Below are positions 1 through 41,521 of a stretch of DNA of 41,521 nt, piece by piece (the stretch's first letter is position 1; every line of letters starts with the position of its first letter). The stretch is taken from NCBI GenBank assembly GCA_012727535.1, contig JAAYGU010000105.1, forward strand, positions 1-41,521, written 5' to 3'. The stretch is from Bacillota bacterium. Lineage in GTDB: Bacteria > Bacillota > UBA4882 > UBA10575. The position numbers were made by a program, and so were the translations under genes. The notes beneath the pieces are model-generated. The model saw nothing but the letters and a program-made list of their open reading frames with translations, ran no database searches and was not told where the DNA came from.

Positions 1-140
1 GGAGAACGTAGTTTAATCATGATTACCCCTCCCGTTTGGGTAAAGGAATTGCCGGGCGGTTAAAAGGCGTCAACGGCCTGGTAGCCAGCTTGAATCTAAG
101 TCAAACCTTGGAGATAGAGAAAAAACTTCGTGTTTAGGCA
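1..140 (+). other. 3' end of a gene cut by the window edge, frame uncertain
   Basis: Two + strand frames are open here. Frame 1 runs in from outside the window and stops at 61-63, giving the tail SLIMITPPVWVKELPGG. The frame starting at base 12 is open to a TAG at 135-137, has codon use like neighbouring genes and ends NLSQTLEIEKKLRV, but has no good start and a stop at 9-11. Either the upstream gene simply ends at 63, or a frameshift near base 40-60 has split its C-terminus. I do not recognise the protein. Confidence 0.3.
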
Positions 141-244
141 ATTCCCTCAGGTAAGTATTGTTTTTGATTACATATAAGTATAGTAAGAAAAGAAAGGAAC
201 GCACTAAGTTTTACTTAATGTACAAAGGACAGGGTGGTGGACAA

Positions 245-952
245 ATGAGAATGAGACTGTCCCGCAAAAAGAGAAGTATGCCCGTTTTCCACCTTCCGCG
301 GAAGAACACTTCTTTCTTTATCATCTTAATTATTCTCTGTTTAGTTGTTGGATTCCTTTTTGCTGACCGACAGCTTCGACCAACTATTCAGGCGAAAGCG
401 GAAGCCCACGCCAGAGTACTCGCGACCACATCAATCAATCAAGCCATTCAAGAAAAAATAGCAAAAAATATCCGTTACGAAGATTTAATCTCTGTTAAGG
501 TTGATAACCGGGGACGTGTCGTCTTGATGCAACCCAATACCGGAGAGATTAACCGGTTGGCCTCCGATGCGACGATAGCGGTACAACAATTAATGAAGAA
601 TATTGAGCGCAACACAATCTATATTCCCCTCGGACAGTTGTTGGGAAGCCAGATTCTCGCTGGTCGGGGACCGGATATTCCGATTGCAATCGTGCCGGTC
701 GGAACAGTAGAGAGTAGAGTGCATGACGTGTTTGAACAGGCCGGGATCAATCAAACCCGCCATAAGATCCACCTGGCCGTGCAGACAACGGTCCGAATTG
801 TCGTTCCTTTACTCCAATCAAACGTGCAAATAAAGGCCGAAGTTCCATTAACAGAGGCGATCATTATGGGTGAAGTACCCCAAGTCTATTTTGGCGGTGG
901 TCCACCGATTCTCAGCATTCCGGATCTATTAAGGCCAAACATCAGCGAGTAA
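245..952 (+). CDS. yunB: Sporulation protein YunB
   Basis: The 235-residue protein matches the YunB family (about 250 residues in Bacillus), which is made in the mother cell and needed for efficient sporulation; its biochemical role is not known. A basic N-terminus precedes one membrane segment (about residues 22-42), then RPTIQAKAEAHARVLATTSI, which is typical of the family, and an extracytoplasmic domain. I chose ATG 245 because the purine-rich stretch just before it (AGGGTGGTGG) can act as the ribosome site. The frame is open back to a TTG at 158, but that extension (residues like YKYSKKRKERTKFYL) looks non-native. The gene converges on prs with a hairpin between them. Confidence 0.85.
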   Translation: MRMRLSRKKRSMPVFHLPRKNTSFFIILIILCLVVGFLFADRQLRPTIQAKAEAHARVLATTSINQAIQEKIAKNIRYEDLISVKVDNRGRVVLMQPNTGEINRLASDATIAVQQLMKNIERNTIYIPLGQLLGSQILAGRGPDIPIAIVPVGTVESRVHDVFEQAGINQTRHKIHLAVQTTVRIVVPLLQSNVQIKAEVPLTEAIIMGEVPQVYFGGGPPILSIPDLLRPNISE

Positions 953-977
953 AGAAAATTATAAGTAACAAAACTTA

Positions 978-1001
978 TCCCGCCTGCTTTAGAAGGCGGG
1001 A
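978..1001. terminator. Hairpin between convergent yunB and prs
   Basis: TCCCGCCT (978-985) and AGGCGGGA (994-1001) form a perfect 8-bp stem with an 8-base loop, between two convergent genes. The T-runs on either side are weak (TAAGTTTTG on the - strand), so it may be an imperfect bidirectional terminator or an mRNA 3'-end stabiliser. Confidence 0.5.
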
Positions 1002-1048
1002 AGTGCATGAAATTTTTCCACCCATGACCATTCCGGCCGGGAGAAAAC

Positions 1049-1993
1049 CTACTCAAAAAGTTCACTGACCGAGATATTTTGGTGGATCCGCCGGATGGTG
1101 TCCCCCAGGAGGGAGGCCACGGACAATACTTTTAATCTGGGATTAGCTTTACGCTCGGCTTGTGGTAAGGTATTACAGACGACGACTTCTTTAACGCTTG
1201 GCCGGTTTAAACGGTCGAGGGCGGGCGGAGAAAAGACCCCGTGGGTGGCCAGGACATAGATTTCACGGGCTCCTCTTTCTTCTAGGGCGTTGATTACCTG
1301 CTCCAAACTGCCGCCGGTATCGATCATATCATCGATAATAATTGAAGATTTACCTTTGACCTCCCCGATAAAAAAGGTCATTTCGGCCACATTAGGAGCG
1401 GGTCTTTTTTTATACATAACCCCTAAGGGCCAATGGAGACTGGCCGCTAGTTTTTCTGCCTTTTTCACACTTCCGGCATCGGGCCCAATGACAACGCCAT
1501 TGGTAATGTTCTTTTCCTTAATATATTGGGATAATTTAGGTAACGCTGTGAGGTGATCGACCGGGATATTGAAGAACCCCTGGATCGCCGGTGCATGTAA
1601 ATCCATCGTCACAATGCGGTCTACTCCGGCGGTTGATAAGATGTCGGCCACCATACGGGCGGTGATCGGTTCACGCGGAGCGGTCTTCTTTTCCTGGCGG
1701 GCATAGGCGTAAAAAGGGATCACCGTGGTAATGCGCCCGGCCGAAGCCCTTTTGAGGGCATCAACCATAATCAATAATTCCATCAGCGTTTCGTTGACTG
1801 GTTTGGAAAACGGTTGAATGACGAAAACATCGGCTCCACGAATACTCTCTTCAAAGCGGACATAGATTTCACCATTGGCAAAACGGGAGATCTCGACGCC
1901 TCCCAACGATATATCAAGATAATCGGCAATTTCTTGTGCTAAAGCAGGGTTGGCAGTTCCGGTAAACAGTTTCATTTTTCGATATTGATTCAA
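1049..1993 (-). CDS. prs: Ribose-phosphate pyrophosphokinase
   Basis: This enzyme makes PRPP from ribose 5-phosphate and ATP for purine, pyrimidine, histidine, tryptophan and NAD synthesis. The 314 residues are the standard bacterial class I length. Visible motifs are FANGEIYVRFEESIRGADVF near the N-terminus, the ATP-loop sequence YARQEKK, MDLHAPAIQGFF, and the PRPP-binding loop IIIDDMIDTGGS near residue 220. The TTG at 1993 is the likely start: it follows GGAGGT by eight bases on the - strand, while the inner ATG (MKLFTG) is too far from that site. It lies downstream of rpmB, but a terminator between them suggests separate transcripts. Confidence 0.97.
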   Translation of the reverse strand: MNQYRKMKLFTGTANPALAQEIADYLDISLGGVEISRFANGEIYVRFEESIRGADVFVIQPFSKPVNETLMELLIMVDALKRASAGRITTVIPFYAYARQEKKTAPREPITARMVADILSTAGVDRIVTMDLHAPAIQGFFNIPVDHLTALPKLSQYIKEKNITNGVVIGPDAGSVKKAEKLAASLHWPLGVMYKKRPAPNVAEMTFFIGEVKGKSSIIIDDMIDTGGSLEQVINALEERGAREIYVLATHGVFSPPALDRLNRPSVKEVVVCNTLPQAERKANPRLKVLSVASLLGDTIRRIHQNISVSELFE

Positions 1994-2059
1994 GACCAGT
2001 CACCTCCAAAAATTCCGGAAGCAAATAACCATTGGCCATTCTACATAAAATAAGCACAA

Positions 2060-2098
2060 ACAAAAAAGACCCATAAAAAAAGGCCTTTTTCGTGGGTA
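2060..2098 (-). terminator. Rho-independent terminator after rpmB
   Basis: On the - strand, ACCCAC...GG and CC...ATGGGT pair into a long A/T-rich stem (arms at 2069-2083 and 2084-2097), followed at once by CTTTTTTG (2060-2068). It lies directly after the rpmB stop. Confidence 0.8.
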
Positions 2099-2107
2099 CC
2101 CGATAAA

Positions 2108-2299
2108 TTAGAGTGCCCTTTGTACCTTCCCTGAGCGCAGGCAACGGGTACAAACTTTAATGGTCTTGGGAGCACCGTTCATGAGTGCTTGAATCCGTCT
2201 GAGATTGGGCTTCCAAACCCGTCTCGTCTTAATGTTCGAGTGACTGATCTGGTTACCGGAAGCCTGTCCTTTGCCACAAATATCACAACGAGCGGCCAC
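2108..2299 (-). CDS. rpmB: 50S ribosomal protein L28
   Basis: The 63-residue protein is L28 of the large ribosomal subunit. It has the zinc-binding form with two CxxC pairs, CDIC near the start and CTRC near the end, and the family stretch SHSNIKTRRVWKPNL. The start is a GTG at 2299, eight bases after a GGAGGTG. It has its own promoter and terminator, so it is transcribed alone. It stands back to back with asp23, the usual clostridial and bacillar order (rpmB / asp23-yloV). Confidence 0.97.
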   Translation of the reverse strand: MAARCDICGKGQASGNQISHSNIKTRRVWKPNLRRIQALMNGAPKTIKVCTRCLRSGKVQRAL

Positions 2300-2342
2300 T
2301 TCGTTTACACCTCCAACGTAAGCTTTGTCCTAAACTAAATAG

Positions 2343-2371
2343 ATTCTACCATAACATATAATCGACTGCAA
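2343..2371 (-). promoter_or_regulatory. SigA-type promoter of rpmB
   Basis: On the - strand, TTGCAG (2366-2371) and TAGAAT (2343-2348) are separated by exactly 17 bases and point at rpmB, about 45 bases ahead of its start codon. Confidence 0.6.
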
Positions 2372-2492
2372 GAACATTCCGCTGAAAGCCTTTGACGTTA
2401 ACTCAGTTTAAAAGTTTTAATTTAGAGCAGGAAAAAAACTTAAGTAGTAATATTTAAAAAATCAAGACAAATAGCGAAAAAAAAGGAGATTC

Positions 2493-2506
2493 TCTTTTCG
2501 AAAAGA
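2493..2506. repeat. 14-base perfect palindrome
   Basis: TCTTTTCGAAAAGA is its own reverse complement and lies in the 375-base divergent gap between rpmB and asp23. It has the form of an operator site for a dimeric regulator, but nothing in the sequence says which. The rest of the gap is AT-rich with no gene. Confidence 0.35.
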
Positions 2507-2569
2507 AGATCATACAGAATTCAGCTAATATTATAAGGGGGAAAGAGGGAACACCTTGGGGTGATTATG

Positions 2570-2625
2570 TTAAACTGAACCACTCTTTTTCAGTATTTTT
2601 CTTAAAGAGCAGGAGTTCAGCTTAA
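2570..2625 (+). repeat. Two-tier hairpin upstream of asp23
   Basis: TTAAACTGAAC (2570-2580) pairs with GTTCAGCTTAA (2615-2625) at 10 of 11 positions, and inside it CTCTTT (2583-2588) pairs with AAAGAG (2604-2609). The structure ends 50 bases before the asp23 start codon. No T-run follows, so it is more likely a leader or operator element than a terminator. Confidence 0.45.
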
Positions 2626-2674
2626 AAAGGCGAATATAACTTAAGATTTTGTACTTATAAAGGAGGTCTAACCT

Positions 2675-3058
2675 GTGGAGAGAAACCTCTCCGTCAAGTC
2701 CCAAAAACCTTTGGGAACGATTGACGTAGCCCCGGATGCCATTGCCATGGTTGCAGGGATCGCAGCTTTGGAGTGTTTTGGCGTGGTGGGGATGTCGTCC
2801 CGAAGTTTGCAGGATGGCATCGCCGAGTTATTACTAGGTAAAGAAAACCTGACAAAAGGGATTGAAGTACGGATCGATGACAACCGTGTAATTGTGGATC
2901 TATATGTAATTGTAGAATATGGAACCAGAATTAGTGAGGTTGCCCATAATGTGATTGAAAATGTAAAATACGCAATTGAGAACCAGATGGGAGTCAGTGT
3001 CGACCGGGTGAATGTGATCGTCACTGGTGTCCGCACAGGAATGGACGGTAAAGCGTAG
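2675..3058 (+). CDS. Asp23/Gls24 family protein (YloU-like)
   Basis: The 127-residue protein is the small Asp23/Gls24 (DUF322) form. Members are cytoplasmic or membrane-associated envelope-stress proteins, and the gene is usually paired with the FakA/YloV kinase, as here. Family features are GTIDVAPDAIAMVAGIAALE near the start and an alternating beta pattern (VRIDDNRVIVDLYVIVEYG) in the middle. Translation starts at GTG 2675, after AAAGGAGGT. The next gene follows 13 bases after its stop. Confidence 0.9.
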   Translation: MERNLSVKSQKPLGTIDVAPDAIAMVAGIAALECFGVVGMSSRSLQDGIAELLLGKENLTKGIEVRIDDNRVIVDLYVIVEYGTRISEVAHNVIENVKYAIENQMGVSVDRVNVIVTGVRTGMDGKA

Positions 3059-3071
3059 GGAGGGTCAGGGA

Positions 3072-4706
3072 TTGAGCCTTGATTTTATCGACGGACCAAA
3101 ACTAAAACAGTTACTCGCAATGGGTGTTGAAACTCTTACTGAGTATAAAGAAGAAGTAGATGACCTTAATGTCTTTCCAGTTCCGGACGGAGATACGGGA
3201 ACTAATATGTCCCTGACTTTTCAAGCGGCCTGGCGTGAAGCGGAAAAAGCAGCGGATGAAGTTCCAGCTATTTTGGAGCGCGCTGCCCAAGGTGCCCTCA
3301 TGGGTGCCCGGGGAAATTCAGGGGTAATTGTTTCCCAGTTCTTCCGGGGTTTTGCGAAAAGTGTCGGGAAGGCTGAAAAGTTGGGGATCCCCGAAATCAG
3401 TAAAGGAATTGTCGGCGCTGCTAATTTAGCATACCAGGCTGTCCGTAAACCGGTGGAGGGAACAATCCTTACGGTAGTTAGGGAAGCAGGCCAAAAAGCG
3501 CAGGAGATCGAGGGGAAAGAGGAAGATCTAATTAAGTTTTTAAAGAAGGTCTATCAACATGCAGAGGCTACCCTGGAGCTGACTCCGGAGTTATTGCCAG
3601 CCCTCAAACAAGCCGGAGTGGTGGATGCGGGCGGTAAAGGTCTGCTCTACTTCTTCCAGGGTATAATTGATGCGCTGGAAGGGAAGAAAGTTGTCACGCG
3701 GAAGAAAGCCGGGCGCGATGAGAAAAAAGAGAGCGTTTCCGCGCGCCGGGTCGACGAAGAACTTGAGCTGGAAGAGATCACTTTCCAGTATTGCACCGAG
3801 TTTCTGCTGCGCGGAAAAGGATTGATGGTGGAGAGTATAAAAGAGGATCTGGCACCCCATGGCGACAGTATGCTGGTGGTTGGGGATGATAAGACGGTTA
3901 AAATCCATATTCACACCAATAATCCTGGTTTGATTTTGGATTATGCCGTCCGTTTGGGCGAGCTATCAGAGATTGACATTAATAACATGGTCGAACAGAG
4001 TCAGCAACGCCTGGAGAAGATGCGCCGCAATCAAGAGCCGCAAACCCTAAAAGAAATTGGGTTGGTGGCGGTCGTGGCCGGAGAAGGATTGCAAAACATC
4101 TTCCGTAATTTAGGGGTGGATGAGATCATAGAAGGCGGCCAAACGATGAATCCGAGTACGGAAGATCTTTACCGGGCGGTCTCCAAAGTCCCCGCCACAC
4201 AGGTGATTATCTTGCCAACCAACAGTAACGTGGTCCTGACCGCCGGACAGGTCGGGGAACTGACTGAGATCCCGGTGGCGGTGGTTCCTTCGAAGACTGT
4301 TCCGCAAGGTGTAGCCGCTTTAATGTCGTTTGTTCCCGAGGAGAGTCTCGTCCATAACCAGGAGGCAATGACGAGAGCCTTGAGTAATGTGCTTACCGGG
4401 GAAGTAACCTTTGCCGTGAGAAACTCCTCTTATAACGGGTTCGAGATTCAGGAGGGTGACATTATTGGCTTAAAAGAGGGGGATATTGCCTGTGTCGGTA
4501 AAGATGCCACCCAGGTACTGCTGGAATTACTGTCTAGTTGTGGCGTGAATGATGACTCATTTATTACTTTATATTACGGCCATGATATTAATGAACAAGA
4601 GGCCCAAAGTGTGTTGGAGAAAGTGCAAAATCTGTTCCCAGAAACTGAAGTCGAATTATATTATGGTGGACAACCCCTGTACTATTATCTATTTTCAGTT
4701 GAATAA
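3072..4706 (+). CDS. DAK2/DegV-type kinase, FakA (YloV) family
   Basis: The 544-residue protein has the YloV/FakA layout: an N-terminal DhaL/DAK2 kinase domain (about residues 10-200) with the ATP/Mg motif PVPDGDTGTNMS and GARGNSGVIVSQ, a middle domain, and a C-terminal DegV-like half. In Firmicutes, FakA phosphorylates fatty acids held by a separate FakB protein, feeding exogenous fatty acids into phospholipids; no fakB is in this window. The TTG at 3072 is preferred as start because AGGGAGG lies seven bases ahead and the frame upstream overlaps asp23. It follows asp23 closely as an operon partner. Confidence 0.88.
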   Translation: MSLDFIDGPKLKQLLAMGVETLTEYKEEVDDLNVFPVPDGDTGTNMSLTFQAAWREAEKAADEVPAILERAAQGALMGARGNSGVIVSQFFRGFAKSVGKAEKLGIPEISKGIVGAANLAYQAVRKPVEGTILTVVREAGQKAQEIEGKEEDLIKFLKKVYQHAEATLELTPELLPALKQAGVVDAGGKGLLYFFQGIIDALEGKKVVTRKKAGRDEKKESVSARRVDEELELEEITFQYCTEFLLRGKGLMVESIKEDLAPHGDSMLVVGDDKTVKIHIHTNNPGLILDYAVRLGELSEIDINNMVEQSQQRLEKMRRNQEPQTLKEIGLVAVVAGEGLQNIFRNLGVDEIIEGGQTMNPSTEDLYRAVSKVPATQVIILPTNSNVVLTAGQVGELTEIPVAVVPSKTVPQGVAALMSFVPEESLVHNQEAMTRALSNVLTGEVTFAVRNSSYNGFEIQEGDIIGLKEGDIACVGKDATQVLLELLSSCGVNDDSFITLYYGHDINEQEAQSVLEKVQNLFPETEVELYYGGQPLYYYLFSVE

Positions 4707-4762
4707 TTCTTGGTGTAATCTTTGTTATAATTAAATATTACAAGAGAGCAAGCGAGTTGGCG

Positions 4763-5338
4763 ATGAGAGTAACCGGCGGAAAATACAGAGGACTTACCCT
4801 TACCGGTCCCTCCTATCAGGGACTGCGACCGACGACTGATCTGGTGCGGGAGGCTTTATTCAATATCCTCGGACCGACCTTGGAGGGTGTTCGGGTTTTA
4901 GATTTGTTTGCTGGTTCCGGTGCTTTAGGCATTGAAGCTTTAAGTCGGGGAGCCGGCGCAGTGAGTTTAGTGGAGAAAGATCCTAGAGGTTTACATCTTT
5001 TAAAACAAAATCTCCAGCGTCTACGTGACGTTACCGCAGAGGTCAGAGTCTTCCCGGCGGATGTGTTCAGGATTTTACCGAAATTTGGTCGGGAAGGAAC
5101 AAAATTTGACCTTATTTTAATTGATCCGCCTTATCATGCCAACTTATGGTTAAGGGTGCTCGAGTTGCTCTCCCAGCACGCTTTGCTGGCCCCAACAGGC
5201 CGGATTGTTTTGGAAATCTCCAAACACACTGAACTTCCGCCAGAGGTGGACAGTCTGCACCGCGTCGATAAAAGGTTCTACGGTGAGATGTCGTTGGAGT
5301 TTTGGCAGAATAAAACTGATGGAGCTGATCGGAGATGA
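4763..5338 (+). CDS. rsmD: 16S rRNA (guanine(966)-N(2))-methyltransferase
   Basis: RsmD methylates G966 of 16S rRNA on the 30S subunit using SAM. The 191-residue protein starts with [10 protein letters not shown] and contains [16 protein letters not shown], the SAM-binding loop [18 protein letters not shown], and the catalytic IDPPY motif near residue 122. ATG 4763 is preferred over the TTG two codons earlier because it fits the family N-terminus; the ribosome site is weak. The stop overlaps the coaD start as ATGA, and the rsmD-coaD order is widely conserved. Confidence 0.95.
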
Positions 5339-5862
5339 CTATTGCCATATGCCCGGGTAGTTTTGACCCGGTGACAAATGGCCATCTTGATATAATTCAG
5401 AGGGCTGCGGTAATTTTTGATGAGTTAATTATTGCGGTGGGCAATAACCCAGGGAAAAAGCCGCTGTTTACGGTGGAAGAACGGATTGAACTTTTAGAAA
5501 AAGCGATTGCGGAGATTCAACTAACCAACGTCCGTGTTGATCATTTCAGCGGATTACAGGTGGAGTATGCCCGGGCTAATCAAGCGCGGGTGATTGTCAA
5601 GGGCTTAAGAGCGCTGTCGGATTTTGAGTACGAGTTTCAGATGGCGCTGACCAATAAAAAACTAGCCCCTGAGATCGAAACTATGTTTATGATGACCGCC
5701 ACTGAATATTCGTTCCTTAGCTCGAGTCTGGTGAAGGAGATTGTTTACTTCGGCGGGGAGCCGGTGGATTTGGTGCCGACAGTGGTTTTGGATGCTTTAC
5801 ATAAGAAGATGGGTAGCCGAGGGAAAAAAGATGAAGAAAAACCATTTATTAATCCTTCTTGA
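5335..5862 (+). CDS. coaD: Pantetheine-phosphate adenylyltransferase
   Basis: CoaD transfers AMP from ATP to 4'-phosphopantetheine, the fourth step of CoA synthesis. The 175 residues include the nucleotidyltransferase motif [26 protein letters not shown] and the signature [13 protein letters not shown]. The start is translationally coupled to rsmD through an ATGA overlap. The C-terminus ([14 protein letters not shown]) overlaps the next gene by 32 bases. Confidence 0.97.
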
Positions 5863-6313
5863 GCGTTTGGAGGAGGTTTTAACCAAAGGTCCTAAACTGG
5901 CCGGACGCTCTTTGATTGTGCTTGATGAAGCCCTTGAACTGTTAGAAAAGATCAAACTGACTCTGCCCGCGGAGGTAAAAGAAGCCCAACAGCTACTAGC
6001 GCAGAAGGAAAAGATTCTCCAAACGGCGAGGGAAGAAGCAGAGCAGGTTATTCAGCGTTCTTCCAAGGAGGCACAGAGAATCCTCTCTGAACATCACTTA
6101 ACGAGATTGGCGGAGGAAAAGGCGAACGCCATCAAGGAGCAGGCTTATAGCGTTGCCCGCCAGGCAGAAAAGGAATTGGCCCTGTATGCCCAGGAGGTTT
6201 TGGGTAAGTTAGAGGAAAACCTGATTGAGGCGTTAAAAGTCGTTCATCGGGCGAAAGATAGCTATGCGGAGTTGGAGAGAGAAGAAGGAGAGCGCCGGGA
6301 AGAACATGACTAA
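5831..6313 (+). CDS. Coiled-coil protein of the ATPase/F0 subunit B-like type
   Basis: The 160-residue protein is almost wholly charged helix, rich in E, K, A and Q, with long heptad-like stretches (for example [20 protein letters not shown]). Proteins like this are often found after coaD in Firmicutes and annotated vaguely as ATPase or F0 subunit B-like; the true role is unknown. It has no membrane segment, so it is not a real F0 b subunit. Start ATG 5831 lies inside coaD and the gene overlaps the following cmk by 8 bases, which implies coupled translation. Confidence 0.65.
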
Positions 6314-7640
6314 TAAATTGACAGAAAAAAAGAAGAGATTAGAGCAGGCTAAACGGAGAAAGATCACCATCGCGATTGATGGTCCGGCCGGTTCGGGGAA
6401 GAGTACAGTGGCCAAAAGAGTCGCGGAAGAATTAGGAATCTTATATCTTGATACCGGAGCAATGTACCGGGCGATCACTTTAAAGGCCTTACGTAGTGAA
6501 TTGTCCCTGGACAACCAGGAAGAATTAACAAGGTTAGCCGGTCAGGTCGAGTTGGACTTCCAACGGATGCCGGATGGCTCCCATCATCTCTTGATGGATA
6601 GTGAAGATGTCAGCGAGGAGATCCGGTCCCTACCGGTTTCGCAAAAGGTTTCGATCGTGGCCGCTGTGCCCGGAGTCCGGGCACAGCTGGTCAAACAGCA
6701 GAGAGAAATTGGCGCCCGTGGTGGTGTGGTCATGGACGGGCGAGATATAGGCACGGTGGTTCTTCCCCAGGCTGATTTGAAAATATTCCTCACGGCTTCG
6801 TTAGAGGAGAGAACCCAGCGGCGTTGGCTGGAGTTAACAGCGAAGGGAGTTAATGTTACGCCAGAAGAGATTAAAGAGGAGCTCATCCGCCGGGATGCAC
6901 TTGACTCCGGTCGGGAAGTAGCACCGTTGCGCCCGGCGGTGGATAGTGTGACTATTGACACTAGTAACCTCAGCATCGAGCAGGTGGTGGAGCGGATTTT
7001 GGCGTTGTCTTCTTCTCTAAAAGTACCGGAAGCGCCGGGATTGCTCTATAAGATTTGTGGCTCCTTCCTCTACTTTTGCTTAAAGGTTTTTTACCGCTTT
7101 TCGGTCGAGGGTGCCCACCATCTTCCAGCGACGGGGCCGGTGATTGTGGCCAGTAATCATACTAGTTTGCTTGATCCGATCGTTGTGGGCTGTAGTATTT
7201 TACCGAGGCAGAGGCCGGTTAGGTTTATGGCGAAAGAGGAGTTGTTTCGGATTCCCCTTTTAGGACCGCTCATCCGCAAACTGGGGGCTTTTCCGGTGAG
7301 GCGGGGAAAAGGAGACCGGGCGGCCTTACGGGCTGCAATGGAAGTGTTGAAAGAGGGGAAAGTCCTTGGGATTTTTCCGGAAGGAACCAGGTACAATGAT
7401 AACAAGCTCCATCCTTTGCGGCATGGTGTCTCCTTGTTAGCGATGGAGACGAATGCCAAGATCTTGCCGGTGATTATCCGTGGCACCCAAAACCTTACTT
7501 TCTTCCGTTTTCCGCGGATCAAGGTTTATATCGGGGAAGCTTTTACGCTTGCTCCGGTCGGTACGAAAAAAGAGATGGTGCTGAAAGGAACCGCCGAAAT
7601 CTACTCGCGCTTACTTAATCTATGGGAAAATGCTAATTAA
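6306..7640 (+). CDS. cmk-plsC: Fused cytidylate kinase / 1-acylglycerol-3-phosphate acyltransferase
   Basis: This is one 444-residue frame holding two enzymes. Residues about 19-240 are cytidylate kinase, which phosphorylates CMP and dCMP: IAIDGPAGSGKSTVAKRVAE is the P-loop, followed by YLDTGAMYRA, DGRDIGTVV and RRDALDSGREVAPL. Residues about 255-440 are a PlsC acyltransferase, which makes phosphatidic acid from lysophosphatidic acid: the HX4D motif is in NHTSLLD (about residue 284) and FPEGTR is near residue 357. The genes are commonly neighbours in Firmicutes; here no stop or internal start with a good ribosome site separates them. Start ATG 6306 overlaps the preceding gene. Confidence 0.92.
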   Translation: MTNKLTEKKKRLEQAKRRKITIAIDGPAGSGKSTVAKRVAEELGILYLDTGAMYRAITLKALRSELSLDNQEELTRLAGQVELDFQRMPDGSHHLLMDSEDVSEEIRSLPVSQKVSIVAAVPGVRAQLVKQQREIGARGGVVMDGRDIGTVVLPQADLKIFLTASLEERTQRRWLELTAKGVNVTPEEIKEELIRRDALDSGREVAPLRPAVDSVTIDTSNLSIEQVVERILALSSSLKVPEAPGLLYKICGSFLYFCLKVFYRFSVEGAHHLPATGPVIVASNHTSLLDPIVVGCSILPRQRPVRFMAKEELFRIPLLGPLIRKLGAFPVRRGKGDRAALRAAMEVLKEGKVLGIFPEGTRYNDNKLHPLRHGVSLLAMETNAKILPVIIRGTQNLTFFRFPRIKVYIGEAFTLAPVGTKKEMVLKGTAEIYSRLLNLWENAN

Positions 7641-7660
7641 CCGGTGGCGGAGGCGAAAAA

Positions 7661-9763
7661 TTGGGTAAGATTATCATTGGGGAAAAAGCTGGATTTTGTT
7701 TTGGGGTAGAACGGGCGCTCCGGATTGCGCGGGAAAGTAGAGCACAAAATACGCAACCGGTTTATATTTTAGGTTCCTTGATTCATAATCCCCGTGTCGT
7801 CGCCAAGATGGAAGCGCGTGGGATTAAGACCATTTCCGACTTGAGCGAAGCCGAGCCGGGAGGGATTTTACTAATCAGGTCGCACGGGGCCGGCCCCTCT
7901 TTGCTTAAGGCGGCGGAGGAGCGGGGTTTGCAGGTGATCGATGCCACCTGTCCGTTTGTTAAACAGGAACAGAAGCTGGCCCAGAAACTGTTGGCTGAAG
8001 GCTTTCAGGTAGTAGTGGTGGGAGAACCGCAGCATCCTGAAGTCAAGGCGGTAGTTGAGGCCGTTGACGGTCAAACCGTGGTTCTTGATCCAAAGGACCA
8101 GGCGGCGGTCGCGGCGACTAAATTTTCCGCCCGGGTCGGCTTAGTCTGTCAGACCACTCAACCACTGGAGAATCTGACCCAGGTGGTTACGGCCTTACTT
8201 CCCCGGGTGAAGGAGTTAAAAGTTTATAATACGATCTGTCATGCCACTCGCGAACGACAGGAGGAAACGGCAAAACTTGCGCGGGATGTTGATCTGTTGT
8301 TGGTCGTTGGTGGAAAGAACTCGGCGAATACGCGAAAACTTGCCGAAATTGGGGCTTCCCTGACACCAACTTATCATATAGAATCAATAAGAGAGATTGA
8401 CCCTCAATGGCTGAGAGGGAAAAACTTAATTGGGGTAACAGCCGGAGCGTCGACTCCTCAAGAGCAGATCTCCGAGGTTGTTGACTGGCTGAAAGAAAAT
8501 TCTGCAGGAGGTATAGACATGGAAGAAAATCAGATTATGAACGAGCAACCGGCGGAAGGAGTAAAGGAAGAAGTACAGTCCGAAGCGGCGGTTGACAATG
8601 GGGAGATGCTGCTAAGCTTAGAGATTCCCCGCCTCGAGGAAGGGAGCATTGTGGAGGGGATCGTGGTCGAAGTGAACAAGGAGGAGGCTTCGGTTAGCGT
8701 CGGCGGCAAGTCTGAACTGCAGATCCCCCTGCGGGAACTGACGAATGAAAATGTCGCTTCTGCCGAGGAAGTCGTTAAGAAGGGTGATAAAATAAAAGTA
8801 ATGGTCCTTAAATCGGCCGATGAAAAAACGATGCTCTCGAAGAAACGGGCCGATGAGGAGTTAGCCTGGAACAAACTGGCCGAGGATTATCAGAATCATC
8901 GCCGCCTCAGTGGTAAAATTGTCCAGGCGATTAAGGGTGGACTCCAAGTCAAGTTGGATGGAGTGACCGCATTTCTCCCGGCTTCACAGGCCGACCTCGG
9001 TTATGTTAGTGACCTATCGACCTTGGAAGGGTTGGAGGCAGAGTTTTATCTGATCGACTTTGACCGTGAGCGTCGTCGGGCGGTACTTTCCCGCCGGGAG
9101 GTACTGGAAGAGGAACGACGGGCGGTTGAGGAGAAGGTTTACAATGAATTGGCCGAAGGAGAAAAGCGCACCGGGGTGGTGACCAGACTGACACCGTTTG
9201 GCGCCTTCGTAGACTTAGACCAAGGGGTGGAGGGATTATTACATATCTCCGAGATCGCTTGGGACCGATTGCAACATCCGTCGGAACGCTTGACCGAAGG
9301 ACAGCAAATCGAGGTACTGGTGACCAAGGTTGACCGGGAAGCGAAAAGGATCTCGCTCAGTCTTAAACAGTTATCCCCTCATCCCTGGACGAACATCGAG
9401 GAAAAATACAAAGTGGGCGACCTTGTAAAAGGAAAAGTTGTCCGTCTCACTTCGTTCGGCGCCTTTGTTAATCTGGAAGAGGGGGTCGACGGACTAATTC
9501 ATGTCTCCCAATTAAGTGACCGGCGGGTTGAGAAACCAGAGGAAGTTGTCCAAGTCGGACAAGAGGTGCAGGTGAAGGTGATCAAGATCGAGCCGGAGCA
9601 GAGGAGAATTGGCTTGAGTCTGCGCGAAGCCCAGGAGGAGAAGGTCGTTAAAGAGAGTAAGGAAAGGACCGTTCCCGGCTTGGAAGACAAGCCGCTCTCT
9701 TCCAATCTTGGTGCGCTCTTAGCGGAAAAGATGGAACAGCTTAAAGGGGAAGGCACCGAATAA
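7661..9763 (+). CDS. ispH-rpsA: Fused 4-hydroxy-3-methylbut-2-enyl diphosphate reductase / ribosomal protein S1
   Basis: The 700-residue protein joins IspH (residues about 1-285), the last enzyme of the MEP isoprenoid pathway, to an S1-type RNA-binding protein. IspH cluster cysteines are C13 in GFCFGV, about C97 in ATCPFV and about C193 in TICHAT; the STPQEQ motif is also present. The C-terminal part has four S1 folds starting near residues 328, 413, 501 and 586; the last two carry the classic FGAFVDL and FGAFVNL turns. Such fusions are known in clostridia. The start is a TTG eight bases after GGCGGAGG. A second, stronger ribosome site plus in-frame ATG lies exactly at the domain junction (8506-8521). 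Confidence 0.95.
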   Translation: MGKIIIGEKAGFCFGVERALRIARESRAQNTQPVYILGSLIHNPRVVAKMEARGIKTISDLSEAEPGGILLIRSHGAGPSLLKAAEERGLQVIDATCPFVKQEQKLAQKLLAEGFQVVVVGEPQHPEVKAVVEAVDGQTVVLDPKDQAAVAATKFSARVGLVCQTTQPLENLTQVVTALLPRVKELKVYNTICHATRERQEETAKLARDVDLLLVVGGKNSANTRKLAEIGASLTPTYHIESIREIDPQWLRGKNLIGVTAGASTPQEQISEVVDWLKENSAGGIDMEENQIMNEQPAEGVKEEVQSEAAVDNGEMLLSLEIPRLEEGSIVEGIVVEVNKEEASVSVGGKSELQIPLRELTNENVASAEEVVKKGDKIKVMVLKSADEKTMLSKKRADEELAWNKLAEDYQNHRRLSGKIVQAIKGGLQVKLDGVTAFLPASQADLGYVSDLSTLEGLEAEFYLIDFDRERRRAVLSRREVLEEERRAVEEKVYNELAEGEKRTGVVTRLTPFGAFVDLDQGVEGLLHISEIAWDRLQHPSERLTEGQQIEVLVTKVDREAKRISLSLKQLSPHPWTNIEEKYKVGDLVKGKVVRLTSFGAFVNLEEGVDGLIHVSQLSDRRVEKPEEVVQVGQEVQVKVIKIEPEQRRIGLSLREAQEEKVVKESKERTVPGLEDKPLSSNLGALLAEKMEQLKGEGTE
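8506..8521 (+). promoter_or_regulatory. Internal ribosome-binding site and ATG at the IspH/S1 junction
   Basis: AGGAGGT at 8506-8512 is followed after six bases by an in-frame ATG at 8519. This is a better site than the one at the gene's own TTG start. Initiation here would give a free 414-residue S1-like protein from the same mRNA. Confidence 0.6.
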
Positions 9764-9821
9764 AGCAGTATCCCCCAGATTGTTTTTAATAATTTAATTT
9801 GCGATTGGGAATTGAACAAAG

Positions 9822-9848
9822 ACATCAGCGACGGCTGGTGTTTTTTTT
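9822..9848 (+). terminator. Rho-independent terminator after ispH-rpsA
   Basis: ACATCAGC (9822-9829) pairs with GCTGGTGT (9834-9841), with one T-G wobble and a 4-base loop, and runs into eight T. It closes the asp23-to-rpsA gene run. Confidence 0.85.
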
Positions 9849-9993
9849 CTCCTTTTGAATTGGATTTTACCATAGTGGGATAATAAAATTCGAAAAGAAT
9901 TCACAAGAGAAAAGCTGTGCTCTTGGTCAGGAACAAGCGTACTGGTAGATAAGGTAAGGAAGAATGAATAAACCGGAAAAAGGAGGGAGAAGA

Positions 9994-10674
9994 ATGAACC
10001 TGGGAGTAATTCTGTTAATCGGAACAGGGATTTTGATCCTTTTAGGCCTGGCCCAACAGGTACTAGACCGGCTCTACCTTAATGATAGACAAGCCTTACT
10101 GATTTTAGCCGCGATGGTCCTGGGCAGTTTTATTGATATCCCATTATTCCGGGGTACACCTGCCCTGAGTATTAATGTTGGTGGAGCCATTATTCCATTG
10201 GCGCTGAGCATCTACGTTTTGAGCAGGGCGGGAACACATAAAGAGACGACCCGAGGGCTATTGGGAACCCTGCTCATTGGCGCGCTCATCTACGGCGGAT
10301 CTAAACTCTACGCTTTTGACATCGACCGCGGCTGGCTCGAACCACAGTATTTATGGGGGATCATTGCCGGAGTGACCGCCTATCTGATCGGACGTTCACG
10401 GCGGCTGGCCTTTATCGGGGCGACGCTCGGTATTATCCTGGCCGATATAGCCCATGCCATTGAGGCGGCTCTGACCGGAATAGATGCCCCAACCAGCATT
10501 GGCGGGGCGGGCGTCCTGGATACCATCGTCCTGGCCGGGCTGATTGGGGTGCTTTTTGCGGAAGTGATCGGCGAGTCCCGGGAACGCCTACAAGGCGGAC
10601 CGGTGCGTTCGGAGGAACGCCCGGAACAGTTGGAAGAACCGGAACAGCGGGAAGGAGGAGAAGAGCATGGTTAG
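9994..10674 (+). CDS. DUF1614 family membrane protein
   Basis: The 226-residue protein is strongly hydrophobic with about six to seven membrane segments and matches the DUF1614 family, whose function is unknown. The stretch ILAAMVLGSFIDIPLF and the following INVGGAIIPLALSIYVL are typical. The C-terminal tail is charged and rich in E, R and Q. Start ATG 9994 follows AAGGAGGGAG; an upstream in-frame ATG at 9964 lacks a good site. Its stop overlaps the spoIIP start, and this pairing suggests a spore-related role. Confidence 0.75.
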   Translation: MNLGVILLIGTGILILLGLAQQVLDRLYLNDRQALLILAAMVLGSFIDIPLFRGTPALSINVGGAIIPLALSIYVLSRAGTHKETTRGLLGTLLIGALIYGGSKLYAFDIDRGWLEPQYLWGIIAGVTAYLIGRSRRLAFIGATLGIILADIAHAIEAALTGIDAPTSIGGAGVLDTIVLAGLIGVLFAEVIGESRERLQGGPVRSEERPEQLEEPEQREGGEEHG

Positions 10675-11785
10675 TCCCCGGCGCACTGTGTTATGCCTTC
10701 TGGTAATCCTACTCCTCGCGCGGGCCTTTCCGGCCAGGGGAGAGATAGAAAGGGCTGATGGGTATTTTACTTTGGTCGACCGGGAAGGGCGCACGATTTG
10801 CCGGACTGCCCACCAGGTACATGAGGGTGATCAGTATTTAGCGGCTGATAATGTACTGTATGAAGTGGAAGAGATTAGGGAAGATACCGCTCATGTGCGT
10901 TTTGTTAAGCGGGTGAATCTGGAGGCAATGGTGAATCCCTCCTTGTTTACCCGGATTAAAACGGCGGTTGCGGGGTTTTTCCAAGGAAAAGCTTTGGTCC
11001 AAGGGGAAAACCGACCGATTGCCATCTATCATACTCATTCGGCCGAATCTTACGTTCCGACCGATGGTACCGACAGCATCCCCGGAGACGGTGGGATCCT
11101 GCAGGTCGGCGAGAGTTTAGCCCAATCTTTACGCGAAAAAGGAGTCAATGTTATTCATAGCAAAACTTCGCATGAACCACATGATGCGATGGCCTACGAC
11201 CGTTCCCGGCGGACCGCGGTCGAATTGCTCAAGAAAAACCCCATTGCCCTGATTGATCTGCACCGCGATGCGGTTCCTCCAGAGGAGTATAAGGATGAGG
11301 TAAATAATACTCCTGTCACCAAAGCCCAACTGGTGGTCGGCCGCCAAAATCCAAACCGGAAAGCAAACGAAGCTTTTGCTTACCAGGTCAAAGCAGCCGT
11401 CGATCGGAAATATCCGGGTTTGGTTAAAGGTATCTTTTACGGCAAAGGCAAATATAACCAGGATTTGGCACCACGTTTACTCCTGGTTGAGATGGGCACC
11501 CATACCAACAGCAGGGAAGAGGCGGAACGAGGCGCCGCGATCTTTGCTGCAGCTGCCCATGAGGTGTTGACGGTGGCGAAGACCAGCCAAAGGGCGGTCG
11601 GGAGTGGTTCTTCCCGTGCCGTGCTCTGGATCATTGGCCTCGTGGGTGCCGGGGTTATCCTTTATCTCCTGCTGAACAGCAGTTGGAGTAAGATCCGAAG
11701 TGAGGTTGGGCACGTCACCGGAGAGGTTAATCCGGAGGTGCCAGGCGAAGAGGAACCGCCTCAAGAGCCGCCCGGGGAGGGATGA
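10667..11785 (+). CDS. spoIIP: Stage II sporulation protein P
   Basis: SpoIIP is the peptidoglycan amidase/endopeptidase that works with SpoIID and SpoIIM at the septum during forespore engulfment. The 372-residue protein has an N-terminal export segment, then the zinc amidase domain with HTHSAESYVP (about residue 122), IDLHRD (about 197) and VEMGTHTNSREEAER (about 275). A membrane segment (about residues 323-342) near the C-terminus, followed by an acidic tail, is unusual in position but could hold the protein in the membrane. The start overlaps the DUF1614 stop by 8 bases. Confidence 0.93.
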   Translation: MVSPRRTVLCLLVILLLARAFPARGEIERADGYFTLVDREGRTICRTAHQVHEGDQYLAADNVLYEVEEIREDTAHVRFVKRVNLEAMVNPSLFTRIKTAVAGFFQGKALVQGENRPIAIYHTHSAESYVPTDGTDSIPGDGGILQVGESLAQSLREKGVNVIHSKTSHEPHDAMAYDRSRRTAVELLKKNPIALIDLHRDAVPPEEYKDEVNNTPVTKAQLVVGRQNPNRKANEAFAYQVKAAVDRKYPGLVKGIFYGKGKYNQDLAPRLLLVEMGTHTNSREEAERGAAIFAAAAHEVLTVAKTSQRAVGSGSSRAVLWIIGLVGAGVILYLLLNSSWSKIRSEVGHVTGEVNPEVPGEEEPPQEPPGEG

Positions 11786-11788
11786 AGC

Positions 11789-12220
11789 TTTAAGGTCATC
11801 TACTACTGGGCGGGGAATAATGCGCTAGCACCGCTGATGGCCGCTATCCATCTCGGCTTTCTACCATCCCGGGTTAGTACCCAAGCCGAATTAGAGTTCG
11901 TCCGGAAAACCGCGGTCTGTATCCCTTGGCACCAGGGGTGTACAAAGCGGGAATATGGCTCATTAATATTCATCGGGCACCATCCCCCAGCGGAGGTTTA
12001 TATTCTGCCGGTTGGGAAAAAGGCAGGATTGGTACTGAAGACCTTCACCGCAGCCGTAACTCTACTTGGCGATGATCCCATAAACTACCGTTTGGTCGAT
12101 TGTGAAACCGTACTCAAGAAAAGAGCAAAAAATGGGGTTTTTCTTTCCCGTCTTAGCTGTACAACCTATAATTTAATTGGTTCAATGGTAACTGCCGTCC
12201 AAAAGGGGTTAACAGAGTGA
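11789..12220 (+). CDS. DUF3189 family protein with no normal start codon
   Basis: The product (about 143 residues) resembles its downstream neighbour: KVIYYWAGNNALAPLMAAI here against KVIYHCYGRAHSSVIAAYL there, with AAVTLLGDDPINYRLVD later on. Function of DUF3189 is unknown; it is found in spore formers. Homology begins at 11792, just after a TTT codon where the start should be, with a GGGGAGGG stretch at the right distance. The first ordinary start in frame is ATG 11837, which would remove the conserved first strand and has no ribosome site. The frame is the same as spoIIP, separated by its TGA at 11783-11785. It may start at an unusual codon, be read through, or be decaying. Confidence 0.55.
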   Translation, partial: FKVIYYWAGNNALAPLMAAIHLGFLPSRVSTQAELEFVRKTAVCIPWHQGCTKREYGSLIFIGHHPPAEVYILPVGKKAGLVLKTFTAAVTLLGDDPINYRLVDCETVLKKRAKNGVFLSRLSCTTYNLIGSMVTAVQKGLTE

Positions 12221-12711
12221 AAGTAATCTACCATTGCTACGGCCGGGCGCATTCCTCGGTGATTGCCGCTTACTTACACCTCGGCAAGCTGCCCATGCAA
12301 GGGCCGGTTACGAAAGAACAGATTATGGCCGTTCCCGAGTTTGATTTAGCAGAGGCCGCAGATTGGGGGCGACCCTATTTTGTAGGCAAGGATACGGATG
12401 CCAATGAGGTCTTTATTTTGGGTCTGAACAGCCAGACCCAAATTTGTTCCCAACTAATCTATAGTTTGGCTTGCCATTTAAGGATGGCGGACCAGCTCAT
12501 CATGGTGAATACCTTGACCGCGATCGGTTTATTGACAAGGGTGGGGGGATTTCTTTCCAAGCAAATTAGATGGCATCGACTGGGTAAGCCCTTAGCGGCC
12601 CGGGGGATAGTCTCCTCCCTACCCAAATTAAGAAGTCTGGTCACCGCGGTTAAAATCCAGTTGCAGAAGGAGGAGCCCGATGCAGAAGAAAAAGCTGATT
12701 ATCATTACTGA
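12217..12711 (+). CDS. DUF3189 family protein
   Basis: The 164-residue protein belongs to DUF3189, a family of unknown function in spore-forming Firmicutes. It has the usual N-terminus MKVIYHCYGRAHSSVIAAYL and then QIMAVPEFDLAEAADWGRPY. It starts at GTG 12217, overlapping the stop of the preceding paralogue (GTGA), so the two are coupled. Its C-terminus overlaps the next gene by 32 bases. Unlike the upstream copy it keeps the small H/C/Y/G-rich loop after the first strand, so it may be the working copy. Confidence 0.75.
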   Translation: MKVIYHCYGRAHSSVIAAYLHLGKLPMQGPVTKEQIMAVPEFDLAEAADWGRPYFVGKDTDANEVFILGLNSQTQICSQLIYSLACHLRMADQLIMVNTLTAIGLLTRVGGFLSKQIRWHRLGKPLAARGIVSSLPKLRSLVTAVKIQLQKEEPDAEEKADYHY

Positions 12712-13249
12712 TGGTGACCATACCGCCCGGGAAACGATTGAAAAAGCAGGTGCCAACCTGGGACTGCATACGATTTCTGCTTCGGGAGGTAACCCGACGG
12801 TGCTTCCGGCGGAAGAAGTGAAAAGAAAGATTACTGAAGCAGAGCAGGAGCTCCTCCTGATGATGGTGGATGATGCCGGTTTCCGGGCAAAAGGCCCGGG
12901 GGAAAGGGTCTTAGAAGCGCTCTGGCAAGACGAGCGTTTTTCCGTATTGGGAGTGGTGGCGGTGGCTTCGAATACGGAGGGGGTGGTCGGCGTACCGGTT
13001 GATTTCTCCGTGACTAGAGAGGGAAAGATCCATTGGGGTCCGGTTAATAAAGAAGGTAAACCTGAACCGGAGGGGCGCTTAAGAGTGGAAGGGGATACCG
13101 TGGATGTGCTCAATGGGTTGCCAATCCCGTTAATCGTCGGGATTGGCGATATTGGAAAAATGGAGCACGCCGACGACAAGGAGCAAGGGGCCAAGATTAC
13201 CACCCTAGCGATCCGGGAAATCCTTAAATTTCACGGATTGAAACCTTAA
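12680..13249 (+). CDS. spoVAE: Stage V sporulation protein AE, SpoVAE/AEa type
   Basis: The 189-residue soluble protein matches the SpoVAE (AEa-like) family, linked to the spoVA system that moves dipicolinic acid into and out of the spore. Typical features are LIIITDGDHTARETIEKA at the start, SASGGNPT, MMVDDAGF and IVGIGDIGKMEHADD. It lacks membrane segments, unlike the separate membrane protein SpoVAEb. The start ATG 12680 follows AAGGAGGAG. It closes a spore gene run (DUF1614, spoIIP, DUF3189 pair); no other spoVA genes are visible here. Confidence 0.82.
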   Translation: MQKKKLIIITDGDHTARETIEKAGANLGLHTISASGGNPTVLPAEEVKRKITEAEQELLLMMVDDAGFRAKGPGERVLEALWQDERFSVLGVVAVASNTEGVVGVPVDFSVTREGKIHWGPVNKEGKPEPEGRLRVEGDTVDVLNGLPIPLIVGIGDIGKMEHADDKEQGAKITTLAIREILKFHGLKP

Positions 13250-13357
13250 GCCAGCCCGTCAGAATCTCCGTGTGGGCCGAATGGTGTTTCCTTGTTCCGG
13301 TGAATTATCATACGAGTGGCGAGTTGTATTTTCTATGTAGAATTTGAAGAATAAGGG

Positions 13358-14326
13358 GTGAGGCGGATTAAGATCGGAATTCCCCGCGCACTTTTATATT
13401 TTTGGTATGGTCCGGCTTGGCGGGTTTTTTTCCAAGAGATGGGGTTGACCCCGCTAGTTTCGGGTCCGACGGGCAAAGAGATCCTTAACGCCGGGGTGAA
13501 AGCCGCGGTGGAGGAGGTTTGTTTGCCAGTAAAAATTTTTCTGGGCCATAGTCTGACAATGCAAACCCAATGTGATTGCTTGCTTACTCCCCGGTATATT
13601 AGTGTCAACAAGGGAGAGTTTATCTGCCCTAAATTTATGGGCCTTCCGGAGATGACCCGGCAGGCGGTCGGTACCGGCCGTCAGTTAATCTGGAAAAGCG
13701 ACCACAAATGCCATTGGGGCTCGCTCAAAGCTTTACCGCGAGAAATAACCTCCGGTTATGCACAGAGTAGGGTGAAGAAAAGTTTGAAAAAGGCGAAGGC
13801 GGCCCTGGAAGCTTACCACTTGTTGATGCAAGGAGGACTGTTACCGTTGGAGGCCGAGACAGCGCTGCTGAAGGGGAGTCAGCCGTCGGCCGCGGACTAC
13901 GAACCGGCTATAGGGTTGATTGGTCATCCCTATTGTCTGCATGATGCTTTTATTAACCTGGGGACTGTTCAATTATTACGGGAGCAGGGATTTAAAGTCT
14001 TGGTTCCGGAGATGTTTCCCGCCCGGCAGATTGCCTTGGAACTCAGGGATCTACCCAAACCCTTGTTTTGGACTTTAGGACAACGCATCTTAGGGGCCTT
14101 CCGTCTGATGTGGAAGAAAGGGGTGGCCGGAGTAGTCTATCTTAGTGCTTTTGCCTGCGGACCGGAGGCGTTGATTGGCGAGATGGTCAAGCGGGAGAGT
14201 AAAGCCGCAGGTCTGCCGCTTTTACAGCTGGATCTGGATGAGCATTCGGGGGAAGCCGGGTTCATTACCAGAATGGAGGCGTTTTTGGATCTACTAAAGC
14301 GAAAGAGGAGATACAGTTGCGTCTGA
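13358..14326 (+). CDS. Acyl-CoA dehydratase activase-related protein (DUF2229)
   Basis: The 322-residue protein belongs to the DUF2229 family, found fused or next to activators of 2-hydroxyacyl-CoA dehydratases. It begins IKIGIPRALLYFWYG and has conserved cysteines that could hold an iron-sulfur cluster: EEVCLPVKIFLGH, CDCLLTPRY, FICPKFMG and AFACGPEALIGE. It ends with DEHSGEAGFITRMEAFLDLL, which recurs in the next protein. The GTG start at 13358 is tentative because its ribosome site is poor. It overlaps the next gene by 10 bases. The exact biochemical role of free-standing DUF2229 proteins is not established. Confidence 0.8.
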   Translation: MRRIKIGIPRALLYFWYGPAWRVFFQEMGLTPLVSGPTGKEILNAGVKAAVEEVCLPVKIFLGHSLTMQTQCDCLLTPRYISVNKGEFICPKFMGLPEMTRQAVGTGRQLIWKSDHKCHWGSLKALPREITSGYAQSRVKKSLKKAKAALEAYHLLMQGGLLPLEAETALLKGSQPSAADYEPAIGLIGHPYCLHDAFINLGTVQLLREQGFKVLVPEMFPARQIALELRDLPKPLFWTLGQRILGAFRLMWKKGVAGVVYLSAFACGPEALIGEMVKRESKAAGLPLLQLDLDEHSGEAGFITRMEAFLDLLKRKRRYSCV

Positions 14327-15414
14327 CTTTTCCCCATATGGGTTTGTTATCGATCCCCGTGGAAACCCTGATTAACGGTTTGGGCCATGAGGCCGTGGTC
14401 GCCCCGCCGACCAATAAACGCACCTTTGAGTTGGGTGCGCAATTTTCTCCGGAAGCAGCCTGCTTACCGTTTAAGGTCAACCTTGGTAACTTTATCGAAG
14501 CTTTAGAGCAGGGGGCGGAGGGGATACTGGCGGCCGGGGGTACCGGTCCGTGCCGCTTTGGCTATTACGCGCAGATCCAACAGCAGATTCTTCATGATTT
14601 AGGGTATAAATTCCAATTGTTATTGCTTGATCCACCGAAGGGCCGGACGAGAGAACTCTACCGTGCGTTGAAGATTCTTCTAAAATACCGCCGTCCCGAT
14701 CAGGTGGTGCGCCTAGTTAACCTGGCCTGGAGGAAGGCGCAGTGGTTGGACCGGGGGAATAAGCTCTTCCGTTATTTTCTGCCCCGGAGCAAAGACCAAG
14801 GAGCAGCAGGGCGCTGTTATGAAGAGTTTTTAGCCAAGGTCCGCCGGGAACCATTGAGTGGGCAACTCCCGCTGCACTACCGTGATTTATCCACGAAACT
14901 GGAGACCCTTGCCACCGGGTCGTCGGCTGAAACAATCCTACGAGTGAAGATCATCGGCGAGATCTATATGGTGTTGGAACCGCGGGTCAATTTCCACCTA
15001 GAAACGGTCTTGGGCAGGATGGGAGTGGAGGTTGTTCGGCCTTTATCAATCTCCCAATGGGTAGAGGAGCATTTGTTAGGGGTTTTCTTTCCAGGACATA
15101 AACAAAGAACCATTTTACTGTCTGAGCCTTTTCTCCCTTCGTTTGTTGGCGGACATGGACGGGAGACCATCGCCGAACTTGTGGATGCGGGCGTTAACCG
15201 GTTGGATGGGGTCATTCAGGTTCTACCTTTTACCTGTATGCCGGAGATTGTAGCACAAAGTATTACGCCGGAAGTGAGTAAAGTCTATGGGATCCCGGTT
15301 TTAACCTTGGTCATTGACGAACACTCGGGGGAAGTGGGGATGATGACACGGTTGGAGGCGTTTGTTGATTTGATGCGACGGAAGAAAGCGATGATGAGGG
15401 AAGTGAGCAATTGA
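14317..15414 (+). CDS. CoA-dehydratase activase-related protein (second DUF2229-like)
   Basis: The 365-residue protein looks like the companion DUF2229-like component. It begins FPHMGLLSIPVETLINGLGH, has cysteines in EAACLPFKVNLG, GPCRFGYY and PFTCMPEIVAQS, and ends DEHSGEVGMMTRLEAFVDLM, matching the end of the preceding protein. The shared pattern DEHSGExGxxTRxEAFxDL suggests the two are distant paralogues. The start is TTG 14317 inside the previous gene, and the stop overlaps the following gene, so the three are one coupled unit. Confidence 0.78.
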   Translation: MRLTFPHMGLLSIPVETLINGLGHEAVVAPPTNKRTFELGAQFSPEAACLPFKVNLGNFIEALEQGAEGILAAGGTGPCRFGYYAQIQQQILHDLGYKFQLLLLDPPKGRTRELYRALKILLKYRRPDQVVRLVNLAWRKAQWLDRGNKLFRYFLPRSKDQGAAGRCYEEFLAKVRREPLSGQLPLHYRDLSTKLETLATGSSAETILRVKIIGEIYMVLEPRVNFHLETVLGRMGVEVVRPLSISQWVEEHLLGVFFPGHKQRTILLSEPFLPSFVGGHGRETIAELVDAGVNRLDGVIQVLPFTCMPEIVAQSITPEVSKVYGIPVLTLVIDEHSGEVGMMTRLEAFVDLMRRKKAMMREVSN

Positions 15415-16388
15415 ATAGGAACGAGCTTTTTTTCGGGGTAGATGTGGGTTCCGTCAGCACCAACCTGGTGGCTATGGAGCCAACGGGGCAGGTGGTCAAG
15501 AAAGTTTACCTCCGCACGGAGGGTAATCCGGTGGCGGCAGTGCAAAAAATCTTCACTCAGCTCGGCCGGGAATTTGCCAAGGCGAAAGTATTGGGGGTGG
15601 GGGTGACCGGTTCAGGCCGCCAGTTGATTGGCGCTATTTTAGGAGCCGACGTCGTAAAGAACGAAATTACAGCGCACGGGGTGGCGGCCTTACAGGCGGA
15701 ACCTAAGGTCCGAACGGTCGTCGAGATTGGTGGCCAGGATTCAAAGATTATTATTCTCCGGGACGGGGTGGCGGTTGATTTTGGGATGAATACGGTTTGC
15801 GCTGCCGGAACCGGTTCCTTTCTTGATCAACAAGCTAACCGGCTTAACCTTCCGGTCTCTGAATTGGGCACCCTCGCGCTCCGCGCCCGGCATCCGGTAC
15901 GGATCGCCGGGCGATGTTCGGTTTTTGCCGAATCGGAAATGATCCACAAACAACAGATGGGTCATCGCCTGGAGGATATTGTGGCTGGGCTGTGTGCGGC
16001 GCTCGTGCGCAACTATTTAAATAATGTCGCCAAGGGGAAGGAGATCCAGCCGCCGGTTCTTTTTCAGGGTGGGGTGGCGGCTAATGCCGGCATTAAAAAA
16101 GCCTTTGAAGATGAATTGGGTTTTCCCGTTATTGTCCCGCAGTATTATGATGTGATGGGGGCGTGGGGAGCAGCCCTGATTGCCCGTGAGGAACAGGTAA
16201 ACTACCAAAAGACGAGTTTCCGTGGGCTTAAGTTCTGTGAAGAGGAGATCAAGATTAGCAGTTTTGAATGCCCAGATTGTGCGAATCGCTGTGAAGTAAT
16301 TACGGTGATGGTTGCCGGGGCCAAAATCTCCGGCTGGGGGGACCGTTGTGGAAAGTGGCAGAGGATAAACACTGAGGCCACGGGTTAA
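15411..16388 (+). CDS. Acyl-CoA dehydratase activase (BcrAD/BadFG ATPase family)
   Basis: The 325-residue protein is an ASKHA-fold ATPase of the type that drives ATP-dependent electron transfer into 2-hydroxyacyl-CoA dehydratases or benzoyl-CoA reductases. Motifs are FFGVDVGSVSTNLV (phosphate 1), EIGGQDSKIIIL (phosphate 2), NTVCAAGTGSFLDQQA, with a cluster cysteine, and GRCSVFAESEM, the second cluster cysteine. A C-terminal extension with CPDCANRC and a later DRCGKW is present. The TTG start overlaps the previous stop. No dehydratase subunits (HgdB/HgdC) are present nearby, so the partner is unknown. Confidence 0.85.
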   Translation: MNRNELFFGVDVGSVSTNLVAMEPTGQVVKKVYLRTEGNPVAAVQKIFTQLGREFAKAKVLGVGVTGSGRQLIGAILGADVVKNEITAHGVAALQAEPKVRTVVEIGGQDSKIIILRDGVAVDFGMNTVCAAGTGSFLDQQANRLNLPVSELGTLALRARHPVRIAGRCSVFAESEMIHKQQMGHRLEDIVAGLCAALVRNYLNNVAKGKEIQPPVLFQGGVAANAGIKKAFEDELGFPVIVPQYYDVMGAWGAALIAREEQVNYQKTSFRGLKFCEEEIKISSFECPDCANRCEVITVMVAGAKISGWGDRCGKWQRINTEATG

Positions 16389-16423
16389 AATAAGATGGAA
16401 TTTTCGACAAAAAGAGGCTAAGG

Positions 16424-18067
16424 ATGAAGAAAAAATTTCGTCAACCACGACTGCCGTCCGCTTTAAAAAAAGAAAAAGAGCGGCGACAAAAAGAGCAGCA
16501 GGGTGAAGGGCCGTTTCTAAAGCCAGAGTTGGAAGCGAACATTACCTATCTCCGGGAAGCGATTGGCCACAGTAATGATGTGATCTTCCGGGAGTTTTAT
16601 ATGAAACTGGACCAACCAGTCCGGGCGATGTTGGTCTTTGTGGACGGCTTGATCACTAAGGAAGTAATCAATGAATATATCCTTCACGCCTTGACCACTT
16701 TTGAAGCCGACGCAGAAGATAAGTGGACACGGGAGCGGGAGAAGCTGGCGGAGAGGGTCAAAGACCATATCTTGACCATCAACGAAGTGAGTCTCCAATC
16801 CGATTTCGGGCAAGTGATTACCGCGATTCTCTCCGGTGAGACCGCACTGTTGATTGACGGTAGCGACCAGGCTTTGATCTGTAATACCCGGGGTTGGGAA
16901 CACCGGGGGATTGAAGAACCGATGACGGAAGCGGCGGTGCGCGGACCGCGCGTCGGTTTCAATGAGATTTTACGCTCAAATACAGCCCAGATTCGCCGCT
17001 CGATTCGTGATCCTGATTTGCGTATAAAAACGATGAAAATCGGAGTACGCTCACAGACTGATGTGGCGATTGTCTATTTGGCGTCGATTGCCAAACCGGA
17101 GATCGTTACGGAAGTTGAAGAACGCTTGAAGAAGATCAAAATCGATGGCCTGCTCGAGAGTGCCTACATTCAAGAGTATATCGAGGATAGTCCAGGAAGC
17201 ATCTTTCCGACCATTCAGGTCACCGAGCGGGTTGACCGGGTGGTGGCGGGCTTACTAGAGGGAAAGGTGGCCGTCCTGACTGATAATACCCCTTTTGCAT
17301 TGATTATGCCGGTTACTTTTTGGCAACTGTATTATGCGGCTGAGGATTATTACCACCGGTGGCCGCTGGCTATTCTCCTGCGCCTGATCAGGATGATCGC
17401 TTTCTTTTTCTCCTTATATCTTCCCGCTTTATTTATTGCCTTTGCCGTGCATAATCCGGAGTTAATCCCGTTTAATCTGGCGATTAAGATCGCCGGGACC
17501 AGGGAAGGAATCCCCTTTCCCGTTTTTTTGGAAGGTCTGATGATGGAGTTGGCGATTGAGATCATCAGGGAAGCTTCGGTACGCCTACCCGGTCCATTCG
17601 GCCAGACAATCGGGATTGTCGGGGGGTTCGGCCTGGGGGATGCCGCGGTCCGGGCCGGATTGATCTCACCAATCATGACGATCGTGGTGGCCTTAACCGC
17701 GATCAGTTCCTTTGCCGCTCCCAGTTTTGGAGTGGCAATTACGATGCGTCTGTTACGCTTTCCGCTCATGTTGGTCGCCCAGATTAGCGGTTTATATGGG
17801 CTTTCGATCGCAACGATCGTCTTGCTTATTCATCTGGCCGGGATCCGCTCGTTTGGAGTGCCCTATCTATCGCCGCTAGTGCCTTTGAACCTTTCGGATC
17901 TAAAAGACTTCCTGGTGGTGGTGCCCAGGTGGGCGATGATCAACCGTCCCTTGGCTTATGAACCTTTGCAGATTGACCGGGGAGGGATAAAAGCGCAAAC
18001 CTGGTGGGAAGCGTTGTTCAAGCCCCCCCAGCGTGAGAGAAAAGGGGGGAGGAGAAAAGATGAATAG
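16424..18067 (+). CDS. gerAA: Spore germination protein GerAA family (receptor A subunit)
   Basis: The 547-residue protein is the A subunit of a GerA-type nutrient germinant receptor in the spore inner membrane. A charged N-terminal soluble domain (about residues 1-300), including DVIFREFYMK and ETALLIDGSDQALICNTRGW, precedes the membrane part: about five segments with RLPGPFGQTIGIVGGFGLG. The family signature MTIVVALTAISSFAAPSF is clear. Start ATG 16424 follows an AGGCTAAGG stretch. The stop overlaps gerAB by 8 bases. Confidence 0.93.
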   Translation: MKKKFRQPRLPSALKKEKERRQKEQQGEGPFLKPELEANITYLREAIGHSNDVIFREFYMKLDQPVRAMLVFVDGLITKEVINEYILHALTTFEADAEDKWTREREKLAERVKDHILTINEVSLQSDFGQVITAILSGETALLIDGSDQALICNTRGWEHRGIEEPMTEAAVRGPRVGFNEILRSNTAQIRRSIRDPDLRIKTMKIGVRSQTDVAIVYLASIAKPEIVTEVEERLKKIKIDGLLESAYIQEYIEDSPGSIFPTIQVTERVDRVVAGLLEGKVAVLTDNTPFALIMPVTFWQLYYAAEDYYHRWPLAILLRLIRMIAFFFSLYLPALFIAFAVHNPELIPFNLAIKIAGTREGIPFPVFLEGLMMELAIEIIREASVRLPGPFGQTIGIVGGFGLGDAAVRAGLISPIMTIVVALTAISSFAAPSFGVAITMRLLRFPLMLVAQISGLYGLSIATIVLLIHLAGIRSFGVPYLSPLVPLNLSDLKDFLVVVPRWAMINRPLAYEPLQIDRGGIKAQTWWEALFKPPQRERKGGRRKDE

Positions 18068-19166
18068 TCAGTCGGCGCGTTCCCTATCTTCGCGGCAAGT
18101 CACTTTAATCATCGTCGGGTTTACCATCGGCGCCGGCATCCTCACTCTGCCCAGCGCGGCGGCGGAATTGATGGGGGCTTCCGGCTGGGTGTGGGTGCTT
18201 GCCACCGGGCTTTTGTTTACCGGGGCTGCTTGGGTGGCAGTAAAATTTGCGCAGCAAGCACCCGGGGAAACCCTTGTGGAATATAGTCAAAAACTGCTCG
18301 GCAAACCGCTGGGGATCTTATACAGTCTCTTCTTTGCGGCTTACTTCTTTTCGTTCCTGCCAGTTGAGACCCGAGTCCTGCAGGAACTGGTCAATATTTC
18401 GCTTTTACCGACAGCGCCGACCTGGTTTGTCAGCGGTTCTTTTATCTTTGTTATGGCGTATGGTGCCTCCCGGGACATTAAACAACTGGCCCAAGTGAAT
18501 GAGCTCTTGATCGAGATTGCTCTGCTGACAGGTGTTTTTGTCGTTATATTAGCCTGGCAACATTTTGAACCGAAAAACTTAATGCCTTTTTTAGCGCAAG
18601 ATCAGCTTCACTTAGGAAACTTAAAAGTGGGGATTGGGACAGCTTTTGCTTATGCCGGTTTCCAGTCGATCAATCTGATTTTACCTTATATCAAACAACC
18701 GCAAGAGGCGGCGAAAGCCACTCTGAAGGCGCTCTTAACAGTAGTCGGTGTCTATACTTTTTTTACCATCTCAGTGATTGGGGTTTTTGGTTATAAAGAA
18801 ACGATGGCGATTGCCTGGTCCGGCTTGGAGCTGGCCAAGTCGGTGAATCTGGAAGCGATTATCTTAGAAAGGTTGGATTTAATTTTACTGATTGCCTGGC
18901 TGTCTGCGATCTATACCACCGGTCTGCTCACGTATTATATGGCTGCTTTAACTCTTAGTAAGATCTGGCGTTTACCGAGCCACGCACCGATCGTCTGGGC
19001 AATGGCCCCGCTCATCTATTATTTGAGTACTCTGCTTAAAAACTATTTTACCTGGAATGAGTGGAGTTTCTATATCTCCCTGCTCACCTTGGCCATTAGT
19101 TTTGTTTTTACGCCGCTTCTTTACTTACTCTCTTTGCTGAAAAAACGGGGCGAAAGGAGTGGGTAG
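18060..19166 (+). CDS. gerAB: Spore germination protein GerAB family (receptor B subunit)
   Basis: The 368-residue protein is the GerAB permease-like subunit (APC superfamily), thought to bind the germinant. It has about ten membrane segments and begins SSRQVTLIIVGFTIGAGILT, the family start. FAYAGFQSINLILPYIKQP and a long hydrophobic C-terminus follow. The ATG at 18060 lies after GGGGGGAGGAG and overlaps gerAA. Length is normal for the family. Confidence 0.92.
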   Translation: MNSQSARSLSSRQVTLIIVGFTIGAGILTLPSAAAELMGASGWVWVLATGLLFTGAAWVAVKFAQQAPGETLVEYSQKLLGKPLGILYSLFFAAYFFSFLPVETRVLQELVNISLLPTAPTWFVSGSFIFVMAYGASRDIKQLAQVNELLIEIALLTGVFVVILAWQHFEPKNLMPFLAQDQLHLGNLKVGIGTAFAYAGFQSINLILPYIKQPQEAAKATLKALLTVVGVYTFFTISVIGVFGYKETMAIAWSGLELAKSVNLEAIILERLDLILLIAWLSAIYTTGLLTYYMAALTLSKIWRLPSHAPIVWAMAPLIYYLSTLLKNYFTWNEWSFYISLLTLAISFVFTPLLYLLSLLKKRGERSG

Positions 19167-19201
19167 CGATAGAGGCTTTTGGAGGAAGAACTAGTTTAAC
19201 T

Positions 19202-20323
19202 TTGATACTCATCCTTTGCTTACTCCTTACGCAAACGGGCTGCTGGGGAGGGAGAGAGCTCAACGCCCGGGCCTTTGTAACGGCGATCGCATTTGATCTA
19301 ACCAAAGATGAAGAACTACAGGAAGAGCAATATTTGATCAGTATTCAACTGCCGGTCCCCGAAAGGATGGCAGGCGGCGAAGGGCAAGGCGCCGGGGAGG
19401 GAAAACCCTTTGTCGTGTTAGGGAGTACCGCGAAGACGGTCATCACCGGTATTCTCCAACTGCAGCGGCAGTTAGACCGGAAGCTTTTTTTGGGTCATAC
19501 CCACTTGATCTTAATCAGTGAAGAAGTGGCGACGGCCTTTGGTGTAAACCAGGTTATCGATTATTTCCTCCGTGATTTTAGCATTCAACGCATGACCCGC
19601 CTGGCCGTGGTGGATGGGAAAGCCCGGGACATTTTAGAACTGGAACCGCCGATGGGCCAGACTCCCTCCGCTTATATTCTTAACCTGCTCTCACCACAGA
19701 GCGGAAGTAGTTTTACTTATATTACCGACTTGGGTAAACTGCAGGTACTTCAGTCTCTTGAGGGGATTGATCCGGTCCTCCCGCGCCTTAGTAAAGGGCA
19801 AGAAACAGAGTTGACCGGTGGCGTGGCTGTGTTGAAAAATGGTTACTTCCGCGGTTGGCTTGGCAATTTTGAAACCCGCGGGCTGAACATCTTACATAAT
19901 GAATTTGTCGAATCCGAGTATGAAGTGGAGTGCCCGCTGCACCCGGGCGATCAGATTGTGGTCGGTGTTAATGAGCTACGCTCCGTTTACCGCTTGGAAG
20001 AAGCGGGTGGGACCCCCCGCGTAAAAATTATGGTTTAAGGCCGGTTCGAAACCCGGGAGTTCACCGGGCCGCACGGGCCGGAAGAACATATAGCGTCAGA
20101 CTTGGAAGCAACGGTCTCGGCTAAGGTGCGGGAAGAAATACAGCAGACCATCACAAAAGCGCAGGACTTGGGGGTGGATATTTTAGGAGTCGGTCGTTAC
20201 CTCCGGGCTTATCATCCAAGAATCTGGGCGCAACTGGACTGGGAGGAAGAATTTCCTTTCTTCCCGCTTGAAATCGAAGTGAAGATGGACTGGGGGCTGA
20301 CGATTAGGAGGTTGGGTGGGTGA
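19202..20323 (+). pseudogene. gerAC: gerAC germination receptor C subunit with an in-frame TAA
   Basis: GerAC is the lipoprotein subunit of the receptor. The first 278 codons give a signal peptide with the family GCWGGRELNARAFVTAIAFD start, then the N-terminal and middle domains, up to PRVKIMV. A TAA at 20036-20038 follows. The same frame continues without break (GRFETREFTG..., then ATVSAKVREEIQQTI...GVDILGVGRYLR) to a normal C-terminus at 20323, total 373 codons, which is the expected family length. A single base change would explain the stop. The start is also poor: TTG 19202 lies 14 bases after the only good ribosome site. No restart with a ribosome site follows the TAA. Most likely a nonsense mutant; a sequence error is possible. 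Confidence 0.8.
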
Positions 20324-20917
20324 GGCAGCTGACCATTTGGGGGAAGGCCTTACGGCTCCGTTTTTTTTCTGCTTCGCTCCTCCCGCTGTTCTTAGGAACG
20401 GTCATCTCCGGAGGAGGGGATGGTATAATCTCCAGCGGGGCCTGGCTGTTGGTTTTAGGGGTGGTGCTCTCGGCACACGGTGCTTCTAATCTCTTGAATG
20501 ATCTCTATGATGATCTCTACGGCACCGACCGGATCAATCAGCATTATTCCCCGTTCAACGGGGGAAGTCGCGTTTTACAAGAGGAGCTCATCTCCAGGTC
20601 GGCGATGAAAAGAGCGATTCGGCTCTGCTACGCCGTGGGCACGATCTGTTTGTTGCTCTTGTCGAAATTAGGGGGCGGATGGGGGGTCCTTCTATTAGGC
20701 CTGGCCGGTTTCGGGTGTGGCTATTTCTACTCGGTCCCCCCTTTCCGCCTGGCTGGAACGGCCTGCGGTGAGCTACTGGTCGGATTGGCCTTCGGGCCCC
20801 TGTTGGTTCTAGGTACAACGACGGGTTTGACCGGTGTTTTTAGTAAGGAGGCGGTACTGGTCTCTTTACCGGTGGGTGCACTGATTGCAGCTGTGATCTT
20901 GATTAATGAATTTCCCG
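20320..20917 (+). pseudogene. menA: menA-like UbiA-family prenyltransferase, 5' part (interrupted)
   Basis: This part encodes about 199 residues of a 1,4-dihydroxy-2-naphthoate prenyltransferase-like (UbiA superfamily) membrane enzyme. The first aspartate-rich motif is in NLLNDLYDDLYGTD (about residue 57), with several membrane segments and LINEFP at the end. Coding then runs into the AT-rich islet and stops at 21003 after 28 foreign codons. The missing second motif continues at 23719. GTG 20320 overlaps the gerAC stop, so the gene belongs to the gerA operon. With the islet in place the product cannot be active. Confidence 0.88.
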
Positions 20918-21173
20918 TAAAAATTAATCTTTTGTTTGTATGTTTATATTTATTTAGCTTCCAATCGGCTCCCTCCCTGCCATATTTTTTTAAAAAGGGT
21001 TAACTTTTTTTTATTATATTTCACCGCCTTGCCATATGTCAAGACACATTTTGTATGAATTATTACCAGCTTGTTTTAAACGGTACGGGACAGGACCGGT
21101 CGGGACCGACGAAAGTCATGCTGAAAACTAACTCTTTTTTATAACCCGAAGCGAACAAACGTTCTAATTTCTA

Positions 21174-21202
21174 TTGACACATTGACATATAAATTATATA
21201 AT
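21174..21202 (+). promoter_or_regulatory. Consensus SigA promoter of the islet
   Basis: TTGACA (21174-21179) and TATAAT (21197-21202) are both exact consensus with the ideal 17-base spacer. A second TTGACA lies at 21182-21187, giving a doubled TTGACAYA repeat of 8-base period inside the spacer. It reads into the first islet gene 60 bases later. Confidence 0.85.
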
Positions 21203-21262
21203 TGAATTAGGATAATTATAAATATTAATCTGTCTATTCTTTAAAAGAAAGGTGGTGGGATT

Positions 21263-21565
21263 ATGGGTAAAGTTAAGTTTGGACCGGGGTTTTATATTAC
21301 TATATTGTTTGTTTTGGTGATTGGACGATATGATATTAAGAATTATTTGTACTTGTTCCCGACCCCTTATTTAATTGGTATCGCCTTTTTGGATAATGCT
21401 TTCGCTGATTTGCCGGCGTATATTATGAAGCATCATAAAATTATTATTAACCTGGTGTTTTTAAGGTACATATCTCCACACATAATTAACTGGATAATTA
21501 AATTCATTACCGGAGGTTTAACACAGTATAAGGGAAGAAAAAATAAGATTAATTATGCCAACTAA
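21263..21565 (+). CDS. Hypothetical membrane protein of the islet
   Basis: The 100-residue protein is not one I recognise. It is hydrophobic with about two to three possible membrane stretches (FYITILFVLVIG, PTPYLIGIAFL, IIINLVFLRYIS) and a basic C-terminal tail (KGRKNKINYAN). ATG 21263 follows AAAGAAAGGTGGTGGG. It is the first gene after the islet promoter and the VbhA gene follows by 13 bases, so it is probably co-transcribed with the toxin-antitoxin pair. Codon use is strongly A/T-rich. Confidence 0.55.
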   Translation: MGKVKFGPGFYITILFVLVIGRYDIKNYLYLFPTPYLIGIAFLDNAFADLPAYIMKHHKIIINLVFLRYISPHIINWIIKFITGGLTQYKGRKNKINYAN

Positions 21566-21578
21566 GGAGGTTTGTTTG

Positions 21579-21797
21579 ATGGACAAGGTTCGGGAAATTG
21601 CTGAGAGAAGGAAATATTTTGAATCTGCACTTGCAAGTTCAAGAATGGAAGGCCATGAATTTACTAAAGCGGAACTTGATTTGATCGAGAGAGTTATAAA
21701 AGGAGAACTTACGGAAGAGCAAGCAATGGATTATTTTCGGTTTTTCATTTCTGAACTAAAAGAATTGAAACCTGAATTGTTCAGCAAGGAGGGATAA
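21579..21797 (+). CDS. Antitoxin VbhA-like protein
   Basis: The 72-residue protein fits the VbhA class of Fic antitoxins. The inhibitory motif (S/T)xxxE(G/N) is present as SSRMEG (residues 20-25), on a helix-rich body with ERVIKGELTEEQAMDYF. The glutamate is known in this family to block ATP gamma-phosphate placement in the Fic active site. ATG 21579 follows AAGGAGG by eight bases. The Fic toxin gene follows five bases after its stop. Confidence 0.82.
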   Translation: MDKVREIAERRKYFESALASSRMEGHEFTKAELDLIERVIKGELTEEQAMDYFRFFISELKELKPELFSKEG

Positions 21798-21802
21798 TAT
21801 TT

Positions 21803-22414
21803 ATGTCTGATCCTTACGTGTATAAAAACACTCATGTTTTAATTAATAAGTTTGGAATAACGGATGGAGATTTTCTTGATGCTACAGAACGATTTTTTAC
21901 AGTATTTCGAGAAAAACAACTTCGCGATAATCCGATTAAGGGCAATTTTGATTATGATCATTTAAAGAAAATACACGGTTTTATTTTTCAAGATGTGTAT
22001 GATTGGGCCGGCCAGGAACGGATTGTAAACATTTCTAAAGGTGGGACGGATTTTTGTCCTGTCCAGAATATTCAACCTTTTGCTGAATCGATATTCAATG
22101 ATCTTAAAAAGCAAAACTATTTTAAAGGTCTTAGTCAAGAGGAATTTGCAGTAAAGGCGGCCCACCTTTTTTCGGATATTAACGAATTACATCCATTTCG
22201 AGAAGGAAATGGAAGAACGCAAAGAGAATTTATGCGTGAACTTGCTCTTAATGCTGGTTATGAATTAGACTTGAACAAGGTTCCTAAAAAGTTGATGATG
22301 GATGCTTCTATTCAAGGTCATTATGGATTGAACTATGAATTTGAAAACATATTCAAGGCACATTTAAAGCCACTTGATCGCACAAAAGATATTGACTTTA
22401 ATCTTGACAGATAA
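21803..22414 (+). CDS. Fic-family AMP-transferase toxin
   Basis: The 203-residue protein carries the Fic motif complete as HPFREGNGRTQR (about residues 131-142), with the catalytic histidine and the phosphate-binding GNGR loop. Upstream are LKKIHGFIFQDVYDWAGQ and the flap-type GGTDFCPVQ. It lacks an internal inhibitory helix, which agrees with a separate VbhA. Fic enzymes transfer AMP or other groups to protein hydroxyls; known VbhT-type targets are topoisomerases, but the target here is unknown. A GGAGGG site lies 12 bases ahead of ATG 21803. Confidence 0.9.
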   Translation: MSDPYVYKNTHVLINKFGITDGDFLDATERFFTVFREKQLRDNPIKGNFDYDHLKKIHGFIFQDVYDWAGQERIVNISKGGTDFCPVQNIQPFAESIFNDLKKQNYFKGLSQEEFAVKAAHLFSDINELHPFREGNGRTQREFMRELALNAGYELDLNKVPKKLMMDASIQGHYGLNYEFENIFKAHLKPLDRTKDIDFNLDR

Positions 22415-22445
22415 TTTAACCGCTTTGTTGAAGGAGTGTTCTTTG

Positions 22446-22745
22446 GTGAAAGATTTTCGTTTAGTGATGGCTGATGGTGAATTAAGGTTGAGAATGAGAA
22501 GTGAATTGAAAGATGCTATAAGACGTGAAGCAAACAAGCGATCGGATAAAGCTAATAAAAGAGTTTCAATGTCCGCGGTAATAAGAGATGTTTTACAAAA
22601 TATATTTAAAACGGACCGATTAAAAAAAGCCATACTAGACGAATCGAGAAGAAGAACCGATGAAATCGGTACGTTGGTATCGATGAATGCTATTGTCATT
22701 GAAATATTAGAAAAAGTATTTCTTAAAAATAGAGACATTTTATAA
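22446..22745 (+). CDS. Small protein with two ribbon-helix-helix-like units
   Basis: The 99-residue protein seems to contain two copies of a short strand plus two helices: LRLRMRSELKDAIRREANKR...VSMSAVIRDVLQNIF, then RLKKAILDESRRR...VSMNAIVIEILEKVF. The VSMxAxxxxxLxxxF pattern is the usual second part of an RHH fold. It could be a DNA-binding regulator acting as a single-chain dimer, perhaps controlling the islet promoter. GTG 22446 follows AAGGAG by nine bases; TTG 22443 is an alternative. I infer function from the fold pattern only. Confidence 0.55.
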   Translation: MKDFRLVMADGELRLRMRSELKDAIRREANKRSDKANKRVSMSAVIRDVLQNIFKTDRLKKAILDESRRRTDEIGTLVSMNAIVIEILEKVFLKNRDIL

Positions 22746-22759
22746 GGGGGATCATACGG

Positions 22760-22996
22760 ATGACCAATATGAGTAAAAGGAAGGTTATATCAAGCAAGAT
22801 TACTCTTTTTGTTTTTTTCTATGTTTTGATCCGGGCAGTATTTTTGATATTCAGTCGTGAATTTTCATTACAACATATTTTATTATTTATTATATTTGTC
22901 GGGATAACTTTACTTATGATCATGGATATTTATATTCCGCGTATCAAAAAAGCTGAATTGGAAGTCAGCAAAGGGGGCGAAAGTGAGAATGAGTAA
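22760..22996 (+). CDS. Small two-span membrane protein
   Basis: The 78-residue protein has two clear membrane segments (about residues 14-32 and 39-58) and a charged C-terminal tail with KKAELEVSKGGESENE. I do not recognise it. It follows the RHH-like gene by 14 bases, with a GGGGG ribosome site, and overlaps the next gene by 14 bases. The tight packing suggests one transcript from the islet promoter. Confidence 0.5.
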   Translation: MTNMSKRKVISSKITLFVFFYVLIRAVFLIFSREFSLQHILLFIIFVGITLLMIMDIYIPRIKKAELEVSKGGESENE

Positions 22997-23627
22997 GAAG
23001 CGGCTATTTTTCGGACTGACGATTATTTTGTTGTTGTTGGTTTTATTGTTTACCAATATTGCTTTGGCAGATAGTTCAAAAAAGTTTGTTCCCGGCGCAG
23101 ATTCGATAGACTTAGAACCTTCTATGGTATATCAACCTTTGTATTTAAACAGATGGTCTGAACCGCAAAATCATGAGTTGAAATTGGTAAGTAACTTTGG
23201 CCCAAACGGAGAGGAAGCGTTAAAACTTCGTACTTTTAAGGGCAAAGAGAGTATTTTATGCGTTGGTTATATGGGAAGAAAAAGTAAGCCGGGAGTATAT
23301 AAATTTTCTGTTGAATATAAAGGTGATTTTATAACGAATAGAGATTCTAGATTTGGTGGACTGCTTTATATCAGTCACGATATTTCATACCGCGAATTTA
23401 GAGAAAAATATATAAATTCCAATATGATCTATGATGGCAGTCGGGCGTATATTCTTTTACCTTTGAGAGAAACAAAGGATTGGAAGAAAGTTGAAACAAC
23501 GTTTATTTATAATCACCAGTTCTTGGATATTTACGTACTCTTTTCCCTCGGATTTGGTAATACTTATGCTTCCGGGACTTTATATTTCATTAATTTGAAT
23601 ATAGAGAAGCTGGAGGATCTACAATGA
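22983..23627 (+). CDS. Exported protein, possibly a beta-sandwich
   Basis: The 214-residue protein has a signal peptide: KKR at the start, a hydrophobic stretch and a likely cut after IALA (about residue 29). The mature part is rich in aromatic residues and strands, with GVYKFSVEYKGDF and KKVETTFIYNHQFLDIYVLF, a pattern seen in carbohydrate-binding-like beta sandwiches. I cannot assign a family. GTG 22983 follows AAAGGGGGCG; ATG 22989 is an alternative start. The stop overlaps the next start. Confidence 0.5.
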   Translation: MRMSKKRLFFGLTIILLLLVLLFTNIALADSSKKFVPGADSIDLEPSMVYQPLYLNRWSEPQNHELKLVSNFGPNGEEALKLRTFKGKESILCVGYMGRKSKPGVYKFSVEYKGDFITNRDSRFGGLLYISHDISYREFREKYINSNMIYDGSRAYILLPLRETKDWKKVETTFIYNHQFLDIYVLFSLGFGNTYASGTLYFINLNIEKLEDLQ

Positions 23628-23731
23628 GTTTTCTTGGTGGTTCAATAATCAAAGGTTTTGATTGGGAGGCTTTTGAATATTTGCTTGACTTTGGCGGAAA
23701 AGGGGCCACTAATTCAGCATTACCAGGCTGA
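23624..23731 (+). pseudogene. Islet gene cut at the right junction
   Basis: ATG 23624 sits seven bases after a GGAGG and overlaps the preceding stop, as a real operon gene would. Its first 31 codons (MSFLGGSIIKGFDWEAFEYL, then LDFGGKGATNS) lie in the islet. The frame then crosses into menA and stops at 23729-23731. The original gene was therefore longer and lost its 3' part when the islet formed or inserted. The product is not recognised. Confidence 0.55.
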
Positions 23732-24026
23732 CCGCGCGACTGGTAAAACAACACTCGTGGTCAGGCTGGGCAAAGAGCGCGCGCTCAGAGTCCTGGCCTT
23801 CCTGTTGGGGACGGCCTATCTATTAATGACGGTTAATTTTCTGTATTTCGGAAAGTACCGCTATTTGCTCTCTTTTGTTTTTACATTGCCGGTGGCAGTT
23901 TGGGTTTACCGCTCCGCTAAACGCCATCGGGATGAGGCAAACAAGCTGAAGCCAGCCTGTGCCGGAATGCTGGCCCTCCATTTGCTAAAGGGTTTGTTCC
24001 TGGTGCTGGCCTGCTGGCGCTGGTAA
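23719..24026 (+). pseudogene. menA: menA-like prenyltransferase, 3' part
   Basis: This is the remainder of the interrupted UbiA-type gene. It encodes YQADRATGKTTLVVRLG, the second aspartate-rich motif minus its first Asp codon, which is split by the insertion, followed by membrane segments LGTAYLLMTVNFLYF and LLSFVFTLPVAVWVYR, ending CWRW. Length and ending fit the family. It has no start codon or ribosome site of its own at the right place. Confidence 0.85.
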
Positions 24027-24131
24027 AGATGGACTGGAGACAAGGGGGCGGCTGGACTGGTGGGCAGGAGGAACAAGGGTCGTCTTGGGCAGCGGTCAAA
24101 GGTCGGGAGAGCAGAAGTGGAGGGTAAGTAG

Positions 24132-25112
24132 ATGGGTTTGGATAGAAAGTTCTTTCAAGAACAGGATTTCGATTTTTCTCCTTCTTTCAAGGAGCTTTTA
24201 CTGGAGGTTTTGGGGGTTCCGGGTAAAGGGTTGCGCGGAAATTTACTGAGGCTGGCAGCCGGTGGGGAGCTGATGGGGGAGGAGACGCCCGCCATTAAGT
24301 CACTCTCCTTAGGGATCGAAATTTTACATTTAGCCACTTTAATCCATGATGATCTGATCGATCGGGGAGAATTGCGCCGGGGACAGACGGCGGTCTGGAA
24401 GAAATGGGGAGATAAGACAGCCGTATTGCTCGGGGATTATCTGTTTGCCACGGCCTACCAGATGATCAGTAAGGTCAGTGGGGCTGCCGGAATGAAAAGG
24501 GTCAATCTCTTGCTCCAGGAGATGGTCGAAGCGGAGTTGGAAGAGGAACAGGATCGGTTCCACCGGGTCTCCGTCGAAAAGTATCTGCGCCGCATTGAGA
24601 AGAAGACCGCCCGTTTTTTCCAGGTGGTTTGTGAATTGGGAGCCGAAACGGCGGGGTTTCCGCGGGGGACTTCACTTCTGTTAGGCGAGTTCGGAAGGGA
24701 GATTGGGGTGGCCTTCCAATTACTTGATGACCTTCTGGATGTGACTGGCGAAAAGGAGAGGATCGGGAAACCACTTTTTCAGGATTTAAAAAACGGCGTT
24801 TTGACCTTACCCCTGCTTTTGATCTATGAGGAACCAGACTTTCAGCAGATCCTGAGGCAAGTGCAGGCTACCGGGCAGCTCGAACCGTGGATGCGGGAGA
24901 CAGTCAACAAGTTACTGGCTGAAAACCATGTGCCGGCGGCTATATGGCAACTGGTTGACGAAGGCCACCGGCGAGCAAAAAAAGCCTTGCGGAAGCTAGA
25001 TCTACCCCACCGCGCGCGGCTGTATGCGTTTGCCGAGCGCCTACTAAGCCGGCCCTTGGACCGGAAGTTAGGGCAAAGCACAACAGAGGCAGAGCCGAAC
25101 GAGGCGATTTAA
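24132..25112 (+). CDS. Polyprenyl diphosphate synthase
   Basis: The 326-residue protein is a trans-isoprenyl diphosphate synthase. The first aspartate-rich motif is LIHDDLIDRG (about residue 75) and the second is FQLLDDLLDVTGE (about residue 197). It likely makes a long-chain prenyl diphosphate for a quinone side chain, which fits its place after the menA-like gene. The product length cannot be told from sequence alone. ATG 24132 follows GGAGGG. With menA broken, it may now serve another acceptor such as undecaprenyl or heme/quinone relatives. Confidence 0.88.
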   Translation: MGLDRKFFQEQDFDFSPSFKELLLEVLGVPGKGLRGNLLRLAAGGELMGEETPAIKSLSLGIEILHLATLIHDDLIDRGELRRGQTAVWKKWGDKTAVLLGDYLFATAYQMISKVSGAAGMKRVNLLLQEMVEAELEEEQDRFHRVSVEKYLRRIEKKTARFFQVVCELGAETAGFPRGTSLLLGEFGREIGVAFQLLDDLLDVTGEKERIGKPLFQDLKNGVLTLPLLLIYEEPDFQQILRQVQATGQLEPWMRETVNKLLAENHVPAAIWQLVDEGHRRAKKALRKLDLPHRARLYAFAERLLSRPLDRKLGQSTTEAEPNEAI

Positions 25113-25140
25113 TCAAATCTATTGTCCCCTATGAACTGCC

Positions 25141-25176
25141 GGTAAGTTTGATTTGGATAGTGAAATCAAACTTACC
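25141..25176. repeat. Perfect 14-bp hairpin after the prenyl synthase gene
   Basis: GGTAAGTTTGATTT (25141-25154) and its exact reverse complement (25163-25176) are separated by 8 bases. No T-run follows on either strand, so it is not a standard terminator. A true terminator lies 110 bases further on. Confidence 0.6.
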
Positions 25177-25286
25177 TTATCTGGTGGTATCAAGATAGAG
25201 TTACGGTTTATAAAGGATAAGCACATGTCGGAACTGTTTTTTTAAGGTGTATAACATTATAACAGAGCAAGTGTTTGTTTTTTGGT

Positions 25287-25315
25287 AAAAAAAGAGCCGG
25301 AAAGGCTCTTTTTTC
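25287..25315. terminator. Bidirectional terminator
   Basis: AAAAGAGCC and GGCTCTTTT pair (25289-25298 with 25304-25313) with a short loop, and T-runs are present on both strands. It lies between the convergent prenyl synthase and trpS genes. Confidence 0.85.
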
Positions 25316-25388
25316 GTGGTCAAATCAAGGTTAGGCACTGGCTTCGTTTAAAAAAGAAGCATTCTGAGGAAAATCCACCTGCGATGGA

Positions 25389-26387
25389 CTAAGCAAAAGG
25401 TAACAGGCCTAGTTTTTCCTGGAAAAGACGGAGTTTCGGCTCAGCGGCGGCGCGGGCTCTGTTCGCCCCGTCCGCGAGGATCTCCTCGATGACACCGGGG
25501 GCCGATAGTTCATGGAATTTTTCCTGGAGGGGGCGGAGGGTTTCGACCAGTAGTTCGGCAAGCTCCTTTTTGAATTGCCCGTAACCGCAGCCCTCGTATT
25601 TTTGGGTGATCGCCTCCAGGCTCTCCCCGGAACAGAGGGAGTAGATGACCATCAGGTTGGAGACGGCCGGTTTTTGTCCCTCATCATAGCGGATGGTGGC
25701 TTCGGAATCGGTGACCGCCGACATGATCTTCTTTTTGATGAGATCAGGCGGATCCAGCAGGGTAATATAACTTTTCGGATTCTCCGCCGACTTGGACATC
25801 TTTTCTCCCGGATCGGTCAGGCTCATAATCCGGCCACCGCTCTGCCGGGGCGGGATGTAAGGTTCCGGTACTTTAAAGATCTCTTCCTGGAAACGGTTGT
25901 TGATCCGGATCGCCAGATCCCTGGTGATCTCCAGGTGTTGCTTCTGGTCTTCCCCGACCGGGACCAGATCGGTATTATAGAGCAGGATATCGGCAGCCAT
26001 GAGAACCGGATAGGTGAGCAGACCGGTGGTGACTACATCTTGTTTTCCGGCTTTCGCTTTAAACTGCGTCATCCGGCGTAACTCGCCGATATAGGTCTGG
26101 CATTCGAGCAGCCAACTGAGCTCGGAATGGGCGGAGACCTGTGATTGGACAAAAACAGTTGAGACTCTGGGATCAATACCGGCCGCAATAAAAAGGCGGG
26201 CGGTATTTTTAATGTTCTCCCTTAAAGTGGCGGGATCTTGCGGTACGGTTAGCGCGTGGAGGTCGACCACACAAAAGAAGCAGTCGGCTTCATGCTGAAG
26301 TTTGGCGAAGTTGCGGATCGCGCCAAAATAATTACCGATCGTGAGGGAACCGCTGGGTTGAACCCCAGAAAAAACTCGTTTTTTCAT
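25389..26387 (-). CDS. trpS: Tryptophan-tRNA ligase
   Basis: TrpRS charges tRNA-Trp. The 332-residue protein has the class I signatures SGVQPSGSLTIGNYFGAI (HIGH region, about residue 10) and GEKMSKSAENP (KMSKS). Length is normal for bacterial TrpRS. The start ATG 26387 follows AAGGAGTG on the - strand; the frame is open further upstream but that runs through the T-box leader. Expression is expected to be induced by uncharged tRNA-Trp through that leader. Confidence 0.97.
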   Translation of the reverse strand: MKKRVFSGVQPSGSLTIGNYFGAIRNFAKLQHEADCFFCVVDLHALTVPQDPATLRENIKNTARLFIAAGIDPRVSTVFVQSQVSAHSELSWLLECQTYIGELRRMTQFKAKAGKQDVVTTGLLTYPVLMAADILLYNTDLVPVGEDQKQHLEITRDLAIRINNRFQEEIFKVPEPYIPPRQSGGRIMSLTDPGEKMSKSAENPKSYITLLDPPDLIKKKIMSAVTDSEATIRYDEGQKPAVSNLMVIYSLCSGESLEAITQKYEGCGYGQFKKELAELLVETLRPLQEKFHELSAPGVIEEILADGANRARAAAEPKLRLFQEKLGLLPFA

Positions 26388-26468
26388 AACATACACTCCT
26401 TTGCACCTTTTAAAACTGGCAACCGGTATTGCTGTCCGGTTTTTGGATAAGTAAGTGGACGGTAAAAG

Positions 26469-26800
26469 AAAAAACCTCCTCCCTGAGGTTGGGACGAGGT
26501 TAATCGCGGTGCCACCCAAGTTGACCCGAAGGTCCGCTTGCTCCGGTACTCATCATGAAATGAACGACCGGTATCCGGATAACGGTGGAGGCCGCCGGAA
26601 CCTACTGAAAAAGCACGCTGTACATCCGCAGTTTGAAATAACACTTGCTGCTGGGGGCGTGATGAAGCAATTATCATCACGGTGCCGCGTGTTGTTCAGC
26701 TCCGGGCTCACAGGTCCATTCTGTTTTCCGCCGGACCGGTTCGCACCTGCCACCGGCTCTCTTGACCTTAAAGAAAACATACTAGTCCTGTTCATTGCTT
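26469..26800 (-). ncRNA. T-box riboswitch of trpS (tRNA-Trp)
   Basis: On the - strand the leader has an AGTA-type stem I bulge, a GAACCGG/CCGG stem I region, and a TGG specifier triplet within GAATGGACC, matching Trp. The T-box core GGTGGCACCGCG is at 26505-26516. The variable T-box base is C, which pairs with discriminator G73, the base of bacterial tRNA-Trp. The terminator arms AACCTCGTCCC and GGGAGGAGGTT (one mismatch) follow, then TTTTTT at 26469-26474. Exact 5' end is estimated. Confidence 0.88.
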
Positions 26801-26899
26801 TAGAGGTAATTTAACCATTTTAAACAATTATATGCATGATGAGGTGGTTTGTCAACCAGTCCGGGCCAACTAAACGGGGAGCGATGGGGGACGAGGCCC

Positions 26900-26931
26900 T
26901 TTTGAGTAAGGAAACAAACCTTATCTCAAAA
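26900..26931. repeat. Hairpin upstream of the dnaE promoter
   Basis: TTTTGAG (26900-26906) pairs with CTCAAAA (26925-26931), and AAGG (26908-26911) with CCTT (26919-26922), around the loop AAACAAA. It lies just upstream of the dnaE promoter and lacks a T-run. It could be an operator or a stray terminator. Confidence 0.4.
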
Positions 26932-26952
26932 TGCTCTCCATTTCCTGGGTTA

Positions 26953-26961
26953 TGATATAAT
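26953..26961 (+). promoter_or_regulatory. Extended -10 promoter of dnaE
   Basis: TGATATAAT (TGn plus exact TATAAT at 26956-26961) is a strong extended -10 element. No good -35 lies 17 bases upstream. Transcription would start near 26967-26970, right at the foot of the leader structure. Confidence 0.6.
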
Positions 26962-26967
26962 AAAGAT

Positions 26968-27063
26968 CAATGCCTTTAGCTTCTGTTGGAAGGGAAGGTT
27001 GCTCCGTGGCGAGTTGGTAGGAGCAGCGAGCAAATGGCTTCCCGGCGAGGAGAGAAAGCATTG
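26968..27063 (+). ncRNA. Foldable leader RNA upstream of dnaE
   Basis: CAATGC (26968-26973) pairs with GCATTG (27058-27063); TTT (26975-26977) with AAA; a tandem A-G/G-A step; then CTTCT (26980-26984) with AGGAG (27047-27051). Inside, GGGAAG (26992-26997) pairs with CTTCCC (27038-27043), then TTGCTC (26999-27004) with GAGCAA (27028-27033), or alternatively GCTCC (27001-27005) with GGAGC (27020-27024). The last two are mutually exclusive. I recognise no known riboswitch class. It may be a cis-regulatory RNA. Confidence 0.4.
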
Positions 27064-27080
27064 GCGACGGAGGAAACATA

Positions 27081-30000
27081 ATGACTGATTTCGTTCATTT
27101 ACATGTTCATTCTCAGTATTCGCTCTTGGATGGGGCCGCCTCCCTGGAACGATTAGTACAAGCAGCGGCCCAGACCGGTCAACGGGCGGTCGCGGTCACT
27201 GATCATGGAGTCATGTACGGGGCCTTTAAGTTTTGCCAGGCGGCCAAAGCGGTCGGCGTGAAACCGATTCTTGGGTGCGAGGTCTATGTGGCCAAAAGGA
27301 GCAGGCATGACCGGGAAGCGAAACTTGATGAAGATTCGTATCACCTCGTGTTATTGGCAGAGAATGAGACTGGTTACCGGAACCTAGTGAAACTAGTCTC
27401 TCTGAGCCATCTCGAGGGGTTCTATTACCGGCCGCGGGTCGACCGGGAACTATTAGCAAAGTATGCCGAAGGTTTGATTGTCCTGTCCGCCTGTTACAGT
27501 GGGGAGCTTCCTTCTGCATTGTTGGCCGGGGAGTACGAGAAAGCGGCGGAAACCGCCCGGTGGTACCGGGAGGTTTTCGGCGCCAATAATTTCTTTCTTG
27601 AGCTTCAATATCAGGGGTTGGAAGGACAGAGACAGGTCAACCGGGAATTGGTCTCACTCGCTCGGGAATTAGGCCTTGGCCTGGTGGCTACGAATGATCT
27701 GCATTACATCAGAAGAGAAGATGCAATGGTGCATGATGTTTTGCTTTGTATTCAGACCGGGAAGACGGTGAATGATCCGAACCGGTTGAAGTTCCCTACT
27801 GACGAGTTTTACTTTAAAACCGGGGAAGAGATGGAAAGAGTCTTTGGAGAGCTTCCGGAGGCCTTGACGAATACCGTGGCGATTGCCGAACGTTGTAATT
27901 TTGTCTTGGAGCCGGGAAATTACCAATTACCAGATTACCAGGTACCAGAGGGCTTTACGAAAGATTCCTACTTGGAGTATTTATGCCGGCAAAACCTTCC
28001 CCACCGCTATCAGGGAGTTACGGCCGAACTTGAGGAGCGGCTCAATTATGAATTAAGCGTGATCAAAAAGACCGGGTTTGCCGGTTACTTCTTAATCGTT
28101 TGGGACTTTGTTCGCTACGCGAAAAGCCGAGGCATCCCAGTGGGACCGGGCCGCGGTGCGGGGGCGGGTAGTCTGGTCGGTTACTTATTGGGAATTACCG
28201 AACTGGACCCTTTAAAGCACCAGTTGTTGTTTGAACGGTTTTTAAACCCCGAACGGGTGTCGATGCCCGATTTTGATATTGATTTCTGTTTTGCACGCCG
28301 CGGCGAGGTGATCGATTATGTCAAAGAGAAATACGGTCGTGATCATGTCGCCCAGATCTTTACCTTCGGGACGATGGCGGCCCGGGGGGCGGTCCGTGAT
28401 GTGGGGCGGGTACTGGGGATGTCTTACGGTGAAGTCGATAAAATTGCCAAACTAATCCCTAATGACGCTGGGACTTTAGAGGCGGCGGTGACCAGTACCC
28501 CCGATTTAGCCTCCCTGATCCAGGCGGATGACCGCGTGCGAAAATTGATTGAGATTGCCAAAGCGGTGGAAGGTTTTCCACGGCACGCCTCGATTCATGC
28601 GGCCGGGGTAGTAATTACGCCGCGACCGTTGACTGATTATCTTCCCCTGGCGCGGGCGAGCGAGGGGGAAGCCACCACCCAATTTCCGATGGAAGATTTA
28701 GAAAAGATCGGACTGTTAAAAATGGACTTTTTGGGGCTTCGTACCTTGACGGTCCTTCGTGATACGCTTGATTTAGTGCAAGAGAATACCGGGAAGGAGT
28801 ATACGCTTGAGACCGTGCCTCCGGATGATCCGGCTACTTACCAACTGCTTGGTACCGGGCAGACGCTCGGCATCTTTCAACTGGAGAGTAGCGGGATGCG
28901 CCGGTTATTGATGCAGCTGGCACCGGAGAACTTTGAAGACCTTACTTCTCTAGTGGCTCTCTACCGCCCCGGACCATTGGGGAGTGGGATGGTGGATGAT
29001 TTCGTCCGGGCGCGCCACGGCGAAAAGGTCGTCTCCTACCTTCATCCGTTATTGGAAGAGATTTTAAAACCAACCTACGGCATTATTCTCTATCAGGAGC
29101 AGGTGATGCAGATCTGCCATCGCCTTGGCGGTTTTACTTTGGGGGAAGCGGATCTGGTCCGGCGGGCGATGGGCAAGAAACAACCTGAAGTATTGAAAGC
29201 GATGCGCGAGCAGTTTATAACCGGGGCTGGTCAGCGGGGGATTCCCCGTCCGACGGCGGAGGAGATCTTTCACCTGATGGAATACTTTGCCGGTTACGGG
29301 TTTAATAAGTCGCATTCCGCCGCTTATGCGCTGATTGCATATTGGACTGCTTTTTTCAAAGCAAATTATCCTCAGGCTTTAATGGCGGCCTTATTAACCA
29401 GTGTGGTCGGGAATAGTGATAAAGTCCGGGTCTACATCGAAGAATGCCGCCGCCTCGGGATCCCGGTCTACCCGCCGGATGTCAATTACAGTCAAGAACG
29501 GTTCACCGTTGAGGGTCGGGGGATCCGGATCGGGCTCTTAGCCGTTAAGAATATGGGAGTGGGGGCGATCCAGACGATCCTGCAAGAACGGGCAAAAGAG
29601 AAATTTAAATCTTTATATGATTTTTGCCGCCGCGTCGATTTAGGGCTGGTCAATAAAAGAGCGGTGGAAAGTCTGATCAAAGCCGGAGCGTTTGCTTCAA
29701 CCGGACGGTCCCGCCGGGAGATGCTGGAAGTAATGGAGGAGGCAATCGCGGAGGCGCACAATCTCTCCAGCACCCGGCAGAAAGGTCAACTTTCCTTCTT
29801 CGATCTGGAAGAAGCCTTTGTTCCCGAAACGGTGGAGAAATGGAGCGGTCACGAAGAGTTTCCCCAGTCGGTCTTGGTGAAGATGGAAAAGGAATACCTC
29901 GGGGTTTATTTAACCGGTCACCCGCTCGATCCCTGGCGGCAGAAGTTTGCTGATAACCGGATTGCTCCCCTAGCGGAGGTGCTGGAGGAAGGGAAAAATG

Positions 30001-30260
30001 GGGAAGTGGTGGTCGGTGGGGTGGTGAATGGCTGGCGGCGGTTGACGACCAAATCCGGAAGATCCATGGCTACCTTTACCCTGGAAGACTTATCGGCTTC
30101 GATTGAAGTTTTGGTCTTCCCCAATTTATACGAGAAGGTCTATCAGGAGGCTGATAATGACCGGATTGTGCTGGTGAAGGGGAGGATTGATCCTGATGAG
30201 GAGAACCGGAAACTACTGGCCAGCCAGTTGCGGTGGTTACCGGAGGTAAAAGAAGAGTAG
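27081..30260 (+). CDS. dnaE: DNA polymerase III alpha subunit, DnaE type
   Basis: The 1059-residue protein is a replicative polymerase of the DnaE class. It starts with a PHP domain (HLHVHSQYSLLDG; VTDHGVMYG), then the polymerase core with GPGRGAGAGSLVGY (about residue 354), the catalytic pair in PDFDIDF (about 395) and the third Asp region LLKMDFLGLRTL (about 546), followed by helix-hairpin-helix and OB domains (GEVVVGGVVNGWRR...). It is shorter than E. coli DnaE, having no extended C-terminal tau-binding part, as in other Firmicutes DnaE. It has a GGAGG site and ATG 27081. Confidence 0.96.
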   Translation: MTDFVHLHVHSQYSLLDGAASLERLVQAAAQTGQRAVAVTDHGVMYGAFKFCQAAKAVGVKPILGCEVYVAKRSRHDREAKLDEDSYHLVLLAENETGYRNLVKLVSLSHLEGFYYRPRVDRELLAKYAEGLIVLSACYSGELPSALLAGEYEKAAETARWYREVFGANNFFLELQYQGLEGQRQVNRELVSLARELGLGLVATNDLHYIRREDAMVHDVLLCIQTGKTVNDPNRLKFPTDEFYFKTGEEMERVFGELPEALTNTVAIAERCNFVLEPGNYQLPDYQVPEGFTKDSYLEYLCRQNLPHRYQGVTAELEERLNYELSVIKKTGFAGYFLIVWDFVRYAKSRGIPVGPGRGAGAGSLVGYLLGITELDPLKHQLLFERFLNPERVSMPDFDIDFCFARRGEVIDYVKEKYGRDHVAQIFTFGTMAARGAVRDVGRVLGMSYGEVDKIAKLIPNDAGTLEAAVTSTPDLASLIQADDRVRKLIEIAKAVEGFPRHASIHAAGVVITPRPLTDYLPLARASEGEATTQFPMEDLEKIGLLKMDFLGLRTLTVLRDTLDLVQENTGKEYTLETVPPDDPATYQLLGTGQTLGIFQLESSGMRRLLMQLAPENFEDLTSLVALYRPGPLGSGMVDDFVRARHGEKVVSYLHPLLEEILKPTYGIILYQEQVMQICHRLGGFTLGEADLVRRAMGKKQPEVLKAMREQFITGAGQRGIPRPTAEEIFHLMEYFAGYGFNKSHSAAYALIAYWTAFFKANYPQALMAALLTSVVGNSDKVRVYIEECRRLGIPVYPPDVNYSQERFTVEGRGIRIGLLAVKNMGVGAIQTILQERAKEKFKSLYDFCRRVDLGLVNKRAVESLIKAGAFASTGRSRREMLEVMEEAIAEAHNLSSTRQKGQLSFFDLEEAFVPETVEKWSGHEEFPQSVLVKMEKEYLGVYLTGHPLDPWRQKFADNRIAPLAEVLEEGKNGEVVVGGVVNGWRRLTTKSGRSMATFTLEDLSASIEVLVFPNLYEKVYQEADNDRIVLVKGRIDPDEENRKLLASQLRWLPEVKEE

Positions 30261-30285
30261 GAAGTGGGGAAGGAGGGGGGAGAAG

Positions 30286-31089
30286 ATGATTCTGACTACG
30301 GTCACCGATGAAGTGTTAGATGCCGGTTTGGAAGGGAGCTTTGCCCTAGCCGTGCAGGAGGGTATTACACACTTTGAACTGAGGAAGATTGAAGGTCGGC
30401 GGTTTCCTCTGCTCGCAGAGGGGGCTGTGCAGAGGTTAAAGCAATTGCGAGAGAAGTTTGGCCTGACCTTTACGACAGTCTCACCAGGGATCTTTAAAGT
30501 GCCCTTGCGGAGCGAAGAGTTTGAGTTTCACCGTACGACTTTGCTGGAGAAGACAATGGCGCTGGCGGAGGAGCTGGGAATCAACAAGCTTATTGTCTTT
30601 GGTGTTAAGCGGGCTCCCTCCGACCGGGAGGAAGACCGCGAGCAGGTGATTGAGGCGTTGGGACAGCTGGCCCTCCGGGCTGGCCAAAACGGGTTTACAG
30701 TAATGATGGAGAATGAACCCGGTTTTTGGGCGGACTATAGTGAAAACTGCCTTACTCTTCTAGAAGCTGTTAACCGGCAAAACTTCAGGCTGAATTGGGA
30801 TCCGGGTAACCTTTATAAAACCGGGGAACATAATTATAAACCAGGGTACGAGCTTTTGAAACGCTTTATTGCCAATGTACATCTCAAAGATGCAGTGACG
30901 GTGGACGGAAAGACGACCTATCTTCCGTTAGGTGAAGGAGCGATCGATTACCGGCAACTGCTAGCTGATTTACGAGCGGATGGTTATCAAGGGTGTCTGA
31001 CTGTGGAGACGCATTGCCGACCGCTACCAGAAGCTTTTCAAAAGTCAGTCCGCTATTTGAAGCAACTCTTGGCGGGGATGGAAAGGTAA
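30286..31089 (+). CDS. Sugar phosphate isomerase/epimerase family protein
   Basis: The 267-residue protein has the TIM-barrel fold of the xylose isomerase-like / AP endonuclease 2 superfamily. Likely metal ligands are the glutamate in MMENEPGFWADY, the aspartate in LNWDPGNLYK, the histidine in NVHLKDA and the glutamate in TVETHC. Substrate cannot be told. ATG 30286 follows GGAGGGGGGAG, 25 bases after the dnaE stop, so the two may be co-transcribed. Confidence 0.82.
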   Translation: MILTTVTDEVLDAGLEGSFALAVQEGITHFELRKIEGRRFPLLAEGAVQRLKQLREKFGLTFTTVSPGIFKVPLRSEEFEFHRTTLLEKTMALAEELGINKLIVFGVKRAPSDREEDREQVIEALGQLALRAGQNGFTVMMENEPGFWADYSENCLTLLEAVNRQNFRLNWDPGNLYKTGEHNYKPGYELLKRFIANVHLKDAVTVDGKTTYLPLGEGAIDYRQLLADLRADGYQGCLTVETHCRPLPEAFQKSVRYLKQLLAGMER

Positions 31090-31155
31090 AGAGAACGATT
31101 GTCTAAGAACAAGAAATGGCATGCTTTACTTCTGTGTCTAGCAAGGAGGGAACCG

Positions 31156-31959
31156 ATGAGAAAACACTTTTTACTTTTTTGGCTCGCTTGTTGTATTCTC
31201 CTGCTGGCAGGCTGTTTTTCTCCACCGCCCGGGGAAGAGGAGACCGCTGCATATCGTGGTCTGAGCCAGCTGCTGCCGGCGGTTCAGCACTACAATGTTT
31301 CGATTATCAATCCGGAAGATGTTCTACTCTATGCTTATGAGAAAAAAGTCACGGTTGAACCGGAAAGCGGGCAGCTTACCATTCTTGATACGGGCCGGGA
31401 TTATGAGTATACAGGTTATTTAGACCGAGACTTTCGGTTGCTCGAGAGCAATCTGCTTTTCAAAAAGGCGGTTGATATTGAAAAACTCGGGTATGATCAA
31501 CGGGTGACCACTTGCCGGGCGGACGAGGGAGTCATGGAGTTTACGGTGTTAACCGGTGGTGAAGTTCTTTATACCAAAGAGATTGCGCTGGAAGAACAGG
31601 CATATGATCTGGAAACATTCTGCTTTTTTGTCCAGGCTTTACAGAACAAAGGGCTCAATACGTTCCAAGGAAACGTGATTAATATGAACAACGGTCAGCT
31701 CATCGCGGTGGAAATGAAACCCCTCGGCGGCCGGGAACTGCAAAGGCTGTTGGACAAAAAGAATCTACCAAGCCGGCTCCGGAGTCTGGAGGAAGCCGAG
31801 CATTATTTCTATGTGATGGGTGTAACCGGATGGAGCAGGATTTTTTTAACCTATAAGTTCTATTTGATCCTGGAGCGGCAGGCCCCGCACCGGGTTAAGG
31901 CTTTCTGGGGGGATAATCCCACCAACCGGGTGATTCAATGGTTCGAGGCGCGGGATTGA
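31156..31959 (+). CDS. Lipoprotein of unknown function
   Basis: The 267-residue product begins with a lipoprotein signal peptide with lipobox LLAGC (cysteine about residue 20), so it should be anchored outside the membrane. The rest is a soluble, mixed alpha/beta domain with no motif I know. ATG 31156 is chosen over the TTG at 31099 because AAGGAGGG precedes it and the signal peptide starts there. It follows the TIM-barrel gene by about 65 bases. Confidence 0.6.
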   Translation: MRKHFLLFWLACCILLLAGCFSPPPGEEETAAYRGLSQLLPAVQHYNVSIINPEDVLLYAYEKKVTVEPESGQLTILDTGRDYEYTGYLDRDFRLLESNLLFKKAVDIEKLGYDQRVTTCRADEGVMEFTVLTGGEVLYTKEIALEEQAYDLETFCFFVQALQNKGLNTFQGNVINMNNGQLIAVEMKPLGGRELQRLLDKKNLPSRLRSLEEAEHYFYVMGVTGWSRIFLTYKFYLILERQAPHRVKAFWGDNPTNRVIQWFEARD

Positions 31960-32057
31960 CCATAAACTTTGACCAGTTGGTTATGTTGTGTAACGGAAAT
32001 AAACATTATTTAAGGCATAATCTTTTTATTTACAATTAACTAAAGGGCTGATAGAAT

Positions 32058-32240
32058 AGGTGATGTAATACGGCTCGGTCTTGGTAAGCGCCTGTGTAAC
32101 AATCGAAGCAATAGTTCTTGCTCTACTCATACTATTGATCATCTATTCTTTACAGACTGCATTGCTGCCCGCACTGATGTAACTTTGAGTACAGGATATG
32201 TAATAAACGTGGTAGTAAGGTACAGAACAACAATTGAAGC
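32058..32240 (-). repeat. Two decayed tandem repeat copies
   Basis: Bases 32058-32109 and 32193-32240 share most positions when aligned (AGG.gATGTAATa... and ACAATyGAAGC at the ends), 131 bases apart. On the - strand they would encode related peptide pieces, ASIVVLYLTTTFITYP and ASIVTQALTKTEPYYITYSI, in frames broken by stops. This suggests a duplicated small gene that has decayed. It occupies most of the 31960-32260 gap, which otherwise shows nothing. Confidence 0.35.
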
Positions 32241-32261
32241 TAAAATGAGCTGTATGCGAAG

Positions 32262-32293
32262 AAAGACCGGGGAAACATGAAAACCCGGTCTTT
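32262..32293. terminator. Bidirectional terminator after the abrB-type gene
   Basis: AAAGACCGGG (32262-32271) pairs perfectly with CCCGGTCTTT (32284-32293), a 10-bp stem. T-rich sequence follows on both strands. It ends the - strand abrB-type gene. Confidence 0.8.
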
Positions 32294-32317
32294 TAAGTAC
32301 ATTGGGGTAGTAACAGT

Positions 32318-32578
32318 TTAGTCTGCTTTCTGCTCGGCTTCGGCCAAAATATCCTGAATACAAGAGCTACAAACCCATCGGCCCTTAATTTCGTGAAGGC
32401 CCTCGATTTTCCCACAAAAAAGGCAACCGGGTTGGTACTTTTTCAAAACAATAGTATTATTATCCGTGAAAATTTCTAAAGGATCCTTAATCGCGATCTG
32501 TAATTGTTCCCTTGTCTCTTTCGGAATCACAATCCGTCCGAGTTCATCAACCTTACGGACAATTCCATACGAAAGCAA
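32318..32578 (-). CDS. AbrB/SpoVT-family transition-state regulator
   Basis: The 86-residue protein has the AbrB swapped-hairpin DNA-binding domain (YGIVRKVDELGRIVIPKETR) and a C-terminal zinc-ribbon-like part with CLFCG and CSSC, common in clostridial AbrB proteins. AbrB-type proteins control entry into stationary phase and sporulation. The start is set at TTG 32578, eight bases after AAAGGAGG on the - strand; upstream codons cover that site. It has its own terminator. Confidence 0.85.
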   Translation of the reverse strand: MLSYGIVRKVDELGRIVIPKETREQLQIAIKDPLEIFTDNNTIVLKKYQPGCLFCGKIEGLHEIKGRWVCSSCIQDILAEAEQKAD

Positions 32579-32724
32579 AACGCACACCTCCTTTGGTTGG
32601 CTCATAAATTGATTATAACAATAATATCGGAGATCGACACTTGTTAATGTTTATCTTTTTGTAAAAATTACGATCAGCATCAGGCCGAAGTTTCCTTTTC
32701 AAGAATAAGTTTAACCCGAAAGTA

Positions 32725-32753
32725 TTGACGAATCGGTAGAACTATGTTATCAT
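32725..32753 (+). promoter_or_regulatory. Promoter of tRNA-His
   Basis: TTGACG (32725-32730) and TATCAT (32748-32753) with a 17-base spacer lie 15 bases ahead of the tRNA 5' end. Confidence 0.7.
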
Positions 32754-32767
32754 AACCTTTGCGACAT

Positions 32768-32845
32768 GGTGGGCGTAGCGCAGCTGGTTAGAGCGCCAGG
32801 TTGTGGCCCTGGAGGTCGAGGGTTCGAATCCCTTCGCTCACCCCA
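32768..32845 (+). tRNA. tRNA-His (GTG anticodon)
   Basis: The sequence folds as a normal tRNA: acceptor GTGGGCG (32769-32775) with CGCTCAC (32835-32841), anticodon GTG at 32803-32805 and T-loop GGTTCGAATCC. The extra G-1 (32768) pairs with C73 (32842), the tRNA-His hallmark, and CCA (32843-32845) is encoded. Confidence 0.97.
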
Positions 32846-32856
32846 ATATGATTAAA

Positions 32857-32879
32857 GAGAGGGCTTAAGCCCTTTTTTC
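32857..32879 (+). terminator. Terminator after tRNA-His
   Basis: AGGGCTTAAGCCCT is a self-complementary stem followed by a T-run (TTTTTTC), directly after the tRNA. Confidence 0.85.
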
Positions 32880-32954
32880 TTTACACCCCGTTTTTAAAAA
32901 AATGAAGTATGGAATCTTAAAAAGAGCAATATTATTTACAAACGGGGTGAGACT

Positions 32955-33242
32955 GTGGATTGGAAGTTCTTTTTTTGGGTGTTTTGTACACTTTTTGTGG
33001 CCGAGTTGGGCGATAAGACCCAATTGGCCGTTTTTTCCTTCGTTACTCAGTCGAAGGCACCCTGGGAGGTTTTTCTCGGCTCCTCCCTGGCCTTGGTTTT
33101 GGTTACCTTGATTGGCGTGTTCTTTGGGGAAACACTTACTAAGTACATACCACTCTTTTACTTACGCTTAGGCGCTGCTTTTCTCTTTATCGGCATCGGG
33201 TTTTTCACATTATGGAAAACCTTAACGGGAGGTGTCGGATAA
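32955..33242 (+). CDS. TMEM165/GDT1 (UPF0016) family half transporter
   Basis: The 95-residue protein is a single-repeat member of the GDT1 family, cation transporters often linked to manganese or calcium export. It carries the family motif ELGDKTQLAVFSFVTQ (about residue 18) and three membrane segments. Full-length family proteins have two such repeats; the one-repeat form is thought to dimerise or pair with a second gene, which is not seen here. GTG 32955 follows GGGGTGAG. Confidence 0.78.
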   Translation: MDWKFFFWVFCTLFVAELGDKTQLAVFSFVTQSKAPWEVFLGSSLALVLVTLIGVFFGETLTKYIPLFYLRLGAAFLFIGIGFFTLWKTLTGGVG

Positions 33243-33284
33243 ACTTGCAACGGGCTTCCCGTTCCGGGGAAAGGAGGAATGAAA

Positions 33285-33665
33285 ATGACCAGGGGTGACC
33301 GGTGGTTACTGATTTTGCTGGTTATACTCAGTCTAACCCTCTTAGCCTGGAAAACCTGGGGGTTTCATTCCACTGCCCAGCAGGTGCAGGTCTTCCAAGC
33401 CGGAGAAAAAGTGATGAGTCTGAATTTGCAAGAGCAGAAGAGACACCTTGTCCAACTGTCGTTACCGGGTGGGGTTGCCACATTAGAAGTGAAGGAGGGG
33501 GCTGTCCGTTTAGTCCCCACTAACGATCAGTTTTGCCCGGAACAAATCTGTATTCGCACTGGTTGGATAAAAAAACCAGGAGAATCTATTATTTGTGTCC
33601 CTAATCAACTAGTAATCCGGATTATGATCCCGGCGGAGGAGCGAATCGATGCCGTTATTCGATGA
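33285..33665 (+). CDS. NusG domain II-containing membrane-anchored protein
   Basis: The 126-residue protein has one N-terminal membrane segment (LLILLVILSLTLLAW) and a NusG-II domain outside, with three cysteines in FCPEQICIRTGWI and ESIICVPNQLVI. This is a known small Firmicutes family of unclear role, often near respiratory or quinone genes. I start at ATG 33285, seven bases after AAGGAGG; ATG 33279 is too close to that site. The methyltransferase gene overlaps its end. Confidence 0.8.
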   Translation: MTRGDRWLLILLVILSLTLLAWKTWGFHSTAQQVQVFQAGEKVMSLNLQEQKRHLVQLSLPGGVATLEVKEGAVRLVPTNDQFCPEQICIRTGWIKKPGESIICVPNQLVIRIMIPAEERIDAVIR

Positions 33666-34428
33666 ACGTGATCACCAGTTGGCTTACCATGATTTTGCCC
33701 TAGTTTATGATGAGATGATGCAGGGGATTGATTATCCCTCCTGGGTTGATTATGTACTGAAATTATACGAAAAATATGCGCCGCCGGAAATGGCCGGTAC
33801 CGCCATCCTGGATCTGGCCTGTGGCACCGGTAGCTTTTTAGCTTTGCTTCAGGAAAAAGGGTGGCAAGTAACGGGAGTGGACCGTTCCCCTTCTATGTTG
33901 GCGCTGGCCGATGAGAAACTGCGGGCGGGAAAGGGTCCTTACCGCCTGCTGGAGCAGGACCTTCGGCGGGTTGAGGTTGGGGAAAAATTCCCCCTGATCA
34001 CTTGTTTGTGTGACAGCCTTAATTATCTTCTCTCCCCACACCACCTCCGCGAGGCACTGGAACGAGTATATGAGCATCTGTTACCGGGGGGAGTCTTCAT
34101 CGCTGACCTTAATTCCCCGTTTAAATTCCGTGAAATCCTTGGCGACAATACTTATACTGCTGTTTTTGAAAACTCTGCCTATATCTGGGTTAACTTCTTT
34201 GATCCCGCTTCCGGACGGTGCCGGATGGAGCTCGATTTTTTCCAAAGGTACCAGGGGGAGCTGTTTCGGCATTTTAAGGAAGTGCATTGGCAGCAGTTAT
34301 ATCAGCCCGAAGAGATTGAAGAACTGGCGACGAAAGTAGGGTTTAGCTTTGTCGAGTCATTCGGAGCCTTTACATTTCAGCCCGCTACGCCTACCGATGA
34401 ACGGATCTTTTACTTGTTAAGCCGTTAA
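33649..34428 (+). CDS. Class I SAM-dependent methyltransferase
   Basis: The 259-residue protein has the Rossmann-fold SAM site AILDLACGTGSFLALLQEKG (about residue 48) and acidic loop GVDRSPSMLALA, typical of the methyltransferase family of unknown substrate. N-terminal YHDFALVYDEMMQGIDYPSW is often seen in this family in Firmicutes. Start ATG 33649 lies inside the previous gene, after GGCGGAGGAG, so translation is coupled. Substrate is not known. Confidence 0.8.
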   Translation: MPLFDERDHQLAYHDFALVYDEMMQGIDYPSWVDYVLKLYEKYAPPEMAGTAILDLACGTGSFLALLQEKGWQVTGVDRSPSMLALADEKLRAGKGPYRLLEQDLRRVEVGEKFPLITCLCDSLNYLLSPHHLREALERVYEHLLPGGVFIADLNSPFKFREILGDNTYTAVFENSAYIWVNFFDPASGRCRMELDFFQRYQGELFRHFKEVHWQQLYQPEEIEELATKVGFSFVESFGAFTFQPATPTDERIFYLLSR

Positions 34429-34492
34429 CTTTGCTTCTCAGCACACACCCCCCGGCGCGGCGCATATAATGAGATGATGGGAGGGTCGGTCG

Positions 34493-34765
34493 GTGCTGGC
34501 AAAAACTTCAGAGTTACGGGAGAGAGAAGTTGTTAATATTCTTGATGGAAAAAAACTAGGTTTTACCACAGACCTGGAGATCGATCCGGGAACAGGGAAG
34601 ATCATCGCTATCGTGGTGCCCGCGCCGGGGAAATTCCGCTGGCTCTTTGGGAAGGCCGAGGAGATCGTCATTCCCTGGCGGCAGATTAAAAAGATCGGCA
34701 TAGATGTGATCTTAGTTGATCTACCGGAACGGGTAGAAAACGGCTCCTATATTGATCTATCCTAA
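34493..34765 (+). CDS. YlmC/YmxH family sporulation protein (PRC-barrel)
   Basis: The 90-residue protein is a PRC-barrel of the YlmC/YmxH type, found in spore formers, with function unclear. It starts LAKTSELREREVVNILDGKKLGF and contains LEIDPGTGKIIAIVVPAPGK. GTG 34493 follows GGGAGGG. A strong terminator lies 43 bases after its stop. Confidence 0.85.
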   Translation: MLAKTSELREREVVNILDGKKLGFTTDLEIDPGTGKIIAIVVPAPGKFRWLFGKAEEIVIPWRQIKKIGIDVILVDLPERVENGSYIDLS

Positions 34766-34807
34766 AGGATAAGCTTTCGGCGAATGGTATTGTTTAAAAG
34801 TAGTGCT

Positions 34808-34830
34808 CCCGGGAAGACCCGGGTTTTTTT
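34808..34830 (+). terminator. Terminator after the YlmC-type gene
   Basis: CCCGGG-AAGA-CCCGGG followed by seven T is a strong rho-independent terminator. Confidence 0.92.
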
Positions 34831-34894
34831 GTGGGCAGATGACGATCCCCCGCAAGAAGCCACTTGGACAACAGCCTGCTCTTTATTTTAATGC

Positions 34895-34923
34895 TTGTCT
34901 AATTTGGCAGTTAAATTTATACT
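34895..34923 (+). promoter_or_regulatory. SigA-type promoter upstream of the PHP gene
   Basis: TTGTCT (34895-34900) and TATACT (34918-34923) with a 17-base spacer, about 110 bases ahead of the PHP gene start. Confidence 0.6.
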
Positions 34924-35034
34924 AGGATAAGGGCGAAAGAAAATAATGGAACATTGCCGAGCAGACGGAAAGAACTTTGTGATTTATAGTTATGTCCGGT
35001 TCTCCGCTGTCCCAACGAAAGGAATGTTGCCAAC

Positions 35035-35721
35035 ATGATTAAAGAGATTGCCGATTTTCATACGCATACTTTTTTAAGCGACGGGATCCTATCGCCGATT
35101 GAATTAATCCGGACAGGCCATCTTAACGGGTACCAGGTGATTGCGGTGACGGATCATGCCTCTGCCTCCACGCTGGAGCGGGTGATTAAAGAGGTGAAAG
35201 AAGACTGCCGTCTGGCCGAGGAATACTGGGGGATTAAGGCACTGGCTGGAGTGGAGTTAACCCATGTTCCTGCCCGTGCCATTGGCTGGTTGGCCTGCCG
35301 GGCCCGGGCCTGCGGAGCGGAGATTGTCGTAGTGCACGGGGAGACCATTGTGGAACCGGTTGAACCCGGTACCAACCGCGCAGCCGTCGATTGTCCGGAG
35401 GTGGATATTCTGGCGCATCCTGGTCTAATCACTGTGGAAGAGGCGACGGCGGCGAAAAAAAACGGAGTCTTTCTTGAGATCACTGGCCGCCGGGGACACT
35501 CATTGACCAATGGGCACCTGGTCACCATTGCCCGGGAAACAGGGGCCGAACTGGTGATTAATTCGGATGCCCACGCCCCTGGAGACTTGTATACGCCGGA
35601 ATTGATGGAAAAAGTGGGATTAGGGGCCGGTCTCACAAGGGATGAACTGACCAAGGTGCTCACGGAAGCACCCCGGAGACTTCTGCAAAAACTGGAGGGG
35701 CGGAAACGCAACGAAACGTAA
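35035..35721 (+). CDS. PHP-domain phosphoesterase, histidinol-phosphatase-like
   Basis: The 228-residue protein has the PHP metal-binding motifs FHTHTFLSDG (about residue 8), TDHASAST, LAHPGLI and NSDAHAPGD. PHP proteins hydrolyse phosphate monoesters or nucleic-acid phosphates with metal ions; the substrate here is not known. It matches the clostridial stand-alone group annotated as histidinol phosphate phosphatase domain protein. ATG 35035 is the likely start, though its ribosome site is weak. Confidence 0.82.
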   Translation: MIKEIADFHTHTFLSDGILSPIELIRTGHLNGYQVIAVTDHASASTLERVIKEVKEDCRLAEEYWGIKALAGVELTHVPARAIGWLACRARACGAEIVVVHGETIVEPVEPGTNRAAVDCPEVDILAHPGLITVEEATAAKKNGVFLEITGRRGHSLTNGHLVTIARETGAELVINSDAHAPGDLYTPELMEKVGLGAGLTRDELTKVLTEAPRRLLQKLEGRKRNET

Positions 35722-35775
35722 AGCATGGCCTGCTACCGGTTGAATCAGGCCGCGGACTTATAGCGGAGGGGCCAC

Positions 35776-36441
35776 TTAGGCATCCTTCTTTAGATCCCAA
35801 GGGAGGAGCATTTTCCACCGGGCCTGAGTAAGTAGTTCACTAATGGTGGCACAGATTTGCAGGTACCTTTCCCAGCGGGCGTGTTTTAGCCGTTGACTGA
35901 TCGCGGCTTGGGTAACACCGAGCAGTTCCGCGATTTCGACCTGGGTTCTGCCGTGGCGGGCCAGTTTGATGGCCTCATGGTGGGCAGCGCTCCAGTTATT
36001 CCGGAGGTCACTTTCCACGGCGAGGAGGGTGTTAACGGTTCTGGTGAGAAAAGGAGAAGGCAGCCGGAGAATGATATCAGAGTCCCGGTGATTGACTGCT
36101 TCTTTTAGCGCCCGGTTAACCCCGGTCCAGGCCGGCCCTTTTTCTGCGCATTCGTCCTCTTCCAGCCGGGTGTTGATGGTGCCGACCGCCAGGGCATAAT
36201 TGATCTTGACTGGAGCCATCTCCAGGGTAACAAGCTGGGTGATCTGAAGAATCCGGGGGGCCTCTTGGACATTTAAAACACCTTTGATCTCCGCATCTTC
36301 TACTCTAAAATTTGCTGCTAAAAACGGCTGAAAATAACTGTTTAATAACGAAGAAGTAGAGGCCAGGATCTCCTCCGGCGACGAAGCGGATCGTTGTTTT
36401 CGGAGCGTTAACTTGACCGGAGCATAAAGGGTAGGGGGCAT
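35776..36441 (-). CDS. SatD-like protein with a C-terminal helix-turn-helix
   Basis: The 221-residue protein has a C-terminal helix-turn-helix (RTQVEIAELLGVTQAAISQR) and an N-terminal part with EEDECAEKGPAWTGVNRALKEA that resembles the SatD family, whose role is unknown. It may be a DNA-binding regulator. The ATG 36441 follows AAGGAGGG on the - strand. It is transcribed alone, against the PHP gene on one side and away from the YchF-like gene on the other. Confidence 0.6.
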   Translation of the reverse strand: MPPTLYAPVKLTLRKQRSASSPEEILASTSSLLNSYFQPFLAANFRVEDAEIKGVLNVQEAPRILQITQLVTLEMAPVKINYALAVGTINTRLEEDECAEKGPAWTGVNRALKEAVNHRDSDIILRLPSPFLTRTVNTLLAVESDLRNNWSAAHHEAIKLARHGRTQVEIAELLGVTQAAISQRLKHARWERYLQICATISELLTQARWKMLLPWDLKKDA

Positions 36442-36688
36442 ATTAACCCTCCTTCTCTAAATGAAACTTTCTTATATAGTTCGCAATTTTTTCGCATAAT
36501 CCTCTATTATAAGGCCGGGTTCTAATAGCTTTTCGCTCGCATGTTAACAATTGAAAACCCAGCTTAAATGGTCGATTAGACGGAAAGGGTCTCTTTTTCA
36601 CGGAAAGTCCAGATTTATTTCCCGACTGGTTTAGGTTCGACTACTTAGAATCTATAAAGAAATACGGTATAGCAAAGGATGATGCAAG

Positions 36689-37753
36689 ATGAAGATTGGT
36701 TTGGTCGGCTTACCCGGAGCGGGAAAGACCACGCTCTTTCAACTATTGACCGGAGTCGAGGCGGCCGCTTATTCTTCCGGGTTGGAAGGGACGGTGGGAA
36801 CAGCGCGGGTGCCGGATCGGCGGGTGGACTACCTGTCACAGTTATATCAACCGAAAAAGACGGTGTATGCCCAGATTGACCTGACGGATCTTCCCGGGTT
36901 GAACGTCAGCGAACAGCAGCAAAAAGGAAAAAACCCGTTTCTGACGGCGGTCCGTAATGTTGATGCCCTGGTGGCGGTGGGCCGCGTTTTCCAGGAAGGC
37001 CCACCCCACCTTTTGGGGGAGATTGATCCCCGCCGTGACTTGGAGATCATCCACTCCGAACTGCTCTTTTCCGACTGGGAGATTATTGAGAAACGGCTAG
37101 AGCGGTTGGAAATAAAGAAGAAGAAAGAGAACGAAGCGGAGCGGGATTTGTTGCAGCGGTGCCGGGAAGAACTGGAAAACGACGGCCGGTTGACCAACCT
37201 GACCTTTACTGCCGCCGAGGAGGAGCTGTTGCGCGGGTTTCAGTTTTTAACCCTCAAACCTTTACTGGTTGTGCTCAATTTGGATGAGGAAGGGTTTAAA
37301 AGCGGCTTTTCGGGGAAGGAAGAATTCCTGGCCGAACTCGAGGCGAGAGGCTTGCCTTATTTGGAGGTTTCGGCCCAGATTGAACAGGAGATTGCGGAAT
37401 TACCCCCGGACGACCGGGCTTTATTCATGGACGATTTGGGGATTAAGGAACCGGGGATCGACCGGCTGGCGCGGATGGTTTATCAGCATTTGGGTCTAAT
37501 CTCCTTTTTTACGGTGGGCGAGGATGAGGTTAAAGCATGGACGATTGATGCCGGCACGGTGGCGAAAAAAGCGGCCGGGAAGATCCATTCCGATATTGAA
37601 CGGGGGTTTATCCGGGCGGAGGTGGCGGCCTACGATGCCCTCCGCGAACACGGGAGCATGGCTAAACTGAGGGAGAAGGGGCTCTTACGGCTAGAGGGTA
37701 AGGATTACGTCGTGCAAGACGGCGATATAATTACCTTCCGTTTTAATGTCTGA
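36689..37753 (+). CDS. YchF-like GTPase/ATPase (DUF933)
   Basis: The 354-residue protein has the YchF/OLA1 layout: P-loop GLVGLPGAGKTTLFQLL, DLTDLPGLN as switch region, NLDEEG in place of the nucleotide-specificity motif NxxE, a coiled-coil insertion (RLEIKKKKENEAERD) and a C-terminal TGS/DUF933 domain ending DGDIITFRFNV. GLPGAGKTT instead of the usual GLPNVGKST, and the short length, mark it as a divergent branch rather than true YchF. Role is probably ribosome-related, by family. ATG 36689 has a weak GGATGATG site. Confidence 0.8.
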   Translation: MKIGLVGLPGAGKTTLFQLLTGVEAAAYSSGLEGTVGTARVPDRRVDYLSQLYQPKKTVYAQIDLTDLPGLNVSEQQQKGKNPFLTAVRNVDALVAVGRVFQEGPPHLLGEIDPRRDLEIIHSELLFSDWEIIEKRLERLEIKKKKENEAERDLLQRCREELENDGRLTNLTFTAAEEELLRGFQFLTLKPLLVVLNLDEEGFKSGFSGKEEFLAELEARGLPYLEVSAQIEQEIAELPPDDRALFMDDLGIKEPGIDRLARMVYQHLGLISFFTVGEDEVKAWTIDAGTVAKKAAGKIHSDIERGFIRAEVAAYDALREHGSMAKLREKGLLRLEGKDYVVQDGDIITFRFNV

Positions 37754-37791
37754 ACCAACACCACCCCGGGTAAACTACCACGGGAGGTGTA

Positions 37792-37980
37792 ATGATGGGC
37801 GAGCAATATACGCCGGAAGCCGTCGGTAAAGAGGTTGGAGTGCGGGCTGATTTGCGGAGAGGCCACCCAACCCCGCGGGAGATTAAATCGCAGAAAATCC
37901 AAATGAAAACTGGGCATAACCACGGAGGAAACAAAGCGGTTAAATTAGCGATGAAACGGAAAGTACGCGGCGGAGACTGA
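37792..37980 (+). CDS. Small basic protein of unknown function
   Basis: The 62-residue protein (ATG 37792 or 37795) is rich in K, R, H and G, as in RADLRRGHPTPREIKSQK and KAVKLAMKRKVRGGD, and has no membrane segment. A GGGAGGTG site lies just before. The composition suggests nucleic-acid or spore-component binding, but I recognise no family. It follows the YchF-like gene by 38 bases and ends before a terminator, so the pair may be one transcript. Confidence 0.5.
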   Translation: MMGEQYTPEAVGKEVGVRADLRRGHPTPREIKSQKIQMKTGHNHGGNKAVKLAMKRKVRGGD

Positions 37981-38038
37981 GGGTCAAGCGGTTTCCTTCT
38001 AACATAAGCTGTACAAGAGGGTAGAGGCAAAAGCTGAT

Positions 38039-38075
38039 AAAAATCCTGCTATGGTCGGAACATAGCAGGATTTTT
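38039..38075. terminator. Bidirectional terminator
   Basis: AAAAATCCTGCTATG (38039-38053) pairs perfectly with CATAGCAGGATTTTT (38061-38075), giving a 15-bp stem with a 7-base loop and T-runs on both strands, between convergent transcripts. Confidence 0.9.
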
Positions 38076-38103
38076 CGTATTACTTCATTGTCCCGGCGGT
38101 TGA

Positions 38104-38271
38104 CTAACGGTAGATCAGTTTTAACGAACTGATGAAATAGTGAAGATCATAATAGAAACCCCGCTGTTGGTCATTGATAGTAACTTTTAGATAGAGCGGT
38201 CCGGAGGGAATTTCCCGTTCCCCCAGACAAGTGCACTGGTCGCTGGTGGTAGCCGGCGGGGCGGCGAGCAA
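38104..38271 (-). pseudogene. Possible remnant of a beta-xylosidase-type C-terminal domain
   Basis: Directly after the azlD stop, in the same frame, 55 codons encode CLGEREIPSGPLYLKVTIND and then QRGFYYDLHYF...LKLIYR before a TAG. IPSGPLYLKV...FYY resembles the C-terminal beta-sandwich of family 43 xylosidases, in which the stretch is near the end. A TTG at 38271 with GGTGG close by could start it, but the piece is too short for a working domain. It could also be an unknown small gene. Confidence 0.3.
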
Positions 38272-38580
38272 TCATCCACCAAGCAATTGAATGAAGATTA
38301 CCCCCGCAATTCCTCCGATGACCACTAAAAACAGGTTTACTCTGTAAAAAGCCAAGACCAGGGCGACCAAGCCCCCGGCCACGGCCGAAGCCACACTGCC
38401 GGTTGAGTATAAGATCTCCGGGAAAATCAGGGCGCTCAGGAGCGCATAAGGGACAAATGAAAGGAAGCGTTTCAACCAGGAAGGTAAAGCTCTACTCAGA
38501 CCAAAAACCAGCGGTAGAAGGCGGGGGAGATAGGTCACCAGCGCCATGCCAAAGATCAGCAAGAGAACCTGTTTATTCAT
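38272..38580 (-). CDS. azlD: Branched-chain amino acid transport protein AzlD
   Basis: The 102-residue protein is the small AzlD subunit, with about four membrane segments (LLLIFGMALVTYLPRLLPLV at the start). AzlCD exports branched-chain amino acids or analogues (4-azaleucine resistance). ATG 38580 overlaps the end of azlC, so translation is coupled. Confidence 0.93.
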   Translation of the reverse strand: MNKQVLLLIFGMALVTYLPRLLPLVFGLSRALPSWLKRFLSFVPYALLSALIFPEILYSTGSVASAVAGGLVALVLAFYRVNLFLVVIGGIAGVIFIQLLGG

Positions 38581-39283
38581 CCTCAGTCACCTCCTCCGGG
38601 AAAAGCAGGGTGCCGATGGTACAAACGAGGATGGTGGTGATCATAAGCTTCCAACCATTGGCCAGAGTGGAAAGGGGCGACGGGCCCCAGTATAATAAAG
38701 AACTGACCGCGATCGCGAGCACCGTAAGGCACAAGGCCGCCTTGGACGCTTTAATCTTCGGGACCAGGAGTCCGATAAACATGGCATAAAGCGCAATTCC
38801 CATACTTGTCCGGAGTAGTGCCGGTAGTTCCTGCCCCATGAGGGAACCGCAGAAGGTCCCGCTTATCCACCCTAGATAAGCTACGGTGTTTACACCGAGG
38901 ACAAACGGGGGATTATTGTCCGCCGCTGGTTGGAAGGAGAGTACGGAGAAGGTTTCATCCGTAATCCCGAAAGCAAGCAACGGTGCTAATTTCCCTGGTT
39001 TGAGGCGTTGTGCCAATGAGGCGGACATGAGGAAGTGCCTTAAATTAAGAATGAAGGTGGTAATAATGATCTGCCAGTAACTTGTCCCGATTGCCAATAA
39101 GTTGAGCGCGACAAACTGACTGGCCCCCGCAAAGACCATACTCGACATCAAAACCGCTGCCACCGTAGATAAGCCTGTATTTTTGGCCAAGACGCCAAAG
39201 GCAACAGCGATCGGGAAGTAACCGAGGGCGATGGGCAGCCCTGCTTTAATACCTTGATGAAAGCTGTTTGTTTTCGTTTTCAT
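38573..39283 (-). CDS. azlC: Branched-chain amino acid exporter AzlC
   Basis: The 236-residue membrane protein is the large AzlC subunit: KAGLPIALGYFPIAVAFGVL at the start and MVFAGASQFVALNLL in the middle, the family signature. About seven membrane segments are visible. It begins at ATG 39283, with GGAAGAAGAG ahead, and is co-transcribed with azlD. Confidence 0.94.
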   Translation of the reverse strand: MKTKTNSFHQGIKAGLPIALGYFPIAVAFGVLAKNTGLSTVAAVLMSSMVFAGASQFVALNLLAIGTSYWQIIITTFILNLRHFLMSASLAQRLKPGKLAPLLAFGITDETFSVLSFQPAADNNPPFVLGVNTVAYLGWISGTFCGSLMGQELPALLRTSMGIALYAMFIGLLVPKIKASKAALCLTVLAIAVSSLLYWGPSPLSTLANGWKLMITTILVCTIGTLLFPEEVTEDE

Positions 39284-39458
39284 TCTCTTCTTCCTTTACT
39301 ACTCTGAGTTTGAAACCAGTTAGCAGATGATGATTATTACATATTATACACTACTTTTCCAATAAAAGCAGGCTGTTCGAGGGGAGTAAGGTTAATTCGC
39401 GGCAAAGGGGGTTAAAACTCTGCCAATGCTATTTTAATTTACGGGCGGGCGTAAGCGA

Positions 39459-39472
39459 TAAATAAATATACA
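39459..39472. promoter_or_regulatory. ArgR-box-like site, upstream
   Basis: TAAATAAATATACA matches the ARG box pattern TGNATWWWWATNCA at 13 of 14 positions. It lies exactly 100 bases upstream of a second match at the argG promoter. Confidence 0.35.
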
Positions 39473-39528
39473 AAAGGAAGGCATATTTATATAACCACAT
39501 TTTAACCAAATATATTTAGATTCAATGC

Positions 39529-39557
39529 TTGACAAGGATTTTGCTTTGCTGTATATT
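39529..39557 (+). promoter_or_regulatory. SigA promoter of argGH
   Basis: TTGACA (39529-39534) is exact consensus, followed after 17 bases by TATATT (39552-39557). The argG ribosome site (AGGAGGTGG) is about 15 bases downstream of that -10, so the leader is very short. Confidence 0.8.
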
Positions 39558-39558
39558 A

Positions 39559-39572
39559 TGTATAATATTACA
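39559..39572. promoter_or_regulatory. ArgR-box-like site at the argG transcription start
   Basis: TGTATAATATTACA fits the ARG box pattern at 13 of 14 positions and covers the expected transcription start just after the -10. A bound ArgR repressor would block argGH transcription. Confidence 0.4.
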
Positions 39573-39586
39573 GGAGGTGGTTAGAA

Positions 39587-40837
39587 ATGGCACAATCAAT
39601 TAACGGAATCCTACAGAAGATCGAAACAACTCCGATCCCGAAAGTTAAAAAGTGTGCCCTTGCTTACTCGGGCGGTTTGGATAGTACTTTAGGTATTGAG
39701 CTTCTTCGCCGGGGCTACAAAGCGGAGGAGATTGTCGCGATCAATGTCGATGTCGGCCAGGGCGAAGAAGAGATGCAACTTGGGATCAGCCGAGCGAAAA
39801 AGTTAAATCTGGAGCCGATTATTATCGACGCGAAAGATGAGTTTACCGAGGTTTGGTTGAAAAAAGCCATTCAGGCCAATTCTGATTATAATGGTTACCC
39901 GGTCTCCACTTCCATGACCCGGCAGTTGATCGGGCAGATTGTAGCCAAAAAGGCGCTGGAATTAGGATGCGACAGTATCATGGAAGGTTCGACCGGCCGG
40001 GGAAACGATCAGTACCGGATGCATAATGTCTTCAAAATGTTTGCGCCGGCCTTGGAGATCCTAGCGCCGGTGCGTGATTTTGACCTGACCAGGCAGGAAG
40101 AGCTTAAGCTCTGCGAGCATTGGGGGGTACCGGTGGAGGAGTTTATCGTCGGTGGCGACGACAAAACAATGTGGTGCCGTTCGATCGCTTCGGGGGCGGT
40201 TGATCTGAACCAAACGATTCCCGATGATATTTGGATGTGGCTGACCCCGCCGGAAAAAGCCCCGGACCAGCCGGAGTATGTGGAACTAACCTTTGAGGAA
40301 GGCGTGCCGGTGGCCCTTAATGGTCAACGGATGAAGCTGGGAGAACTGATTCCGGCACTGAACACCATCGCCGGCCGTCATGGGATCGGTTTAATCGATA
40401 TTTTTGAGGACGGAATCATGGATCTGAAAAGCCGGGAGATCTATGAAGCGCCGGCGGCCCATGTCATCCTCAAAGTCAAACAGGATCTGGAGGGAGCCTG
40501 CCTGACCAAGGAGGAACGGCAGTTCAAGAAGATCGTCGACGCCAAATGGGCTTACCTTGTTTACCATGGGGAATGGTTCCATCCGCTCAAAGACGATCTT
40601 GATGCTTTCATTGCCCAGAGTCAAAAGATGGTGTACGGGACCACTAAGGTCAAATTGTATAAAGGGAATATCATCATTGCCGAACGGGAAAGCTCCAAAA
40701 CATCGCTCTTTTCTCCGGAGATCCGTTCGATTAAAGCCGCGGGCTTCGACCAACGCTGGTGCGCCGATGCGGCGAAAATCCGGGGTTTGCCGTTTGAGAT
40801 TTTAGCCAAACGGAATCAAAAGTTAGGAGTCGATTAA
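39587..40837 (+). CDS. argG: Argininosuccinate synthase
   Basis: ArgG joins citrulline and aspartate with ATP, the seventh step of arginine synthesis. The 416-residue protein has the ATP pyrophosphatase P-loop LAYSGGLDSTLGIEL near residue 23 and the synthase motif EGSTGRGNDQYRM (about residue 132). Length is normal. ATG 39587 follows AGGAGGTGG. argH follows after 4 bases. Confidence 0.96.
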   Translation: MAQSINGILQKIETTPIPKVKKCALAYSGGLDSTLGIELLRRGYKAEEIVAINVDVGQGEEEMQLGISRAKKLNLEPIIIDAKDEFTEVWLKKAIQANSDYNGYPVSTSMTRQLIGQIVAKKALELGCDSIMEGSTGRGNDQYRMHNVFKMFAPALEILAPVRDFDLTRQEELKLCEHWGVPVEEFIVGGDDKTMWCRSIASGAVDLNQTIPDDIWMWLTPPEKAPDQPEYVELTFEEGVPVALNGQRMKLGELIPALNTIAGRHGIGLIDIFEDGIMDLKSREIYEAPAAHVILKVKQDLEGACLTKEERQFKKIVDAKWAYLVYHGEWFHPLKDDLDAFIAQSQKMVYGTTKVKLYKGNIIIAERESSKTSLFSPEIRSIKAAGFDQRWCADAAKIRGLPFEILAKRNQKLGVD

Positions 40838-40841
40838 GAAG

Positions 40842-41521
40842 ATGAGCAAATTATGGCAGAAAAACTATGAACTCGATCAACTGGTGGAGAAGTGCACCGT
40901 CGGCCTTGATTATCAGTTGGACCAGCATCTCTTGGCCGCCGATTGTGTGGCCAGTCTGGCGCATGCGACCATGCTGGAAAAGATCGGCATTCTCACTACT
41001 GCGGAACTGACCGCGTTAAAAAAAGGGTTAGTGGCGATCATCCAAGCCAGCCAGAGCGGTTCTTTTCCGATCCGGCAGGCGGATGAGGACGGACACACGG
41101 CGATTGAAAATTATCTGACCGCGCAGACCGGCGCTGCCGGGAAAAAGATCCATACCGGCCGGTCACGTAATGATCAGGTGATTGTCGCCACCCGTCTCTA
41201 TGCCCGCGGTTTTCTTCTTGCTTTTATGAAAAATGGTTTGACTTTGGTGAAAAATCTCTTGGCCTTTGCCGAGGAGCATCAATGGGTACCGATGCCGGGG
41301 CGCACCCATATGCAGATCGCCATGCCTTCATCAGTCGGTTTGTGGGCGGGTGCTTATGCCGAACAGTTACTCGATGATCTCCTGCTGGTGCGGACGGCCT
41401 ATGAGATTAACAACCAATCTCCGCTCGGTTCAGCAGCCAGTTACGGTGTACCTTTGCCTTTAGACCGGGAGTTGGTGGCCGAGCTGTTGGGGTTTGCCAA
41501 GGTTCAGAATAACGTGTTATA
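40842..41521 (+). CDS. argH: Argininosuccinate lyase (cut by window end)
   Basis: ArgH splits argininosuccinate into arginine and fumarate. The visible 226 codons cover the N-terminal half, with the fumarase/aspartase signatures DEDGHTAIENYL, HTGRSRNDQV and GRTHMQIAMPSSVGLW. The catalytic serine region (GSS-type loop) lies beyond the window. ATG 40842 follows a short AAGAAG site and overlaps no other gene. Confidence 0.96.
   Translation, partial: MSKLWQKNYELDQLVEKCTVGLDYQLDQHLLAADCVASLAHATMLEKIGILTTAELTALKKGLVAIIQASQSGSFPIRQADEDGHTAIENYLTAQTGAAGKKIHTGRSRNDQVIVATRLYARGFLLAFMKNGLTLVKNLLAFAEEHQWVPMPGRTHMQIAMPSSVGLWAGAYAEQLLDDLLLVRTAYEINNQSPLGSAASYGVPLPLDRELVAELLGFAKVQNNVL

Follow-up and report, generated by a model that had tools for sequence, protein, structure and literature searches.

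An open reading frame (ORF) that joins the isoprenoid enzyme IspH to the RNA-binding protein S1 lies in the stretch of DNA analyzed here (the window; 41,521 nucleotides of contig JAAYGU010000105.1 from a Bacillota bacterium), and the question it raises is whether such a gene makes one polypeptide or two. An earlier note, made from the window alone, had pointed to an AGGAGGT followed, after six bases, by an in-frame ATG that would release a 414-residue S1, and we found the coordinates, spacing, frame, and product length to be correct. An internal Shine–Dalgarno (SD) element with an in-frame start codon is thus present inside the ORF and lies, as the note had also claimed, between the two domains: the LYTB match ends at residue 277, the ATG is codon 287, and the match to NF005208 begins at residue 321 (Table 1). 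The window protein scored 761.7 bits over residues 3–686 against NF000907, the model for 'bifunctional' IspH/S1 (cut-off, 624), marking the gene as an apparent member of that fusion class, with IspH activity, including a 4Fe-4S cluster, predicted from the LYTB match. A search of the window's genome found no second full S1 gene, only S1-domain matches. By contig search, the gene's close named relatives were in uncultured Bacillota, one labelled Hydrogenispora sp., and two more distant, cultured relatives, Desulfofundulus thermosubterraneus and D. australicus, had the same site. As argued below, the internal start of the window gene is conserved and very probably working.

Table 1. Positions of the features discussed, in window coordinates.
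Feature	Position	Strand	Details
Upstream ORF that reads as Cmk-PlsC	6264..7640	+	Comparison linker without strong SD and start
GGAGG Shine–Dalgarno of full-length TTG	7649..7653	+	7-base spacer; duplex energy -9.5 kcal/mol
IspH-S1 fusion ORF, full length	7661..9763	+	TTG start; 700 aa
IspH (LytB) domain, residues 4-277	7670..8491	+	PF02401, E 6.5e-89
Internal Shine–Dalgarno AGGAGGT	8506..8512	+	In-frame reading A-G-G; -11.6 kcal/mol
Spacer ATAGAC between internal SD and ATG	8513-8518	+	
Internal ATG (codon 287)	8519..8521	+	In frame; S1 start in split relatives
Predicted free S1, four S1 repeats	8519..9763	+	414 aa; PF00575, 4 matched stretches; NF005208, residues 321-695
Intrinsic-terminator-like hairpin and T run, 3′ of gene	9818..9845	+	12 pairs
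T-box leader	26487-26804	-	RF00230, 112.4 bits

The internal site had also been judged better than the TTG start of the full-length gene, and the calculated duplexes with the anti-SD agreed, albeit by a margin that is modest in the window (-11.6 versus -9.5 kcal/mol). The observed SD strength at the junction was reached by only 3% of 100 synonymous recodings. Across the window, the pattern AGGAGGT-N4-9-ATG occurred four times versus 0.42 expected, a count that none of 100 shuffles reached, and the other three occurrences coincided with, or lay close to, the starts of other ORFs. Next door to the gene is an ORF that we take to be a second fusion, Cmk-PlsC, and codons 200–300, spanning its junction, held no comparable site, the best being a TTG at -7.2 kcal/mol. 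A promoter inside ispH, considered as another route to free S1, was rejected, because promoter-like matches did not rise above shuffles: there were 3 such matches overall versus 2.4 in shuffles, with a single weak sigma-70-like one inside ispH (7761-7789). Rfam identified no known RNA element at the junction, its T-box and tRNA matches lying elsewhere in the window, and terminator-like sites were in no clear excess in the region (6 versus 4.8 in shuffles).

We read 16 genomes of the window's own family (f1), of which 11 carried the fused gene and 5 a split pair, and AGGAGG followed by the S1 ATG was kept in all 16, with a spacing of 7 nt in 14 genomes, 8 in one, and 13 in one. The end of ispH, by comparison, moved about: among the split genomes, its stop lay 2 nt before the S1 ATG in two (G014 and G005) and overlapped the S1 start as ATGA in two (G008 and G010), and in another (G004) the S1 ATG lay 22 nt before the end of ispH in a different frame, which places the S1 start inside ispH in G004, G008, and G010. 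Because this cassette is kept in 16 of 16 genomes despite the changing frame of ispH, the ribosome-binding site stays while the frame shifts around it. Both arrangements occur within a single genus (g2, in which G014 is split), and one gene (G003) is fused by virtue of a one-base spacer difference from G010 and G008, possibly an assembly error. The two glycine codons that spell the SD, 283 and 284, were GGA GGT without variation in 10 fused family members, and only 4 of the 33 invariant glycine columns in the whole alignment used a single codon. The family's site is located 10 codons further on than that of other fused genes. In the other nine split genomes of the class, the S1 start, read by eye, was behind an SD and adjoined the ispH stop.

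To cover the phylum we searched 398 genomes, of which 386 gave a match, in a sample that is biased to genes resembling the window's and in which fused genes were taken among the matches listed as one piece. We read 159 loci (145 fused, 14 split), followed by a further 20, of which 19 were fused and one was split; in a set of 61 genomes, a hand count gave 43 fused and 15 split, with G036 and G049 (genes apart) and G047 (neither) excluded. A strict SD with an in-frame start was present at 164 of 164 fused junctions, compared with 59 of the 1766 remaining 50-codon windows in these ORFs. Moreover, the strongest in-frame SD–start combination of the whole ORF fell at the junction in 142 of 145 fused genes, when 16.3 were expected from the candidate codons, and in 19 of the 19 fused genes read later. 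The earlier note had named a lack of conservation in other fusions as what would tell against its reading, in which one mRNA yields a fusion and, through the internal start, free S1; the site was instead present in all 16 family genomes and in all 164 fused genes read, which supports that reading. Its placement of the site at the junction also held, with the amendment that the site is not special to the window gene and usually lies in the C-terminal helix of IspH. Outside the window's family, the site occupied one place, G-A-S-T-P-x-x-I-I-(E/K)-E-V-x-x-x-M at the IspH end, and by our own assignment of the helix it would be mostly within the last IspH helix, not in free linker.

The internal SD was stronger than the full-length SD in 156 of 158 genes (median, -12.6 versus -6.9 kcal/mol), in a comparison for which the full-length start was assigned approximately and the best nearby SD was taken, favoring the full-length site. 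The full-length start of these genes was TTG in 77, ATG in 52, and GTG in 29, and the internal one was ATG in 144, GTG in 12, and TTG in 2. Folding of the internal start region was weaker by a mean of 1.0 kcal/mol than in synonymous recodings of the fused genes (P = 2.8e-7), and in the window gene was -0.7 versus -4.9 kcal/mol. This 1.0 kcal/mol is what the recoding comparison leaves of a raw difference of 4.9 kcal/mol from other ORF positions, which we discounted because the composition of the linker is biased.

At the first SD codon, Glu was encoded by GAG in 93 of 93 cases (33.3 expected from the codon usage of the individual genes), Lys by AAG in 51 of 51 (18.1 expected), and Arg by AGG in 5 of 5; at the second, Glu was GAG in 139 of 142 (46.2 expected) and Gly was GGG in 11 of 11 (1.8 expected). 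The P value of 0 computed for Arg at +9 reflects a numerical artefact and was disregarded. Six codons past the first SD position, 147 of 153 genes outside the window's family had a start codon (138 ATG, 6 GTG, and 3 TTG), and of the remaining six, three had one a codon earlier and three had one further downstream. When genes were clustered at 60% identity, 70 of the 75 clusters retained a start codon at this position (+15). The codons at the site are fixed for AGGAGG and not for the protein, and the site is conserved at the nucleotide level among orthologues. This signal is one of the sum over related, non-independent genes, only 68 of 164 being individually unusual at the 5% level when compared with synonymous recodings.

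As a control we used 60 standalone ispH genes from Bacilli, which are distant (~30–36% identity to the window's IspH), after dropping six further loci (L274-L279) from which the exact motif was absent. These 60 genes had neither the SD codon bias nor a start codon at the site: 48 encoded the equivalent Glu by GAA and 11 by GAG, 34 encoded the equivalent Lys by AAA and 22 by AAG, and at the Met position 58 of 60 had Leu or Ile and none had Met. A caution comes from the distance between AGGAGG and ATG, which is 11 nt in most fused genes versus 7 in the window, although it is softened by the f33 genes described below and by S. aureus, for which longer SD spacing is reported in an excerpt of PMC13009471. 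At codon GASTP+11, Val was encoded by GTG in 1 of 150 fused genes versus 35.5 expected, such that AGGAGGTG, whose pairing with the anti-SD would be stronger still, was avoided; perhaps too strong a site might stall the ribosomes that read through.

A family of split relatives (f33) was informative about what the site does. Of its 41 genomes searched, 30 became loci, all of which were read, and in 30 of 30 the genes were split, with S1 in a different frame from ispH. The best-placed S1 start in 29 of the 30 was a GTG inside ispH, 13–37 nt before the end of that gene, and it was preceded by the SD of the fused genes, spelled by the same helix codons of IspH, at a spacing nearly that of most fused genes. 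There is hardly any other way in which the f33 S1 could be made than by initiation at that GTG, and the fused genes appear to be the f33 arrangement with the two frames in register.

Each of several other readings would do away with initiation at the fused junctions. The SD-like stretch might be an elongation pause that lets IspH fold before S1 is made, as might be expected from its position where the IspH domain ends and from a proposal that intragenic SD-like stretches pause ribosomes (known to us from a reference title in an excerpt of PMC6203783). However, a pause needs no start codon, yet ATG, GTG, or TTG stood at a fixed distance in 147 of 153 genes and nearby in the other six; standalone ispH had no such SD, and the f33 start is in another frame. 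We regard a pause without initiation as improbable. Slightly more improbable still, in our estimation, is that the site is a relic of a formerly separate rpsA start, non-working since the fusion. Split relatives do use the site as their S1 start, which fits such an origin, but a relic should decay, whereas the site keeps its codons unchanged in genes that have diverged elsewhere, their bias persists over the 75 clusters, and fused and split forms coexist in genus g2.

The remaining two readings we find very hard to credit. One of them has the SD stimulating programmed frameshifting from ispH into S1, and it draws on the differing frames of the split relatives and on their SD ~10 nt upstream, a spacing known for dnaX-type frameshifting. 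In-frame genes need no shift, yet they keep both the SD and the start codon; frameshifting also leaves the constraint on the start codon unexplained, and the frame relation varies between family genomes. The other appeals to chance, or to protein-level constraint on the IspH helix (I-E-E-V-V), whose residues are indeed conserved and for which GAG GAG GTN happens to be SD-like. Against it, the Glu, Lys, and Arg that interchange at the site are encoded only by GAG, AAG, and AGG, Gly occurs only as GGG, and standalone ispH uses mostly GAA and AAA, so unless the sampling produced an artefact, this reading is already refuted by the codon counts.

We therefore return to initiation, and hold it highly likely that the window gene is an in-frame overlap of ispH and S1, with the TTG giving the fusion and the internal ATG giving free S1. 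Ribosomes entering at the weaker upstream TTG would read IspH through into S1 and make the fusion protein, and others would bind AGGAGGT at 8506-8512, start at ATG 8519, and make free S1 of 414 residues, so that one mRNA would offer two entries, the weaker at ispH and the stronger at S1. In this view the site corresponds to the rpsA start of the split relatives; nucleotide-level selection would maintain it even as the surrounding ispH frame and stop drift, and where the ispH frame matched by chance, the pair would be annotated as a fusion. That ribosomes use the site in the window's organism is what we infer from these sequence comparisons. Free S1 is likely, with less certainty, to exceed the fusion in amount, because the internal SD is the stronger (156 of 158 genes) and because anti-SD affinity raises translation efficiency in C. 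ljungdahlii, according to an excerpt of PMC6203783. The earlier note's argument from differing amounts presupposes S1 at ribosomal levels. According to an excerpt of a review (PMC10931766), the ribosomes of low-GC Gram-positives such as Bacillus lack S1, which is non-essential in these bacteria, and 'ribosomal amounts' of S1 therefore cannot be assumed. For the phylum at large our preference is only slight: most Bacillota 'bifunctional IspH/S1' genes may be overlapping ispH and rpsA with coinciding frames, free S1 being the main S1 product and the fusion a lesser by-product of ribosomes that meet no stop, with the frame drifting almost freely and selection keeping the embedded ribosome-binding site, not the fusion.

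IspH-RPS1 'Rosetta stone' fusions with the same protein architecture, mostly from Bacillota, were described previously (Rao et al., 2015, PMC4746011; NF000907). In that study the fusion was treated as one polypeptide, whereas the window gene is predicted to give two products. Only the fusion protein was described, that of Clostridium thermocellum being expressed in E. coli with an N-terminal tag, and because the tag was N-terminal, free S1 would have escaped detection. The terms 'start codon', 'Shine', 'internal', and 'linker' do not occur in the main text of that paper, which built a ribosome-RelA-iron-sensing idea on the fusion. In genomes carrying the fusion, its authors saw no additional ispH or rps1, in agreement with our finding no second full S1 in the window's genome. 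Among open-licence papers searched by title and the start of the abstract, we found no report of an internal start in ispH-rpsA, and the C. ljungdahlii profiling paper (PMC6203783) contained no mention of IspH or of an internal start.

Rpn toxin-antitoxins (PMC10327210) and two-polypeptide endolysins (PMC9430671) are built as here, from one ORF with two starts and a shared stop that releases the C-terminal part, and Cas10d/Cas11d, as told in an excerpt of PMC10327210, is of the same in-frame internal-start kind. The products of these genes share a complex or act upon one another, whereas IspH-S1 combines an isoprenoid enzyme with an RNA-binding protein not known to work jointly with it, and relatives use its internal start out of frame. 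In-frame genes within genes are already known; what is new is the scale, the two unrelated halves, and the indifference to frame. Overlapping, translationally coupled operon genes of the ATGA type also exist, and the split relatives belong among them, with ATGA overlaps in two family genomes and deeper ones in f33, but the window's two genes overlap in a shared frame and ribosomes of the first would not stop.

Fusions serve as evidence for joint function, an inference that weakens if a fusion is an in-frame overlap with a working internal start. If our reading is true, annotation misses a protein in genomes with ispH-S1, knock-outs and proteomics of 'IspH-S1' need re-reading, and ispH-S1 provides a clean natural experiment on how a conserved enzyme helix can harbor a ribosome-binding site whatever the frame.

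Some further observations concern the family and the window. The IspH/S1 linker that follows the S1 start was hypervariable, growing by Glu/Ala/Thr-rich repeats (L036 and L037), and the distance from the GASTP motif to S1 ranged from 57 to 130 codons in fused family members. A genome with a split pair contained a second, 43% identical IspH-S1 match (L040; G005:C54:3267-5123), either on a foreign contig or as a true second copy, which we left out of the analysis. Elsewhere in the window, 21555-22414 holds a small ORF followed by one with the motif HPFREGNGR, an arrangement resembling a Fic protein with its antitoxin, and the AGGAGGT found there points to ATG 21579, eight codons past the first ATG of the ORF.
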